From NCBI RefSeq assembly GCF_016772475.1, contig NZ_CP068595.1, forward strand, positions 3,968,001 to 4,032,000: DNA of 64,000 bases, written 5' to 3'. The translations under genes and the position numbers were made by a program. Below, one piece after another: positions 1-64,000 of the stretch. Positions within the stretch are counted from its first letter, which is position 1; every line of letters begins with the position of its first letter. This stretch comes from Paenibacillus sonchi (GTDB taxonomy: Bacteria; Bacillota; Bacilli; Paenibacillales; Paenibacillaceae). The notes under the pieces were generated by a model. It was not told where the DNA came from. It saw nothing but the letters and a program-made list of their open reading frames with translations, and did no database searches.

Positions 1-1025
1 ACTATCCCCAGCCCGTACGGCGGCACTTTATCCCAAAGAAAGACGGGAAGCTAAGACCGCTGGGCATACCCACTGTTCGCGACCGAGTCATACAGATGGC
101 AACTAAGCTGGTAATTGAACCCATCTTCGAAGCAGACTTCGAAGAAGTCTCTTACGGATTTCGTCCGAAACGAAGTGCGAAAGGAGCGTTGGAACGAATT
201 CGGAAAGCCTGCAACCGCAAAGGGAATTGGGTAGTCGACGTCGATATCCAAGGTTACTTCGACAATATTAATCAAGAGAAGCTCATGAAATTGATACAGA
301 TGCGTATCAATGACAGGCGGATCCTGAAATTAATACGGAAGTGGCTACAGGCGGGAGTCATGGAAGAAGGAAACGTAAAGCGATCTGATTTAGGCACTCC
401 GCAAGGTGGCGTCATTTCACCGCTGCTGGCGAATATCTACCTGCACTACTTTGACCGATTGTGGGAGAAACACGGAAGTGGATTGGGAGAGCTGACAAGG
501 TATGCAGACGACTTTGTAGTGGTCTGCAAAACCAAAAAGGACGCCGAACATGCGTATGAACTCATACGCAGAATCATGGAACGTCTGGAACTCACCCTAC
601 ACCCGACGAAAACCCGAATTGTAGGCTTGTGGACAGGAGACGAAGGGTTCGACTTTTTAGGAATGCACCACCGAAAAACGAAAGCAGAAACTTCTCAAGG
701 GAAGGTATATTATACCACGCAACAGTGGCTAACGAAGAAGGCAGAGGAACGGATCCGAGGCGTGGTCAAAAACAGATTAGCACCGCCGAGCATGCGCTCA
801 AGATCGTTCGCGGAACAGGTGGAATGGCTCAATCCAAAAATTCAAGGATGGAGAAATTACTACTACACGAACTATAGCCAAAAGAGGTTAACTAAGCTGG
901 ATTGGTATATTTTGCAGAGATTAACCCGGTGGTATGCGAAGAAGAGACAACGTAGAAGATGGATGAGTTCATTATCTGAGGTTAAGTATATTGCCAACAT
1001 GTATGGACTGAAAACGCTATTGTGA
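1..1025 (+). CDS. ltrA: Group II intron reverse transcriptase/maturase (copy 1, partial)
   Basis: This intron-encoded protein reverse-transcribes the intron and helps it splice. The first bases of the window are already inside the gene, read in the frame starting at base 3. The visible part is uninterrupted. It runs from RT fingers (GFRPKRSA) through the palm (VDIQGYFDNI, TPQGGVISP, then the catalytic YADD at about residue 140 counted from the Met at base 96) to a maturase X domain (WRNYYYTNYSQKRL). It stops right after the X domain with no visible HNH endonuclease domain. That is the layout of endonuclease-less bacterial classes such as class C. Unlike copy 2, this copy shows no frame break in the visible part. 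Confidence 0.85.
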   Translation, partial: YPQPVRRHFIPKKDGKLRPLGIPTVRDRVIQMATKLVIEPIFEADFEEVSYGFRPKRSAKGALERIRKACNRKGNWVVDVDIQGYFDNINQEKLMKLIQMRINDRRILKLIRKWLQAGVMEEGNVKRSDLGTPQGGVISPLLANIYLHYFDRLWEKHGSGLGELTRYADDFVVVCKTKKDAEHAYELIRRIMERLELTLHPTKTRIVGLWTGDEGFDFLGMHHRKTKAETSQGKVYYTTQQWLTKKAEERIRGVVKNRLAPPSMRSRSFAEQVEWLNPKIQGWRNYYYTNYSQKRLTKLDWYILQRLTRWYAKKRQRRRWMSSLSEVKYIANMYGLKTLL

Positions 1026-1127
1026 TCTGCATGCCCATGAATGACAAACATCGGAAAGCCGTATGAGGGAAAACCTCACGTACGGTTTGATGAGGAGGGG
1101 CTGGTTTAAATCCAGCCCTTTACTCTA
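1..1127 (+). mobile_element. Group II intron, copy 1, 5'-truncated by window edge
   Basis: This is the 3' part of a bacterial group II intron. It carries the reverse-transcriptase/maturase reading frame and, after the stop, the 3' ribozyme domains. A domain V-like hairpin lies near 1058-1090 (arms around GCCGTATGAGG and CCTCACGTACGG). A domain VI-like stem with a candidate branch-point A near its base follows at 1091-1127 and ends CTCTA. By eye, 1-1129 is identical to 1931-3060 except for one extra A in copy 2. The 5' half lies outside the window. The 3' end was set by comparison with copy 2, where the flanking DNA is recognisable. Confidence 0.85.
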
Positions 1128-1130
1128 GGC

Positions 1131-3058
1131 GTGCCCAGAAGTACGCATTATCTAGTTGGTGAAAGTCCAACCAAGGGAGGGACCAAGCCACCTTTGTAGC
1201 TAGGATGCTTGCATATGGCGAAATCTGTGTGTAAAAGCGCATCGACAAAAGTATCAGTCAGAGACTGGGCGAGCAACAATCCAGGCCGCAACATCAAGTG
1301 AATCCTGCCGCGTCGTCAAAAAGGCCCTGCGAAGGGGAACAGAGGGAGCCGAGTCCCGCAACTATGGACGAAGGCCAAGGAAACTGTGCAGAACTTGGAA
1401 CAGCAGTGAAGAACCCTCCGGCGTAATGGGAACGGCATGGATTGAAAGATAGTGCAGTGAACTGGGGAGACCCTCCCCCACACGGGAGAATTTTTTTTTG
1501 TAGGAACCCGTAAAGAGACGCTCTATAAGTCCAGAAGACGAAGTGAACCGTCTGTGGGAAGGGAGTCCGAGGGGCTCATAGTACCGAAGAACCTAAGGAC
1601 AACATAACCTTAGGGAGGGAAGGAGCCCTGCTTTGTTTATGCTTTTGGAGGAGGTACGAGTGAGTGAATGCCAAAGGGCTAACGACACCAAAGGAAAAAG
1701 TTCAAGAACTCCAAGAAAAGCTAGGTCATGCGGCCAAGGAGAACAGCAAGCGTAAATTCCATGCCCTGTACGACAAAATCCACCGCTGGGACGTGCTGTG
1801 CGAAGCCTGGAAACGGGTGAAGGCGAATAAGGGGGCTGCAGGAGTAGATGCCGTGACGCTCGCAGATATTGAGGAACAAGGAGAAACAAGCTTCCTCAAG
1901 GCTTGCGAGAGAGATTGAAAGAAGGCAACTACTATCCCCAGCCCGTACGGCGGCACTTTATCCCAAAGAAAGACGGGAAGCTAAGACCGCTGGGCATACC
2001 CACTGTTCGCGACCGAGTCATACAGATGGCAACTAAGCTGGTAATTGAACCCATCTTCGAAGCAGACTTCGAAGAAGTCTCTTACGGATTTCGTCCGAAA
2101 CGAAGTGCGAAAGGAGCGTTGGAACGAATTCGGAAAGCCTGCAACCGCAAAGGGAATTGGGTAGTCGACGTCGATATCCAAGGTTACTTCGACAATATTA
2201 ATCAAGAGAAGCTCATGAAATTGATACAGATGCGTATCAATGACAGGCGGATCCTGAAATTAATACGGAAGTGGCTACAGGCGGGAGTCATGGAAGAAGG
2301 AAACGTAAAGCGATCTGATTTAGGCACTCCGCAAGGTGGCGTCATTTCACCGCTGCTGGCGAATATCTACCTGCACTACTTTGACCGATTGTGGGAGAAA
2401 CACGGAAGTGGATTGGGAGAGCTGACAAGGTATGCAGACGACTTTGTAGTGGTCTGCAAAACCAAAAAAGGACGCCGAACATGCGTATGAACTCATACGC
2501 AGAATCATGGAACGTCTGGAACTCACCCTACACCCGACGAAAACCCGAATTGTAGGCTTGTGGACAGGAGACGAAGGGTTCGACTTTTTAGGAATGCACC
2601 ACCGAAAAACGAAAGCAGAAACTTCTCAAGGGAAGGTATATTATACCACGCAACAGTGGCTAACGAAGAAGGCAGAGGAACGGATCCGAGGCGTGGTCAA
2701 AAACAGATTAGCACCGCCGAGCATGCGCTCAAGATCGTTCGCGGAACAGGTGGAATGGCTCAATCCAAAAATTCAAGGATGGAGAAATTACTACTACACG
2801 AACTATAGCCAAAAGAGGTTAACTAAGCTGGATTGGTATATTTTGCAGAGATTAACCCGGTGGTATGCGAAGAAGAGACAACGTAGAAGATGGATGAGTT
2901 CATTATCTGAGGTTAAGTATATTGCCAACATGTATGGACTGAAAACGCTATTGTGATCTGCATGCCCATGAATGACAAACATCGGAAAGCCGTATGAGGG
3001 AAAACCTCACGTACGGTTTGATGAGGAGGGGCTGGTTTAAATCCAGCCCTTTACTCTA
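1131..3058 (+). mobile_element. Group II intron, copy 2, complete, in tandem with copy 1
   Basis: This is a full-length intron of about 1.93 kb. It begins near 1131 with GTGCCCAG, a GTG-type 5' end usual for bacterial group II introns. About 530 bases of structured leader (domains I-III) precede the reading frame in domain IV. Domains V and VI lie near 2989-3058, ending CTCTA. Only a few bases (GGC) separate it from copy 1. Downstream, bases 3059-3085 match the 27-bp linker of the 51-bp repeat family, which fixes the 3' boundary at about 3058. The 5' boundary is uncertain by about 3 bases. The ORF is broken twice, so mobility would need help from another copy. Confidence 0.8.
1664..2956 (+). 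pseudogene. ltrA: Group II intron reverse transcriptase (copy 2, two frameshifts)
   Basis: The gene starts at GTG 1664, six bases after a strong GGAGGAGG ribosome site. The repaired protein would be about 430 aa with RT0-RT7, YADD and X domain, and no HNH domain. Two frame breaks are visible. A G is missing near 1900, where FLK should be followed by GLRERLKEG. One extra A lies in the A-run near 2463-2468, where copy 1 has five As and this copy has six. The second break is certain by comparison with copy 1; the first is inferred from protein continuity. Either the copy is dead or the homopolymers were miscalled. Confidence 0.8.
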
Positions 3059-3109
3059 GGGCGCGTCGGGGCCGGCAGAGGAGGAAACAACGGCAAAAGT
3101 ACCGTTGTT
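3059..3109 (+). repeat. Single 51-bp unit (27-bp linker plus hairpin) abutting the intron
   Basis: Bases 3059-3085 are a 27-bp GC-rich linker (GGGCGCGTCG at its start). Bases 3086-3109 form the hairpin: AACAACGG and CCGTTGTT arms with a divergent middle. Linker length and arm sequence match the arrays at 15730-15906 and 53353-53733. The preceding hairpin expected in an array is replaced by the intron end. Confidence 0.8.
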
Positions 3110-3124
3110 GAGCGCGTCGCTAAG

Positions 3125-3551
3125 CTCTATCCGCTCCTGGCAGATTGCGGAAGGTGATATGCAGCTGATCAGCGGGCCGCTTGATAAGCTGGGCATCAAC
3201 TATTATAACGGGACTGCTGCCCGGCATGACAGCGAAGACGGGCTAATGCAGATCAGTACGGTGAATGTGGGGATGGGCACACGGATATCGGCTGGCCGAT
3301 CTATCCGCAGGGATTTTACATCGTTCTTAGCCGCATTCATGAATTGATGGAGATATTCCGGTTTTTATTACGTAGAATGGTGCATCCTATAATGACGAGC
3401 CGGTGAAGGGAGCGCGGCGGATCGGAAAAGGATGGAGAACTTTGAACGGACCTACGGCTACACGATGCGGCTTGGTCTGATCCATGTGGGTTACAAAGAC
3501 ACCCGCCAGAACAAGGGAGGCCAGATTTTACCAAAATACGGTTGCGAATAA
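3125..3551 (+). pseudogene. GH1 beta-glucosidase/6-phospho-beta-glucosidase remnant
   Basis: These are decayed C-terminal pieces of a family 1 glycoside hydrolase. One frame reads GDMQLISGPLDKLGINYYN and RHDSEDG, the GH1 segment before the nucleophile. A frame change near 3280 leads to DIGWPIYPQGFYIVL. The TENG nucleophile region is missing. A further shifted piece near 3440-3551 reads NFERTYGYTMRLGLIHVGY, matching the GH1 C-terminus, and ends at a stop. The N-terminal two thirds are absent and the 5' edge merges into the hairpin-repeat DNA. This decay is real, with deletions and several frames, unlike the single homopolymer breaks elsewhere in the window. Confidence 0.75.
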
Positions 3552-3584
3552 CGGTTTTTACATTTGAATAATGAATCTAATGGC

Positions 3585-3619
3585 GGAGGCCTTGCGGTAA
3601 AATGCAGGCTTCCGTTTTT
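3585..3619 (+). terminator. Terminator-like hairpin after the GH1 remnant
   Basis: An imperfect stem (GGAGGCCTTGC with GCAGGCTTCC around an 8-base loop) is followed by GTTTTTG. It probably once ended the GH1 transcript. The rest of the gap up to mtlA holds the mtl promoter region. Confidence 0.5.
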
Positions 3620-3725
3620 GCACATTAGGCCGTTCGGAGGAGAAAAAATGCCGGTAAATAGCCCTTTGGCAGGAACTCTTAAATGTTGTCAACAATGTTC
3701 ATGACGAAACCGTGTTTTCAATTTG

Positions 3726-3754
3726 CTGACAAAGAAAGCGCTTTGATTTACGAT
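3726..3754 (+). promoter_or_regulatory. Candidate mtl promoter with embedded cre (CcpA) site
   Basis: A -35-like CTGACA (3726-3731) and a -10-like TACGAT (3749-3754) are spaced 17 bp apart. The spacer contains AGAAAGCGCTTTGA (3733-3746), close to the CcpA operator consensus TGAAAGCGCTTTCA. CcpA bound there would block polymerase, giving glucose repression of mannitol use. The promoter boxes are weak, as expected where the activator MtlR is needed. Confidence 0.5.
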
Positions 3755-3829
3755 GTCTGCATAAGGGATAACCTTTCAAAACGCTTCAAGATGGGGCATC
3801 CCATTCACTAACATAAGGGGGCATTTTAA

Positions 3830-5289
3830 ATGGCCACAACAGCAACAACGCAAACTTCATCCGGTGGTGTAAGGGTGAAGGTCCAACAATTCGGCCGCAT
3901 GCTCAGCGGTATGGTTATGCCGAACATCGGCGCTTTTATCGCCTGGGGGTTAATTACGGCTTTATTTATTCCGACCGGCTGGTTACCCAATAAAGATCTG
4001 GCAATGCTGGTTGACCCAATGATCAAGTTCCTGCTGCCGCTGCTTATCGGTTATACAGGCGGGCAGATGGTCAACGGGAAGCGCGGCGGTGTCATCGGGG
4101 CGATTGCGACCATGGGGGTTATCGTCGGATCAGACATTCCAATGTTCCTTGGAGCCATGATTGCCGGGCCTTTGGCGGGCTGGGTGCTGAGACTCTTCGA
4201 CCGTGCAGTTGAAGGGAAAATCAAGGCAGGCTTTGAAATGCTGGTCAACAACTTCTCGCTCGGGATTATCGGCGGTATTTTGACGCTGGGAGCCTACAAA
4301 GGGATCGGGCCGCTGGTTCAGGGGCTGACCAATATTTTGTCTAACGGTGTTGAATTTCTTGTCAATCACAACCTGCTGCCGCTGGTTAACATCATTATCG
4401 AGCCGGCAAAGGTATTGTTCCTGAACAATGCGATCAACCACGGAATTCTGAGTCCCATCGCTGCTGAAGAATCGGCGCGGATCGGGAAATCCATCCTGTT
4501 CATGCTGGAATCCAACCCGGGTCCAGGTCTTGGTATCCTGCTTGCTTACTGGCTGGTTGGCAAAGGTTCGGCCAAATCCTCCGCACCTGGTGCGGTGATC
4601 ATTCACTTCCTGGGGGTATCCATGAAATTTACTTCCCGTATATCCTGATGAATCCGCGTCTGATTCTGGCAGTCATCGGCGGCGGTGTAAGCGGTACCTT
4701 TACCTTCCAGCTTCTTGGAGCGGGACTCACTTCTTCGCCATCTCCGGGCAGTATCTTCGCTTACCTTGCCATGACGCCTAAGGGCGGTTATGGACCGATG
4801 TTCGCCGGTGTTATTGTAGCAACCGTTGTTTCCTTCCTGCTCGCTGCGCTTCTGCTTAAGACCAGCAGCAAGAACAACGAGGATGACGTGGATCTGGAAG
4901 AAGCTTCTGCAAAAATGCGTGAAATGAAAGCTGCCGGTACTGCGGCTAACAACACAAATGCAACGACAGCAAATGTAATCACTCCTAATGTAGCAGCCAA
5001 CGTACGCAACAAAGGAGATGTCAACAAGATCGTCTTTGCTTGTGACGCAGGTATGGGCTCCAGTGCAATGGGCGCTTCCGTTCTGCGGAAGAAGCTGCAG
5101 AATGCAGGCGTCAACATCACGGTTGTGAACGCTGCAGTCAGTGAAATCCCTGTGGATGCTGACATTGTAGTCACCCAGAAAACACTGACGGACCGGGCGA
5201 TTGCCAGCAATCCGAACGCAGAGCATATCTCGATAGACAACTTCCTGAAGAGCCCGAAATATGACGAGCTGGTGGAACGTTTGAAGTAA
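3830..5289 (+). CDS. mtlA: PTS mannitol transporter subunit IICB (frameshifted)
   Basis: This is the membrane permease and phosphotransferase that imports mannitol as mannitol-1-phosphate. The EIIC part is multi-spanning and has the GIHE-type substrate motif region. A linker rich in Ala, Asn and Thr leads to the EIIB domain, whose phosphocysteine is in [10 protein letters not shown] (codon at 5041). The frame breaks near 4612-4617: the sequence has five Gs where six would restore [19 protein letters not shown]. Repaired length is about 486 aa, normal for IICB. The start at 3830 follows AGGGGGC. Everything else is well conserved, so a sequencing error is plausible. Confidence 0.9.
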
Positions 5290-5323
5290 GGAAAGCAGGG
5301 CCAATCTGTATTCAGCTAAATTA

Positions 5324-5366
5324 GGAGACAAACGCTGGCCCTCAGACAAGGCCAGCGTTTATCTCC
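5324..5366 (+). terminator. Strong hairpin between mtlA and mtlR
   Basis: Perfect 11-bp arms AAACGCTGGCC and GGCCAGCGTTT are extended by GGAGA/TCTCC after one mismatched position. No U-tract follows, so it may attenuate or process the mtlA message, or protect its 3' end, rather than stop transcription fully. Confidence 0.55.
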
Positions 5367-5387
5367 AGTTAAGGCGAGGGTTCGCAG

Positions 5388-7457
5388 ATGATGAAAAAAA
5401 TTACCGCAAGACAGCGCCAGATTCTATGGATTCTCTTGGGTGTGAAGGAAGAGATCACTGCTGCAGAAATCGCCGAGTCGACCGGGGTAAGCGTGCGGAC
5501 GGTTCACCGGGAGATGGAGGATATTGAGCGGCTGCTGGGGGATTTCGGGCTTGATCTGATCAGGAAATCGGGAAAAGGCATCGCCTTGAGCGGATCTGAG
5601 GCCGCTCTTGCGGAGCTGCGTCTGTTTTTGCGGGAAGAAAAGCCTGCGGAATACTCCGGGGAGGACCGCAAAATTTATGAGCTTTGCACGCTGCTGGAAG
5701 CCGAAGAACCGGTGAAGCTGTTCACGCTGGCCCATTCGCTCAAGGTAACGGTGGCGACGATCAGCTATGACCTGGATGAGCTGGAGCCGTGGGTCCGCAA
5801 ATTCGGTCTGGAGCTGGTCCGAAGGCGGGGGTACGGTGTTGAGATTACAGGTCAGGAAGCCGACAAGCGCCGGGCCATCTGCCGGCTGGCCGCTGAGTAT
5901 CTGGACCTGTCCGATCTGGTAGGACATACGCCGCGGACCGAGAGCAACCCGGTTTTCCGCCTTTTGCTGACTACCGTAGGCAAAGTAAGCCTGATGACTG
6001 TGGAGAGCATACTGTGGGACATGGAATGGAAGTGGACCGCGGAGCTTCCCGAAATCGTCTACATGGAAATGCTGCTGGGTCTGGCTGTGACCACCCGGCG
6101 GATCGAGATCGGCCGGGGGATCAACAGCGGCGAAGAAGCCGGATTCTCCCGGGTATCCGATCACCGCAGCATTGCCGGAGCGGAGCAGTTCGCGAAGCGG
6201 CTGGAAGCGGCACTCGGACAGGAGTTTGCCCGCGCGGAGATTCTCTACATGGCCGGATTGTTCGACCGGGTACAGGAGTCGTTCTCCTCAAGCGGCGTCG
6301 CTTACGGCGATATGGAGCTGATGGAGATCGTATACAGGCTGACAGAGAGTGTGGCGAAGCGCACGGGGCTGCCTTTTGAGCGGGACCGTTCGCTGCGTGA
6401 AGGGTTGCTGGAGCATATGGACCCGGCGCTGAAGCGGATCCGGGAAGGCACGCGTATCCGTAATCCGCTGCTTGGGCCCATCCGCAAGGATTATGATTAT
6501 TTATTCAACATTGTCCGCGCGGCTGCCCAGGATATCCAGCTGGAGCTGACGATTCCGGACGAAGAGATCGGTTTTCTGGTCATGCATTTTGGCGCATCCA
6601 TGGAGAGGCTGAACCAGCTGAAGCGAAGTGTCCGGGCAATTCTGGTCTGTGCCAGCGGCCTCAGCTCCTCCAGGCTGCTCGCCACAAGGCTGGCCAAGGA
6701 AATGCCGCAGATTGAGGTGCTCGGCAACATCTCCTGGTATGAGGCCGCGCGTCTGCCCGGTACGGATTATGATCTGATTATTTCTACGATTGACCTGCCG
6801 ATCGACAAGGAACGCTATATCAAAATCAGCCCCCTGCTTACAGGGGAAGAAATAGAGAAGCTGCTGAAATATATCCAAAATATCACGCTGAAGAGCCGGG
6901 AACCGGCTTCACCCGGCGAGTCTGATCAGCCGGTCCGTGAGGAAGCCGCGCTGGACCGGCTGAAGAGCTACAAGGGAATTTTGGATGAGGCGGTCAGCCT
7001 GCTGGAGCGGTTCCGCTTCCACCCGCTGGACAATACCGGCTTGTCCTTATCCCGTACGCTGGCCGGAATGCTGGAGCTTTTGAATGGCAGCGGTGTGGTC
7101 GGTGACGCCGGTATCGTGCTGGAGCGCCTGCTGGAGCGGGAGCGGATGGCCAGCCAGGTGATTCCGGATACAGGGCTTGCGCTGTTCCACACCCGGAGCA
7201 GCCATGTCCATATGTCCTCCTTGACACTGTACCGGCTGAGTCAGCCGGTGCTATTGGAGGGCGGAACCGAGGTCCGCGTTATTTTGCTGATGCTGGCTCC
7301 GCGCAGGCTGTCCAGGGAGAGTCTGGAGGTGCTCAGCGAGATCAGCGCCCTGCTGCTGAATTCGGAGCTGGTCAAACTGCTGGAGGAACGGACAGAGCCC
7401 GAGATCAGGCGGTATTTATCGTCGGAGCTGCTTCATTTTTTTGAAAATAAAATGTGA
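5388..7457 (+). CDS. mtlR: PRD-containing transcriptional activator of mannitol operon
   Basis: This 689-aa regulator has the classic MtlR order. An N-terminal DeoR/HTH pair (AAEIAESTGVSVRTVHREM, residues about 20-40, and a second HTH near 115-130) is followed by two PTS regulation domains (about 190-400). Then come an EIIB-like domain with Cys421 in LVCASGLSSSR and a C-terminal EIIA-like domain with His601. In Bacillales MtlR, HPr~P phosphorylates the PRDs and the mannitol PTS acts on the EIIB/EIIA-like domains, linking activity to sugar supply. Its place between mtlA and mtlF supports the assignment. The start ATGATG at 5388 follows AAGGCGAGG. Confidence 0.93.
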   Translation: MMKKITARQRQILWILLGVKEEITAAEIAESTGVSVRTVHREMEDIERLLGDFGLDLIRKSGKGIALSGSEAALAELRLFLREEKPAEYSGEDRKIYELCTLLEAEEPVKLFTLAHSLKVTVATISYDLDELEPWVRKFGLELVRRRGYGVEITGQEADKRRAICRLAAEYLDLSDLVGHTPRTESNPVFRLLLTTVGKVSLMTVESILWDMEWKWTAELPEIVYMEMLLGLAVTTRRIEIGRGINSGEEAGFSRVSDHRSIAGAEQFAKRLEAALGQEFARAEILYMAGLFDRVQESFSSSGVAYGDMELMEIVYRLTESVAKRTGLPFERDRSLREGLLEHMDPALKRIREGTRIRNPLLGPIRKDYDYLFNIVRAAAQDIQLELTIPDEEIGFLVMHFGASMERLNQLKRSVRAILVCASGLSSSRLLATRLAKEMPQIEVLGNISWYEAARLPGTDYDLIISTIDLPIDKERYIKISPLLTGEEIEKLLKYIQNITLKSREPASPGESDQPVREEAALDRLKSYKGILDEAVSLLERFRFHPLDNTGLSLSRTLAGMLELLNGSGVVGDAGIVLERLLERERMASQVIPDTGLALFHTRSSHVHMSSLTLYRLSQPVLLEGGTEVRVILLMLAPRRLSRESLEVLSEISALLLNSELVKLLEERTEPEIRRYLSSELLHFFENKM

Positions 7458-7473
7458 AAGTGAGAGGAACCAT

Positions 7474-7908
7474 ATGAGTATACTGTCTGAAAATAAAGTG
7501 ATTATGAACGGTGCCGCCAAAGATAAATACGAAGCGATCACTATGGCTGGAAAGCTGCTTGTCGATGCTGGACATGTAACAGAGGAATATGTGCCCAAGA
7601 TGCTGGAGCGCGAAGAGGTGGTGTCCACCTATATGGGCGGAGGGCTGGCGATACCCCATGGCACCAAGGAAGCCAGACCTTTTATCAAATCCACCGGGCT
7701 GTCGGTAATCCGTTTTCCGGACGGTGTGGATTTTGGCGGGGATGAGCCGGCTTTTGTGGTCATTGGCATTGCAGCCGCCGGAGACGGGCATATGGAAGTG
7801 CTGACGAATGTGGCGATGATTTTTACGGAAGACGATGCGATTGAACGGGTGATGAATGCCCCTACCCCGGCTGATGTCATTGCAATCTTCGAAGGAGGAC
7901 TGGAGTAA
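7474..7908 (+). CDS. mtlF: PTS mannitol transporter subunit IIA
   Basis: This 144-aa soluble phosphocarrier takes phosphate from HPr and passes it to the EIIB cysteine of MtlA. The phosphorylated His62 is in GGGLAIPHGTKEA. The first ATG of the frame (7441) lies inside mtlR and is not preceded by a ribosome site. The ATG at 7474 follows GAGAGGA and matches the usual N-terminus (MSILSENKV). It overlaps mtlD by one base (TAATG), so the two are translationally coupled. Confidence 0.93.
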   Translation: MSILSENKVIMNGAAKDKYEAITMAGKLLVDAGHVTEEYVPKMLEREEVVSTYMGGGLAIPHGTKEARPFIKSTGLSVIRFPDGVDFGGDEPAFVVIGIAAAGDGHMEVLTNVAMIFTEDDAIERVMNAPTPADVIAIFEGGLE

Positions 7909-9053
7909 TGAAAGCGGTCCATTTCGGTGCGGGCAATATCGGCAGAGGTTTTATCGGCTTGCTGCTGTCGCAGGCAGGGTATGAGGTATGCTTCGTAGAT
8001 GTTAATGAGGCTTTTGTATCCCAGCTTCAGGAGCGGAAGGAATATCCGGTGACATTGGCCAGCGAAGGCCAGGAAACCGTGATCGTCAAAAATGTGACTG
8101 CGCTGAGCAGCGTGACCCATGCGGAGGAAGTGGCGGCGTCCATTGCTGAAGCTGATCTGGTCACAACGGCTGTCGGAGTGACCATCCTTAAGCATATTGC
8201 CGGTGTGGTTGCGGAAGGCATCCGCAGACGGGTGGCAGTCTCCTCCGCTCCGCTGCATGTCATTGCCTGCGAAAATGCCATCGGCGGCAGCGCCCAGCTC
8301 AAAGAGCTGGTGTATGCCAAGCTGGACGGGGAGTCCCGCTCCAAAGCGGATGACTCCGTTGCTTTTCCGAATGCGGCTGTGGACCGGATTGTGCCGCTGC
8401 AGCAGCATGAGGATATCCTGAAGGTAGTGGTGGAGCCATTCTACGAATGGGTTATTGACTCCTCGCAGATGATTCCCGGATATGTGCCTGTAGCGGGGGT
8501 TCATTATGTGGACAATCTTGAGCCATACATTGAGCGCAAACTGTTCACGGTGAACACGGGACACTGCTCGGCTGCCTATCTGGGCTACCTGCGGGGCTAT
8601 GAGACGATCCAGCAGGCCATGGCCGATGAAGCCCTGACTGCACAGGTGCGTGAAGTGCTGGAGGAAACCGGTGCAGTGCTGATTCAGAAGCATGGCTTCA
8701 ATAAGGCGCAGCACAGCAAGTATATCGACAAAATCCTGGAACGCTTCCGCAACCCGGCGCTGACGGATGAAGTGTCCCGTGTCGGCCGCTCGCCGCTGCG
8801 CAAGCTGTCCCCGAATGACCGCCTGGTCTCTCCGGCATTGCAAGCGTATGACAGAGGACTGGGCTATGCGGCCCTGACCCGTTCCATGGCGGGAGCCTTG
8901 CTGTTTGATGTGCAGGATGATCCTGAAGCTCTTGAGCTTCAGGCTGCGATTGCAGAGTTAGGCGCCGAAGCCGCTGTAACAAAATACACAGGTATTGCTG
9001 CAGACCATGCGGTGCACCAGTCCGTAATGTCGGAGTATGGTAAATTGAAATAA
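7908..9053 (+). CDS. mtlD: Mannitol-1-phosphate 5-dehydrogenase
   Basis: It oxidises mannitol-1-phosphate to fructose-6-phosphate with NAD, completing mannitol entry into glycolysis. The 381-aa protein opens with MKAVHFGAGNIGRGFIG, an NAD-binding Rossmann motif. It carries the long-chain dehydrogenase signature region with NTGHCSAAYLGY and a Lys-rich catalytic segment (ERKLFTVNTGH). Length is normal for MtlD. It is the last gene of the operon and is followed by a terminator at 9208. Confidence 0.95.
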   Translation: MKAVHFGAGNIGRGFIGLLLSQAGYEVCFVDVNEAFVSQLQERKEYPVTLASEGQETVIVKNVTALSSVTHAEEVAASIAEADLVTTAVGVTILKHIAGVVAEGIRRRVAVSSAPLHVIACENAIGGSAQLKELVYAKLDGESRSKADDSVAFPNAAVDRIVPLQQHEDILKVVVEPFYEWVIDSSQMIPGYVPVAGVHYVDNLEPYIERKLFTVNTGHCSAAYLGYLRGYETIQQAMADEALTAQVREVLEETGAVLIQKHGFNKAQHSKYIDKILERFRNPALTDEVSRVGRSPLRKLSPNDRLVSPALQAYDRGLGYAALTRSMAGALLFDVQDDPEALELQAAIAELGAEAAVTKYTGIAADHAVHQSVMSEYGKLK

Positions 9054-9207
9054 AGGGCAGGCAAGCAGCCACGGCTGCGCCGTCCTTTTGAAGGGAGTAT
9101 GCCTCCGTTAGCGGCGATGCTCCAAATAGCCTTACATGTACCGTTTCGCGGGAAGTAAATGGGCACTTTAAAGGTGAAAACATATAAAGTGGTTTATTTT
9201 GAGACAG

Positions 9208-9256
9208 GGTTCTGCGCTTTAATCAGCTCGCATCGGCTGAAGCGCAGAACCTTTTT
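9208..9256 (+). terminator. Rho-independent terminator of the mtl operon
   Basis: Perfect 12-bp arms GGTTCTGCGCTT and AAGCGCAGAACC enclose a 20-base loop that itself has CAGC/GCTG pairing, and are followed by TTTTTATTATT. Confidence 0.9.
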
Positions 9257-9407
9257 ATTATTGCGGTTTGAGGTAATACTCTAACAATAAAATTCTAAAT
9301 TGTAATTATACGATTAATGTTACAGTTGAAGGTAAATTGAGCGGATTTAAGATTGGCCTAACCAATTAAGCGATCTGTCTAAGCAATCTGTCCTGACTCA
9401 AACGGGC

Positions 9408-9592
9408 TAACTGTACTTCCTACAATTAAAAGAGCAAATAACCAACTGATTTTAACTTTAAATGTATTTGATGCAATTAAAAATCGCAGATGCTTCCTTA
9501 TCGATTGAATGTGGAGTAAATAACTGCACTGACTGCAGTTAAATCTGCTTCAGCGCTTAATTATGAGTTTTTAGTTGTAGGAAATGCAGTTA
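9408..9592. repeat. Dispersed TGCA/TACA-ATTAAA repeat cluster (family B)
   Basis: Diverged units of the pattern AACTGTACnnnnTGCAATTAAA occur here (near 9408, 9460, 9522 and 9575). The same pattern recurs at 38453-38639 and, mostly in the other orientation, at 48346-48535. Each unit has a short inverted repeat (TGTAC/TGCA types). No gene is seen between 9260 and 9955. Confidence 0.5.
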
Positions 9593-9794
9593 AGGTGGAA
9601 AACTGCCGGTCTCGCTGCCTGGCTTTTCTTACTCTGTTCTACATCATAATTATCAGCCTGATCGACTATGCCGCCGCTTTTGCCAGATGGCTTCAGTAAG
9701 CAAGCAGGCCCGCCATGTTCATTTCATCCTCACCCTGAACCGGCTTTCACCGATCGGGCTGAGGTGCGTTCGCGAAACTGATTGATCTTTATCC

Positions 9795-9839
9795 ATAAAA
9801 AACGGGCTGGCCGGGAAAGCTATTCCTGGTCAGCCCGTT
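9795..9839 (-). terminator. Terminator of the M42 peptidase gene
   Basis: On the minus strand, arms AACGGGCTGACCAGGAA and TTCCCGGCCAGCCCGTT (one mismatch) are followed by a run of T. It lies downstream of the minus-strand gene ending at 9955. Confidence 0.8.
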
Positions 9840-9954
9840 GTGCAATTAATGAACACTGTCCCTTTCAGGCGAGTGGGAGAGCCGGTTCAGCACTCTATTA
9901 GGCTGCAGACTTTCCGGTTCAGCCGGTTCCCTATTAAGCTGCAGATTCTCCAGT

Positions 9955-11027
9955 CTAGCTGTTCTCAAGTATGGTGTGCAGTGTTGTGCGGTCCAGCCCT
10001 TCCACCAGCTTGATCAGCAGCTCTTTGGCAGCCGCGTAATCATCGCTGTGAATGATGGAGGAAGCGGTATGGATATAGCGTGAACAGATACCGATGACAG
10101 CAGACGGCACGCCGATTCCGCTGACATGCACCTGACCGGCATCTGTGCCTCCCTGCGAGACAAAATACTGGTATTTGATCTTATGGGTATCCGCCATATC
10201 CTGTACATACTCGATTAATCCCCGGTGTGTAATCATCGTCGGATCGTAGATGCGCAGCAGCGCACCCTGGCCCAGCTGGCCAAAAGCCTGGCGGTCGCCG
10301 GTCATATCAGCGGCGGCGCTGGCATCGAGGGCGAAGTAAATATCCGGCTGCAGCAGATTGGCTGCGGTACGCGCACCGCGCAGTCCTGCTTCTTCCTGTA
10401 CGGTTGCCCCGGCGAAGACTGTGTTCGGCAATTTCTTGCTGTGCAGCGCCTGAACCAGCTCAATCGCCAGACCTACGCCATAACGGTTGTCCCAGGCCTT
10501 GGCCATAATTTTCTTGGGATTAGCCAGCGGAGTGAACGGGCAGACCGGGACGATCTGCTGCCCTGGAGCTACTCCGAAGCTTTGCGCCTCTTCACGGCTG
10601 TCTGCACCGATATCGATGTACATTTTACGGATGTCGCCTGGCTGCTTCCGTTCTTCCTCGCTCTGCAGGTGGATCGGAGTGCTGCCGACAACGCCGGTGA
10701 GTGTGCCTTTGGGGTGATAATCTGCAGCCGCTGTGAGGCGACCGCCGAGGCCAGCCAGCCGCCCAGCGGCTGGAAACGGATCATCCCCTTATCGGTAATG
10801 CCTGTAACCATAAAGCCCACTTCGTCGAAATGCCCGGCAACCATGATTTTGGGCCCGTTCTCTTCCCCGCGCAGCACGCCGAACAGGCTGCCAAGCCGGT
10901 CCTGTACGAACTCGCCGGTATAGGGTGCCAGTGCATCCTTGACATAGGCGCGCAATTCGCGTTCAAAGCCGGGGGCTGCGGGGAATTCAGTCAGTGTTTT
11001 GAACAGATCAAGTGTTTCTGGATTCAT
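9955..11027 (-). CDS. M42 family metallopeptidase (glutamyl aminopeptidase-like, frameshifted)
   Basis: This is a cytoplasmic dinuclear-metal aminopeptidase of the PepA/YsdC/FrvX group. Visible metal or catalytic motifs are [26 protein letters not shown] and [18 protein letters not shown] and a late HSDDY follow. The frame breaks near 10706, where one G (minus strand) appears to be missing: adding it restores [19 protein letters not shown] and joins both halves into about 357 aa, the family length. The start ATG at 11027 ([10 protein letters not shown]) follows AAGGAG; the longer frame upstream has no support. Substrate is unknown; the closest described enzymes cleave acidic N-terminal residues. 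Confidence 0.85.
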
Positions 11028-11178
11028 TGTGCATATCGCTCCTTTACTGTCATCTAGTATGAACATTGCAGCTCGAATTGTCCATGACTGGAGGGCAAAA
11101 TGAACACCCGGCACTACTGCTGCGAATACTATGCAATAATGGCTCTGCAGGCAGGGGCCGGGAAAGGAAGCGAAGCGG

Positions 11179-11349
11179 ATGAGGGTGGCAGGAAGCGTTC
11201 CCCGGGCATGGCCCCACAGTGTATCCGGCAGGCAGGGCGCCCGCAGAATACGCCGGAGATACAGCCCGCGTTATATTGCTGAGCGCCAAGCTGTGCTTGT
11301 CTTGATTCTGTTCATCGTGCTGGTCATTGTGCTGCTGTATTTTACCTGA
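11179..11349 (+). CDS. Small Arg-rich single-span membrane protein, possibly YjcZ-like
   Basis: This 56-aa frame has ATG at 11179 preceded by AAGGAAG. A basic N-terminal half ([13 protein letters not shown]) leads into one hydrophobic helix ([17 protein letters not shown]), ending directly at the stop. Small sporulation proteins of the YjcZ type share a C-terminal helix of this kind, and the spoVA genes lie just downstream. No firm family match can be claimed; the N-terminal half has little protein-like character. Confidence 0.35.
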
Positions 11350-11475
11350 AACTGGCGGGACATAACGGAACGGCAAATGGCGAACAATAAGGAAAAACTT
11401 CTAAACGAAGGGAGAGGCCTGAGTCTTACGGGCGCAGGACTCTCTTTCGCATCCTTTTTACGGAGGTGTCCCGAT

Positions 11476-11976
11476 TTGCCGGCAAAAACCAGAAAATCAG
11501 GGGTTAAGCTGAAGCTTGACACTCTGACCCCGAACGATTATGAAAAATTGTCCAAGCCTTACGTTCCGTCCCGTCCGGTGTTCAAAAACTGTATCCGCGC
11601 TTTCCTCTCGGGCGGTTTGATCTGTCTGATTGGACAAGGCATTCAGGAGGCATTTATGGCAGGCTTTGATATGACTTCAAAGGAAGCTGCCAGCCCGACT
11701 GTTGCCATACTGATCTTAATCTCCGTGATTCTAACAAGCTTTGGCGTATATGACAAGCTTGCGCAATGGTGCGGTGCAGGCACGGCAGTTCCTGTCACGG
11801 GGTTCGCCAACAGCATGTGCTCCGCAGCGCTTGAGCACCGGGCGGAAGGACTTGTGCTAGGGGTAGGAGCCAACATGTTCAAGCTGGCAGGATCTGTTAT
11901 TGTGTTCGGGGTAGTCGCCGCATTTGTCGTAGGCGTAATCTATGCCATTTTGGGCTTTGGAGGTGGACACCTATGA
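11476..11976 (+). CDS. spoVAC: Stage V sporulation protein AC
   Basis: This is a membrane protein of the SpoVA channel that moves dipicolinic acid into the forespore and releases it at germination; in B. subtilis SpoVAC behaves as a mechanosensitive channel. The 166-aa protein has four hydrophobic segments and the family signatures GGLICLIGQG and FANSMCSAALE. The TTG at 11476 is the likely start: it follows GGAGGTG at good spacing, and the 33 codons upstream in the same frame do not resemble the family. It overlaps spoVAD by four bases. Confidence 0.92.
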   Translation: MPAKTRKSGVKLKLDTLTPNDYEKLSKPYVPSRPVFKNCIRAFLSGGLICLIGQGIQEAFMAGFDMTSKEAASPTVAILILISVILTSFGVYDKLAQWCGAGTAVPVTGFANSMCSAALEHRAEGLVLGVGANMFKLAGSVIVFGVVAAFVVGVIYAILGFGGGHL

Positions 11977-13007
11977 AGCAGCTTGGGAGCCAGACGTGGC
12001 AGTATACAACCCGTCCGGTTATTCTCGGCTCCTCTGCAGTTGTTGGCCCAGAGGAAGGGGAGGGGCCTCTGACTTCAGATTTTGATTTTATTTATGATTC
12101 GCTGAAAATGGGCGAGAAAACATGGGAGAAAGCCGAGCGCGCCCTTTTCGAAAAAGCCTCCAAGCTGGCACTCATCAATGCTTCGCTGGAGCAGGAACAA
12201 CTGGAATTTTTCGTCGGGGGCGATCTGATGAATCAGATTATCAGCAGTTCCTTTGCGGCGAGACAGCTGGGTGTGCCTTACCTGGGAGTATTCGGAGCCT
12301 GTTCCACTTCTATGGAGAGTTTAGCCATTGCCTCAATGATCGTGGATTCCGGCGGCGGCAAATATGCACTGGCGGGAACGTCCAGCCATAACTGTACGGT
12401 CGAGAAGCAGTTCCGCTATCCCACGGAATACGGCTCGCAAAAGCCTCCAACCGCCCAATACACCGTTACAGGCTCAGGCTGTGCGGTTATCGGCCGGGAT
12501 GACGGCACGTCAGCAGGGCCGCATGTCGTTATGGCAACGATGGGCCGCATAATGGACCTGGGCCTCAAGGACCCTTTTAATATGGGGGCTGCTATGGCTC
12601 CGGCCGCTGCCGATACGATTACCGCGCATTTCCGCGACACTGCCCTTTCGCCCGGGTATTATGATCTGATTGTTACCGGAGACCTTGCCAGCGTAGGGCT
12701 GCCGATTGCCAAGGATTTGCTGGCCAAGGAAGGCATCCCCATGGAACAGACGGAATTCAATGACTGCGGCCTGCTGATCTATGATCTGGACAAGCAGAAA
12801 TATGTAATCGCCGGGGGCAGCGGCTGTGGCTGCTCTGCAACGGTAACCTACGGGCATATCCTCAAGCGGATGAAAAAAGGAGAGCTGAAGCGGGTGCTGG
12901 TTGTAGCCACCGGCGCACTGCTCTCGCCGCTGTCTTACCAGCAGGGAGAGACGATTCCGTGTGTAGCCCATGCCGTAGCCCTGGAGATGGGGGGTGATGA
13001 AGCATGA
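11973..13007 (+). CDS. spoVAD: Stage V sporulation protein AD
   Basis: This soluble, thiolase-fold component of the SpoVA complex binds dipicolinic acid and sits at the outer face of the spore inner membrane. The 344-aa protein shows the thiolase-like GVFGACSTSMESLAIAS segment, the GSGCAVIG strand and AGGSGCGCSA. It lies inside a spoVAC-AD-AE operon with four-base overlaps on both sides. Expression in the forespore under sigma-G is expected from the family; no sigma-G promoter was identified with confidence. Confidence 0.95.
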   Translation: MKQLGSQTWQYTTRPVILGSSAVVGPEEGEGPLTSDFDFIYDSLKMGEKTWEKAERALFEKASKLALINASLEQEQLEFFVGGDLMNQIISSSFAARQLGVPYLGVFGACSTSMESLAIASMIVDSGGGKYALAGTSSHNCTVEKQFRYPTEYGSQKPPTAQYTVTGSGCAVIGRDDGTSAGPHVVMATMGRIMDLGLKDPFNMGAAMAPAAADTITAHFRDTALSPGYYDLIVTGDLASVGLPIAKDLLAKEGIPMEQTEFNDCGLLIYDLDKQKYVIAGGSGCGCSATVTYGHILKRMKKGELKRVLVVATGALLSPLSYQQGETIPCVAHAVALEMGGDEA

Positions 13008-13354
13008 TCTATTTATGGGCCTTCCTGGTTGGGGGTGCCATCTGTGTCATCGGCCAGCTGTTGATGGATGTGCTTGGGCTGACACCCGCCCATACCATGA
13101 GTACGCTTGTGGTGGCCGGAGCTGCCGCTGATGCCTTTGGCATATACGATCCGCTCGTAAAATTTGCCGGTGCCGGGGCGAGTGTGCCGATTACCAGCTT
13201 CGGGAATTCCCTGGTGCACGGGGCGTTAACCGAGCTGGAACGGGATGGCTGGATTGGAGTCGTTACCGGCATATTTGATGTAACCAGTGCAGGGATATCG
13301 TCCGCCATTGTATTCTCTTTCCTGGCCGCACTCGTTGTGCGCCCGAAGGGCTAG
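13004..13354 (+). CDS. spoVAE: Stage V sporulation protein AE
   Basis: This small membrane component of the SpoVA channel has 116 aa and three to four hydrophobic segments. The conserved stretches AFGIYDPLVKFAGAGASVPITSFGNSL are shared with SpoVAC, to which it is related. It overlaps spoVAD by four bases and is followed by a terminator. The second SpoVAE half (SpoVAEa-type) and spoVAA, AB and AF are not in the window, so the system is the reduced C-D-E set. Confidence 0.93.
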   Translation: MIYLWAFLVGGAICVIGQLLMDVLGLTPAHTMSTLVVAGAAADAFGIYDPLVKFAGAGASVPITSFGNSLVHGALTELERDGWIGVVTGIFDVTSAGISSAIVFSFLAALVVRPKG

Positions 13355-13370
13355 CAAATTTTTTTATCTT

Positions 13371-13395
13371 AAAGGCCGCCAATTGGCGGCTTTTT
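13371..13395 (+). terminator. Terminator of the spoVA operon
   Basis: GCCGCC-aatt-GGCGGC is preceded by A residues and followed by TTTTT. Confidence 0.85.
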
Positions 13396-13582
13396 ATGTC
13401 GCTTAGGAAATTATACAATGCTAAGCAAAGTGGATATCTATGAAGCTTCAGATGAATAGGGAGGTGCAGGCTGAATAAGCTCCATCGGAGGAATTAGCGG
13501 ACAGAGGAGACTTTATTTTGCCAAAAAGTTTGCTTACCTGACGGATACGGACTCATGAGCCGTTATTTTGTTTATTCGAGGC

Positions 13583-13675
13583 TGAAATGAGGGGGATCGG
13601 ACAAATAGCGGCATCTCAGTCCGCATAACCTGCTGAACCGCCTGAATCGGCAGAATAAAGGCTCTCCTGTCCGCA
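13583..13675 (+). repeat. Repeat family C, copy 1 (upstream of chemoreceptor)
   Basis: The copy contains GACAAATAGCGG, CTCAGTCCG and CTGTCCGCA in order. The same three blocks occur in the same order and orientation at 15624-15711. The rest of 13400-13890 shows no gene. Confidence 0.5.
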
Positions 13676-13907
13676 CAGCTGCGGCGATCCCGAAGAGGCC
13701 AAATGACGCTAGTTTTGCCTATTGAAAACCTCAAATTTTTTTCCAAAAGAATAGTTAGGATTAGGGTTGGGCTACATTATAATCCATATTTCTCTTACTA
13801 CGTTAAAAGGCATGTAAAATGATCAACATTACAGTTAAAAACATGTCGAATAATGACGATAAACAAAGTAAGAAAAGCATCATAATAAGATGGGGGAAGT
13901 GCGAGCG

Positions 13908-15392
13908 TTGCAGAATCATAGATTAACCGAAATTATTTGGATGAGAAACAAGATTATCATCTGCGCTTTTTGGGTTGTGGCCCTGTTAGGCGTGATTGTA
14001 GCCTTCCAATCGTCAGACTTGTGGATAACAAATGCGTTTGTTGTTCCCTTGAGTGCCGTTTTAACCGTGCTTCATCTCAGAAAAAAAGGAACCCTCATCA
14101 TTCCTTGGGTGTTTACCGTTATTCTTGGAGTATTATCCGTTTATTTGAATCAGGGTGAGGTTAACATTCCGGTGGCGCTGCTGTTTTGCTCGATGCTGCT
14201 GTTTTACCCGAATTATCATTATTTTGCGATTGCGGCGGGCGCGAATGCTGTTAATATTTTCATTCAGACCGTTACGGGACATTCAGCGGGTGGTGCCAAT
14301 CCGGATTTCCTGGCCTACTTGGGCGGATTTGGCATGTTTGTGCTGATCAGCGCCGTCATGCTCGGCGTATCCATTGTGAACCGCAAGCTGTTCCTTCGCA
14401 GTGAGCTGCACCGGCAAGAGGTCGAAGCTTCGGGCCTGCAGGTGGAATATTTGATGGAACGTGTAAAAACGGCGGTAGACGGATTGTATGCTTTTACCGG
14501 GAATTTCAAAGAGGAAGTGGAGATGGTCGATGCCATCACCAATGAAGTGGTTATCGGATTTCAGGAAGTATCCAAAGGCATTGAATATCAGGCGAGCAGC
14601 ATCGCGGACATCACCGAGTCCATTTCCGTGTCGGATCAGCACATCCGCGATGTGGCCGGCTACTCCCAGGAGATGAAGCAGTTGTCCTCAGATACGGCAG
14701 AGGTCAGCGAGCAGGGCAGCAGCAATATTTCCCTGCTTACGGGTCAATTCGCTGAACTGCGGGAAGTCATGAATAACACCTCCGGGCAGATGCAGGAATT
14801 CTCCGAGCGGAGTCTGGACATGCACACGATGCTCGACGGAATTATGCAAATTTCCCGGCAGACCAATCTGCTGGCATTGAATGCTTCTATAGAAGCGGCA
14901 CGGGCCGGGGAGCATGGACGGGGGTTTGCCGTAGTGGCCGGGGAGGTGCGCAAGCTTGCCGAAAGTTCCGGACAGACAGCGGATTCCATCAGCGAGGTAC
15001 TCGCCAGCCTCCGGCAGCAGACGGAAGGTCTGATTGCACAGTTCGAACAGAGCCTTGAGATTCTGCATATGGGCAGTGAATCCGCACAGAACACAGAGAA
15101 GGTATTCCAGTCCATCCAGACTAACGCCAACAAGGTGCTGGCACAGGCCGGGGATGTGGAGCAAAGCTCAGCGGGCATGAAGCATTTTTCCGAAAAGGTG
15201 GTCGGAGAAATTACGGAGTTTTCCAGTGTTACCGAGCAGTCCAGCGCCGCAACGGAAGAAATTCTGGCAGGAGTGGAGGAGCAGCGCAACATTACCCATC
15301 ACATGGTGGAGAGCTTCAAACAGCTGGAGAGCCTGATTGTGGGACTCAATGAACTGGTTTCGGGCGAAAAAGCAGATACTAAGAAAGAATAG
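13908..15392 (+). CDS. Methyl-accepting chemotaxis protein, six-TM sensor
   Basis: This membrane chemoreceptor signals to CheA/CheW. About six hydrophobic segments fill the first 155 residues, without a large extracellular domain, which suggests sensing within or near the membrane. The cytoplasmic signalling tip has the hallmark [41 protein letters not shown]. There is no clear HAMP domain. The TTG at 13908 follows GGGGGAAG at good spacing; an ATG at 13890 in the same frame lacks a ribosome site, so TTG is preferred. It is flanked by two copies of one repeat, in a solitary position. Confidence 0.9.
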
Positions 15393-15399
15393 AGGATAT

Positions 15400-15440
15400 A
15401 AGAGGCTGGCTGGGGGGACCCGTCCGGCTTCTTTTGTTTT
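15400..15440 (+). terminator. Terminator after the chemoreceptor
   Basis: Arms AAGAGGCTGG and CCGGCTTCTT are followed by a T-rich run (TTTTGTTTTT). Confidence 0.75.
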
Positions 15441-15623
15441 TAAGGTGTTTTTGCTGCATACGGCTATGAGGAGAGCGCCGGTTTCTCAACCCCGCATACC
15501 GCTCGGTTGAATCCCGTTTGCCGCATGAAGCAGACTGAGAGACGCTGTTTTGCAAAAAAGATCTGTTTTTCCTGTTGATTGGGACTCAGGAGGCGTTATA
15601 TCGTCCGTTTGGACCTGGAATAA

Positions 15624-15711
15624 GGGGAAATGAGACAAATAGCGGAATCACTCAGTCCGGTTGTCCTGTGGAAACGCCTGATCCGCTTAAATAACGGATT
15701 TCCTGTCCGCA
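15624..15711 (+). repeat. Repeat family C, copy 2 (downstream of chemoreceptor)
   Basis: It has the same ordered blocks as 13583-13675, somewhat diverged. It runs directly into the hairpin array at 15730. Confidence 0.5.
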
Positions 15712-15729
15712 TCGTCGGGTTAGCCCCGA

Positions 15730-15906
15730 AACAACGGCAGAAATACCGTTGTTGCCGAACCGTTAGCGGGTTTGCCCCAAAATAACGGCAGAAATGCCGT
15801 TATTGCCGCGCCGCTGGCGGGTTAGTCCCGAAACAACGGCAGAAATGCCGTTATTACCGCGCCGCTGGCGGGTTAGTCCCGAAACAACGGCAGAAATACC
15901 GTTGTT
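15730..15906 (+). repeat. 51-bp hairpin array, 4 units
   Basis: Hairpins begin at 15730, 15781, 15832 and 15883, exactly 51 bp apart, each 24 bp with a 27-bp linker. Units 1 and 4 read AACAACGG...CCGTTGTT. Unit 2 has AATAACGG...CCGTTATT, a paired change that keeps the stem. Unit 3 mixes both arms. The loop region is AGAAAT throughout. Linkers are GC-rich and differ from those of the 53353 array but have the same length. Confidence 0.9.
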
Positions 15907-15957
15907 GCCGCGCGGTTTGCGGGTTAGCCCCGCCGCTGGTCAGTTTACCCCGTCCGG

Positions 15958-16884
15958 CTACAAAGGCAGGCGGCTCCCGAGAAGCTTCAATGCCGAAGCG
16001 CTGATATCTTTATAATCTTTATCGAGCCAGAGCCGGGGTTCCGGTTCATAGTCTTTGTTAAAAAGCAGGGCCGACAGGTTGCTGATCATTAGATAAGACG
16101 CATAAGGATGAGGGAAATCCGGATCGTTTTTGGCCTGCAGCAAAAATTTTTTTAGAATCAAATGATCCTTGGAATAGAATAGCTCGACTAATTTGGCCCG
16201 ATATTCCAGCTCTGTGGATTTCATGTCAGGAAACTGGCTGTAGTCATACTGATGCTGCGCTTCGTGTTTCAAAAAGGAAATTTGAAATTCTTCCGACTGC
16301 AGATCGCCATAGCGCTTGAAATTGCAATACAGCCCCTCCACGTCGGCCCATCCACCGACCCATTTATGCTCACATGTAGCGAAGCTTATCCAGCCCTCCA
16401 GCAGAAAGTCCGACATCATATAGACCGTAACGTGCTGCTGCCCGGACGGAAGCTCAACCTCAAAATCCGCGCTCTCCATCGTGCGCCAGATATAGGGGCC
16501 TCTATAGGGAGGCGTGACACCTCCTAAGAAATAATAGCCTTTTTCTGCGAAGATAAGGGTCAGCTTCTGCTCAATTGCATCGAGGTCCGGCGTGTTCTCC
16601 AGCTGTACTAATGCAGCCAAAGCATTCTTGAGATATTCCTCGGCGGCAGATACTTCTTCGGAGCGTGTCAACACTGTACGGAAATAAGCATGGTAAGCTA
16701 GAATGACACTCTTGATCCAGCTATCCGGGCATTCAATCTGCTCTTCATAGTCTTTTAAATAAAACCGTTCTGTAAACCGCTGCTCGATTGCTGTGACTTC
16801 TTCGGTCTTGGGCTGGAAGGATTTCAGGTAATCCATAGCCTGGGGAATATCCCCTTGAAGACACAGCGAATAAAATGTATCCAT
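15958..16884 (-). CDS. Uncharacterised protein with HEAQH motif (putative zinc metallopeptidase)
   Basis: This is a protein of about 308 aa with no recognised family. Near residue 213 it has FLKHEAQHQYDYSQFPD, an HExxH-type zinc-binding and catalytic motif. A downstream TELEYRAKLVEL glutamate could be the third metal ligand. No signal peptide is seen, so it is probably cytoplasmic. The N-terminal half is Glu-rich and helical. The ATG at 16884 is preferred (GAAGTGA upstream); an in-frame ATG at 16929 would add 15 residues. It stands alone between the hairpin array and the moxR operon. Peptidase activity is inferred only from the motif. Confidence 0.7.
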   Translation of the reverse strand: MDTFYSLCLQGDIPQAMDYLKSFQPKTEEVTAIEQRFTERFYLKDYEEQIECPDSWIKSVILAYHAYFRTVLTRSEEVSAAEEYLKNALAALVQLENTPDLDAIEQKLTLIFAEKGYYFLGGVTPPYRGPYIWRTMESADFEVELPSGQQHVTVYMMSDFLLEGWISFATCEHKWVGGWADVEGLYCNFKRYGDLQSEEFQISFLKHEAQHQYDYSQFPDMKSTELEYRAKLVELFYSKDHLILKKFLLQAKNDPDFPHPYASYLMISNLSALLFNKDYEPEPRLWLDKDYKDISASALKLLGSRLPL

Positions 16885-17097
16885 AACTTCACTTCTTTCC
16901 GCAAACATTATGCCAAAACCGGGACTCATAATACTTTCTATTAAAAGTATAATTTTCCTCTATGGGAGTTATTGATTTTTGGGGACGGCCTGCCTGCGTA
17001 TCTTAAAGATCGTAATCTCCAATAATGTACTTTGGGGCCCCTAATCATGTAAAATGTAAATATTACTGCTTATTCTGACTTAGGAGGATTACCCCAT

Positions 17098-18054
17098 ATG
17101 CCCGTACGTCAAGAATCCATGCAAATTATGAACGCTGTACGCAATAATCTGGAATCCTGCATCCTTGGTAAATCATTTGAAATAGAGCTGCTGCTGACTG
17201 CTCTGCTTGCCGGCGGACATGTTCTGATCGAAGATGTGCCGGGAACGGGCAAAACCCAGCTTATACGGGCGCTGTCAAGATCCATGTCCGGTGAATACCG
17301 CCGGATCCAGTGCAATCCGGATATTCTGCCAAGTGATATCACCGGGGTGTCCGTCTATCATCCGCGCGATGAAATGTTCCATTTCCGTCCGGGCCCGGTC
17401 ATGACCAATATTCTTCTTGCCGATGAGATCAACCGCGCCACCACCAAAACACAGTCTGCACTGCTTGAAGTGATGGAGGAACGGAATGTAACTGTGGATG
17501 GAGAGACGTATCCGCTTCCGCATCCGTTCATGCTCTGCGCGACGCAGAATCCGATTGACTTCGAGGGCACCTATACGCTGCCGGAAGCCCAGCTTGACCG
17601 CTTTATGCTGCGGATCAGCCTGGGTTATCCGGATGCAGACACCGAGAAGAATCTGCTGATGAGCCATCAGGAGGGCCAGCCGGTGGACAGGCTGACCCCC
17701 GTTACCGGCATGGACCAGATTGCCGCCATTCAGGAGGAAATCCGTTCCGTCTATATCAGCGATCCTGTCCTGAATTATCTGCTGGATGTGGTCCGGCAGA
17801 CCCGGGAGCACCCGCTGGTGCTGCTCGGGGCAAGTCCACGGGCCTCGCTCTCGTTCATGATGGCCTGCAAGGCTTATGCGTTTCTGCAGGAACGCGATTA
17901 TGTGCTGCCTGATGATGTAAAGATTCTGACCCCTTATGCCCTGGGGCACCGTATTCTGCTGCGTCCGGAGTCGCGTCTGGACAACGTCAATGTGGACACC
18001 CTGCTGCAGAAGCTGCTGCAGAGCATTCACGTGCCTGTCACGATGAGGCAGTGA
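17098..18054 (+). CDS. MoxR family AAA+ ATPase
   Basis: This AAA+ chaperone-like ATPase of 318 aa has Walker A GTGKT (about residues 49-53), Walker B LLADEINRA, sensor 1 ATQNP and the MoxR signature GTYTLPEAQLDRF. MoxR proteins act with DUF58 partners to assemble or activate proteins. Here it heads an operon with a DUF58 protein and a transglutaminase-like membrane protein, a frequent bacterial trio. The start follows TAGGAGGATT. The exact target is unknown. Confidence 0.92.
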   Translation: MPVRQESMQIMNAVRNNLESCILGKSFEIELLLTALLAGGHVLIEDVPGTGKTQLIRALSRSMSGEYRRIQCNPDILPSDITGVSVYHPRDEMFHFRPGPVMTNILLADEINRATTKTQSALLEVMEERNVTVDGETYPLPHPFMLCATQNPIDFEGTYTLPEAQLDRFMLRISLGYPDADTEKNLLMSHQEGQPVDRLTPVTGMDQIAAIQEEIRSVYISDPVLNYLLDVVRQTREHPLVLLGASPRASLSFMMACKAYAFLQERDYVLPDDVKILTPYALGHRILLRPESRLDNVNVDTLLQKLLQSIHVPVTMRQ

Positions 18055-18055
18055 G

Positions 18056-19305
18056 ATGAAGAGCTATCTATCCGGGGCTGCGGCGGTTATCCAGCCCGGC
18101 AAACTGGCCGGGGTTCTTGCCATTTGGGGCATCACGCTGCTCTATGTACTTTTTCAGGGCGGCAAAACTTCCTTCATGCTGTTTATTATGGTCACAGTGC
18201 TGCTGCTGTATTTAATCATCGGGGGCCTGGGCGGCGTCCGCCGGGCCAGAGGCACGCGCAGCCTGTATTCCGAGCAGGACAAGCCTGATTTATTATATGC
18301 CGGCGGATTGCTGCGGGTGAAGCTGAACATTACCATTCCGGGGTTTTTGCCCTTGCCGTATGTAGTGGTAAGAGAAATACTGAAGCGCCACAACGGGGAA
18401 TCCTGGGTGTTCGAGGAGAGTCTTATCCCGAGCCTGAAGGGCAAGGGGGAACTGCATTTTCAGACTCCGGCGCTGGAACGGGGTCATTATACTTTTGAAA
18501 GTACGGATATCCTCGCGGAGGATATCTTCGGTCTTGTAGAGCACAAAGGAACGTTTCACGCCGAAGGCCAGTTCCGCGTTCTGCCGCGCTCCGTATTCGT
18601 TCCGCGCTGGCAGCTCTATGAGCGGAGAGCCCGGCTGGCCGGGCCCAGGCTTCCCTGGTTCCCTCGCGGCGCGAGACGACGCAGATCAACGGCGTCCGTG
18701 ATTACGTCTACGGTGACCGGCTGACCCGCATTCACTGGAACGCGACGGCCAAGACCGGCGACTGGAAGTCGAAGGAATTCGAGCATGAATCCATTCCCAA
18801 AACCGTGCTGGTCCTGGACGGCAGCGCTTCGGCCTATGGCAGCAGCAATCAGTTCGAGCTTGCCGTTTCGGTCACTTCCTCGCTGCTGGGCTATGGCATC
18901 CGGGAGCGGATCGGCATCGGCATGTGCTGCCTGGATAAGAATACGAAGGTGTTCAGTCCAGCGGAGGGCAGTGCGGAACGCCAGAAAATGATCCAATATT
19001 TAATCGATATCAATGCTGAAGGCCGGGGACCGCTGATCACACGGCTGGAAAAGGCGTACCGCTTGTTCCCCAAAGGCTCCTATTTTGTGCTGATCAGCCC
19101 GCAGTCGGGACAGTCTGTATTGGATGTGATGCGCTGGGCAGAGAGCCGGGGGATGACGCCTTCGCAGATTCATGTGCGGAACCCGGCGGCCAAGAACCGC
19201 AATCAGGAGTGGATGGATGTGCTGGCATCTCGCGGCATAACAGGCTACAGTGTGAGTTCGCTGCAGGAGCTCCCCGCGGTGCTCGGAGGTGACAGAGCCA
19301 TATGA
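18056..19305 (+). CDS. DUF58 domain-containing protein (frameshifted)
   Basis: This membrane-anchored partner of MoxR has two N-terminal hydrophobic segments (about residues 15-60), a beta-rich middle, and the DUF58 core QINGVRDYVYGDRLTRIHWNATAKTG followed by a VWA-like fold (VLVLDGSAS). The frame breaks near 18643-18650 in GGGCCC; one more G would restore the reading into RAQASLVPSRRETTQ. Repaired length is about 416 aa, normal for the family. It starts one base after the moxR stop and overlaps the next gene by four bases. Confidence 0.85.
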
Positions 19306-21543
19306 TACGCTGGTGGAATGGAATCAAATCGTCATGGCATCACTCCTTCAGCCTATTGTGGCTGATGGTCATTGCCCGGCAGTGGGTTTCCTACACAGAG
19401 CCTTACTGGCTGGAAGTAACAACCGCCGCGGTACTGCTTACCCTGACTTTTGCGGCAGTTATTGAAATTCTTATACCTGTCAAAATGATCTACCGGCTGC
19501 TGCTTGAAGCTGTTGCAGGGGTATACCTTACCTACCGCATGATCCTGCATTACGGAACCTATGTTCCCGATCCCTGGCTGCCGGGGCTTCGTGAGAGGCT
19601 GCCCGATATCATGTTGCAAATGACGCCGTACATCTGGTTCGCGCTGGGGGCGCTTGTTCTGCTTCTGCTGTCCTCCTGGTGGGTATCCTCGAAGCCGCGG
19701 ATCCTGATGTTTACTGGAATGAACATCTCGGCGTTTGCTGCGCTGGACTCTTTTACTTCTTCTATTCTATGGCAAGAGGTAGCCTGGACCGTATTTGCCG
19801 GCATGGGCTGGCTGGTTACCCAGCATTTAAGAAGCTTTCAGCTGCATTATCCGCGCGGCTGGACCCAGCTGCTGAAATATCCTTTTAAAATCGCGGTTAA
19901 TGTAGCCATTATCTTCTCTTTAGTGATTATTACCGGTGTAAATATGCCTGAAGTGCGTCCGACGCTGACGGACCCTTATACCGCATGGCAGGAATGGAAC
20001 GGCAACGGAACCAGTCCGGGTTCCAAAACCGCCGGGTCGTCCGATAACGGAAACGGTACAGCCTCTGCAGGCAGTACAACCTCCGGGTACAGTACGGATG
20101 ACAATAATCTGGGCGGTGGCTTCAATTTCGATTATTCGCCAGTGATGACTGTAACCGCGGATCTGCGCACGTATATGCGCGGAGAGACCCGCAGCGTCTA
20201 TTCAGGCTCGGGCTGGAGCGACGACAACCCGTTCACCAGAGGAGACCTGAAAGGGGGCGTGGTCGGGCAGCCGCTGGAGCAGGATAGGGGATCCAAGGTC
20301 CAGACAAGGGAGCTGAAGCAGACCGTAAAGATACTGGGGGAATTCTTATCCGGTGCTGTTCGGGGGGCTGTCCATTTCCAAGGTTAATTCGGTGAATGGC
20401 GCGGATTCCAGCAGCAGTCTGCTCTGGAGAAGCGAGGGCAGCGAGCTGCTGTGGGAATCTGTGGAGAACAGCAGAGCGTATCCGAGAGAATATGTGCTGA
20501 CCTCCCAGGTGCCTGTTATTCCCATACAGGAACTGAACAAGCAGACCTATGAGCAGCTTTATGGCGGGCTGGATATGGATCAGCAGTATCTGCAGCTTCC
20601 CGGAAATTTCCCGGAGCGGGTCAGAGAGCTGGCGGAAAAGGTTACAGCGCAGGGGAAGACGCCTTATGAGAAAATAGCGCTTCTGCAGCAATATTTGCAG
20701 CAGTCCTTTCCCTACACCAATCAGCCGGATCTGTCACGGCGCAAAAGCAAAGACCTTGTGGAAAGCTTCCTGTTCGAGATTATGGAAGGCTATTGCGACT
20801 ATTATTCCACTGCGCTTGTGACCATGGCCCGTTCACTGGATATCCCGGCCCGCTGGGTGAAGGGTTATGCGCCAGGCGAGCAGGCCGAGCTTCCGGACAA
20901 CCTTGCCGTTCAGCAGGGAGGCGCTGTGCTTAATAATAACTATACGATTACCAACGCGGATGCCCATTCCTGGGCGGAGGTTTATTTTGGGGACTACGGC
21001 TGGATTCCGGTCGAGGCGACTCCGGGGTTCGCGGCTCCATTGCTGGCACAAAGCGAAGATACCGCGCCGCAAGCGACCGCCGCACCTGAAGAAGACCAAC
21101 CCCGGCCGGAACAGGTAGAAGTGAATAAGGGAACGCAGGAGCAGGGCTTTCATCTGAAAATATGGATCGTGGCAGCGGCTGCGGCTGTGCTCCTGGCGTG
21201 GGCAGGGTTCCTGCTCTGGCAGCGCCGGTTCACCCTTCGCTTCTTCCTGCAGCGGCTGCGCAACGGCCAGCCGCTGTCGGCGGTTCAAAAAGTTGAAGCG
21301 GAAACCGCGCGTTGGGTAAGGTATGCCCGCAGGAAGGGCATGCTGAAGGAAGAGCATGAAACACTCCGCGAATCCGTGGACCGCTGGAGCCATGAGCGCC
21401 CTGCGGCTTCCGGCAATCTCACGGCGCTGCTGCGCATGTTCGAACGGGCAAAATACAGCCCCGAGGTTATTGAAGACAAAGACTGGCGCAGCGTGTATAC
21501 TGAAGCTTTGCGGCTGCGCAAAAGCATCAGGTCCGGCAAGTGA
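19302..21543 (+). CDS. Transglutaminase-like TgpA-type membrane protein (frameshifted)
   Basis: About six N-terminal membrane segments (residues 1-230) precede an extracellular Gly/Ser-rich linker and a transglutaminase-like domain. The Cys (GYCDYYSTALVTMARSLDIPAR), His (NADAHSWAEVYF) and Asp (GWIPVEATPGF region) core is followed by a further TM helix near 21165-21225 and a basic cytoplasmic tail (DUF4129-like position). The frame breaks near 20336-20340, where one extra G in CTGGGGG is the simplest explanation; removing it gives KILGNSYPVLFGG. Repaired length is about 746 aa. It is the third member of the MoxR/DUF58 operon. The substrate is unknown. Confidence 0.85.
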
Positions 21544-21632
21544 TGCAGCGGGCATACCATGGCCGCTGCAGATTCATTTGCGAAGCGCAAAGAGTATGAT
21601 ATAGTTTTTCGTAAGAAATCGAGGTGAACGTA

Positions 21633-22160
21633 TTGTTTGAAAGGTTAGTGCCCAAACTCCGGGTGAACACGGTATTCGATATTGCTCTTGAGGAGCTGTA
21701 CGCTCTGGGCTACCGTGGCATCATTACGGATCTGGATAATACGCTGGTTGGCGCCAAAGCGCCTCTGGCGACCCCCGAGCTGCTGTTATGGTTCGCAAAG
21801 GTGAAGGAGCTTGGCTTCAAGCTCATTATTGTGTCGAACAATAACATGGACCGGGTGTCACGCTTTGCCACGCCGCTTAATATTGAGTTCGTGCATCAGG
21901 CCCGCAAGCCCAGCAATACTCCATTCCTGAAAGCAATGAAGCAGATGGGGCTAACGCCGGAACAGACGATTGTGGTCGGCGATCAGATGCTGACCGACGT
22001 CTACGGCGGCAACCGGCTGGGATTGTATACGGTATTGGTATTGCCTATCTCCGTTAAGGATGAAGGGATCGGCACGAGAATCAACCGCAGGGTGGAGCGG
22101 ATTGCAACGACACGGCTGCGCAAGCAAGGATTGTGGCACGAGGAGGATAAACCTGAATGA
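21633..22160 (+). CDS. yqeG: YqeG family HAD-type phosphatase
   Basis: This HAD-superfamily phosphatase of about 175 aa has motif I DLDNTL, motif II SNN and motif III/IV VGDQMLTDVYGG. It is related to mitochondrial PGP phosphatase, but its role in Bacillales is not settled. The TTG at 21633 is the preferred start because GAGGTGA lies at proper spacing; an in-frame GTG at 21624 is part of that same ribosome site. It overlaps yqeH by four bases and opens the conserved yqe cluster. Confidence 0.92.
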   Translation: MFERLVPKLRVNTVFDIALEELYALGYRGIITDLDNTLVGAKAPLATPELLLWFAKVKELGFKLIIVSNNNMDRVSRFATPLNIEFVHQARKPSNTPFLKAMKQMGLTPEQTIVVGDQMLTDVYGGNRLGLYTVLVLPISVKDEGIGTRINRRVERIATTRLRKQGLWHEEDKPE

Positions 22161-23284
22161 ATTCAATGAATGAAACGAAGCGCCCTGAGAAATGCAGCGG
22201 CTGCGGCATTAAGCTGCAGACCGCGGATAAGGACCTTCCGGGCTATATTCCAGGGGTGGCATTTGAGCGGGAGCCCGTGATCTGCCAGCGCTGTTTCCGT
22301 ATTAAGAACTATAATGAAGCTTCTTCCGTATCCGTGGATCAGGATGAGTTCCTGCATCTGCTGAGCGGCGTCGGCGAGAAAAATGCGCTTGTCATTCATA
22401 TTGTCGACCTTTTTGACTTTGAGGGCAGCCTGATCTCCGGCCTGCAGCGGTTTGTGGGCAATAATCCGGTCATTCTGGCAGTCAATAAAAGCGATTTGCT
22501 GCCCAAGGTGACGAACTGGAACAAGCTGCGCAACTGGATGCAGCAGCGCTGCAAGGAGCATGGCCTGCGGACGGCGGAGATTGTGCTCTGCAGCGCCAAG
22601 CGCAACCAGGGCTTTGACCGTCTGCTGGAGGCAGTGTCTGAGCTGCGCGGACAGCGCGATGTGTATGTGGTCGGCGCAACCAATGTCGGCAAGTCTACGC
22701 TGATTAACCGGCTCATCTCCGATTACAGCGATCTGGAGCAGGAGCTGACCACCTCCCGTTATCCGGGAACCACGCTGGATACTGTGAAGATTCCTCTGGA
22801 TGACGGGCACTATATCATCGACACACCTGGGATTGTATACCCTTGGCGCTACAGTGAACTGGTGGAACGCAAGGATCTGGGAGCAGTGATGCCCGAGAAT
22901 CCGCTGAAGCCGGCCGTATATCAGCTGAACGAGGGACAGTCGCTGTTCTTCGGCGGGCTGGGCCGTTTTGATTTCGTGAAGGGGGAACGTCAGTCCTTCA
23001 CCTGCTACATCAGCGGAACGCTGAAGATTCACCGCACGAAGCTGGAACGTGCGGATTCCCTCTATCAGGAGCACCGGGGAGAACTGCTGTCTCCGCCGGG
23101 AACCGCAGACATGGACAAGCTGCCGCAGTGGCAGCGCCACGAGTTCCGCATCGGCCGGAACAGCCAGAGTGATCTGTTCATCTCCGGCCTGGGCTGGATC
23201 AAAGTGAACGGAACAGGCGGAGCGGTTGTGGCTGTTCATATCCCGAAGGGCATTAAGGTTCTGACCCGCCCATCGCTGATCTGA
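22157..23284 (+). CDS. yqeH: Ribosome biogenesis GTPase YqeH
   Basis: This circularly permuted GTPase is needed for 30S subunit assembly. The 375-aa protein starts with a treble-clef zinc finger (CSGCG ... CQRC). The G motifs follow in permuted order: NKSD (G4), then GATNVGKSTLINR (G1), then DTPG (G3). The C-terminal domain binds RNA or partner proteins. Position between yqeG and aroE is the Bacillales arrangement. Confidence 0.95.
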   Translation: MNSMNETKRPEKCSGCGIKLQTADKDLPGYIPGVAFEREPVICQRCFRIKNYNEASSVSVDQDEFLHLLSGVGEKNALVIHIVDLFDFEGSLISGLQRFVGNNPVILAVNKSDLLPKVTNWNKLRNWMQQRCKEHGLRTAEIVLCSAKRNQGFDRLLEAVSELRGQRDVYVVGATNVGKSTLINRLISDYSDLEQELTTSRYPGTTLDTVKIPLDDGHYIIDTPGIVYPWRYSELVERKDLGAVMPENPLKPAVYQLNEGQSLFFGGLGRFDFVKGERQSFTCYISGTLKIHRTKLERADSLYQEHRGELLSPPGTADMDKLPQWQRHEFRIGRNSQSDLFISGLGWIKVNGTGGAVVAVHIPKGIKVLTRPSLI

Positions 23285-23306
23285 TCTATAGGAGGGCGAA
23301 TACGCT

Positions 23307-24176
23307 GTGACAACTGCAAACGGCCAGTACTGGAACAAGGATATACTGCTGGGGGTAATGGGTGATCCTATCGCCCATACCAAATCCCCGCTTATGCATA
23401 CAGCGGCCTTGAAGGCGCTCGGCATTCCGGGAGCCTATGTGCCGCTGCATATTGCCCCCGGCCACTTGGGTGAAGCCATTGAGGCAATCCGTACATTGGG
23501 ATTCCGCGGGGTGAACGTGACGATTCCGCATAAGGTAGCGGTGATGGAATATATGGACAGGATTGATGACAGCGCGGTGGCTGTCGGAGCGGTCAACACG
23601 GTGGTCAATGACGATGGCATTCTGACCGGATACAATACGGACGGGATTGGTTATGTCCGCTCGCTGAAAGCGGAAGCAACGCCGGATTTGGCAGGCTCCC
23701 GGATTCTTGTCATCGGGGCCGGCGGGGCGGCACGAGGGATTATTGCCGCGCTGCTGCTGGAACATCCGGCGGCAGTGGTGATTGCCAACCGGACGGTGGA
23801 GAAGTCGAAGCAGCTGGCGGAGGCTTTTCAGGGCAAAGGTACGGTTAATGGCATCGGAAACGATGAGATCGCAGCCCATATTGCGGATATGGATATTGTA
23901 ATTAATACGACCTCCGTAGGCATGTACCCCCATATAGACGCTATGCCAATCGACCCCGCCTTACTCCGTGAAGGCATGATTGTCAGTGATTTGATCTACA
24001 ATCCGCTGCAGACCAGGCTGCTTACGGAGAGCCGTCAGCGGGGCTGCCGGATACACGGCGGCCTGGGCATGTTCGTCTACCAGGGAGCTTATTCGCTTGA
24101 GTACTGGACCGGCCGGAGCGCTCCGGTGGATATCATGCGGCAGACAATTATAGATTGTCTCGGCGGCAGCGCCTAA
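23307..24176 (+). CDS. aroE: Shikimate dehydrogenase
   Basis: It reduces 3-dehydroshikimate to shikimate with NADPH in aromatic amino-acid synthesis. The 289-aa protein has the substrate site GDPIAHTKSPLMHTAA, catalytic Lys in NVTIPHK, NTDGIG, the nucleotide loop VIGAGGAARG, the NADP-preferring ANRT stretch and the late GLGMFVYQGA. The start is GTG at 23307 after AGGAGGG. Confidence 0.95.
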   Translation: MTTANGQYWNKDILLGVMGDPIAHTKSPLMHTAALKALGIPGAYVPLHIAPGHLGEAIEAIRTLGFRGVNVTIPHKVAVMEYMDRIDDSAVAVGAVNTVVNDDGILTGYNTDGIGYVRSLKAEATPDLAGSRILVIGAGGAARGIIAALLLEHPAAVVIANRTVEKSKQLAEAFQGKGTVNGIGNDEIAAHIADMDIVINTTSVGMYPHIDAMPIDPALLREGMIVSDLIYNPLQTRLLTESRQRGCRIHGGLGMFVYQGAYSLEYWTGRSAPVDIMRQTIIDCLGGSA

Positions 24177-24309
24177 TCCTCAACTCTTCCGGTGCTGCTT
24201 GCATATCTTCTCTACAGGGATATCTTTTCCGCCAGCTTCATCAAATAGGGTTCATTAGTTTATTGCAATTAGGGTAATAATATTTGTTAATTAAGGAGCT
24301 TGTTCATTT

Positions 24310-24603
24310 ATGTTAACTGGAAAACAAAAACGCTATCTCCGCTCGCTGGCGCATCATCTGGATGCCGTATTTCAAGTCGGCAAAGGCGGGGTCAACGACC
24401 ATCTGGTCCGCCATATTGAAGAAGCGATTGAAAAACGGGAGCTGATGAAGATCAGCGTGCTGAACAACAATGCGGATGATCCGAAGGAGATCGGCGCCGC
24501 ACTTGCGGAGCAGTCAGGTTCTGAACTGGTGCAAGTCATCGGCAAGACGATCATTCTGTACAAGGAATCACGCGACAACAAAACCATCGAGCTGCCCCGC
24601 TAA
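24310..24603 (+). CDS. yhbY: CRM-domain RNA-binding protein YhbY
   Basis: This 97-aa single CRM-domain protein associates with pre-50S ribosomal particles in other bacteria. The signature GKGGVNDHLVRHIEEAIEKRELMKI contains the GxxG RNA-binding loop. It is called yqeI in B. subtilis. AAGGAG lies 11 bases upstream of the ATG. The 130-bp gap after aroE may hold a secondary promoter. Confidence 0.93.
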   Translation: MLTGKQKRYLRSLAHHLDAVFQVGKGGVNDHLVRHIEEAIEKRELMKISVLNNNADDPKEIGAALAEQSGSELVQVIGKTIILYKESRDNKTIELPR

Positions 24604-24665
24604 AAGCGGCTCCGCAGCTTGCGGGAGCGTGCAGTTTACCCTGATAATAAGAGGAGGTAGACCTC

Positions 24666-25268
24666 TTGAGAGTTGGAATTATGGGAGGGACCTTTGATCC
24701 TCTTCATATCGGCCATATGATGGCAGCGGAGACTGCCAGGGAGTCCTACGCACTGGAAGAGGTATGGTTCATGCCTTCGCATATTCCGCCGCATAAGCAT
24801 GAGGCCGGTGCGTCGGGCGAGGAACGGCTGGCCATGGTGGAGGGTGCTGTCAGGAATCATGCCGCTTTTGGCATTCTGGACCTCGAAATCGCCAGGGGCG
24901 GCGTATCCTACACCTATGAAACGATTACCTTGCTGCAGAAGGAATATCCGGAGCATGAATTTTTTTTCATTGTGGGCGCGGACATGGTCCAGTATCTGCC
25001 GAAGTGGCACGGAATTGAAGAACTGGTGCGGCGCCTGACCTTTATCGGGGTAGGACGGCCTGGCACACCGCTGGATCTTGCGGCCTTACCCGGCTTCATT
25101 GCCGAGAAAGTGCTGCTGGCGGACATGCCGCTCGTGGATATCTCTTCAACGATGCTTAGGGCCAGGGCCGCCGAAGGCAAGTCTATCCGCTATATGGTGC
25201 CGGATGCTGTATATGATTATGTTCAAAGGAGTGGATTGTATGGCACTCAGCCGCGAAGCGCTGATTGA
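24666..25268 (+). CDS. nadD: Nicotinate-nucleotide adenylyltransferase
   Basis: It joins ATP and nicotinate mononucleotide to form deamido-NAD in NAD synthesis. The 200-aa protein has the nucleotidyltransferase motif GGTFDPLHIGHMM at the N-terminus and ISSTMLRAR near the C-terminus. The start is TTG at 24666 preceded by GAGGAGG. Its 3' end overlaps yqeK by 29 bases. Confidence 0.95.
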   Translation: MRVGIMGGTFDPLHIGHMMAAETARESYALEEVWFMPSHIPPHKHEAGASGEERLAMVEGAVRNHAAFGILDLEIARGGVSYTYETITLLQKEYPEHEFFFIVGADMVQYLPKWHGIEELVRRLTFIGVGRPGTPLDLAALPGFIAEKVLLADMPLVDISSTMLRARAAEGKSIRYMVPDAVYDYVQRSGLYGTQPRSAD

Positions 25269-25818
25269 AGCCGTCTCCGCACAGATGCCCGACAAACGCT
25301 GGAAGCACACACTGGGCGTGATGGAGACATCGGTGAAGCTGGCAGAACGTTACGGCGGTGACCCCGTCCGTGCCGAAACGGCGGCGATTCTGCATGATGT
25401 GGCCAAATACTGGCCGGTCGAACGAATGAAGGAGATCATTGAGGCAAACGGGCTGTCCGCCGAGCTGCTGAGCTATGACAAGCAGCTGTGGCATGCGGAG
25501 GTAGGCGCTTTTGTGGCCGGGGATGAATACGGGATTACCGATCCTGAGGTGCTGGATGCTATACGGTACCATACCTCCGGGCGCGAGAACATGGGCCTGC
25601 TGGAGAAGATCGTATGTCTCGCTGATTATATTGAACCGGGGCGGGATTTTCCGGGGGTAGATCATATCCGCAAGCTGTCCAAGGCAAGTCTGGAGGAAGG
25701 GCTGCTGGCCGGATTCGACTCCACGATCAGCCTGCTGCTGCAGAAGCGGCAGATTGTGTTTCCGCTCACCGTACTGGCCCGCAACGACCTAGTAAGAATA
25801 TTGGAGGATAAAATATGA
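25240..25818 (+). CDS. yqeK: HD-domain hydrolase YqeK (predicted Ap4A hydrolase)
   Basis: This 192-aa HD-domain protein has HTLGVMETS, the metal pair in ILHDVAKYWP, and a later YHTSGRENM and CLADYIEPGR. YqeK proteins have been shown to hydrolyse diadenosine tetraphosphate symmetrically. The frame stays open further upstream inside nadD, but the ATG at 25240 has AAAGGAGTG before it and matches the family N-terminus. It overlaps rsfS by four bases. Confidence 0.93.
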   Translation: MALSREALIEAVSAQMPDKRWKHTLGVMETSVKLAERYGGDPVRAETAAILHDVAKYWPVERMKEIIEANGLSAELLSYDKQLWHAEVGAFVAGDEYGITDPEVLDAIRYHTSGRENMGLLEKIVCLADYIEPGRDFPGVDHIRKLSKASLEEGLLAGFDSTISLLLQKRQIVFPLTVLARNDLVRILEDKI

Positions 25819-26162
25819 CGATAGAATCAAGCAAGCTTTTGCAATTGGCCCTTAAGGCCGCCGAAGATAAAAAAGCAATGAATGTGGTTGCGCTTGACCT
25901 GCGCAGCGTGTCACCGATCAGCGACTATTTTGTCATCTGCCACGGGAATTCCGACACACAGGTACAGGCTATTGCCACAGAAGTACGCAAGGTGGTTCAT
26001 GAAGCCGGCGGCGTAATCCGCGGCATTGAAGGCATGGATGCAGCCCGCTGGGTCCTAATGGATCTGGGAGACGTGATTGTGCATGTCTTCCACCGCGATG
26101 AGCGTGAATATTACAACATCGAGCGTCTGTGGTCCGACGCCAAGGTTGTGGAAACCGTATGA
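25815..26162 (+). CDS. rsfS: Ribosome silencing factor RsfS
   Basis: It binds uL14 on the 50S subunit and blocks subunit joining when nutrients run out. The 115-aa protein has the family core DYFVICHGNSDTQVQAIA and GDVIVHVFHRDEREYYNIERLW. The next gene starts inside its last codons, so the two are co-translated. Confidence 0.95.
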   Translation: MTIESSKLLQLALKAAEDKKAMNVVALDLRSVSPISDYFVICHGNSDTQVQAIATEVRKVVHEAGGVIRGIEGMDAARWVLMDLGDVIVHVFHRDEREYYNIERLWSDAKVVETV

Positions 26163-27094
26163 GTCTGATTGCCGGAACTACGGTTACATTGGAAGTTTTG
26201 CGTGAGGTGTCCCCTTACGGGTACTTCCTGGGCGCGGGTGGCCAGGAAGTCATGCTGCACTATACGGAACTCGTTGGCAGCAAGCCTAAGACTGGAGACA
26301 AGGTGGAGGTATTCATCTTCTTCGATACGGAGGACCGCCTGGCGGCCACAATGAAGAAGCCGTTCCTGACCCTGGGCGAGATGGCCCTGCTGGAAGTGGC
26401 GGACATTCATCCCCGCCTGGGCTGCTTCCTGGAGATGGGGCTGGGACGGCAGCTCCTGCTGCCGATCCGTGAGCTCCCGGAGCTGGTTGAGCTGCGTCCG
26501 CAGGTAGGCGACAAGGTATTTGTGCTCATGGAGCATGACAAGCAGGGGCGTCTGCGCGCCAAGCTGGCCGGGGAGCAGGAGCTTGCCCCGCTTGCTCTTC
26601 CTGCGCCTGCCTCCTGGATGGGGCAGACGGTTAAGGCCCGCGTGTACAAGCCGCTGCAGATGGGGACCTTTGTGCTTGTGGACGGCGGTGTGCTGGGCTT
26701 TGGAATCATCGGCATGGTCCATTCCTCCGAACGCAGCCGCCTGCTGCGGCTCGGCGAGGAGTTCGAGGCCCGCGTCTCCCATATCCGTGAGGACGGCCGG
26801 GTGAATCTGTCCATGTCGCAGCGCAAGGAAATCGGCCGGGATGTTGATTCCGCCGCGCTGCTGGACTTCCTGAAGGAACGTCCGGGCAGAGCGATGCCGT
26901 ATTCGGATGCCACACCGCCGGAGATCATCAAGCAGCGGTTTGGCATCAGCAAGTCGGCATTCAAGCGTGCCCTCGGCAAGCTGATGAAGGAAGGTCTTGT
27001 TACGCAAAAGGAGAATTGGACCTATCTGGCCCGCAGCGAAGAGGATGGAGCGGATCAAGGACAGTCCAAGGACAACGGGGTGCCCGAATCATAA
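26159..27094 (+). CDS. cvfB: S1-type RNA-binding protein CvfB/YitL
   Basis: This 311-aa protein has three S1/OB-like repeats (about residues 4-60, 68-130 and 145-215; third with FVLVDGGVLGFGIIGMVHSSE and VNLSMSQRKE) and a C-terminal winged helix (IIKQRFGISKSAFKRALGKLMKEGLV). CvfB influences virulence and RNA metabolism in Staphylococcus. Start ATG 26159 overlaps the rsfS stop. In B. subtilis rsfS is followed directly by yqeM, so cvfB is an insertion into the cluster here. Confidence 0.9.
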   Translation: MSLIAGTTVTLEVLREVSPYGYFLGAGGQEVMLHYTELVGSKPKTGDKVEVFIFFDTEDRLAATMKKPFLTLGEMALLEVADIHPRLGCFLEMGLGRQLLLPIRELPELVELRPQVGDKVFVLMEHDKQGRLRAKLAGEQELAPLALPAPASWMGQTVKARVYKPLQMGTFVLVDGGVLGFGIIGMVHSSERSRLLRLGEEFEARVSHIREDGRVNLSMSQRKEIGRDVDSAALLDFLKERPGRAMPYSDATPPEIIKQRFGISKSAFKRALGKLMKEGLVTQKENWTYLARSEEDGADQGQSKDNGVPES

Positions 27095-27223
27095 CGGGCA
27101 CTGTAAGCTGATGGCCTGCTCGTAATAAGGCCGCAGGGACTTAAGGAGCGTCAACGGCCGGAAGCCTCAACCTTCTCTGCAGTCACGATCAACGATTTAC
27201 AGAAAGAAAGTCGGTGTAAGCCA

Positions 27224-27994
27224 GTGTCTTCCTATGGGAAATTTGCATATGTATACGATGAACTGATGGCGGATATGCCGTATCCGGATTGGCTGGCCTT
27301 TGCGGAGACGGCATGGAGCAAATACGGCAAGCCCTTGACGGTTGCAGAGCTGGGATGCGGAACCGGAAGCATCACCATTCCGCTCGCGGCCTCCGGCTAC
27401 CACATGACGGGAATTGACCTGTCTTCGGATATGCTCTCCGTGGCACAGATGAAGATGGAGCGCCATCCGCAGGGGCGGCGTTTTCTGCGCGAGGGCAGTG
27501 TGCGCTGGGTTCGGCAGAACATGAAGGAATGGGAGCTGCCGGAACCGGTCGATTCAGTCATTTCCTTTTGCGATTGCTTGAATTATGTGCTGGAAGAGCG
27601 GGATATCACCTCCGTATTTGAATGCACCTATGCCGGTCTTAAGGCCGGAGGCACCTTCCTGTTCGATGTGCATCATCCGAATACACTCATCCGTTATGAG
27701 GAGGAGCAGCCGTTTGTGCTGGACGAGCCTGCGGTATCGTATATCTGGACCTGTGAAATGGATGTCCCGCGCCGGGAGATTGAGCATCATCTGTCCATCT
27801 TCGCCCGTGAAGAAGGAGGGAGCGGCCTATACCGCCGTTTTGAAGAGACGCACATCCAGCGGGCCTATGACCCGGAATGGATGGCAGAAGAGCTGCGGAA
27901 GGCAGGCTTCAGTGAAGTGAAGGTCTACGCCGATTTTGAGTGGGTGGAGGCCGACGACAGCGCCGGACGGCTGTTCTATGTAGCGGTCAAATAA
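27224..27994 (+). CDS. yqeM: Class I SAM-dependent methyltransferase YqeM
   Basis: This 256-aa putative methyltransferase has the SAM-binding loop VAELGCGTGSITIPLAASG, acidic strand-2 end GIDLSSDML and FDVHHPN. The substrate is unknown. The start is GTG at 27224 with a weak ribosome site. About 130 bp without a gene separates it from cvfB. A terminator follows, ending the cluster. Confidence 0.88.
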   Translation: MSSYGKFAYVYDELMADMPYPDWLAFAETAWSKYGKPLTVAELGCGTGSITIPLAASGYHMTGIDLSSDMLSVAQMKMERHPQGRRFLREGSVRWVRQNMKEWELPEPVDSVISFCDCLNYVLEERDITSVFECTYAGLKAGGTFLFDVHHPNTLIRYEEEQPFVLDEPAVSYIWTCEMDVPRREIEHHLSIFAREEGGSGLYRRFEETHIQRAYDPEWMAEELRKAGFSEVKVYADFEWVEADDSAGRLFYVAVK

Positions 27995-28007
27995 ACAATA
28001 GCTGATG

Positions 28008-28037
28008 AAGGTCCTACCATTCAGGGAGGGCCTTTTT
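28008..28037 (+). terminator. Terminator of the yqe cluster
   Basis: AAGGTCCTACC and GGGAGGGCCTT pair with small mismatches and are followed by TTTTT. A second hairpin, GGCGTGCC-cgga-GGCACGCC, follows at 28046-28065 and may serve the convergent gene. Confidence 0.75.
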
Positions 28038-28080
28038 GCTGTTTAGGCGTGCCCGGAGGCACGCCTTATTATAAAAACTA

Positions 28081-29073
<993 letters not shown>

Positions 29074-29092
29074 TTTTGTTCCTCCCTAAATA

Positions 29093-29761
29093 ATGAAAAT
29101 CAGATTGTTATCACCCGAGTGTTTAAAGCCTAGGAACAAAAAACATAATATCAGATTGTTATTACACGTTAGAAAAAATGGGTTTCAAGGTTTGAAAATG
29201 GACGAAATCTCAAAAATTATGGATATAAGCAGGGCGACTTTATATAAATATTTCTCCACCAAAGAAGATATTATTACGTTTATTGTGAGTTCTTTTGTCG
29301 AATACATCCACGAGATTATTGAAGATTCTGACTCTAATCAAGTATTCGTTCAGCGATTTCAGCAAACATTTGAACAAACAATCTTATTAAAAGAGTACAT
29401 CACAGACATTTTCCTAAGGGAACTTGAAAATAGTTACCCTGAGAACTATGAGCGACTAAAAGAAGCCATGAAGCAACGAGAAGATCAGGAATTGGCTTTT
29501 TATGATGATGGAATAAAAGAGGGTTTTTTTAATAAGATTGATGGCAGGCTTATCATTATGCAAGATGAGATTCTAAGTAACATTTTAGATGTAAAGTACT
29601 TGATGGAGAACCATTTGACCGTGTATCAGGTGCTATTTGACTATTACAATCTAAAGAAATTTCAGTTGTTTAAACCTGATAAAATTAAAATGATAGATGA
29701 CAACTTGATGATCCCTAGAATTGAGCATATGGCACAAAAAATTTCAAAAAACTTGTATTAA
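29093..29761 (+). CDS. TetR/AcrR family transcriptional regulator
   Basis: This 222-aa regulator has an N-terminal helix-turn-helix (GLKMDEISKIMDISRATLYKYFSTKEDII, about residues 33-62) typical of TetR repressors. The C-terminal ligand domain is helical and not assignable. AT-rich like the divergent aldo/keto reductase, which it probably regulates from the shared intergenic region. The first 25 residues are poorly family-like, so the true start could be later than the ATG at 29093. Confidence 0.8.
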   Translation: MKIRLLSPECLKPRNKKHNIRLLLHVRKNGFQGLKMDEISKIMDISRATLYKYFSTKEDIITFIVSSFVEYIHEIIEDSDSNQVFVQRFQQTFEQTILLKEYITDIFLRELENSYPENYERLKEAMKQREDQELAFYDDGIKEGFFNKIDGRLIIMQDEILSNILDVKYLMENHLTVYQVLFDYYNLKKFQLFKPDKIKMIDDNLMIPRIEHMAQKISKNLY

Positions 29762-29769
29762 ACTTAGCA

Positions 29770-30138
29770 TTGAGGATTAATTGTCCATGTCAAAAGCAAG
29801 GAATACAGACTTGCCTACTGAAGCAATTGCTGTTGGTCAATTTATCTGATGTACGAGGTTTTTTATTGAAAGCGGACATTGACAAGAACACAGCGTTCTC
29901 GGAATTATCTGTAAAGGCGTTAAAGAACATAAAGTGCTGTGCGATTACAATCAGTGGTTTATATGTATTAGGTTTGCCACTCTTTCGTTTTATAGCGAAG
30001 AAAGTGGACCCTCCTATTGGATTAATGGGGCTCATTATCATTTTTGCTTCGTTGGTTATCACCGTTTTTGCTGCTATCCTCCAACGGCTTCTACAAGAAG
30101 CGATTAACATATAATCAGAAAATGATTTGACGGGCTGA
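29770..30138 (+). pseudogene. DUF2975 (YoaS-like) membrane protein remnant
   Basis: The stretch FSELSVKALKNIKCCAITISGLY followed by KKVDPPIGLMGLIIIFASLVITVFAAILQRLLQEA matches the C-terminal half of DUF2975 proteins. The N-terminal membrane segments are missing. An in-frame TAA at 30112 precedes the usual tail (SENDLT), which then reads to 30138. Together with the truncated regulator that follows, this is a decayed yoaS-yozG-type pair. Confidence 0.6.
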
Positions 30139-30148
30139 GGTGGGGAAT

Positions 30149-30310
30149 ATGACGATTATCATTAATATTGATGTGATTAAACGTTTTTCAAAGCTGAGTA
30201 ATCTCCAATTCATAACCCCCGTTAAATCAACAACTCCAATCGTGAGTGGACCACGTAAAGTGCCTCAGAGGACCCGGGAGATAATTGCACGGTCAACCTC
30301 CATGTCTTAA
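30149..30310 (+). pseudogene. Truncated YozG-like Cro/C1 regulator
   Basis: A 53-aa frame begins MTIIINIDV, the characteristic N-terminus of YozG-type HTH proteins that partner DUF2975 genes. After about nine residues the similarity is lost, so the HTH itself is missing. GGTGGGG lies just upstream. Bases 30311-30430 show no further gene. Confidence 0.45.
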
Positions 30311-30426
30311 ACACATTAAATGGTCGATAATCCTGCACGTAATACGCCTTGCCTATAGTACAACAATCCGGGATGCGTATGCCTCAAGTTCATATTCAAC
30401 TGCCGAAGAAAATGTGGTGTGCTGTG

Positions 30427-30460
30427 CAAAAATAAGAACCGGCCCAGGACGGGCCGGCAT
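30427..30460 (-). terminator. Terminator of the 52-aa membrane protein gene
   Basis: On the minus strand, GCCGGCCC-gtcct-GGGCCGGT is followed by TCTTATTTTT. It lies directly after the stop at 30474. Confidence 0.85.
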
Positions 30461-30473
30461 CTTTCAACCTTTT

Positions 30474-30632
30474 TCAGCGGTGCTCGAACAGATCGATGGC
30501 TCCCAGCACGATGTGGGCGAGGCCAAATCCAAGAATACCTGTAGCGGCCATCTTATACCGGCTGCCTAAAAAAGCTGCGCTTGAAGCGGTGACTACAGTT
30601 CCAAGAACGGTGGGAATCAAACCTTCACGCAT
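30474..30632 (-). CDS. Small conserved-looking membrane protein, 52 aa
   Basis: The start ATG at 30632 follows GAGGGAG at good spacing. The protein (MREGLIPTVLGTVV..., ending DLFEHR) has two hydrophobic stretches separated by SRYKM, typical of small two-helix membrane proteins. It has its own ribosome site and a strong terminator, so it is a real single-gene unit. Function unknown. Confidence 0.7.
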   Translation of the reverse strand: MREGLIPTVLGTVVTASSAAFLGSRYKMAATGILGFGLAHIVLGAIDLFEHR

Positions 30633-30724
30633 CCGAAACACTCCCTCTTAAGCTGGTTTGAAAGACATGGTTAGTGTGGGTTAAGGTGCGGGACTTTATA
30701 CTGTGGAGATGGCTTCCATAAAAG

Positions 30725-30771
30725 CGCAAAGACCATATGCCGGGCAGCATGCCCGGCATATGGTCTTTGCG
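30725..30771 (-). terminator. 22-bp-arm inverted repeat, terminator of the ArsR-type gene
   Basis: A perfect 22-bp inverted repeat (outer bases CGCAAAGACC, inner GCCGGGCA) has a 3-base loop. On the minus strand it is followed by CTTTTA. It sits 10 bp beyond the end of the minus-strand regulator. Confidence 0.75.
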
Positions 30772-30780
30772 GTGCGCAGC

Positions 30781-31733
30781 CTATTCCGCGCTGGTTGGAG
30801 TGGGGCCGGAGACGTCTTCGACCTCGTGAACATCGTAGAGCACACGGGCCAGCAGGTCCTGGCTGTAATTGCCGAAATGCTTGCCGTAAATGGTCAGTCC
30901 GCGTTTGTTGACCGGCTTGTCGGTGACGGCAATGCGGAAGGTCAGCTCGCTTTTGTAATCCAGCTTGATATCGTCCAGCGTAATATCCGAGATGCGGCAG
31001 CCGTCGATGAAGCTTCCTTCATTGTTGATGCGGATCAGCTTAAGCATGCCGTACTGGTTCAGGTGGGGGGCCACCAGTCGGGGTTAAAGGTGCCGCGGGC
31101 AGCGCCGAAATCGCCGGGACTGGTCCAGAAGCCAATTTCGATGCCGTTCACATAAAAATACAAATCCGAAGGATAATTGTCGCTGAATCCCGGAGCCTCC
31201 GAACCAATCTCCATAGAGAACTGAATTTCGCGGAAGGTCTGATTTGCCTTCAGGTAGTTCGGAATCCGGTATTCCAAAAAGCCTTCGGCCATCCAGATGA
31301 TTTCGGAATCAATCCGCTGGGGATCGGCGAAATAGCGCGGTTCATCAAAGTCGCCAATGATACTGTCCTTAGTAGCCAGTCCGCAAGTCGGCACTGCGTG
31401 GTAGTTGCTGTAATGCCCAACCTGGATTTCGACCTCGTACAGATTGTCAGTCTCCTTGCTCCGCAGATCCACCATTAGCTTATCCTTATTCAAATAGCAC
31501 ACCTTCTGGATGCCATGCTTGCCTACGGAAGTATTAATCTCGATCAGGCCGCTTTCCTCCAGCTTCTTGATGTGCATGGTGATGGCTCCATTGCTGAGAT
31601 TCAGCTTCTTGGCAATTTCATTGAGATTGAGGGCCTGATTGGTGGCGAGCAGCTCCAGAATTTGAATCCGGATCTCGGAGCTGAGCGCTTTGAAGATATC
31701 AATCCCGCTCATTAGATCTTTAATATAAATCAT
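30781..31733 (-). CDS. ArsR-type HTH regulator with C-terminal beta-rich domain (frameshifted)
   Basis: Residues about 10-75 form an ArsR winged helix (FKALSSEIRIQILELL, LNEIAKKLNLSNGAITMHIKKLEESGLI). The next 240 residues look like a beta-sandwich rich in aromatic residues (GHYSNYHAVPTCGLA, FYVNGIEIGFWTSPGDFG), not part of classic ArsR proteins. The frame breaks near 31065-31070: six Cs (minus strand) where seven give DWWPPHLNQYG. Repaired length is about 317 aa. It is divergent from the arabino-oligosaccharide transporter operon across 425 AT-rich bases and is its likely regulator, perhaps sensing sugar through the extra domain. Confidence 0.75.
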
Positions 31734-31995
31734 GGTTAAGTACCTTCTTCCGCTAACGTCATTATCGAAACTATTTTATAAAATTATAAACTAATCAGGC
31801 TGAAAAGGGAAGTATTCTCCATTTTTTTGTCTAATAATTTAAAAATTAATTATATTTCAAACGAAAAATCGATTTTAATTCAATATAAACTAAATACAAA
31901 TGAGGGATTACGCGCGAAAATAGCGGTTTATTCTGCTAATGAGCTTATTTTTTTATTTTATTTTGTATAAATATAAATAGGTTTAGATATTATTG

Positions 31996-32024
31996 TTTAC
32001 AAGGTGCCCTTTGTATGCTATTTT
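31996..32024 (+). promoter_or_regulatory. Candidate promoter of the arabino-oligosaccharide operon
   Basis: TTTACA (31996-32001) and TATTTT (32019-32024) are 17 bp apart in the AT-rich gap 31734-32158. This leaves a leader of about 130 bases before the binding-protein gene. No other gene is seen in this gap. Confidence 0.4.
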
Positions 32025-32158
32025 ATACCTGTAAGCGAATACATTCAAATGTTTTTTAATTATTTAATGAATGTGTGAAAGAAGGCGTCCGAGTTAATTG
32101 TTTGCAAAAACATTTTTGTAGATGATTCACTAAAATTATTTCATTAGGAGGAGAAAGT

Positions 32159-33403
32159 GTGAAGAAAAAATGGGGGTTTTCAGTATTAGTACTTGTTCTA
32201 ATGTTATCAACGTTATTAGCGGGATGCGGGGAAGACAACTCCAAGACGATTACCTTCTGGACTCCGCTAACCGGTGATGACGGTGCCTATATGGACCAGC
32301 TTGTTAATGATTACAATGCCACTAACCCGGAAATTAAGGTAAAGCATGTCATCACCTCTGATATGTACACCAAGCTCTCCACAGTGCTGAATTCGGGCAA
32401 AGGTGTTCCGGACTTGACTATTATTCATGCTGACCGTGTTCCGGGCTATGTCAAGCAGGGGGTGCTTGAGCCGATGACGGCAGTAACCACCGCCCAGCCT
32501 GAGATCAAACAGGAAAATTATCTGCCGCAAGCCTGGTCAACAGGCACGATTGACGGCACTCAATATACAGTACCTCTCGATATCCACAGTAATGTTATGT
32601 ATTACAACAAGGATTTGCTTAAGAAATACAATGCGGAATCCTTCCTCGACGATAATGTGGTGACAATTGATGAAATGCTCTCTCTGCAAGGAAAGCTGGA
32701 TGAAGGGGATTATGTTGTTAATGATGCGCTGCTGGGCTGGGTCATCCTTGCTCAGATTCAGGACCTCGGCGGAGACATCCAGGAGAATGGCAAGCCTGCC
32801 GTGAATACTCCGGTGATGAAGCAGGCATTTGAGAATGTAAAAAAGATCAACGACGCGGGCTTGATGACGCCGTTTGGCGAAGACGGATACCTGATGTTCC
32901 AATCCGGGAACGTATTGTTCTCTACGGACGGGACCTGGAGTTCTACGGCACATGCCGGGGTGGAAGGTTTGAATTTTGGAGTAACCAATGTATATTCGCC
33001 TACTGCGGATAAGTTCACCAACAGATCGTCCTCGCACCTGTTCTCGATGATGAAGAATAAAGACAGATCCGAAGAAAAGGTCGCGGGCATCGGCAATTTC
33101 CTGGAGTTCATCCGCGAGAATTCCATCGAGTGGGCTAAAGCGGGACAGATCGTAGCCAGTAAGCAAGTCAATGAAAGTCCTGATTTCAAAAATTATATCC
33201 AATCCTTCTTCACCTCCAATGAAAAAGAAGTTGAATCCCTTTACATTTACACTTACGAATATTATCCGTATATTGCGGAAGCCGTAGATACGTATTGCGG
33301 GGATATTGTACGCGGCAATGTGGATATTGATGAAACCCTCCAGACGATGCAGAAATTTGTGGAGGATAAAATCGCCGAAGGAACGGGCGGAGCAGCGAAG
33401 TAA
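32159..33403 (+). CDS. Extracellular sugar-binding lipoprotein of an ABC importer
   Basis: This 414-aa family 1 solute-binding protein has a lipoprotein signal with lipobox LLAGC (Cys23). ITFWTPLTGDDGAYMDQLVNDYN opens the mature part; the DIHSNVMYYNKDLLKKYN hinge stretch is typical. The start is GTG at 32159 after GGAGGAG. Followed by two permeases and then GH51 and GH43 enzymes, it most likely captures arabino- or arabinoxylo-oligosaccharides. No ATPase gene is present; a shared MsmX-type ATPase encoded elsewhere is expected. Confidence 0.9.
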   Translation: MKKKWGFSVLVLVLMLSTLLAGCGEDNSKTITFWTPLTGDDGAYMDQLVNDYNATNPEIKVKHVITSDMYTKLSTVLNSGKGVPDLTIIHADRVPGYVKQGVLEPMTAVTTAQPEIKQENYLPQAWSTGTIDGTQYTVPLDIHSNVMYYNKDLLKKYNAESFLDDNVVTIDEMLSLQGKLDEGDYVVNDALLGWVILAQIQDLGGDIQENGKPAVNTPVMKQAFENVKKINDAGLMTPFGEDGYLMFQSGNVLFSTDGTWSSTAHAGVEGLNFGVTNVYSPTADKFTNRSSSHLFSMMKNKDRSEEKVAGIGNFLEFIRENSIEWAKAGQIVASKQVNESPDFKNYIQSFFTSNEKEVESLYIYTYEYYPYIAEAVDTYCGDIVRGNVDIDETLQTMQKFVEDKIAEGTGGAAK

Positions 33404-33477
33404 ACGAAAAGCGGAAATGATTGCATGGAGCAATGGACCGCCATCCGGAGCATTGCTTCATGCCAAAGGAGAAAAGA

Positions 33478-34360
33478 ATGCCTATGAAAAAGAAACTGAA
33501 TCTCGCGCCTGCTTTCTTTGTAGGTCCACATGTCATCTTATTTGCTGTTTTTATCCTGCTGCCAACCTTTTACGGAATTTATGCTTCCTTCACCAAATGG
33601 AATTTGATGAACGAGCCGGTCTGGGTGGGCCTCGACAACTATAAAACCATTCTTTTTGACAGCGGCTCCACCTTTCACACGCAATTCAACAACGGGCTTA
33701 AGAATACATTTATTTTTGTTCTGCTCAGTGTCCCGCTGTTAATCGTGATTCCGCTGCTTGTTGCTGTAGCACTTGAACACAAAAAAGTCAAAGGGAAAAG
33801 CCTGATCCAGTCCATTATTTACGTTCCGGGACTGATTTCCATATCTGCGGGAGCGCTGATCTGGCTGCTGCTGTTCAATAAGCAGCTTGGGATGGCCGGC
33901 AATGTTTTTGGATCGGATGTTTCCTGGCCGGCTAACCAGCCGTATGCCTGGATACTCATTATTATCATCACGATCTGGGGGAGTCGGCGGCAACATGATT
34001 ATTTACCGTGCCTCCATAAGCGGCGTATCGCAGGATTTGTATGAATCGGCAGAGATGGACGGAGCCGGAACGATACGCAGATTTACGAGCATTACGCTGC
34101 CCTCCATCCGTTTCCCGCTGATTTACACCTTTGTCATGACCACAGCAGGGGCCTTCAATGTATTCGGTCAGCCGCTGATGATGACAGACGGGGGACCGCG
34201 CCAGAGTACGCATGTGCTTATGATGTATATCCGCCAGCTGGCGTTCGGCAATGGAGAGTCCATTGCGGGTATGGCGTCCGCTATGGCAGTGTTGCTGGGA
34301 CTGGTCATACTGGTCATCTCGGCTTTGCAATATTACGTCATGAACCGGAATGCGGCTTAA
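33478..34360 (+). CDS. ABC sugar transporter permease 1 (frameshifted)
   Basis: This MalF/UgpA-type permease has six predicted membrane helices and the EAA loop (YESAEMDGAGTIRRFTSITLPSIR) that contacts the ATPase. The frame breaks near 33977-33981 in TGGGGGAG: removing one G gives ITIWGVGGNMIIYRASI. Repaired length is about 293 aa, normal. Start ATG 33478 has AAAGGAG upstream; the upstream in-frame ATG at 33421 has no such signal. Confidence 0.88.
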
Positions 34361-34414
34361 TGTTCGGCAGGGCAAGGAACCAGTAATGGAAATTGAAAAG
34401 GCAGGTGTACCCGT

Positions 34415-35329
34415 ATGTCCAATCAGGTGGCGCAGCAATACGATAAACGCCCCCGCTTCAAAGAGCAGGGCACAGTAAAAAGTAAAAGCCCGGGAATCAG
34501 CATCTCAAAGTATATCTCTTATCTGTTTTTGATCGTGCTTTGTATCATTTGGATCATTCCCGTGGTCTTTGGCATCACGACTTCCTTCCGTTCCCAGTCT
34601 GAGGTGGTTTCCTCCGGGTTCAGATTATTCCCCAAGGAATGGATTTTTGACAACTATGTCGCGATTTTGGAGAATACCTCTACCGCACCGATTCTGCGGT
34701 GGCTCATGAATTCGCTGTTTATTGCCTCCATGCATACCCTTCTGGTGGTTGTGGTCATCTCCATTACCGGCTATGGCTACTCGCGGATGAAATTTAAAGG
34801 CAGAGATACGCTCTTTTTTACGTTGCTCGGCATCTCATTTTTTCCTGGTGTGGTGAATCTGATTCCCTCATACAAAATTATTGACGCATTGGGCTGGGTC
34901 AACACCTCCTGGGCCATGATTATCCCGGGACTGGCGGGCATGGGCAATATCTTCCTGGTCCGGCAGTTCATGAACGGAATTCCGAAGGACCTGGATGAAT
35001 CGGCTCACGTGGACGGTGCGGGTCATTTCCGGATTTATTTCTCGATCATTCTGCCGCTGATCAAGCCGGTATTGATTGTATGCGCCTTATTTTCCTTCAC
35101 CGGATCATGGAATGACTTCCTCTGGCCGGTAATTGTGTTTACAGATGTGGACAAAATGCCGGTTACAGCAGGGTTATTGCTGCTTCAAGATATCTATGGA
35201 AATTACCGTATGATTGGTCAGCTGATGGGTTCAGCGGTTCTGGCGATTATTCCAACTTTGCTGTTGTTTCTGTTCGCGCAGAAGTACTTTGTCCAATCCA
35301 TCAATCTGAATTCAGGCATTAAGGGTTAA
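34415..35329 (+). CDS. ABC sugar transporter permease 2
   Basis: This MalG/UgpE-type permease of 304 aa pairs with permease 1. It has about six helices after a hydrophilic N-terminal tail and the EAA loop DESAHVDGAGHFRIYFSIILPLIKP. It is intact and lies in the operon 54 bp after permease 1. Confidence 0.93.
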   Translation: MSNQVAQQYDKRPRFKEQGTVKSKSPGISISKYISYLFLIVLCIIWIIPVVFGITTSFRSQSEVVSSGFRLFPKEWIFDNYVAILENTSTAPILRWLMNSLFIASMHTLLVVVVISITGYGYSRMKFKGRDTLFFTLLGISFFPGVVNLIPSYKIIDALGWVNTSWAMIIPGLAGMGNIFLVRQFMNGIPKDLDESAHVDGAGHFRIYFSIILPLIKPVLIVCALFSFTGSWNDFLWPVIVFTDVDKMPVTAGLLLLQDIYGNYRMIGQLMGSAVLAIIPTLLLFLFAQKYFVQSINLNSGIKG

Positions 35330-35360
35330 AAAAATAGAGACAGCCAAGGAGAGAGAAACG

Positions 35361-36834
35361 ATGACTACAAAAGCTAGAATCCTGTCGGATATGCCAAAGA
35401 GTAAAATAAAATATTTACGGGCACTTTGCAGAGCATCTGGGCAGATGTATTTACGAGGGCATTTGGGTAGGCGAGGATTCGCCTATTCCCAATACGGACG
35501 GTATCCGTAACGACGTGATTGCTGCGCTGCGCAAGCTCGATATTCCCGTGCTGCGCTGGCCGGGCGGCTGCTTCGCCGATGAGTATCACTGGAAGGACGG
35601 TATCGGCCTTCCAGAAACCCGCAAGCGGATGATCAACACCCACTGGGGCGGGGTCGTCGAGAACAACCATTTTGGCACGCATGAGTTTTTCCGGCTCTGC
35701 GAGCTGCTGGAATGCGAGCCGTACATCTGCGGCAATGTAGGCAGCGGTACCGTGCAGGAGATGTCCGAATGGGTGGAATATATGACCTTTGACGGTGAAT
35801 CCCCGATGGCGGGACTGCGGGCTGAGAATGGGCGCGAGCAGCCTTGGGCGCTGAAGTATTTTGGCGTCGGGAATGAGAACTGGGGCTGCGGAGGCAACAT
35901 GCGTCCGGAATATTATGCGGACCTGTACCGCCGCTACCAGACCTATGCGCGCAATTACGGGGATAACAAGCTCTACAAAATTGCCGGAGGCGCCAATGTG
36001 GACGATTATAACTGGACGGAAGTGCTGATGCGGGAAGCCGGACAGTACATGGATGGTCTCAGTCTGCATTCCTATACGATTCCCGGCAGCTGGGAAGAAA
36101 AGCGTTTTGCACTTGGCTTCGACAACGGCGAATGGTTCGAGACCATGAAGAAATCCCTCCATATGGATGAGCTGATTACCCGCCATTCCAATATCATGGA
36201 CAAGTATGATCCGGAGCAGCGGGTAGGATTGATTATAGATGAATGGGGAACCTGGTTCCTCAGTGAGCCGGGAACAAATCCGGGCTTCCTGTATCAGCAG
36301 AATACGCTGCGCGATGCATTGGTGGCAGGGATTCACCTGAATATTTTCCAGAATCACAGCAAGCGGGTACAAATGGCCAATATCGCGCAAATGGTTAACG
36401 TATTGCAGGCGCTTATCTTAACCGAAGGCGACAAGCTGCTGCTTACCCCTACTTACCATGTTTTTGACATGTATAAGGTGCATCAGGATAACGAGCTGCT
36501 TGAGGTGGTTATGGAGAGTCCGGTGTACAGCATGGGCGGGGAGTCCATTCCACAGCTTAGCGTATCTGCATCCCGGGATGAAGCCGGCAGGGTGTACATT
36601 TCCCTGTGCAATTTGAGCCATGAGGACAGCGCTGGACTCCGTATTGAACTTGCCGGAACTTCGGCTGGAACAGTGGCCGGGCAGATCCTGACCCATTCCG
36701 ATCTGAATGCGCACAATACCTTCGAAGCCCCGGCAACCGTTGCTCCGGCTATTTTCGAAGGTGCTTCGCTGAAGGACGGGGTGCTGGACTGTCAGCTTCC
36801 TCCGGCATCCGTAGTTGTCCTGACCCTAGAATAA
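35361..36834 (+). CDS. abfA: GH51 alpha-L-arabinofuranosidase (frameshifted near start)
   Basis: This intracellular enzyme removes terminal arabinofuranose from imported oligosaccharides. The GH51 acid/base Glu is in [11 protein letters not shown] and the nucleophile Glu in [27 protein letters not shown] is also typical. The first 15 codons ([16 protein letters not shown]) lead into an A-rich run near 35400-35412 where the frame shifts; the expected [15 protein letters not shown] continues in another frame into the long ORF. Two or five bases seem to be missing, or one extra. Repaired length is about 490 aa, normal. No signal peptide. Confidence 0.88.
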
Positions 36835-37042
36835 GAGAAATATATAAGATGAACTTGGAAAATTCATAAAAGGGAAGAAGTGCGGAGGAGAAGTTTGGAT
36901 ACTTACAGAGCGGTAGCGTCCGCCTGAAAGCTTTCCGTAGGAAAGCTCGCTTCGGAAGCATAATCAGTCACCGGATTTCAACCGCTAAAGGCGGTTCAAA
37001 TCAAGAAATGTTCATCTTATATAGATAAAAGGAGAAACCATT
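36835..37042. other. Gap between GH51 and GH43 genes with two hairpins
   Basis: Imperfect hairpins lie near 36928-36960 (GAAAGCTTTCC-type) and 36974-37003 (AACCGC-taaag-GCGGTT core). Neither has a T-run. They may be processing or stabilising elements in the operon mRNA. GGAG precedes the GH43 start. Confidence 0.35.
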
Positions 37043-38005
37043 ATGAGCAGGAAAAAAGAATACAGCAATCCGCTTGTGGAGCAGCGTGCGGACCCGTGGA
37101 TCTATAAACATACGGATGGCTATTATTACTTCACAGCTTCGGTGCCCGAATATGACCGGATCGAAGTGCGCAGGGCTGCAACCATTGAAGGACTAAGAGA
37201 CGCTGAACCTGTCGTCGCCTGGCGCAAATATGAGACGGGACCGCTCAGTGCCAATATCTGGGCGCCCGAAATCCATTATATTCACGGGAAATGGTACATT
37301 TACTTCGCGGCGGCCCGGACGACGGAGACGAAGGAGGGGCTGTTCGATCACCGCATGTATGCGCTGGAGAACGAATCGGCGAATCCGCTGGAGGGCCGCT
37401 GGGTGGAGAAAGGCCAGGTGAAGACGGCCTGGGAGTCATTTGCTCTCGACGCGACGGCCTTCCAGCACAAGGGAGTGCTCTATTATGTATGGGCGCAGAA
37501 GGACCCGGATATTCCGGGGAACTCCAACCTGTACATTTCAGAGATGGAGAACCCGTGGACCCTGACCGGCCCGCAGACGATGATCGCCAAGCCGGAGCAT
37601 CCCTGGGAAATCATCGGCTTCAGCGTTAACGAAGGCGCAGCGGTGCTTAAGCGGAACGGCAAAATCTTCATGAGCTTCTCAGCCAGTGCGACCGACCATA
37701 ATTACTGCATGGGACTGCTGACGGCAGATGAGGACAGCGATCTGCTGGATGCCGCTTCCTGGAGCAAGCACCCTGAGCCGGTATTCCAGACGAGTGAAGC
37801 GAACGGACAATTTGGTCCGGGGCACAATAGCTTCACAGTTAACGAAAACGGGGAAGATGTGCTGATCTACCATGCCCGCAATTACAAGGAAATTACCGGT
37901 GATCCGCTCTACGACCCGAACCGCCACACCCGCGCCCAGGTGCTGGAGTGGAATGAGGACGGTACGCCTAACTTCGGCATGCCGGTAAAGGACGGCAGGG
38001 AGTAA
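37043..38005 (+). CDS. GH43 family glycosidase (arabinofuranosidase/xylosidase-like)
   Basis: This 320-aa five-bladed propeller glycosidase acts on arabinan or arabinoxylan fragments. The catalytic base is Asp17 (EQRADPWIYK), the pKa-setting Asp is in SFALDATAF and the acid Glu in SVNEGAAVL. WAPEIHYIHGKWYIYFA is characteristic. No signal peptide, so it works on imported oligosaccharides together with the GH51 enzyme. A short imperfect repeat of its last 30 bases follows the stop. Confidence 0.9.
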   Translation: MSRKKEYSNPLVEQRADPWIYKHTDGYYYFTASVPEYDRIEVRRAATIEGLRDAEPVVAWRKYETGPLSANIWAPEIHYIHGKWYIYFAAARTTETKEGLFDHRMYALENESANPLEGRWVEKGQVKTAWESFALDATAFQHKGVLYYVWAQKDPDIPGNSNLYISEMENPWTLTGPQTMIAKPEHPWEIIGFSVNEGAAVLKRNGKIFMSFSASATDHNYCMGLLTADEDSDLLDAASWSKHPEPVFQTSEANGQFGPGHNSFTVNENGEDVLIYHARNYKEITGDPLYDPNRHTRAQVLEWNEDGTPNFGMPVKDGRE

Positions 38006-38096
38006 GATCGGCGTGCTGGTAAAGGATGGCAGGGAGTAAGGTTACCAGTTGCGGCCTCATCATTTTGCAAAATGAATAGCTAAACGGCTTATGATT

Positions 38097-38137
38097 AGTG
38101 TCCCGGCTTCCCTGATAAGGGGAGCGGGACACTTTTT
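38097..38137 (+). terminator. Terminator of the arabino-oligosaccharide operon
   Basis: AGTGTCCCG and GGGACACT arms, with inner TTCCC/GGGGA pairing, are followed by TTTTT. Confidence 0.85.
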
Positions 38138-38172
38138 GCTTTGTTCCGGAGCAACTCTATCCTTTGTGCGTA

Positions 38173-38460
38173 TGGCTAAAGGAACTGAAATCCTCGGTGT
38201 ATGGTTAAAGTAACAGAGAAGCAGCTTTAACCCTAAGCGTGTGGTTAAAGGAACTGAGAAGGAGTTCTAACCCTGGCGTACGGTTAAAGTAACTGAGAAG
38301 TAGCTCTAACCCTGGCGTACAGTTAAAGTAACTGAGAAGTAGCTTTAACCCTAGGCGTACGGATAAAATAACCTAGAAAGAAGCAGTTTAACCCTAAGCG
38401 TGTGGTTAAAGTAACTGAGAAGCAGCTCCAACCTTCGGCTTATGGCTAAAGTAACTGTAT
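38173..38460. repeat. About 40-bp imperfect tandem repeat array
   Basis: Roughly seven units of 39-43 bp carry the blocks GGTTAAAGTAACTGAGAAG and CTTTAACCCTAAGCGT. The blocks TTAAAG and CTTTAA allow pairing within a unit. Noncoding; no start or ribosome site. Confidence 0.8.
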
Positions 38461-38639
38461 TTTGTGCAACTAAAAAGAGCTGTAATAGATATGTTCGAAC
38501 TTTAGCTGCAGTTTGTGCAATTAAAAATCGCCTGCAGCCCACTCTTAGCCCTTTTCAACAAAAATAACTGTACAAAGTGCAATTAAAACCTATTGGACTG
38601 CCAAAAGGCAGCTTTTAACTGTACGAAGTGCAATTAATG
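38453..38639. repeat. Dispersed TGCA/TACA-ATTAAA repeat cluster (family B)
   Basis: Four units are seen, the clearest being AACTGTACAAAGTGCAATT near 38567 and AACTGTACGAAGTGCAATT near 38617. The same pattern occurs at 9408-9592 and 48346-48535. Confidence 0.65.
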
Positions 38640-38660
38640 CTGTAAAGCAAAGCAAAACAA

Positions 38661-38686
38661 AGCACCGCCCGAAGGGCAGTGCTTTT
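38661..38686. terminator. Bidirectional terminator-like hairpin
   Basis: AGCACCGCCC-gaa-GGGCAGTGCT is followed by TTTT on plus and by TTTGTTTTG on minus. It would end the minus-strand gene at 38707. Confidence 0.7.
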
Positions 38687-38706
38687 TGGTGTTCGGACTC
38701 TGAAGA

Positions 38707-39240
38707 TTATGGAGTGTACTGCTGTACGATCGAAGTAACTTTGCCAGCCTGGATTGTGATGTGGTAAGGGGACTGGCTCAGGTCGATGATGCCGGTTTTG
38801 GCGAATTCGCTGATGAACTTATCAAGAGATATGTGCTCATTCCAGTTGATATCCAGATCCTCCATGTGCCCGGTATGATCGTAAATTTGCATCGTTACCG
38901 CAGCATTATCGGCAATGGGATAGGAAGTAAGCGAGTCACTGTCATTTACGATATAGTAGCCGTCCGGCGTACCGCCAAGCTCTGCCGCTGCGTCTGGCTC
39001 CCGTTCGGCAAAGATGCGGTCGGCTTCAGCGCCTTCATACCATTCGATCTGGTCGGCGGTCATGACCGTATGTCCGTCTTTGGACTTCAGCGCGTGTATG
39101 TAAACCGTCAATTCCTGACTTTGGCTTATATCGCCGCTTTGCGCTTCTGCGCGTGTACCTACTGTACTTGCCGTAGTCACAAGGGAGAGGAACAGCAGAA
39201 CCAGAGCAGGAAACAGATAAACCGATTTTTGTTTGAACAT
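38707..39240 (-). CDS. Secreted protein of unknown function
   Basis: This 177-aa protein has an N-terminal signal peptide (basic FKQKS, hydrophobic VYLFPALVLLFLSLV, cleavage near TRAEA). The mature part contains LTVYIHALKSKDGHTVMTADQIEWYEG and a DGYYIVNDS segment, seen in uncharacterised Bacillales secreted proteins. No catalytic motif is visible. It is divergent from the YhgE gene; the 223-bp gap presumably holds both promoters. Confidence 0.75.
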   Translation of the reverse strand: MFKQKSVYLFPALVLLFLSLVTTASTVGTRAEAQSGDISQSQELTVYIHALKSKDGHTVMTADQIEWYEGAEADRIFAEREPDAAAELGGTPDGYYIVNDSDSLTSYPIADNAAVTMQIYDHTGHMEDLDINWNEHISLDKFISEFAKTGIIDLSQSPYHITIQAGKVTSIVQQYTP

Positions 39241-39463
39241 GTTAGAATTCCCCCTTGGTATAAATATGACACGGTATACGTCTATATACCTAATTACCCT
39301 TCGCAGTATTTCTCAAACGGGTATTATACCTCTATAAACGTAGATCGCGAAAAAATGTTGCAAAAAGTTTCGGGCCTGTGATGCGGGAAAGTAAGGGAAG
39401 TAAAAAGAACTGCTCCAGGGCATATTAAACTATTCAGATTACAGTATAGAGGTGTGGTGAAAC

Positions 39464-42142
39464 ATGGCGGCAGTGTGGCGGATTTATAAAAAAGATTGGG
39501 CGGGCCTGTTCAAAGCACCGGTGGCCCTATTGTTGATAGCAGCACTCGCATTGCTTCCCTCGGTCTACGATTGGGTGAATGTCGCTGCGGTATGGGACCC
39601 CTACAGCAATACATCCGGCATTCCAATCGCCGTGGCCAGTGTGGATCAGGGAGCTGCAGTCGATGGCAAAAGCTTCAACATCGGCGATGAGGTGCTGGAG
39701 AGCCTGCGGAGCAACAAATCGCTGGGCTGGCGGTTCACGGATGTTAAATCGGCGGAGCACGGGGTGCAGCGCGGGGATTATTATGCCAGCATCGTCATTC
39801 CGGCAGAATTCTCACAGCGGATGGCGGGGGTTCTCGAAGGGGAACTTGTGAAGCCGGAGGTGGATTATACCGTAAATGAAAAAATCAACGCGATTGCGCC
39901 CAAAATTACGGCGAAAGGGGCTTCTACGATTACCGCGCAGATCAGTGAGCGGTTCACGGAAACCCTCAGCAGCACGGTGCTGACGGCCCTCAGTGCCATC
40001 GACCGCGAATTCCAGGCCGAGCTGCCGGTTATCCGCAAGGTGGAGCAGGGGTTATTCCAGCTGGAGGCAGGCCTGCCGGAGATTGAACAGGCAGGGAGGC
40101 TGGTGCTCAAGCTGCAGCAGGACTGGCCGCAGCTTGCGGATTCGGCCGGAAGGATTGCCGCGCTTACGGATAAGCTGCCGGAAGTGGAGCAGGCGGGCAA
40201 GGCGGCCGAGCTGCTCGATGAGCACTGGGGGCAGATCAGCGATGCCGCGGGCAGGCTGCAGGAGCTGCAGGGCAGGCTCCCGGATCTGGCCCGCGCGGCG
40301 GAGCTGCTGTCCGGCCTGGATGCCGGCTTCAGCCGGGTCGGGGAGGCCCTGGACCGGGCCTCGGACAGACTGGAGGAGGCCGGGAAGGTTGTTGCTGCGG
40401 CTGCCCGGGCTCTGCCGCAGACCGACCGGATCGCGGCAGCGGGGCCTGCCTTCGGGCAGGAGCTGCAGCAGTATCTGGCGCAGAACCGCGCGGCTTTCAC
40501 CGCGGTTCCGCAGGTGCTGCAGCAGAATCTCCATCTGCTGCAGCAGAATGCCGACAGCGCAGCGCTGCTGGCCAGCCAGCTCGCGGAAGGCACCGCGCCG
40601 CCGGACGCAGCGGCGGCTTCCCGGCTGCAGCTGGCCGCTGACCGGCTGACCGCCGGAAGCGGCGCGCTGCAGCACACGGCGGCTCTTTTCGCCGCCTTGA
40701 ACACCCTCGCGCCCGGCACCGTGCCGGGCAGCGAGTTCCGCGCCCTGGCCGGGGCGCGGGCCTCCTGGGCCGCCGGCGCTGCGCAGGCGGCCCGCCTCGC
40801 CGCCGCGCTGCGGGACGGCGGCGGGCTGGACCCCGCTGCGCTGGCGCAGCTTGGCGGTGATTCCGCCAAGGGCGCAGCAGCGCTGGGCGGAATCCTCGCG
40901 CGCTACAGCGCGGAGGGGCAGTCTGCGCTGCAGGGCACGCTGCAGCAGCTGACAGCCGTGGCGGGGACCGCCGCCACGGCCTTGCAGCAGGCGCCGCAGC
41001 GGCTGGCGGCGCTGAGCGCGGTGCTGGATGAAGCGGGAACCGCCATCCAGTACGGGCAGACCGGCCTGGCCGCCTTGCGGGACAAGCTGCCCGCGGCAGC
41101 GGGCGAGGTCAGCGCGGCGGCAGCCGGCATAAGCGGCAGGCTGGCAGCGTTCACCGGCTTCGTGACGGATGTGCTGCCGCGCATTCAGAATGGGCTGCCT
41201 GCTGCCGGGGAACACATTCATGCGGCGGCTGAATTCGCCCGGAAGGACCTGCCGGGGGCGGAGGAGAAATTCCGCCGCGCGTCAGCGTGGATCACCGCCG
41301 GTCTTCCCCGGGCAGACCGGGGGGTGAACCGGGCGGCCGAGCTGGTGCGGAATGATCTTCCCGCCCTGGAGCATGCTGTCCGCCGCGCCGCCGATACGGT
41401 CCGCAAGGTCAAGCGGGAGGTCAACCTGGAGGAAATCGCCCAATTGCTGGGCGGGGATATCAAGGGCACCAGCGATTTTCTGGCCAGCCCTGTGGTTCTG
41501 AAGGAAAAGGCGCTGTATCCCATCCCCAATTACGGATCGGCGATGACACCGTTTTACGTAGTGCTCTCCTTGTGGGTAGGCGGCACCCTGCTGATTTCCC
41601 TGCTGCGGACCGGTGTGGATACCGGTGGTATCCCATACCGGCGGCACCAGCTGTATTTTGGGCGCCTGCTGACTTTTCTGACCGTAGGCATTTTTCAGGC
41701 TCTGATAGCGGTATTGGGCAATATGTATTTGCTGAAATGCTATGTTGCCGACAAGCAGTGGTTCGTGCTGTTTGCCGTCCTGATCAGCATCGTTTTTGTG
41801 ACGATCGTATTTACACTGGTCTACGTCTTCGGCAATCTCGGCAAAGGTATAGCCATCGTGTTCATGGTGCTCCAGTTCTCCAGTTCGGGCGGGACTTTTC
41901 CGATCAGCACCACCGGGCGCTTTTTTCAAATCCTGAACCCGTTTATGCCCTTTACCTATGCCATCAGCCTGCTGAGAGAAGCCGTTGGCGGCATACTGCC
42001 GGAGGTAGCTGTCCGTGACGCTCTGTATCTGGTTCTGTTCGGTATGCTTGCCCTGGTGCTGGCGCTTACCCTCCAGAAGCCGCTGGAACGGTTCATCCGG
42101 CGTGCGGCAGAACAGGCAGAGGCGTCCAAGCTGATCTCCTAA
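39464..42142 (+). CDS. YhgE/Pip family membrane protein
   Basis: This 892-aa protein has one N-terminal membrane helix (residues about 18-38), a very long extracellular region of about 620 residues made of Ala/Leu/Gln-rich helices, then five or so C-terminal helices of the ABC-2 type (AMTPFYVVLSLWVGG onward). The first extracellular part (DPYSNTSGIPIAVASVDQGA) is the Pip/YhgE signature. Relatives act as phage receptors (Lactococcus Pip, B. subtilis YueB) or near type VII secretion. The middle is extremely GC-rich and repetitive. GAGGTGTGG precedes the ATG. Confidence 0.88.
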   Translation: MAAVWRIYKKDWAGLFKAPVALLLIAALALLPSVYDWVNVAAVWDPYSNTSGIPIAVASVDQGAAVDGKSFNIGDEVLESLRSNKSLGWRFTDVKSAEHGVQRGDYYASIVIPAEFSQRMAGVLEGELVKPEVDYTVNEKINAIAPKITAKGASTITAQISERFTETLSSTVLTALSAIDREFQAELPVIRKVEQGLFQLEAGLPEIEQAGRLVLKLQQDWPQLADSAGRIAALTDKLPEVEQAGKAAELLDEHWGQISDAAGRLQELQGRLPDLARAAELLSGLDAGFSRVGEALDRASDRLEEAGKVVAAAARALPQTDRIAAAGPAFGQELQQYLAQNRAAFTAVPQVLQQNLHLLQQNADSAALLASQLAEGTAPPDAAAASRLQLAADRLTAGSGALQHTAALFAALNTLAPGTVPGSEFRALAGARASWAAGAAQAARLAAALRDGGGLDPAALAQLGGDSAKGAAALGGILARYSAEGQSALQGTLQQLTAVAGTAATALQQAPQRLAALSAVLDEAGTAIQYGQTGLAALRDKLPAAAGEVSAAAAGISGRLAAFTGFVTDVLPRIQNGLPAAGEHIHAAAEFARKDLPGAEEKFRRASAWITAGLPRADRGVNRAAELVRNDLPALEHAVRRAADTVRKVKREVNLEEIAQLLGGDIKGTSDFLASPVVLKEKALYPIPNYGSAMTPFYVVLSLWVGGTLLISLLRTGVDTGGIPYRRHQLYFGRLLTFLTVGIFQALIAVLGNMYLLKCYVADKQWFVLFAVLISIVFVTIVFTLVYVFGNLGKGIAIVFMVLQFSSSGGTFPISTTGRFFQILNPFMPFTYAISLLREAVGGILPEVAVRDALYLVLFGMLALVLALTLQKPLERFIRRAAEQAEASKLIS

Positions 42143-42291
42143 AACCCTGGCCTGATCCTGGAACACCTAATTCTTTCCTGTCAACCTGTGTTCAACCTGC
42201 CAATGAACATTGACCTGTGCCATAGGAGAACCTAAGATATAGGAATATCTGGATTATCGTTCAAATATCTGGTTCTTAGGACGGTGTTTGT

Positions 42292-43689
42292 TTGCAATTC
42301 AAAAATACAATACAAGCAAAACTTGACGTTTACTTGAAGAGAGAAGGCATCACCATCAATCAATTTGCCGGAATATCGGGTGTGAACTCCGGTACGCTCA
42401 GCAGCATTATTAATGGGAACCGTCCCGTTGCCGTGAAGCAATTGGACCGGATTACAGCGGGAATGGGACTTCCCGAAGGTGAATGGTATGAATTATATAT
42501 AGATGAATATGTGGTCAACTCCACCCCTGACTGGCGGCGGCTGGGACCCTTTCTGCAGCGCTGTGCGGAGCTGGACAAGCTGGAATGCATCCGGCAGGTA
42601 GTGCGGACCATTATGGATAATATATCCTATGCCCAGGCGGTATTTGAAATGGGGGAGGAATGGTTCGCGCAAGGCAAACGCCGGGCTGCTGCGCTGCTGT
42701 ACGAAGGCGTGGCGGAAAGTGAGAAGTATCAGCATTCAGAGCGGCTGGCCTTATGCCAATACCGCTTGTTCAAGATTGCGCTGGGACAAGACCAGGAAGC
42801 CAATCTGCGCGCGGCGGTGCATTTTGAATATTTTGTGGAACGTCTGGATGAGGCGGACCAGTTGAATGCACTGAAGGACTTGGCGAATATTTACGCTTCC
42901 TTGCACCGCTGGGATACAGTTGATTTTTTGGCGGAAAAAATGGGACACAAAGCGTCCATCCAGTACCACAATAAATATCATAAAGTCAGCCGCCGTGCAG
43001 CACATAAGGAAACCGCCAGACCTCTTTGCTTCTATATTCTGTATTCGTATCTGCTGCGATCGGCTGTTTGTGCTGAACACGGGGATTACGGACAGGCCCT
43101 CCACTATGTCTCGCGTTATTCCGATTTCAGCTGGGTCCAGGAGAGAACGGAGGAGGCCCGGCAGATCATGGAGCAGTTCAGGGAATGGGCTGAAGCCAAT
43201 ACATATCTGTACCGCCTGATGTCAGGAGAGACGGCTGTGCTTGCCGGCTATGTCGATTTTATCAGCACCAGAGAGAACGAGATCATTCCGGGCCTGACCA
43301 AAATCATGCAAGCGGCCAACCGCTTTGGCTTGAACGTGGATTCTATTATTGAGCGCTTCGAACCCCACGCGGGCTTGAAAGAGCAACGGACCCTGATGGG
43401 GAAACGAAATGTGCAGGTCACCGAAGATCAATATGCGGTTCTATTATATGAGCTGTCTGTATATTATTTAAAAACTCAAAGAGTTCACAGGGGGCTCGCT
43501 TATTTGCTTCAAAATCTGGACCTTTCTGTTAGAATGAACAGTGACAGCGCTATTGTTGGGTGTGTAGCATTATTTGAGCAGTACAGACATCTCAGCTCCG
43601 CCGAAGACCGGGAACGATATAAACTTCTAATTGGTGAGGTGCAGAAGACTGATGAAAAGAAAAGTGGCTCTGCTGCTGGCAATAGGTAG
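42292..43689 (+). CDS. XRE-family regulator with TPR-like domain (RRNPP-type)
   Basis: This 465-aa protein has an N-terminal Cro/C1 helix-turn-helix (TINQFAGISGVNSGTLSSIINGN, residues about 20-42) followed by about 400 residues of degenerate helical repeats (for example QAVFEMGEEWFAQGKRRAAALLYEGVAESEKYQ and DLANIYASLHRWDTVDFLAEKMG). This is the plan of RRNPP regulators, which bind re-imported signal peptides. The start is TTG at 42292. Its last 38 bases overlap, in another frame, a small gene for an exported peptide, as in Rap-Phr pairs. Confidence 0.85.
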   Translation: MQFKNTIQAKLDVYLKREGITINQFAGISGVNSGTLSSIINGNRPVAVKQLDRITAGMGLPEGEWYELYIDEYVVNSTPDWRRLGPFLQRCAELDKLECIRQVVRTIMDNISYAQAVFEMGEEWFAQGKRRAAALLYEGVAESEKYQHSERLALCQYRLFKIALGQDQEANLRAAVHFEYFVERLDEADQLNALKDLANIYASLHRWDTVDFLAEKMGHKASIQYHNKYHKVSRRAAHKETARPLCFYILYSYLLRSAVCAEHGDYGQALHYVSRYSDFSWVQERTEEARQIMEQFREWAEANTYLYRLMSGETAVLAGYVDFISTRENEIIPGLTKIMQAANRFGLNVDSIIERFEPHAGLKEQRTLMGKRNVQVTEDQYAVLLYELSVYYLKTQRVHRGLAYLLQNLDLSVRMNSDSAIVGCVALFEQYRHLSSAEDRERYKLLIGEVQKTDEKKSGSAAGNR

Positions 43690-43786
43690 CATTGTTTTGG
43701 CTGTAGAAGCCCGGGCATTGGTGATGCAAACCGCTTCCGCCCATTCAAGCATTGAGCCTTTGACACATGGAATCGGCGCCGAATAG
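43652..43786 (+). CDS. Phr-like signalling propeptide, 44 aa
   Basis: This short gene begins with ATG at 43652 inside the regulator gene and runs past its stop. The product starts MKRK, continues with a hydrophobic export signal (VALLLAIGSIVLAVEA) and a region with a possible signal-peptidase site at QTASA, and ends HSSIEPLTHGIGAE. Length, export signal and overlap with a TPR regulator match Phr/NprX-type pro-pheromones; the active peptide would come from the C-terminal part. A GAGGTG lies somewhat far (about 11 bases) upstream, so translation may be coupled. Identification is by architecture, not by homology. Confidence 0.65.
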   Translation: MKRKVALLLAIGSIVLAVEARALVMQTASAHSSIEPLTHGIGAE

Positions 43787-43845
43787 GTCTATGACTGAAG
43801 TAAGGTGATTTTGTCAGGCGGTTGATTGTTCAAAAGCAAACCAAG

Positions 43846-43870
43846 CCTCTCTTTCACAAGAGAGGTTTTA
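43846..43870 (+). terminator. Terminator after the regulator-propeptide pair
   Basis: CCTCTCTT-tcac-AAGAGAGG is followed by TTTTATTG. Confidence 0.88.
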
Positions 43871-44032
43871 TTGTATTCGGGGCATTACTTTTGCACCCGT
43901 GAACGGGATGGAGCTGATCCGGATACGGGAACCAAAGCAGGGGGCCATTTTGTCATTATTACAGGATGATGAATAGTACGATACTTACCTTGAAATAATT
44001 TGGAGATAAGTTAATGACAGGGGCTGAGCATT

Positions 44033-44428
44033 GTGGAAAATGGGAGAATCTTAGGAATCGCATATAATGTAATTCCGGTTAAAAATGTAAAAAAATCTGG
44101 AGAATGGTTTGTCAGTCACTTTGGTTTTAACATTAGAAACGATAGAGGGAATTATATAAGTTTATTCAGGGATAACCGTCCAATCATTGATTTAATTGAA
44201 TCTGATAATGACACAAGGGCGGTTTTTGAAGTAAACGGACGGTCAAGGTGGGTTGTAACATTTTTTACAGATGATATTGAATCATTACACATGAGACTAA
44301 CAACAGAGGGCGTTACTGTTAGACAAATCAGCAATGAAGGTATTTACGGAAAGTTTTTCGTTTTTGAGGACCTGGATGGAAACTTATTTGATGTATGGGA
44401 GCATAAAGATTGTGAGTTAATCTTTTAA
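44033..44428 (+). CDS. VOC family (glyoxalase/bleomycin-resistance fold) protein
   Basis: This 131-aa protein has the paired beta-alpha-beta-beta-beta modules of the VOC superfamily (NVIPVKNVKKSGEWFVSHFGF at the start, KFFVFEDLDGNLFDVWE at the end). Enzymatic role unknown. The start is GTG at 44033 with a weak ribosome site. Base composition is AT-rich compared with the core genes. It opens an AT-rich patch of small accessory genes. Confidence 0.82.
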   Translation: MENGRILGIAYNVIPVKNVKKSGEWFVSHFGFNIRNDRGNYISLFRDNRPIIDLIESDNDTRAVFEVNGRSRWVVTFFTDDIESLHMRLTTEGVTVRQISNEGIYGKFFVFEDLDGNLFDVWEHKDCELIF

Positions 44429-44706
44429 GAAAGCAATCTAAGCTACGAGAATTAGGCGAACAGAATCTGACCTTGAAGTTAACATTGTTTATTGCAAGTA
44501 AGCAAACCCGAGAACGTCTGCATGCGGCAATTCCGCAACCGTCCGAAAGAATCAAAGAAGCTGCCACGAAACTGCATGGCATCGGGAACAATACGTGCCT
44601 TCGTACTCAAACATTTAGTCGACATCGGTATGTTAAAAGTGCCTGATGAAGCATTCATATTCAAAAATTGGACACCCTATCTGTAAACATGGATGAGGTG
44701 TAATCA
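44429..44706. other. Intergenic stretch with degraded coding-like fragments
   Basis: Two short frames (one reading SKQTRERLHAAIPQPSERIK, the other HLVDIGMLKVPDEAF in a different phase) look like pieces of one broken gene. No family could be recognised and no clear start is present. Confidence 0.3.
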
Positions 44707-45156
44707 ATGATTATGATAAGAGTCATTATAGCTGTGGTTCTAACTGTGACATTGAGCCTGTCATCTCCCTTGCAATCAAACGCAGAAGCTAGTTATCGCG
44801 TTCAGGAGGACTCAGAGGAGCTGAGATTGCAGGATATGCTTTTGAATTTTTTAACTCCATATATTAATGATGCTGTCCGGGATTATTATCGACGTTTATT
44901 AGTGGAACCGCCGCTAGTATATCCATATTTCGTTAATGTGGTCGACTCAATGAGCATAAATGGGTTTCGTGGTTTCAACTTATCAATAACGCTCGATGTA
45001 ACGCCTGTTGTCGGACCACATATTTCTGTCGGAGAAGACAGGTTAACGTTTCAAATCTCAGTGGGACCTGAGGTTAAACTGGTTAATTACACCCACTTAA
45101 AGAGTTATGGACTCCCTCCTCATTGGCAGAACATTTTAAAGAAGCCTGTGAAATAA
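44707..45156 (+). CDS. Secreted DUF3888-like protein
   Basis: This 149-aa protein has a signal peptide (MIMIRVIIAVVLTVTLSLSS, cleavage near SNAEA). The mature part (LRLQDMLLNFLTPYINDAVRDYY, then ISVGPEVKLVNYTH) resembles DUF3888 proteins, a Bacillales family of unknown function. It starts at 44707 or at the second Met, 44713; GAGGTG lies upstream. AT-rich. Confidence 0.75.
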   Translation: MIMIRVIIAVVLTVTLSLSSPLQSNAEASYRVQEDSEELRLQDMLLNFLTPYINDAVRDYYRRLLVEPPLVYPYFVNVVDSMSINGFRGFNLSITLDVTPVVGPHISVGEDRLTFQISVGPEVKLVNYTHLKSYGLPPHWQNILKKPVK

Positions 45157-45244
45157 CTTCACTATCAAAGGTACAACTTCCTAAGGATAGAAGAACGACT
45201 TTTTGTATTACGCTAACGGGAAACAAAAGCTCAAACACGATAGG

Positions 45245-45278
45245 GCAGCCGGTCAGTAAACGTGATCGGCTGCTTTTG
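45245..45278 (+). terminator. Terminator after the DUF3888-like gene
   Basis: GCAGCCGGTCA and TGATCGGCTGC arms with a 7-base loop are followed by TTTTGTT. Confidence 0.88.
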
Positions 45279-45389
45279 TTCAGCTAACGAGCAGGATAGT
45301 TTAATTAAAGACGTTATTTATTGTCCGTCCCCTATTGAGTTTTGTTAGAATATTATTAGATTTTTATGAGGCATAAAGGAGGGATCAAG

Positions 45390-45800
45390 TTGAAGATTGT
45401 CTTTGCAACAGACTCAGACTATGAATACATACGAAAACGTGACCATCATATTTCTGAGAGCTTAATACTGTCAAAAATAAAAGAAAATGAGATATACATT
45501 CTGCGCAGTCAGGATGAAAGCAATATCGGATGGATGAGGTATGGATACTTTTGGGACAACACCCCTTTCATGAACATGATTTGGGTCGATGAACAATATC
45601 GAGACAAGGGAGCAGGAAAGCAAGTTGTCTTCTTCTGGGAAGAACAAATGAAACAAAAGGGCTTCAATCTGATTATGACGTCCACTCAGTCAGATGAAGG
45701 AGCCCAACATTTTTATAGAAAACTAGGCTACAAAGATGCAGGATGTTTAATACTTGATACACAACCATTGGAAATACTCCTCGCAAAAAACTTAGGCTAA
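45390..45800 (+). CDS. GNAT family N-acetyltransferase
   Basis: This 136-aa acetyl-CoA-dependent acetyltransferase has the acetyl-CoA loop region WVDEQYRDKGAGKQVVFFWE (motif A) and the late TQSDEGAQHFYRKLGYKDAG (motif B). Substrate unknown. TTG at 45390 is the likely start because GGAGGG sits right before it; an in-frame ATG at 45366 lies upstream of that site. AT-rich. Confidence 0.88.
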   Translation: MKIVFATDSDYEYIRKRDHHISESLILSKIKENEIYILRSQDESNIGWMRYGYFWDNTPFMNMIWVDEQYRDKGAGKQVVFFWEEQMKQKGFNLIMTSTQSDEGAQHFYRKLGYKDAGCLILDTQPLEILLAKNLG

Positions 45801-46135
45801 CTAATCTGTATATAAAAGATATTAATGGTAATATTTACAATGGAATAAGGGAAATCAGTGGAGAACAGCATATGCAAGATGACGAGTTTTTCCAGGTCCC
45901 TGGTGAAAAGCATTTATATAAATAAACCCCAACAAAAGACTCCTCCATTGTGAACTGGCCCCGTCAAGCAGGCAGTTGTAATCCTTCAACTATAAGGATT
46001 GCAGCTGCTTTGTTTTTTGTATATACATAAGCATCGTAAGGTTTAATTAAGAATCTAGTAAGAAATAAGAGAATTTTAGAAGCTAAAATATATATATCTT
46101 AACAAACCAATTTAAAAGTATATCAGGAGGATTTT
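45801..46135. other. Gap with possible remnant and a terminator hairpin
   Basis: Bases about 45835-45925 read GEQHMQDDEFFQVPGEKHLYK, then a stop, without a proper start: perhaps the tail of a lost gene. At 45966-46018 an imperfect stem (AATCCTT/AAGGATT core, AAGCAG/CTGCTT outer) is followed by TGTTTTTTG and looks like a terminator. The remainder is AT-rich upstream sequence of the next gene. Confidence 0.5.
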
Positions 46136-47470
46136 ATGAAAAAAAAGATGGGTATCGCAATTGCTGCTTCTATTATCACTCTCACTAGTTTTACAGGAGG
46201 TACTTATGCATCTTCGAAAGCAGAAGTTTCTGTTACAGCCCCCTACAACACAAATCAGATAGCCGAACAGATAAAATGGTTAGAAGAGCATGCAAAGCCA
46301 TTGAAGACAACGGATCCAACAGCATCTCTTCAGGATTTAAGTCCGCTTAAGAATATGATAGGAGCAGCTACAATTGTTGGTTTAGGTGAAGCGACGCATG
46401 GAGCTCATGAAGTTTTTACAATGAAACACCGCATTGTTAATTATTTGGTACATGAAATGGGCTTTAAGGCCTTAGTGTTAGAAGAGGGATGGGACAGAGC
46501 ATTGGGACTCGACCGCTATGTTCTTACGGGTAAAGGGGACCCAAGCCAATATCTATCGCCTACATTTAACACGAAAGAAATCATAGATCTGCTTCAATGG
46601 ATTCGCCAATATAATGCTGATCCAAAGCATAAATCCAAAATACGGGTCATCGGGATGGATATCCAAAACGTAAACGAGAGTGTTTATAACAATATCCTAG
46701 CGTATGTAAAAAAATACGATCCAAAACTTGCCACTCGTTTCGAACAAAAGATGAAAGGCCTTATTCCTGTAACAAAGGATATGGATACTTTTAGCGGCCT
46801 TAAGAAAGAAAAAAAGGAGCAATATGTTTCAGATGCGAAACAAATCAGCACTATATTAGAACAAAATAAAAATAAGCTGAATGGAAAATCCCAAGAGTTC
46901 GCATGGATCAAACAAAATGCCCGTATTATCGAGCAATTTACGACAATGGTGGCTTCTGAGAACCCGAAAGACTTTTATTTGAAACATGATATAGCCATGT
47001 ATGAAAATGCGAAGTGGACAGAAGAACATGTAGGAAAAACAATCGTGTGGGGCCATAATGGACACGTTTCGAAAACAAATATGCTCCCTTTCGTATACCC
47101 TAAAGTAGCTGGGCAGCATTTAGCGGAACATTATGGAAAACGGTATGTATCCATTGGAACATCTGTCTATGAGGGACGTTACAATGTTTATAACAGTAAC
47201 CAAGAATTTGGGCCTTATGGAACATTAAAATTAAATGACCCGAGTAGTTTTAACTATTCGTTTGGACAAGTCAATTACGACCAGTTTTTTGTTGATTTAC
47301 GTAAGGCAAGCGGAATGACAAAAACGTGGCTAAACGAGCAGCATCCCGTTTTCGCTGGAATAACTACCGTAGGTCCAGATATCCCGACAACTATTGATTT
47401 ATCATTAGGTAAAACATTTGACATCATTGTTCAAATTCAGAAAGTGAATCCGTCTCAACTGAACCGATAA
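46136..47470 (+). CDS. Secreted erythromycin esterase-like protein
   Basis: This 444-aa protein has a signal peptide (MKKKMGIAIAASIITLTSF, cleavage near TYASS). The Ere fold signature is present: VGLGEATHGAHEVFTMKHRIV, VLEEGWDRAL, VIGMDIQNVN and the conserved histidines of IVWGHNGHVSKT. True EreA/B enzymes open macrolide rings; many secreted Bacillales relatives have no shown resistance role. AT-rich, with AGGAGG before the ATG. A terminator follows. Confidence 0.85.
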   Translation: MKKKMGIAIAASIITLTSFTGGTYASSKAEVSVTAPYNTNQIAEQIKWLEEHAKPLKTTDPTASLQDLSPLKNMIGAATIVGLGEATHGAHEVFTMKHRIVNYLVHEMGFKALVLEEGWDRALGLDRYVLTGKGDPSQYLSPTFNTKEIIDLLQWIRQYNADPKHKSKIRVIGMDIQNVNESVYNNILAYVKKYDPKLATRFEQKMKGLIPVTKDMDTFSGLKKEKKEQYVSDAKQISTILEQNKNKLNGKSQEFAWIKQNARIIEQFTTMVASENPKDFYLKHDIAMYENAKWTEEHVGKTIVWGHNGHVSKTNMLPFVYPKVAGQHLAEHYGKRYVSIGTSVYEGRYNVYNSNQEFGPYGTLKLNDPSSFNYSFGQVNYDQFFVDLRKASGMTKTWLNEQHPVFAGITTVGPDIPTTIDLSLGKTFDIIVQIQKVNPSQLNR

Positions 47471-47493
47471 GTTGTCGATGCGGATTCGTATTA

Positions 47494-47527
47494 TTAGGTC
47501 AGCCAGATTTCTGGTTGGCCTATTTTT
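47494..47527 (+). terminator. Terminator of the Ere-like gene
   Basis: TAGGTCAGCCAG-attt-CTGGTTGGCCTA is followed by TTTTTG. Confidence 0.88.
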
Positions 47528-47553
47528 GTAGACATTATACGAAAAATCAGATA

Positions 47554-47647
47554 TCTTGAGCCACAATACAATTGGATTGGGACGCAGATCATTGAAGAGA
47601 AGGCCAGGATCACGGTAGAATACGAATGGGTAACCGCAGGCGAATAA
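47554..47647 (+). pseudogene. Coding tail fragment of unknown gene
   Basis: A frame reading NWIGTQIIEEKARITVEYEW and a few more residues to a stop at about 47647 looks like the C-terminus of a lost protein. No start or family could be identified. Confidence 0.3.
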
Positions 47648-47678
47648 CCACTAAATCATAATCAAAGGATGAGTATTC

Positions 47679-48344
47679 ATGTCTACTTTTTCTGGCAAAA
47701 GCAAGGTTTTTCTATTTCAAGGAGATTCGATTACAGACGGCAACCGGGGCCGCGACGAGGACCCTAATCATATTCTGGGTCACAGCTATGCGTATATCAT
47801 CGGCGGCAGGCTGGGCAATGAGCTGGCGGAGCAGAAGCCGGTATTCTATAACCGGGGCATAAGCGGGGACCGGATTTCAGATCTCTATGCCCGCTGGAAT
47901 GAGGACGCAATCTATCTGAAGCCGGATGTGCTCAGTATTCTGATCGGGGTCAATGATCTCTGGAGAATAATGAAGGGCGAGCCCAGCGGGGTAACGGACC
48001 GTTTTGAGCGGGCCTACCGCCATGTGCTGGAGGAAACCCGCGAAGTGCTGCCGCAGACGAAGCTGGTGCTGTGCGAGCCGTTTATCCTGAAGACGGGAGC
48101 TCCGGCCGAAGCCTGGGACGAATGGTCGAAGCATATGACCCATTATCAGCAGGTGGTCCGTGCGTTGGCAGAAGAGTTTGGCGCGCTGCATGTTCCGCTG
48201 CAGGCCGCCTTCGCTGCGGCGGCGTCAAGAGCGGATGCCGCCTACTGGCTCTGGGACGGCGTCCATCCGACGCATGCCGGCCATGACCTGATTGCTAATG
48301 AATGGCTGAGTGCTGCCGGGAAGAGCGGAATTTTGAACGGTTAA
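47679..48344 (+). CDS. SGNH/GDSL family esterase
   Basis: This 221-aa SGNH hydrolase probably deacetylates a glycan. Block I FLFQGDSITDGNRG holds the nucleophile Ser, block II is NRGISGDRISDL, block III is LIGVNDLW and block V is DGVHPTHAGHDLIANEW with catalytic Asp and His. No signal peptide. It stands shortly upstream of a second SGNH gene and a mannoside-type glycan locus, consistent with deacetylation of imported oligosaccharides. Confidence 0.9.
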   Translation: MSTFSGKSKVFLFQGDSITDGNRGRDEDPNHILGHSYAYIIGGRLGNELAEQKPVFYNRGISGDRISDLYARWNEDAIYLKPDVLSILIGVNDLWRIMKGEPSGVTDRFERAYRHVLEETREVLPQTKLVLCEPFILKTGAPAEAWDEWSKHMTHYQQVVRALAEEFGALHVPLQAAFAAAASRADAAYWLWDGVHPTHAGHDLIANEWLSAAGKSGILNG

Positions 48345-48345
48345 G

Positions 48346-48535
48346 ATTCTGTTGCACTTCATACAGCAGATTACTCCTAAATCAGCCTGAAATTAGAAAT
48401 CTGTTGCACTTCATACAGCAGAATCTTGCGGAAGAGGTGTTTTTGAGCAGAAATCCGGAAATCAATTGCACCAAATACAGCAGAATGCGATTTCCGGCAG
48501 CATACGGTGCATTCTGCTGCACAAAGTGCAATCAC
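48346..48535. repeat. Dispersed TGCACTT-TACAGCAGA repeat cluster (family B, other orientation)
   Basis: Two copies of TGTTGCACTTCATACAGCAGA (48350 and 48401 areas), one ATTGCACCAAATACAGCAGA and one inverted copy TCTGCTGCACAAAGTGCAAT are visible. The last can pair with the others as a large hairpin. The remaining bases to 49087 show no gene. Confidence 0.65.
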
Positions 48536-49087
48536 ACCGGGATTTCTCGGCAGGTGACTCATAGGTGATCTAGGCGCCTCGAAGGGATCCTGTAGGTGAC
48601 ACTCTAGCCGGTAACCGGAATTATGGCAGCGCCCGCGGGGGACGTGTATCCTGACCTGTCCGACGCCCATCTCCATTATTCCGCCCAGGATGGAAAGTTT
48701 CGGGTCAAGTGCGCCGGCATGTGAACGCTGGTTGTAACATGCGAAGGGACCGCATTGGAATGTATCATTGCGAATAGTATCGCCACCTTCGAGAGAAGCC
48801 GGGCAGCGTTATTTGCTGCATTTTGCAGAAGGCGCTGACAAATAAGCTTACCGGAATAGCAAGGAAATAAGAGCGTCCCTTATTGTTGGAGGGGGGCTCT
48901 GTTTGGTTTGCCGCCATTTTTCGGAGTGAAGCGGAGCACCCACTGAATCCCGGATTATATATGTTTGGAATACAGATAAAACAACATTGCAGTTCTTTTT
49001 ATGTTGACTTCAGAAAAAGTAAGAGTAACATGGGGATAGGCCGGCAGCCTATAAACCTAAGTGATAATTTTGATAGGAGGCATATTT

Positions 49088-49747
49088 GTGGACAGTATCA
49101 GATACAACTACAACCATTATTTGCAGGATATGAAGGAAGAACTGGGCAAGCAATGGCCCGATAACCGCACACTGAATATCGTTTGCCACGGGCACAGCGT
49201 TCCGTCGGGATATTTTGCCACCCCCGTTGTTGATAGCTTTAACGCTTACCCCCATTTGCTGCACAAGCAGGTCAAAGCGCATTATCCGTATGCTGTGCTG
49301 AATGTGATTGTTACCGGCATTGGCGGAGAAACCTCACTGTCGGGACGGACTAGAATCACCGGGGATGTACTCGGCCATCGTCCGGATGTAGTGACCATTG
49401 ATTACGGGTTGAATGACCGGGGAATCGGACTGTCCGCTGCTCAGGAGTCCTGGAAGGAAATGATTGAGCTCCTGCTGGACAGGGAAATCAAGGTAATCCT
49501 GTTGACACCAACCTGGGATCGGTCGTATGGTACAGGGGATGAGAGCTGGTTGTCCCTGCAGCAGCATACGGAGCAAATCCGGCACCTGGCGCAGGAATAC
49601 AAGGTAGGGTTATGCGACAGTTTTGCAGCTTATCAGTCGTATGTGGACGCCGGAGGCATACTTGAGGATCTGTTGTCCTATGTGAATCATCCGAATGCAC
49701 GGGGGCATGCGCTGGTTGCCGGGGAGCTGGCGAAATTTCTGCTGTAG
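49088..49747 (+). CDS. SGNH/GDSL hydrolase family protein
   Basis: This 219-aa SGNH-like hydrolase has IVCHGHSVPSGYF (block I with Ser), TGIGGETS, TIDYGLNDRGIG and the late YVNHPNARGHALVAGEL (His block). The start is GTG at 49088 after ATAGGAGG. It is encoded 18 bp before the sensor kinase gene and is probably co-transcribed with it. Likely a sugar-ester or glycan-deacetylating enzyme; no signal peptide is seen. Confidence 0.82.
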   Translation: MDSIRYNYNHYLQDMKEELGKQWPDNRTLNIVCHGHSVPSGYFATPVVDSFNAYPHLLHKQVKAHYPYAVLNVIVTGIGGETSLSGRTRITGDVLGHRPDVVTIDYGLNDRGIGLSAAQESWKEMIELLLDREIKVILLTPTWDRSYGTGDESWLSLQQHTEQIRHLAQEYKVGLCDSFAAYQSYVDAGGILEDLLSYVNHPNARGHALVAGELAKFLL

Positions 49748-49765
49748 GAAGGGGAGAAGGCATCC

Positions 49766-51595
49766 ATGAAGCTTCTGAGACAATGGGGCGGCCTGATCTG
49801 GAGCAAGTGGAGTGAACGTTTTTATCAGGTGTCCATCAAGCAGCGGGTGCTTATCTCCTTTATCGTATTGATAACGCTGTCAATCAGCGCCATGGGCGTT
49901 CTGACCTACCGGATAGCCGGGAAGGAAATTCAGAATAATGCGTTTGATACCAGCAAGGAGACGGTGGACAAAACCCTGCAGCTGCTGGACTACCGGCTGA
50001 ATGATGTGGCGATGTCGGTCCAGTCCCTGATGCTGAGCGATGCCTACAGGCAGATGATGATTGATGTGCAGGCTCATGATGTGACGAACTATTATGTTCA
50101 TTTATCCGAAATGCAGTACGTTCTCTCGCAGGCCACCTTCAATGAGCCGATGATTGAGAACGTTCTCATAGCGACGCCGATCGGCGACTTTTATTCCACC
50201 ACCCAGGTCCGTGCGCAGGATAACTCGTTCTACGGCTCGGAGCTGTACGACAACAGCAAAAAAAGCCCCGGCGGTTACTGGGCCAAAGGCCATTACGACC
50301 GGCTGTTCACCGGCAGCCAGCGGGTGGTTTCCTTTGTCGTGCGGGGGATTTATGAGAATACGCCTATTACCAACGTCTTCATTGTGGTCAACCTCAGGGA
50401 GAATAAAATCACCTCACTGCTTGGTCAGGGCACATCCGGAAATGACCGGAAATATCTACTTCTGAATACGGAAGGAGAGACGGTAGTACAGACAGGCTGG
50501 CCTGCCAAGGGGGAGCCCCCAAAGGACCCGGAATTTCTGCAGGACAGCACGGCGGACAGCGAGGGCAATTTCTTTTATCCTTTTGACGGTGAGAATTATC
50601 TGGTCAACTATAAGCAGTCGGCGGTTGCGCCGAACTGGATTCTCGCCGGGATGCAGTCCAAGGATCAGGTGTTGGGACAGCTCAAGGGTGTGCAGCGGGC
50701 GGTTTTGTATGTGATTCTTGTCTTTCTGCTGACGACGTGGTTTTTCTCGAACAAGCTGACGGCTGCACTGCTCCGGCCCTTGTTCAAGCTGAGCAGGCTG
50801 ATGCGCCGGGTGGAGGAGAACCAGCTCAGCGTTTCTTTTGAGAGTAAATATAACGACGAAATCGCCCAGGTGGGGTTTCAGTTCAACCGGATGATGACGG
50901 AGATCAAAACGCTGATCGAAGATGTGCGCCAGAAGGAAAAAGGCAAACGCCATGCGGAGATCCGGGCGCTGACTGCGCAGATGGAGCCACATTTTCTGTA
51001 CAACACGCTCAATACGATCTACTGCAAATCCGTGATGGGCGAAAATGATGATGTTAACGAGATGATCCTCGCTTTATCGCAAATGTTCCAGCTGGGGCTT
51101 GGCGGCGGCCAGGATCTGATTACGCTGGAGGACGAGCTTTCGCATGTGCAGCAATATTGCGCCATCCAGCAAAAATGCTATGAGAATCTGTTCGAGTATC
51201 ATGCCGAAGCCGAAGAGGAGGAGCTTTTGTCCTTCCCCATTCCCAAAATACTGCTGCAGCCGCTTGTAGAGAACAGCATCCAGCACGGGTTCTCGGACCG
51301 GCGGAGCGGCGGCTGCATCCATGTGCGGATTTCGCTGGAGCAGTCCATGCTGCATATTGTGGTGGAGGATAACGGCAAAGGCATGGATGCCGCCAAAGTG
51401 GAGCAGGGAATGGCCAAACGGGAGATTTCGAAAAAAGGCTATGCCCTGGTCAATATCAGGCACCGGCTCCAGCTGTATTATGGCGATGAGGCACGGATGG
51501 AGCTGTCCGGCCAGGCGGGCGTGGGCTCGCGCACAGATCTGTGGATACCGCTTAGCCCGCTGAGGGAAGAGGGAGGAAATTATGGAATATCCTGA
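49766..51595 (+). CDS. YesM-type sensor histidine kinase
   Basis: This 609-aa membrane kinase has TM1 near residues 27-47, a large extracellular sensor (about 50-310), TM2 near 313-333, a HAMP domain, the His_kinase block QMEPHFLYNTLNTIYC with phospho-His409, and an HATPase domain (VENSIQHGF, EDNGKGM). YesM kinases in Bacillales sense extracellular sugars and act with an AraC-type response regulator, encoded next with a 14-base overlap. Confidence 0.93.
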   Translation: MKLLRQWGGLIWSKWSERFYQVSIKQRVLISFIVLITLSISAMGVLTYRIAGKEIQNNAFDTSKETVDKTLQLLDYRLNDVAMSVQSLMLSDAYRQMMIDVQAHDVTNYYVHLSEMQYVLSQATFNEPMIENVLIATPIGDFYSTTQVRAQDNSFYGSELYDNSKKSPGGYWAKGHYDRLFTGSQRVVSFVVRGIYENTPITNVFIVVNLRENKITSLLGQGTSGNDRKYLLLNTEGETVVQTGWPAKGEPPKDPEFLQDSTADSEGNFFYPFDGENYLVNYKQSAVAPNWILAGMQSKDQVLGQLKGVQRAVLYVILVFLLTTWFFSNKLTAALLRPLFKLSRLMRRVEENQLSVSFESKYNDEIAQVGFQFNRMMTEIKTLIEDVRQKEKGKRHAEIRALTAQMEPHFLYNTLNTIYCKSVMGENDDVNEMILALSQMFQLGLGGGQDLITLEDELSHVQQYCAIQQKCYENLFEYHAEAEEEELLSFPIPKILLQPLVENSIQHGFSDRRSGGCIHVRISLEQSMLHIVVEDNGKGMDAAKVEQGMAKREISKKGYALVNIRHRLQLYYGDEARMELSGQAGVGSRTDLWIPLSPLREEGGNYGIS

Positions 51596-53207
51596 AGCGA
51601 AACCAGTTAAAATCTGCGTTATCGATGATATTAAAAGTGTGGTGGACATGATCACCCGCAAGCCGCAATGGCAGGAGTACGGCATCGAGGTGGCCGGCAC
51701 AGCGCTCGACGGGGAAGAAGGGCTGCAGATGGTCCGGGAAATGAAGCCTGATATTGTGCTTACAGATATCCGCATGCCGCGTATGGACGGCCTGGAGATG
51801 ACCCGGGCGATTCTGGAGTTTGCCCCGCACTGTAAAATTATTATTCTCAGCGCATACTCGGAGTTCTCCTATGCCCAGCAGGCGATTCGGCTTGGGGCGA
51901 TGGATTTTGTCAAAAAGCCCTTCTCGCTGGAGGAGATAGTGAACGTCGTGCTGAAAGCCAAGGCGCTGTGCCTGGAGGAACGCGAAGAGCAGGAGAAGAT
52001 CATGGCCATGCAGGCCCAGATCAAAGAGAGCCTGCCGATTCTGCGCCAGGAGTATTTAACCTTCCTGATGCAGCACAGGACAACGGAGTCGAGTGCGAAA
52101 GCCCGCTGGGAGTATCTTGGCATTCCGCTGGCGCAGGAGAATTTCACAGTGTTTATCGTGGAGATTGACCATTTTGCCGAGAAATACGGCCGCCAGCCGG
52201 TGCAGGAAATCGAGCTGATCCGCTTCAGTCTGCAAAATATACTGGAGGAGACGATCCAGGCCTGGACACAGGGAGTCATCTTCCGCGAGGCGACGAACCG
52301 CTATGTCTGCATCATCAACGGGGGTGACCCCCATGCTGCCGGGCTGATCACGGAAGCCTGCTGTGCGAATGTCAGCCGTTATTCCCGCTGCACGGTCTCG
52401 ATCGGGGTGGGACTCTGCGTGGCTGCGATCCATGAGCTGGCGGATTCCTACGCACAGGCGCTCAGCGCGCTGGCGTACCATTTCTATACCGGTGGAAACG
52501 CTGTGTACAGTTACGCGAGCATCGTGCATAAACCCCGGGCCGCGAGCCATTATTCCGTTACCGCCGAACAGGAATTTCTTTTTGCACTGCGTTCAGGCAA
52601 CCGTGAGAAAAGCCTGCTGGTGCTGCAGCAGATTTTTGATGAGCTGCTGCAGCTCGACCCGCTGCCTGCCCCGCAGTATGTGGAGAACATCGGCTACGAG
52701 CTGTCCTTCAAAATCTGCCGGGTCATGCTGGAGCTGTTCCCCTATGAGAAGGTCCAGCCGCTGGAGCAGCAGGTGAACCAGCTGAAGAACCGCCTGCATC
52801 CTTCACTGCAGGAGATCCGCTCCCTGCTCGAAGGATTATGCGCCGAGGCCTGCCGCTGGATTGAGGAGGAGCGTTCGGTCGAATCCACCCGGATTATCCA
52901 GCAGGCCAAGGCCTACATTTGCGCCAATCTGCACACCAGCCTGACGCTGGAGCAGGTGGCGAAGCAGATCAACCTCAGCCAGGGTTATTTCTCGAACCTG
53001 TTCAAGAAGGTGTCAGGCATCTCCTTTCAGCAGTTCGTCATGCACGAGAAGATGGAAAAGGCCAAGACCATGCTGATTGAAGGGATGCAGGTGCAGGAAA
53101 TCGCTATGGAGCTCGGCTACGAGCACCGCCGCTACTTCAGCGAGGTGTTCAAGAAATACACTGACATGACCCCGTCGGAGTTCAAGATTTCTTATCTCGG
53201 CAGGTGA
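51582..53207 (+). CDS. AraC-type response regulator (YesN-like)
   Basis: This 541-aa protein has a receiver domain (residues 10-125; phospho-Asp62 in VLTDIRMPRMDG, Lys in FVKKPFS), a long middle region, and a C-terminal AraC/XylS double helix-turn-helix (LTLEQVAKQINLSQGYFSNLFKKVSG, then VQEIAMELGYEHRRYFSEVFKKYTDMTPSEF). It most likely activates the sugar transporter genes downstream of the hairpin array. Confidence 0.93.
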   Translation: MEYPEAKPVKICVIDDIKSVVDMITRKPQWQEYGIEVAGTALDGEEGLQMVREMKPDIVLTDIRMPRMDGLEMTRAILEFAPHCKIIILSAYSEFSYAQQAIRLGAMDFVKKPFSLEEIVNVVLKAKALCLEEREEQEKIMAMQAQIKESLPILRQEYLTFLMQHRTTESSAKARWEYLGIPLAQENFTVFIVEIDHFAEKYGRQPVQEIELIRFSLQNILEETIQAWTQGVIFREATNRYVCIINGGDPHAAGLITEACCANVSRYSRCTVSIGVGLCVAAIHELADSYAQALSALAYHFYTGGNAVYSYASIVHKPRAASHYSVTAEQEFLFALRSGNREKSLLVLQQIFDELLQLDPLPAPQYVENIGYELSFKICRVMLELFPYEKVQPLEQQVNQLKNRLHPSLQEIRSLLEGLCAEACRWIEEERSVESTRIIQQAKAYICANLHTSLTLEQVAKQINLSQGYFSNLFKKVSGISFQQFVMHEKMEKAKTMLIEGMQVQEIAMELGYEHRRYFSEVFKKYTDMTPSEFKISYLGR

Positions 53208-53352
53208 AGTAAAGCGGCAGCCATGCAGGTTGCTTGTGCAAGCGAAACCAAAGATAGTTTTACCTCTCATTTTGTGTTGCAGCGTGTGAGAGGGGAAATC
53301 AAAGGTAGTTTCTCTTAGAACGTTAGCATGGAACGTCGGTTGATTGCACGGA

Positions 53353-53733
53353 AACAACGGCAGAAATGCCGTTGTTGGGTGCGTCGCAGCGGGAAAAGGC
53401 GGAAACAACGGCAGAAATGCCGTTGTTGGGTGCGTCGCGGCGGGAACAGGCGGAAACAACGGCAGAAATGCCGTTGTTGGGTGCGTCGCAGCGGGAACAG
53501 GCGGAAACAACGGCAGAAATGCCGTTGTTGGGTGCGTCGCAGCGGGAACAGGCGGAAACAACGGCAGAAATGCTGTTGTTGGGTGCGTCGCGGCGGGAAC
53601 AGGCGGAAACAACGGCAGAAATGCCGTTGTTGGAGGCGTCGCAGCGGGAACAGGCGGAAACAACGGCAGAAATGCCGTTGTTGGAGGCGTCGCAGCGGGA
53701 ACAAGCGGAAACAACGGCAGAAATGCCGTTGTT
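53353..53733 (+). repeat. 51-bp hairpin array, 8 units
   Basis: Hairpins start at 53353, 53404, 53455, 53506, 53557, 53608, 53659 and 53710, exactly 51 bp apart. Each has 10-bp arms AACAACGGCA and TGCCGTTGTT around GAAA (a GNRA tetraloop in plus-strand RNA). The unit starting at 53557 has TGCTGTTGTT, a wobble-compatible change. The 27-bp linkers start GGGTGCGTCG (GGAGGCGTCG in later units). The unit length is a multiple of three and contains no stop in any of six frames. Bases 53208-53352 and 53734-53960 show no convincing gene. Confidence 0.95.
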
Positions 53734-53960
53734 GGACATGCTGCCGCCAAGAGAGCTGCCGCCAAGAGCGCTGCCACCTGGCGCCGCCGCTGCGCCATTG
53801 CCAGCGAGCCAATGCCGCCGGGCGCAGCGAAGCCCCCGGCGGCCCAGCCTGTTTCAATGTACGAATCCACAGGGATGGACGATCCGCTGATGCTGCGGGG
53901 TTCATCCCCGTTTGGCATGGAGTCCAGCAAATTTCTGCCCTTAATGTGGGTTTACCCGCA

Positions 53961-53989
53961 TTATGCAGATGCATAGCCTGCCCTATAAT
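53961..53989 (+). promoter_or_regulatory. Candidate promoter of the second sugar ABC operon
   Basis: A consensus TATAAT at 53984-53989 lies 17 bp after a weak TTATGC (53961-53966), 50 bp before the binding-protein start. A weak -35 fits activation by the AraC-type regulator. Confidence 0.5.
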
Positions 53990-54038
53990 CAGGGTGTAAG
54001 GCAAACACAGCTTTGAACATTTAAGGGGGCTAACAGAA

Positions 54039-55436
54039 ATGAAGAAACAACTGCTTCTGACTTCACTAAGCGCGGTACTGGCATTCGGCCTGGCCGCTTG
54101 CGGCAACTCCAATACCGCTGAAAATTCCGGAGAGGCCTCAAACGCGGGGAAAGCATCAGACGCGGGAGCGGCATCGGGCGAAAAAACCAAAATCACTTAC
54201 TGGACGGGTGACCGCCATGACGCTGAATTTGTGAAGGAGAAGGTAGCCGAATTCAACGAAACGAATACCGACGGCATTGAGGTGGAGCTGGTTGTCAAGG
54301 GTGACGATTTCGATACTGCACTGGACCTGTCCTTCCAGACTGCCGACTCTCCGGATGTAATCCGGGTGAAGGAGAACACCATCGGCACCTTTTATAAAAA
54401 AGAGTATCTCGCTCCAATCGATGAATATCTGTCAGATGACATGAAGGCGAAATTTCCGGAGATGACGGATCTGAACACCTTTGACGGCAAACGCTACAGC
54501 CTGCCGAACTACGGGACAACCATGCGCCTGATCTACAACAAGGATCTGTTTGTCAAAGCGGGGGTTACGAATCCGCCGACCACTCTGCAGGAATTGGTGG
54601 ATACCGCCAAGAAGCTGACTGCTGCGGGCAAAGCGGACGGCGCTTACGGCTTTGCACAGAATTTCAAAAGTCCAGCCAGCGCATTTGGGCGTTCGGCCCG
54701 CGTCATTGCTGAGATGAGCGGGTTCGGCGGCTTTGGTTATGATTTCAAGACAGCGCGTTTTGACTTCAGCGGCTTCAAGCCCATTATTGAGGCCTTCAAG
54801 CAGATCAGGGACGACGGCAGCATGCTGCCGGGTGTGGAATCGCTGGATATCGACCCGCTGCGGGCACAGTTTGCCGAAGGCAAGATCGGGATGTACCTCA
54901 GCTTCTCCTCAGAGCCTGGGGTCTACAGCACACAGTTTCCGGCCAAAATCGACTGGGCTGCGGCACCCGCTCCAACGATTGACGGCAAGGTCAAGGGCGC
55001 TTCCGGCTTCCTCGGCGGACAATGGCTGGCTCTGAGCTCCAAGTCCAAGCATAAGGATGCTGCCTGGAAGTTCATGGAGTACATGTACAGCGATCAAATG
55101 CTGACAACCTATCAGGAAAAAGGCTTTGGCATCTCGATGGTTCCTTCCATCAGCGCTACAGCCAAAACCCCGGAGGTCAACGGTATCGAAGGTTTCCTGC
55201 CGAACCAATATGACGGTGTATGGCCGGTATATCCATCGGTGGCGCCAGAAGGCATGAAATCAGATGACGCTTTCTTCAAATACATGCTGAACGGCGGAGA
55301 TTTGGATGCTGCCATCTCCGATCTGAACAAGCGCTACAACGCTGCACTGGATGATGCGATCAAGAATGACGGCCTGAAAGCAGAACCGGACCCAAGCTTT
55401 GACCCGGCCGCGCTTGCCGGCAAATTTGCCAAATAG
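54039..55436 (+). CDS. Extracellular sugar-binding lipoprotein of second ABC importer
   Basis: This 465-aa family 1 solute-binding protein has lipobox LAAC (Cys21) followed by a Ser/Ala/Gly-rich linker. The mature start is KITYWTGDRHDAEFVKEKVAEFNE; LPNYGTTMRLIYNKDLFVKAG and GGQWLALSSKSKHKDAAWKFMEYM are typical. The operon with two permeases, a GH130 phosphorylase and a large glycosidase-like protein suggests a beta-mannoside or related oligosaccharide as ligand. Start follows AGGGGG. Confidence 0.92.
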   Translation: MKKQLLLTSLSAVLAFGLAACGNSNTAENSGEASNAGKASDAGAASGEKTKITYWTGDRHDAEFVKEKVAEFNETNTDGIEVELVVKGDDFDTALDLSFQTADSPDVIRVKENTIGTFYKKEYLAPIDEYLSDDMKAKFPEMTDLNTFDGKRYSLPNYGTTMRLIYNKDLFVKAGVTNPPTTLQELVDTAKKLTAAGKADGAYGFAQNFKSPASAFGRSARVIAEMSGFGGFGYDFKTARFDFSGFKPIIEAFKQIRDDGSMLPGVESLDIDPLRAQFAEGKIGMYLSFSSEPGVYSTQFPAKIDWAAAPAPTIDGKVKGASGFLGGQWLALSSKSKHKDAAWKFMEYMYSDQMLTTYQEKGFGISMVPSISATAKTPEVNGIEGFLPNQYDGVWPVYPSVAPEGMKSDDAFFKYMLNGGDLDAAISDLNKRYNAALDDAIKNDGLKAEPDPSFDPAALAGKFAK

Positions 55437-55542
55437 TTAAGCCAAGCTAATTCAAGCGGTTTATAGAGATGACCTGGGGAGGGGATTATTCCCCCATCCT
55501 CACCGGTCTGCTGTAAGACAGGAAAGGAGCCTGGAAGAACCC

Positions 55543-56445
55543 ATGAACAAATCCAAGAATGCCGCGTTTGCCTACAGCTTTCTGCTGCCGAGCGCACTGC
55601 TCACGCTGGTGCTGGGAATTTACCCGATTGCCTGGGCATTCCGCTACATGTTCTACAACTACAAGGGCTATGGAACAGCCCGGTTCATCGGCCTCGATAA
55701 TTTTAGCCGGATTTTGCGCGACACAGAGTTTTGGAACTCGGTCGTGAATACATTTGTGTATGCGGGGGGCAAGCTGCTGCTCTCGATCCCGCTGTCCCTG
55801 CTGCTGGCAGCGATTCTGAACCGCAAGATCAGGGGCAGACAGCTGCTGCGGGCAGTCTTTTTTATGCCTACGGTAATCAGTACAGCCGTCATGGCTGTGG
55901 TTTTTTTTACCATCTTCAACTCCTATAACGGGATTCTGAACCAGTTCCTGATCAAATTTAACATTTCATCCTCCGGCATTGACTGGCTGGGTCCGAAGCA
56001 TGCCATGCTTACGGTCATTCTGGTAGCGGTGTGGGGCGCTGTCGGCAACTATATGCTGCTGTTCCTGGCCGGACTCCAGAATATTCCCGAGGATGTTTAC
56101 GAGAGCTCTTCTTTGGACGGAGCCAATAAAATACAGCAGTTCCGCTTCATCACCCTGCCGATGCTCGGACCTGTGCTGCAGATGGTCATCATGCTGGCAA
56201 TTATCAATGCGCTGAAGGGCTATGAGAGCATAATGGTACTCACCGAAGGCGGTCCTGCCGGTAAAACGGAAGTAATGTTCCTTTACCTGTATAAGCTGTT
56301 CTTTCCGGTCGGCGGCAGCGCAGCCTCTACCCAGGTGCAGGAGTTTGGATATGGCAGTGCAGTCGCGTTCGTGTCTGCAGTCATCGTGGGAATGATATCG
56401 CTGATCTATTTCTACGCCTCCAGACGAATGAATCGGATCGATTGA
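55543..56445 (+). CDS. ABC sugar transporter permease (MalF-type)
   Basis: This 300-aa permease has six membrane helices and the EAA loop YESSSLDGANKIQQFRFITLPML. Start ATG 55543 follows AAAGGAG at 55522-55528, about 14 bases upstream. It pairs with the permease encoded 14 bp downstream; the ATPase is not in the window. Confidence 0.93.
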   Translation: MNKSKNAAFAYSFLLPSALLTLVLGIYPIAWAFRYMFYNYKGYGTARFIGLDNFSRILRDTEFWNSVVNTFVYAGGKLLLSIPLSLLLAAILNRKIRGRQLLRAVFFMPTVISTAVMAVVFFTIFNSYNGILNQFLIKFNISSSGIDWLGPKHAMLTVILVAVWGAVGNYMLLFLAGLQNIPEDVYESSSLDGANKIQQFRFITLPMLGPVLQMVIMLAIINALKGYESIMVLTEGGPAGKTEVMFLYLYKLFFPVGGSAASTQVQEFGYGSAVAFVSAVIVGMISLIYFYASRRMNRID

Positions 56446-56458
56446 GGAGAGATGTGAC

Positions 56459-57295
56459 ATGAGAACAAAAGAGATAACGGGAAAGACGGTTTTATGGATC
56501 TTTTTGCTGGCACTCGCCTTTGTAACCTTGATCCCTGTTGTGATTACCATACTCGGCTCGTTCAAAACAAACAGTGAATTGACTACAGGCGCAACCTTTC
56601 TGCCAAGCAAGTGGCATTTCTCCAACTACGCCGAAGCTTGGGACCAGGCCAATTTCTCCACATATACGGTGAACAGTCTGATCGTGTCACTGTCCACGGT
56701 AGCCGGCACGCTGCTGGTAGCTTCCATGGCTGCTTATGTGGTAGACCGGATGGACTTTATCGGCAAAAAAATCTATGTTGGCATGCAGTCGTTCACGATG
56801 TTTGTCGCCGTTGGGGCAGTGGTGCTGCGTCCGCAGTTCGATCTGATGGTCAAGCTGCATCTGCACAGCTCGCTGTGGGGTGTCATACTGATTCTGATCT
56901 CCGCGCATGCTTCGATCTTTTTTATCCTGCTGAGCTTCATGAAAGGCATTCCGCGTGAGCTAGACGAAGCTGCACGGATCGACGGAAGTTCGCTGGCCCG
57001 CACCTTCTGGACTATTATCCTGCCGCTGCTGGGTCCCGGCCTTGGTGTTGGAGCTTTGTTCACCTTCCGCGGCGCATGGAATGAATACCTGCTGCCGCTC
57101 GTGTTCACGATGACGAAGCCGGAGCTGCAGACACTTACCGTTGGTTTGGCGAACCTGAAATACGGCATTTCCGCTGCCTCGCAGACCCATTACATGATGG
57201 CCGGTGCCTGCTTGTCCATTCTGCCGATTCTCATAGCCTATGTGTTTGCCAATAAATCCTTTATGCAGATGACGGCCGGTTCCCTGAAGGGATAA
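56459..57295 (+). CDS. ABC sugar transporter permease (MalG-type)
   Basis: This 278-aa permease has six helices and the EAA loop DEAARIDGSSLARTFWTIILPLLGP. The N-terminus (GKTVLWIFLLALAFVTLIPVV) is the first helix. Start follows GAGGAGA. It completes the membrane part of the second importer. Confidence 0.93.
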   Translation: MRTKEITGKTVLWIFLLALAFVTLIPVVITILGSFKTNSELTTGATFLPSKWHFSNYAEAWDQANFSTYTVNSLIVSLSTVAGTLLVASMAAYVVDRMDFIGKKIYVGMQSFTMFVAVGAVVLRPQFDLMVKLHLHSSLWGVILILISAHASIFFILLSFMKGIPRELDEAARIDGSSLARTFWTIILPLLGPGLGVGALFTFRGAWNEYLLPLVFTMTKPELQTLTVGLANLKYGISAASQTHYMMAGACLSILPILIAYVFANKSFMQMTAGSLKG

Positions 57296-57416
57296 GCGCC
57301 CGCTCCGGCATTCGCTGACATGCTATTAACTATCAGTACTGCGTATAACAGTGGAAATAGAAGTATTTTTGAGACTCTGACTAATCCTACTAGTCAATAA
57401 TCAGGAGGTTTACAGC

Positions 57417-58418
57417 ATGACAGTTCAGGTTCCCGCAATTCTAACATCCAGTCCGGTGATTCACCGCTATGAAGGCAATCCGGTGCTGGACGCGTCTAAG
57501 GTTCCCTATAACACAGCGCTTGTGTTCAATGCAGGTGTGACCAAATTCAAAGGCAAGTATGTGATGGTGTTCCGCAACGATTATGGCTCGCTTGCTGATC
57601 AGACGATTGAGCCGCATCACACCACCGACCTGGGGATCGCCTTCAGCGATGACGGAATCCACTGGGAGGCCAGTCCCAAGAAATGCTTCAAGCTGCATGA
57701 CGAAGAGATTATCCGCGCCTACGACCCGCGCCTGACGGTGATTGGGGACCGCTGCTATATGTGTTTTGCCGTGGATACCCGGCATGGCATCCGGGGCGGG
57801 ATTGCGGTGACGGATGATTTTGAGGAGTTTGAGATCCTCAGCCTGTCTTCGCCCGATCTGCGCAACATGGTTCTGTTCCCGGAAAAAATAGGCGGCAATT
57901 ACGTCCGCCTGGAGCGTCCGTTTACTGTGTACAGCCGGGGCGGCAAGGACCGTTTTGACACTTGGATCTCGGAATCTCCCGATTTGAAATATTGGGGCAA
58001 TTCCGACCTGCTGCTCGCTGTGGAGCATGTGCCGTTCGCCAATGACAAGGTGGGTCCTGCCGCGCCTCCGGTGAAGACGGATAAGGGCTGGCTGACGACC
58101 TTCCATGCGGTGGATATTGACCCTTCACGCGGCAAGCACGGCTGGGAGCCAGCCTGGAAGAAGCGGTATACTGCTGGCATCATGCTGCTGGATCTGGACA
58201 ATCCCAAAAAGATTCTCGGCATGTATAAACAGCCATTGCTCGCACCAGAGACCAGCTATGAGATTGACGGCGGCTTCCGCAACAACGTTATTTTTCCGGG
58301 CGGAATGATTCTGGAGGATAACGGCGAAGTCAAAATCTACTACGGCTCTGCGGATACGATTGAATGCCTGGCTACCGCGCATGTAGATGATCTGGTCTCC
58401 CTGTGCCTTAAAGGCTGA
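57417..58418 (+). CDS. GH130 family glycoside phosphorylase
   Basis: This 333-aa five-bladed propeller phosphorylase cleaves beta-mannosides (such as beta-1,4- or beta-1,2-mannobiose) with phosphate to give mannose-1-phosphate. The sequence shows the GH130 start YEGNPVLDASKVPYNTALVFNAGV, the VMVFRNDYG stretch, IRAYDPRLT with the catalytic-region Asp, and the late INFPGG-like VIFPGG and YYGSADT. The linkage specificity cannot be fixed by eye. It is cytoplasmic and follows the transporter genes after 121 bp. Confidence 0.9.
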   Translation: MTVQVPAILTSSPVIHRYEGNPVLDASKVPYNTALVFNAGVTKFKGKYVMVFRNDYGSLADQTIEPHHTTDLGIAFSDDGIHWEASPKKCFKLHDEEIIRAYDPRLTVIGDRCYMCFAVDTRHGIRGGIAVTDDFEEFEILSLSSPDLRNMVLFPEKIGGNYVRLERPFTVYSRGGKDRFDTWISESPDLKYWGNSDLLLAVEHVPFANDKVGPAAPPVKTDKGWLTTFHAVDIDPSRGKHGWEPAWKKRYTAGIMLLDLDNPKKILGMYKQPLLAPETSYEIDGGFRNNVIFPGGMILEDNGEVKIYYGSADTIECLATAHVDDLVSLCLKG

Positions 58419-58450
58419 TAGCGAGGATGACGAGCGGGGAGACGAACAGG

Positions 58451-61400
58451 ATGACGAACCGAGATAATGACAGGATATTGAACCCGTGGGATATTTTGAA
58501 AAACCCGCCTGCCGCCTACCGCTCCGTTCCGCTCTGGTCCTGGAATGACCTGCTTGAGAAAGAGGAGCTGGAGCGGCAGATTGAAGAGATGCACCGGGCG
58601 GGAATTGGCGGCTTTTTCATGCATGCCCGGGGCGGGCTGCAAACGCCGTACATGGGCGAAGAATGGATGGAGGCCATCCGCACTTCAATTGAGAAAAGCC
58701 GCGAGCTGGGGATGAACGCCTGGTTCTATGACGAGAACGGTTGGCCCAGCGGTTTTGCAGACGGGAAGGTTCCCGCCAAAGGACTGTACTATCAGCAGAA
58801 ACGGCTGGTCTGTGAACAGGCTCCATTTCAGGATGTTCCAGCGGAACGGATCATCGGCTGGTACGCCGCTGGTGCGGAGGGAGGAGCGGACTACCGGCTG
58901 CTGCCTCCGGGTGAAGAGGCCCGTGCTGATCTTCGAATCAGCTATGATGTGAATCCTTACTATACGGATACGCTCAGTTCCATGGCTGTAAAAGAATTTA
59001 TCGACAACACTTATGAGCGCTACTGGAAGCAGTTCGGAGAAGAATACGGCGGGGAGCTGAGCGGTATATTCACGGATGAGCCGCAGTTTGGACGCGGTGC
59101 GCTTCCCTGGTCTTTTGAGCTGGAGGATATGTTCATCAGAAGACATGGCGGCAGCGTGAAGGAGATTCTGCCGGCTCTCTTCCTGGATACGGTGGGCGCA
59201 AGCAGGGCCAGATACGCTTACTGGGAGACCGTAACCTTTATGTTCACGCAGGCCTACGCCAAGCAAATCGGCGACTGGTGCGCAGGCAAAGGCTGGTCGG
59301 CGACCGGACATGTCGTCGATGAGCAGGAGCTGATGCATCAAGTGACCTCCGTCGGCGATCCGATGGCCTTCTATGAGCATCTGCAGATTCCCGGCTGCGA
59401 CTGGCTGGGCCGGTTCGTCGGAAACGATGCGATGGTACCGAAGCAGGTCAGCTCGGTGGCCCGCCAGCTCGGCAAAAAGCGGGCCATCACCGAGAGCTTC
59501 GGCTGCTCCGGCTGGAACGTCAGCTTCGCCGATCTCAAGCGGATCGGCGAGTGGCAGTTCGTGCATGGCATCAATCTGATGTGCCAGCATTTGCAGGGCT
59601 ATTCCTTAAGGGGGCTGCGCAAGCGGGATTACCCGCCGTCCCTGTTCTATCAGCAGCCATGGTGGAGTGACTATAAAGGCTTCAACGACTATTTTGCCCG
59701 GCTGTCTCTGCTGCTGTCCGAAGGCGCCGGCCAGGCGGAGGTGCTTCTGCTGCATCCGGTGCGCACAGCCTGGACGCTGCAGCGCGGCGGAGATTATTCC
59801 GCCGTGATCCCTTATCATGAGGCATTCGCCCGGCTCACCAGATGGCTGTGCCAAAGCCTGATTGAGCACGACTATGGCAGCGAGGGCATTATCGCCGGAC
59901 ATGGCCGGGTCAGCGGCGGCAGCTTCATTGTCGGCGAAGCGGCGTACCGCGTAGTCATAGTGCCGCCAAGTGTGACGGTGGACCGGCGTACGGCAGAGCT
60001 GCTCCGGGAATTTTCTGCGCAGGGCGGGACGCTGATTGCTTTTGAGCCTTATCCGGTGCTGGTTGACGGGCAGGAGGATACAGAGTTCGCACGCTTCATG
60101 CAGGCAGCGGTCCTGCCGGAATGGAGCTGCGAAGCGTTGTGCCGGGCGGTGTCTGCCGGGGCAGGACCATTCCTCCAGATATCCGGCGGGAACGGGGAAC
60201 CCGTTGCTGCGGATACACTCAATGTGCGGACGCTGGAGCTTGCAGGTTCGATTCTGCATTATGTGGTGAACTCCGGCACGGAGTTCTACCCGCTGCTGAA
60301 TATACAGCTGACCCGCCAGGGTACAGTTTCACTGATTGATCTGGAAACAGGAGAGATCCGTCCGCTGGAGCAGAAACTGCTGGGGCGTGATCTAATGGGG
60401 CAGGAGCAGGTGGAGCGTGATCTAATGGAGCAGGAACTACCGGAACAGGAGCAGGTGCAGGCGGGGCAGGAGCAGAAGGGGCAGAAACTACAGCCACAGG
60501 GCGTGCGCCTCCAGCTCCCGCTGCATCCCGGCCAGTCCTATATGCTGAAGGTCGATCCGTTTACGGGTTCAGCCCCAATCACCGGGGACGACGGGAGTGT
60601 ACGGGAACAACCGGATAACCAAGAACGTTCGCCGGTGGAGCTTGCAGCAGAATGGGAAATTGTGCATGCCGATCTCAACAGCCTGACGCTGGACAACGCC
60701 CGCCTTCGGGTAGATGGCGGTGAATGGTCGGAGCTGCAGCCTGTGATATTTATCCAGGAACAGCTGCTGGCTTATGGCCGGACGGTGACGGCGGAACTGG
60801 AATTTGCATTTGCCGTCGGCTTCGATACCGCGAGGCAGCGGGAGTTGTATCTCGTAATCGAACGGCCGGAGGAGCTGGAGGTTGAGCTGAACGGGGCCAG
60901 GGTAGAGACGGCCGGCAGCGGCTGGTGGCGGGATATCTCGTTCAGAACCATTGATATTAGCGGCCTGGCGGCTGCAGGACGGAACACGCTTGTCCTGAGA
61001 ATGGAATTCCACAGCTCGCAGGAAATCGCGGATCGGCTGGCGCGGGCCAAGGCATTTGAAGCAGAAGGCAACAAACTGACGATCGATCAGGAGCTGGAGA
61101 GCATTTATCTGCTCGGCGATTTTGGAGTCCATTCCGGTTCGGGGTTCACGGACGGGGAGCGGAGAGCGGTATGTACTGAAGGGCCTTTTCAATTGATGGA
61201 ACCGGCCCGGCAGGTACAGACGGGGGATTTGACCCGGCAGGGTTTCCCGTTCTTCTCCGGCAGCCTCCGTTTACGGCAGACGCTGAAACTTGATGCAGCG
61301 CAGGCTTCGGGAGCACAATGGTTCTTTCAAGCCCCACCTGACGCAATAGTAACCAAGCTGTTCATCAACGGAGCGGAGGTGCGCAGCTTCCTGTGGGAGC

Positions 61401-61663
61401 CGTATGACGCAGACATTTCTTCCTTTTTGCACAGCGGGAGCAACGTCATTGAACTGGAGCTGACGGGCAGCTGCCGCAATCTGCTGGGACCGCATCATCA
61501 TATCAAAGGTGAAGTTTACAAGGTTGGGCCGGACAGTTATAAGGATAAGCCGGGCTGGACCGACAAGGACCTGGATAAGGATACGCATGTGTATCAGACG
61601 CGGTACGCTTTTGTAAAGTTTGGACTGGCGGCGTCTCCGCTTATCTATGTAGAGCAGGCTTAG
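58451..61663 (+). CDS. Large glycosidase-like protein, 1070 aa (GH106-like?)
   Basis: This long cytoplasmic protein starts with a probable TIM-barrel region (VPLWSWNDLLEKEELERQIEEMHRAGIGGFFMHARGG, then AWFYDENGWPSGFADGKV and GIFTDEPQFGRG). Later come GHVVDEQELMHQ and ITESFGCSGWNVSFADLKR, and C-terminal beta-sandwich domains. This layout resembles GH106-type rhamnosidases and related unclassified glycosidases; the exact family is uncertain. Near residues 645-690 it has an unusual Gln/Glu-rich low-complexity insert with repeats of DLMGQEQVE type. ATG 58451 has GGGGAG upstream; an in-frame ATG at 58427 lacks spacing. It probably trims the sugar imported by this locus. Confidence 0.72.
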   Translation: MTNRDNDRILNPWDILKNPPAAYRSVPLWSWNDLLEKEELERQIEEMHRAGIGGFFMHARGGLQTPYMGEEWMEAIRTSIEKSRELGMNAWFYDENGWPSGFADGKVPAKGLYYQQKRLVCEQAPFQDVPAERIIGWYAAGAEGGADYRLLPPGEEARADLRISYDVNPYYTDTLSSMAVKEFIDNTYERYWKQFGEEYGGELSGIFTDEPQFGRGALPWSFELEDMFIRRHGGSVKEILPALFLDTVGASRARYAYWETVTFMFTQAYAKQIGDWCAGKGWSATGHVVDEQELMHQVTSVGDPMAFYEHLQIPGCDWLGRFVGNDAMVPKQVSSVARQLGKKRAITESFGCSGWNVSFADLKRIGEWQFVHGINLMCQHLQGYSLRGLRKRDYPPSLFYQQPWWSDYKGFNDYFARLSLLLSEGAGQAEVLLLHPVRTAWTLQRGGDYSAVIPYHEAFARLTRWLCQSLIEHDYGSEGIIAGHGRVSGGSFIVGEAAYRVVIVPPSVTVDRRTAELLREFSAQGGTLIAFEPYPVLVDGQEDTEFARFMQAAVLPEWSCEALCRAVSAGAGPFLQISGGNGEPVAADTLNVRTLELAGSILHYVVNSGTEFYPLLNIQLTRQGTVSLIDLETGEIRPLEQKLLGRDLMGQEQVERDLMEQELPEQEQVQAGQEQKGQKLQPQGVRLQLPLHPGQSYMLKVDPFTGSAPITGDDGSVREQPDNQERSPVELAAEWEIVHADLNSLTLDNARLRVDGGEWSELQPVIFIQEQLLAYGRTVTAELEFAFAVGFDTARQRELYLVIERPEELEVELNGARVETAGSGWWRDISFRTIDISGLAAAGRNTLVLRMEFHSSQEIADRLARAKAFEAEGNKLTIDQELESIYLLGDFGVHSGSGFTDGERRAVCTEGPFQLMEPARQVQTGDLTRQGFPFFSGSLRLRQTLKLDAAQASGAQWFFQAPPDAIVTKLFINGAEVRSFLWEPYDADISSFLHSGSNVIELELTGSCRNLLGPHHHIKGEVYKVGPDSYKDKPGWTDKDLDKDTHVYQTRYAFVKFGLAASPLIYVEQA

Positions 61664-61719
61664 TACAGACTGCCCATTGTTGCGTGAAAATAACCTGTTA
61701 GATGGAAACTAACCTCAGC

Positions 61720-61767
61720 TACAGCCAAAGAGCCACTCCGGTTGCACGGAGCGGCTCTTTGGCTGTA
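61720..61767 (+). terminator. Long hairpin ending the glycan operon
   Basis: Arms TACAGCCAAAGAGCC(a)CTCCG and CGGAG(c)GGCTCTTTGGCTGTA pair over about 21 bp with one mismatch around a 6-base loop. A T-run is lacking. The remaining bases to 62066 show no gene; GAGGG precedes the next start. Confidence 0.7.
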
Positions 61768-62066
61768 TTGCGGATTGGACGATACAGTACTAGTTCCCCG
61801 GTGCAGAAGCGGATTGCTGATTGAGTTGCTGGTAAAGTTCATGTTCGTCTTCTTTTAAGCTTGCCCACGAGTTCTAACTGTAGTGAAAGGTAAAAATACC
61901 TCTGAATTCGGCGCGTGCGGCCAAAAACTATAAAGTCTATTTAGCCCGCACGCGATGCGTTTTTTTCGCATATTGTCCCCGTTTCCATAATGAACTATAA
62001 TTCTCATTCTAGGACAAGCAGCAGCCTTATGCCACTTGGAAACCGCAGAGGGAGGATGAACAGGAC

Positions 62067-62939
62067 ATGAATGTGGAAGTGTACACTTTAAATGCTTTTG
62101 CCAAAGATGGCAGCGGCGGAAATCCCGCAGGGGTGGTGCTGGATGCCGGTTCAATGAATGCAGCGGAAATGCTGCGTACGGCGAAAGAGGTGGGTTTTTC
62201 AGAGACCGCTTTTATAGGGAAATCGGCGCTTGCCGACTATAAGCTCCGTTATTTCACCCCTGCCAGTGAGGTGGATTTGTGCGGGCACGCGACGGTTGCC
62301 GCTTTCTATCTGATGTATTCCTTGGGTCTGGAACCGGCTGGCACCTATACCCTGGAGACCAAAGCCGGATTATTGGAGGTCAGCATCAGCCGTGGCGGGG
62401 AGGTCTATCTGTCGCAGGCGCTGCCGCAGTTCGGTGATATCTTGCCAAGGCAAGAAATTGCGGCGTCACTTGGCATCGGTATTGAGGATTTAGCTGAAGA
62501 GCTGCCCATACAGATTGTCTCTACAGGGCTCCCGGATATCTTGGTTCCGGTCAATAGCCGTCAGCGGTTAGCCGGGATACAGCCGGATTTTGCCGCTATA
62601 ACTGCTGTAAGCGAGAAGTATAACGTCATCGGCTGCCACCTGTTCACACGTGATACCCCGGATGGCGCCGCTGCCGAATGCCGGAACTTTGCGCCGCTGT
62701 ATGACATTCCCGAGGAGAGCGCTACTGGTACTGCAAGCGGCGCTTTGCTCAGTTATTTGTATAAATACGGGCAGCTTTCCATACAGCAGGCTCAACAAGC
62801 GGTGTTCAGGCAAGGCTATCCGATGGGCTGCCCTTCCGAGATTAAGGCTGGTTTAAGTCTGAACGCTTGCGGAGATATTACCCGGGTTCAGGTGGGCGGG
62901 ATTGCTGCCGGCATTGAACGGAGAAGTATCGTCATCTGA
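62067..62939 (+). CDS. PhzF family isomerase/epimerase-like protein
   Basis: This 290-aa two-lobed protein of the diaminopimelate-epimerase fold has the PhzF hallmarks: FAKDGSGGNPAGVVLD, catalytic Glu in GFSETAFI, RYFTPASEVDLCGHATVAA and the second-lobe ESATGTASGAL. PhzF itself acts in phenazine synthesis, but most Bacillales members lack phenazine genes, as here, and have no known substrate. Start ATG 62067. Confidence 0.9.
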   Translation: MNVEVYTLNAFAKDGSGGNPAGVVLDAGSMNAAEMLRTAKEVGFSETAFIGKSALADYKLRYFTPASEVDLCGHATVAAFYLMYSLGLEPAGTYTLETKAGLLEVSISRGGEVYLSQALPQFGDILPRQEIAASLGIGIEDLAEELPIQIVSTGLPDILVPVNSRQRLAGIQPDFAAITAVSEKYNVIGCHLFTRDTPDGAAAECRNFAPLYDIPEESATGTASGALLSYLYKYGQLSIQQAQQAVFRQGYPMGCPSEIKAGLSLNACGDITRVQVGGIAAGIERRSIVI

Positions 62940-63001
62940 GTACATTAACCCATAACAGCTTTCTGTCATATCCTATTGAAAAAGCCAAAAGGGTGAATGG
63001 A

Positions 63002-64000
63002 ATGACGGAAATACAAGTAGCCGCTGTGGGAGACCTTATGGTCAAACGTTACATTATTTCGGAGGCCAGACGGTCAGACGGCACCTATTCGTTCGACGCC
63101 TTGTTTGCAAAAGTGGCCCCATATCTGAAACAGGCAGATTTGACGATCGGAAATCTCGAAACCACCTTTGCCGGAAACGGGCCAAACTCCCGGAGAACGC
63201 TGCGGTCTTCCGGCCCGATATTCAAGTGCCCGGATGAACTGGCCCCGGCGCTAAAAAAAGCCGGGTTCGATGTCTTAGTGACGGCGAACAATCACTGCAT
63301 GGATTATGGAACCCCGGGTCTGATCCGGACGCTGCAGGTGCTGGACCGCAATGGAATCAGCCATACCGGTACATCCAGGTCATTGGAAGAATCCAAGCAA
63401 GTTCTGATCAAAAACGTAAAAGGGATTAAGATCGGAATCCTCTCCTATACGGCAGGAACCAACAGGATTCCCGTACCGGCGAACCGGCCGTGGCTCGTCA
63501 ATCGGATAGAAACCGGCAAAATCAGCCGGGAGATCCGGAAATTAAAAAAGAAAGCCGATCTGGTCCTGCTGTATCTGCATTTTGGAAACGAATATCACTA
63601 TACTCCCAACAAGAGGCAAAAACAGCTGGTGAACCTCTTCTTTAAAAATGGCGCCAACATCATTCTGGGATCTCATCCGCATGTTCTCCAGCCCATGGAA
63701 TCCCGGGGAAAGAAAAAATTTGTGATTTATTCGCTGGGGAACTTTGTGTCGACTAAACTTATGAATATTCCTTATACACAAAGCGGAATCATTCTTAATC
63801 TCACCATTCAAAAGGATCAAAAAGGAAACACGAATATCGCTAACGTCAATTACATCCCGACTGGCGTGGATCGGAGAATGGCAAGCGGCAGCACAATGAC
63901 TGAGGTTGTCCCCATCCGCGATGCATTGAAGACGGGCGTACCGGATAGAACAGGCCGGCGGAATCACCTGAATCGGATGTTGAACCATACCGAGTCCATT
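63002..64000 (+). CDS. CapA family protein, 3'-truncated by window end
   Basis: This is a calcineurin-like (PGA_cap/CapA) phosphoesterase-fold protein related to poly-gamma-glutamate synthesis proteins. The 333 visible codons include all core motifs: GDLMVKR, IGNLETTFAG, TANNHCMDYG, LYLHFGNEYHY, GSHPHVLQP and YSLGNFV. No signal peptide or membrane anchor is visible at the N-terminus, which begins MTEIQVAAVGD after AAAAGGGTGA. The C-terminus lies beyond 64000. No other capsule genes are seen, so a link with polyglutamate is not supported here. Confidence 0.85.
   Translation, partial: MTEIQVAAVGDLMVKRYIISEARRSDGTYSFDALFAKVAPYLKQADLTIGNLETTFAGNGPNSRRTLRSSGPIFKCPDELAPALKKAGFDVLVTANNHCMDYGTPGLIRTLQVLDRNGISHTGTSRSLEESKQVLIKNVKGIKIGILSYTAGTNRIPVPANRPWLVNRIETGKISREIRKLKKKADLVLLYLHFGNEYHYTPNKRQKQLVNLFFKNGANIILGSHPHVLQPMESRGKKKFVIYSLGNFVSTKLMNIPYTQSGIILNLTIQKDQKGNTNIANVNYIPTGVDRRMASGSTMTEVVPIRDALKTGVPDRTGRRNHLNRMLNHTESI

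Follow-up and report, generated by a model that had tools for sequence, protein, structure and literature searches.

Alo systems have been described in Paenibacillus and were defined in Paenibacillus polymyxa ATCC 842 (Voichek et al. 2020, PMC7425212). In the parts of that paper drawn on here, the receptors (AloR) are HTH-TPR proteins whose genes are followed by small ORFs encoding 32-50 aa, most AloR TPRs are said to escape detection, secreted fragments are given for nine of the 14 AloP propeptides, and orphan receptors are also described. The same parts report that AloR13 drives the expression of a spo0E-like gene downstream and that AloP13, SHGRGG, turns this expression off (PMC7425212). 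In the open-licence literature searched, PMC7425212 is the sole paper with a title or abstract on Alo systems, in addition to two RRNPP surveys, which state that the RRNPPA group may include AloR (PMC9765709) and count AloR among the known RRNPP subfamilies (PMC10075063). The words AloR and AloP also occur once each in PMC6843138.

The locus at positions 42292-43786 of the window, the stretch of 64,000 nucleotides of DNA from the soil bacterium Paenibacillus sonchi that was analysed, looks like an AloR-AloP pair of the RRNPP type and one more member of this family. A sequence-only reading of the window had proposed an RRNPP-type receptor and an overlapping propeptide with an export signal as one unit; this proposal has good support, and AloR-AloP is the more precise name for the pair. 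For a quorum-sensing unit, comprising both the family membership and the general peptide-receptor mechanism, a probability of roughly 0.88 is given.

The receptor gene aloR (42292-43689, plus strand) encodes 465 aa from a TTG start and was assigned by ORF reading, homology, a profile match and a predicted structure. As a single sequence, the AloR N-terminus matches HTH_3 of Pfam at residues 15-64 with an E of 0.0014, below the curated cut-off, and a profile of 49 relatives matches HTH control proteins from the PDB over residues 17-76, with a best E of 0.0008. None of the Pfam TPR models matched the AloR sequence. The predicted structure (mean pLDDT 87.7) has helices at residues 7-75, and the model aligns to TPR superhelices, including those of NprR and Rap (for the NprR type, the TPR part of 4gpk and 5dbk). 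The description of this protein as an HTH plus TPR-like regulator is thereby borne out by a weak HTH_3 match, a profile HTH match and a TPR superhelix in the predicted structure.

The propeptide gene aloP runs from an ATG at 43652 to a stop at 43786 (plus strand) and was assigned from conservation, selection and the family pattern. It encodes 44 aa, MKRKVALLLAIGSIVLAVEARALVMQTASAHSSIEPLTHGIGAE, which with its hydrophobic N-terminus falls within the 32-50 aa range of AloPs. The overlap with aloR is 38 nt (43652-43689), and the ribosome-binding site GAGGTG is located within aloR (43636-43641, plus strand), 10 nt before the ATG, and is kept in six closer relatives. A mechanical ORF list holds an alternative form of 51 aa with a TTG start at 43631; the ATG is preferred, as it is preceded by the ribosome-binding site and recurs in these six relatives. 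Judged by charge and hydrophobicity, the export signal would comprise approximately residues 1-22. The C-terminal tail is HSSIEPLTHGIGAE (...EPLTHGIGAE), and the signal peptide is predicted to lie within THGIGAE (43763-43783). In all six closer relatives, with receptor identities of 73-98%, the small frame is intact with an identical overlap, and the layout first noticed (a 44-aa frame with a 38-nt overlap, a basic start, a hydrophobic signal and a polar tail) was confirmed from the sequence and these relatives. Outside the overlap, aloP is under purifying selection, with a pN/pS of 0.28 (155.2 synonymous differences over 358.3 sites versus 125.8 nonsynonymous differences over 1036.7), summed over the 15 pairs of six genomes, with G073 left out. 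After the pair, a terminator-like hairpin of 11 pairs was found at 43843-43868 (plus strand), as had been predicted, and similar stems are seen in some relatives in the alignment.

This arrangement was also followed across the family. The 3' end of each of 63 AloR loci was scanned for a signal-bearing frame, which gave a candidate at 38/63; one of these (L006, with a candidate at +63, a TTG start and no Alo features) was left out and 37 AloPs were kept. The overlap is exactly 38 nt in 29 of these 37, and the relative frame is the same in 36. An HG within the last 10 residues is present in 35/37, where approximately five would be expected by composition, and HGxG in 30/37; the 37 rows are related and the counts are not independent. 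Long ORFs (200 aa or more) in the window and 12 relative regions provided 199 3' ends for comparison. A signal-bearing small frame by a loose definition occurs at 14 of these, and one by a strict definition at 10 (an ATG and a ribosome-binding site, a basic start and a hydrophobic core, and an overlap of 21-61 nt, set after the AloPs had been seen); all 10 strict cases are AloR genes. The proposed variability of the tails holds between paralogs, around the HG core, but not between orthologs, where the tail is nearly constant in 6/7: the clade of the window has EPLTHGIGAE in four, EPLTHGVGAE in two and QPLSHGTGLD in one.

The small gene had also been placed below the limits of gene calling, which is true in part, since a P. 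polymyxa plasmid record carries an annotation for a comparable gene. A receptor on the plasmid of P. polymyxa ATCC 842 is 41.6% identical over 98% of the query (E 8e-112) and has an annotated 43-aa CDS that overlaps it by 35 nt; the tail of this CDS, STQGYIGGA, is without the HG core. This receptor is presumably one of the numbered aloR1-16. No family model of Pfam, PHROGs or NCBIfam matched the aloP product, and together with its small size this would suit a frame that arose by chance or has no signalling role, such as one for a small membrane peptide. The conservation of aloP, the selection on it, and the overlap and HG tail that recur throughout the family speak against this reading, which is considered highly improbable.

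In a tree of 60 receptors (L006, L007 and L076 left out), the AloR of the window is placed in a clade of seven with a support of 98/96, and aloP is present in all of them. Its sister is a clade of 13 rows (support 100/100), none of which has aloP, although the fork that joins the two is weak (84/62). Two nearby branches, L022 and L025, are also without aloP, and no export-signal frame was found when the 3' ends of the orphan-clade receptors, L022 and L025 were read. The absence of a peptide depends on the chosen thresholds; 24 of the 25 peptide-less ends were read (all except the broken copy L007), as were, for comparison, L006 and two rows with a peptide, and L014/L017 and L015/L019, which are the same genomes, were each counted once. 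At the phage locus L076 the scan found no frame where the record annotates one, and the scan can therefore miss some. On the tree, the presence or absence of aloP changes seven times, at least six of which are forced by well-supported branches, so the loss of aloP is recurrent. Whether the small frame is disrupted in relatives that keep the receptor, a question put by the sequence-only reading, is thus answered in two ways: it is intact in the six closer relatives, and the neighbouring clade lost the frame and kept the receptor.

The orphan clade raises the alternative that aloP is decaying at this locus too and that AloR acts independently of a peptide, as may hold in that clade. The 13 orphan receptors and the nearer branches L022 and L025 would fit with this, as would the promoter and repeat (see below), which are still conserved in the orphans, and the paralog L002 in the same genome, which retains only a remnant of the peptide frame. 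However, all seven members of the window's own clade keep the frame, the ribosome-binding site, the overlap and the HGxG tail, and the pN/pS given above also speaks against decay, making this explanation distinctly unlikely.

Upstream of aloR, a sigma-A-type promoter is predicted (TTGACC, 17 nt, TAAGAT; 42210-42238, plus strand) from its sequence and conservation. The TTGACC is found in 24/24 members of the locus clade and upstream of 24/39 other AloR loci. Directly 3' of the -10, a conserved direct repeat with a 20-bp period, GAATATCTGG / AAATATCTGG (42243-42272, plus strand), is a candidate autoregulatory operator. A degenerate GAATATCTGG-type pair with this period after the -10 is present in 22/24 locus-clade members and 0/39 of the other AloR upstreams, with a pattern derived from the very sequences on which it was counted. 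In a repeat scan, the period-20 pair of the GAATATCTGG type was the best repeat, with at least 8/10 matches, in 19/24 clade members; the exceptions are L022 with a shifted copy, L018 with 7/10, and L023, L024 and L025 without the pair (L025 meets the looser pattern). Considered one at a time, these 19 repeats were equalled by 0 to 21 of 100 shuffles, and the weight of the repeat therefore rests on conservation. Genome-wide, the pattern occurs with zero mismatches at the aloR site only; no further site lies within 2 mismatches, and five others were found at 3 mismatches, versus 2 genome matches for a reversed control pattern. A direct-repeat operator as a general property of AloRs was not found: in the 39 other upstreams at least 6 of 100 shuffles were always as good (best: L088). 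The conserved repeat just after the -10 of aloR points to a pair that regulates itself, and autoregulation through this repeat is the leading, sequence-based interpretation, held at even odds.

The sequence-only reading had also suggested the upstream neighbour as a target. This yhgE/pip gene (39464-42142, plus strand) was identified by NCBIfam TIGR03061 and TIGR03062 and by synteny, and divergent from it lies a gene for a predicted secreted protein of 177 aa (38707-39240, minus strand), which has no match in Pfam and serves as a landmark of the locus. The 177-aa gene is near-universal in the genus, with exactly one match in 99/100 genomes. AloR (E up to 1e-150) is present at this locus in 25 genomes, and the 177-aa gene in 25/25 of these. 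In 15 of the 25, yhgE is directly upstream of aloR with a gap of approximately 150 bp, an arrangement that would agree with control of the neighbouring yhgE/pip and secreted-protein genes as the main job of the pair; in the other 10, which include G073 from the window's own clade, no yhgE lies beside aloR. Among 16 genomes without such an AloR, taken from the best 30 loci of the 177-aa gene, yhgE is beside this gene in 10, as a fragment in two and missing in four. In the 10 with the yhgE-177-aa pairing, AloR was sought in a stretch of 8.5 kb and gave no match. The genes downstream of aloR-aloP differ widely between the compared genomes, and yhgE with the divergent 177-aa gene is the older landmark of the locus. 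The yhgE/177-aa promoter region likewise showed no copy of the repeat, which is single in the genome within 2 mismatches. Taken with the AloR-less pairings and the AloRs without an adjacent yhgE, this leaves YhgE/Pip as a target not supported, and control of the two neighbours as the main job rather unlikely.

The promoter region of the 177-aa gene (39241-39463) has, on the minus strand, a conserved TGCAAC-N16-CGTTTA-like block, which we take to resemble an ECF-sigma promoter. A differential-expression table for P. sonchi SBR5 that concerns the phosphate source gives a value of -3.41 for a 'YhgE/Pip N-terminal domain protein', which may be this yhgE (PMC7793946).

For the AloR-AloP quorum-sensing unit, the analysis shows the gene layout, a conserved small frame and tail, purifying selection, homology to the family, the predicted fold and the conserved repeat; from Alo13 we infer, by analogy, export, cleavage, uptake, binding, the DNA site and in which direction AloR regulates. 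AloP would be made as a 44-aa precursor from the start codon inside aloR, exported via its signal sequence and then processed extracellularly. A short peptide from the C-terminus that includes THGIG, most likely either THGIGAE itself or a 6-8-mer around it, would be taken back up, bind the TPR superhelix of AloR and change its action as an HTH transcription regulator. The most evident DNA target of AloR would be its own promoter, and other targets would be unlinked.

The genome (7.78 Mb, 3 contigs) holds 13 matches to AloR including itself: eight with a coverage above 90%, seven of them further near-full-length copies, two adjoining pieces and three partial ones. The two pieces, L007 and L010 (G000:C1:790143-791383), overlap and are apparently a broken sibling AloR. 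Six of the 10 Spo0E-like matches in the genome are within 1.6 kb of sibling AloRs, and none is in the window, which rules out Spo0E as a linked target of this copy. L005 and L009 are AloR-AloP pairs on the second, 256-kb contig (G000:C2), each followed by a Spo0E-like match, at distances of 1.6 and 0.8 kb, respectively. In the sibling L002 (G000:C1:2311217-2312530) the peptide is seemingly lost, with a remnant ...YMTHGAGG in another frame inside the receptor 3' end, and a Spo0E-like match follows approximately 230 nt downstream.

In a protein collection, 1060 matches to AloR were found at E<=0.001 among 8000 scored candidates, and the species names given for the best 120 of these are nearly all Paenibacillus. 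Plasmid records matching AloR (n=33) come from Paenibacillus (25), Brevibacillus (5), Brevibacterium (2) and Arthrobacter (1). The Brevibacillus phage SecTim467 (L076; KT151957.1, 2661-4484) carries an AloR-like receptor with 28% identity. A small ORF that shares 46 nt with the receptor gene is annotated there, and a Spo0E-like gene lies immediately upstream; together these are possibly a phage-borne Alo-type module. An attempt to place the window's pair in one of the numbered clades Alo1-22 gave no assignment: the coding pattern of the AloP13 tail gave 15 matches in 14/100 genus genomes, no AloR is found at the 15 loci, and none of the six loci with frames read is an AloP, and no Alo13 of that form therefore seems present in the 100 genomes.

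As the pair is real and can be named AloR-AloP, the question is closed and no new class is opened. What is added is testable: an AloR has a candidate operator, 35/37 sampled AloPs have in common a predicted peptide core (HG, in most cases HGxG), and neighbouring clades that differ in the presence of the peptide make it possible to ask what an orphan quorum receptor does. Tentatively, the window's clade may be a Spo0E-independent Alo branch with a fixed chromosomal address and a self-contained loop, in which AloR and the THGIG peptide would act mainly on the direct-repeat operator in their own promoter; a neighbouring lineage would have lost the peptide and kept the receptor and operator. If that is true, a signal receiver would have turned into a peptide-independent or eavesdropping regulator in that lineage.

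Among the known systems, AimR-AimP (arbitrium) differs in that AloR scores 12.5 bits against an NCBIfam AimR cut-off of 70. Rap proteins have an N-terminal three-helix bundle and a phosphatase or response-regulator role, and to our knowledge Rap receptors carry no HTH, whereas the N-terminus of AloR looks like a DNA-binding HTH. NprR-NprX consists of a receptor with an HTH plus TPR fold and an adjacent propeptide, which the AloR-AloP pair appears to share according to the structural model (TPR part, 4gpk and 5dbk); however, AloR has no sequence match to NprR, neither as a single sequence nor as a profile searched against the NprR chains in the PDB at E up to 1. In contrast to several of its siblings, this copy has no nearby Spo0E-like gene; it sits at the yhgE/177-aa gene locus. 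It resembles the described AloR-AloP pairs in having an HTH-TPR receptor and, overlapping the 3' end of the receptor gene, a short gene for a secreted-type propeptide, in its occurrence in Paenibacillus with many copies per genome, in siblings near Spo0E-like genes, and in an HG tail core as in AloP13.
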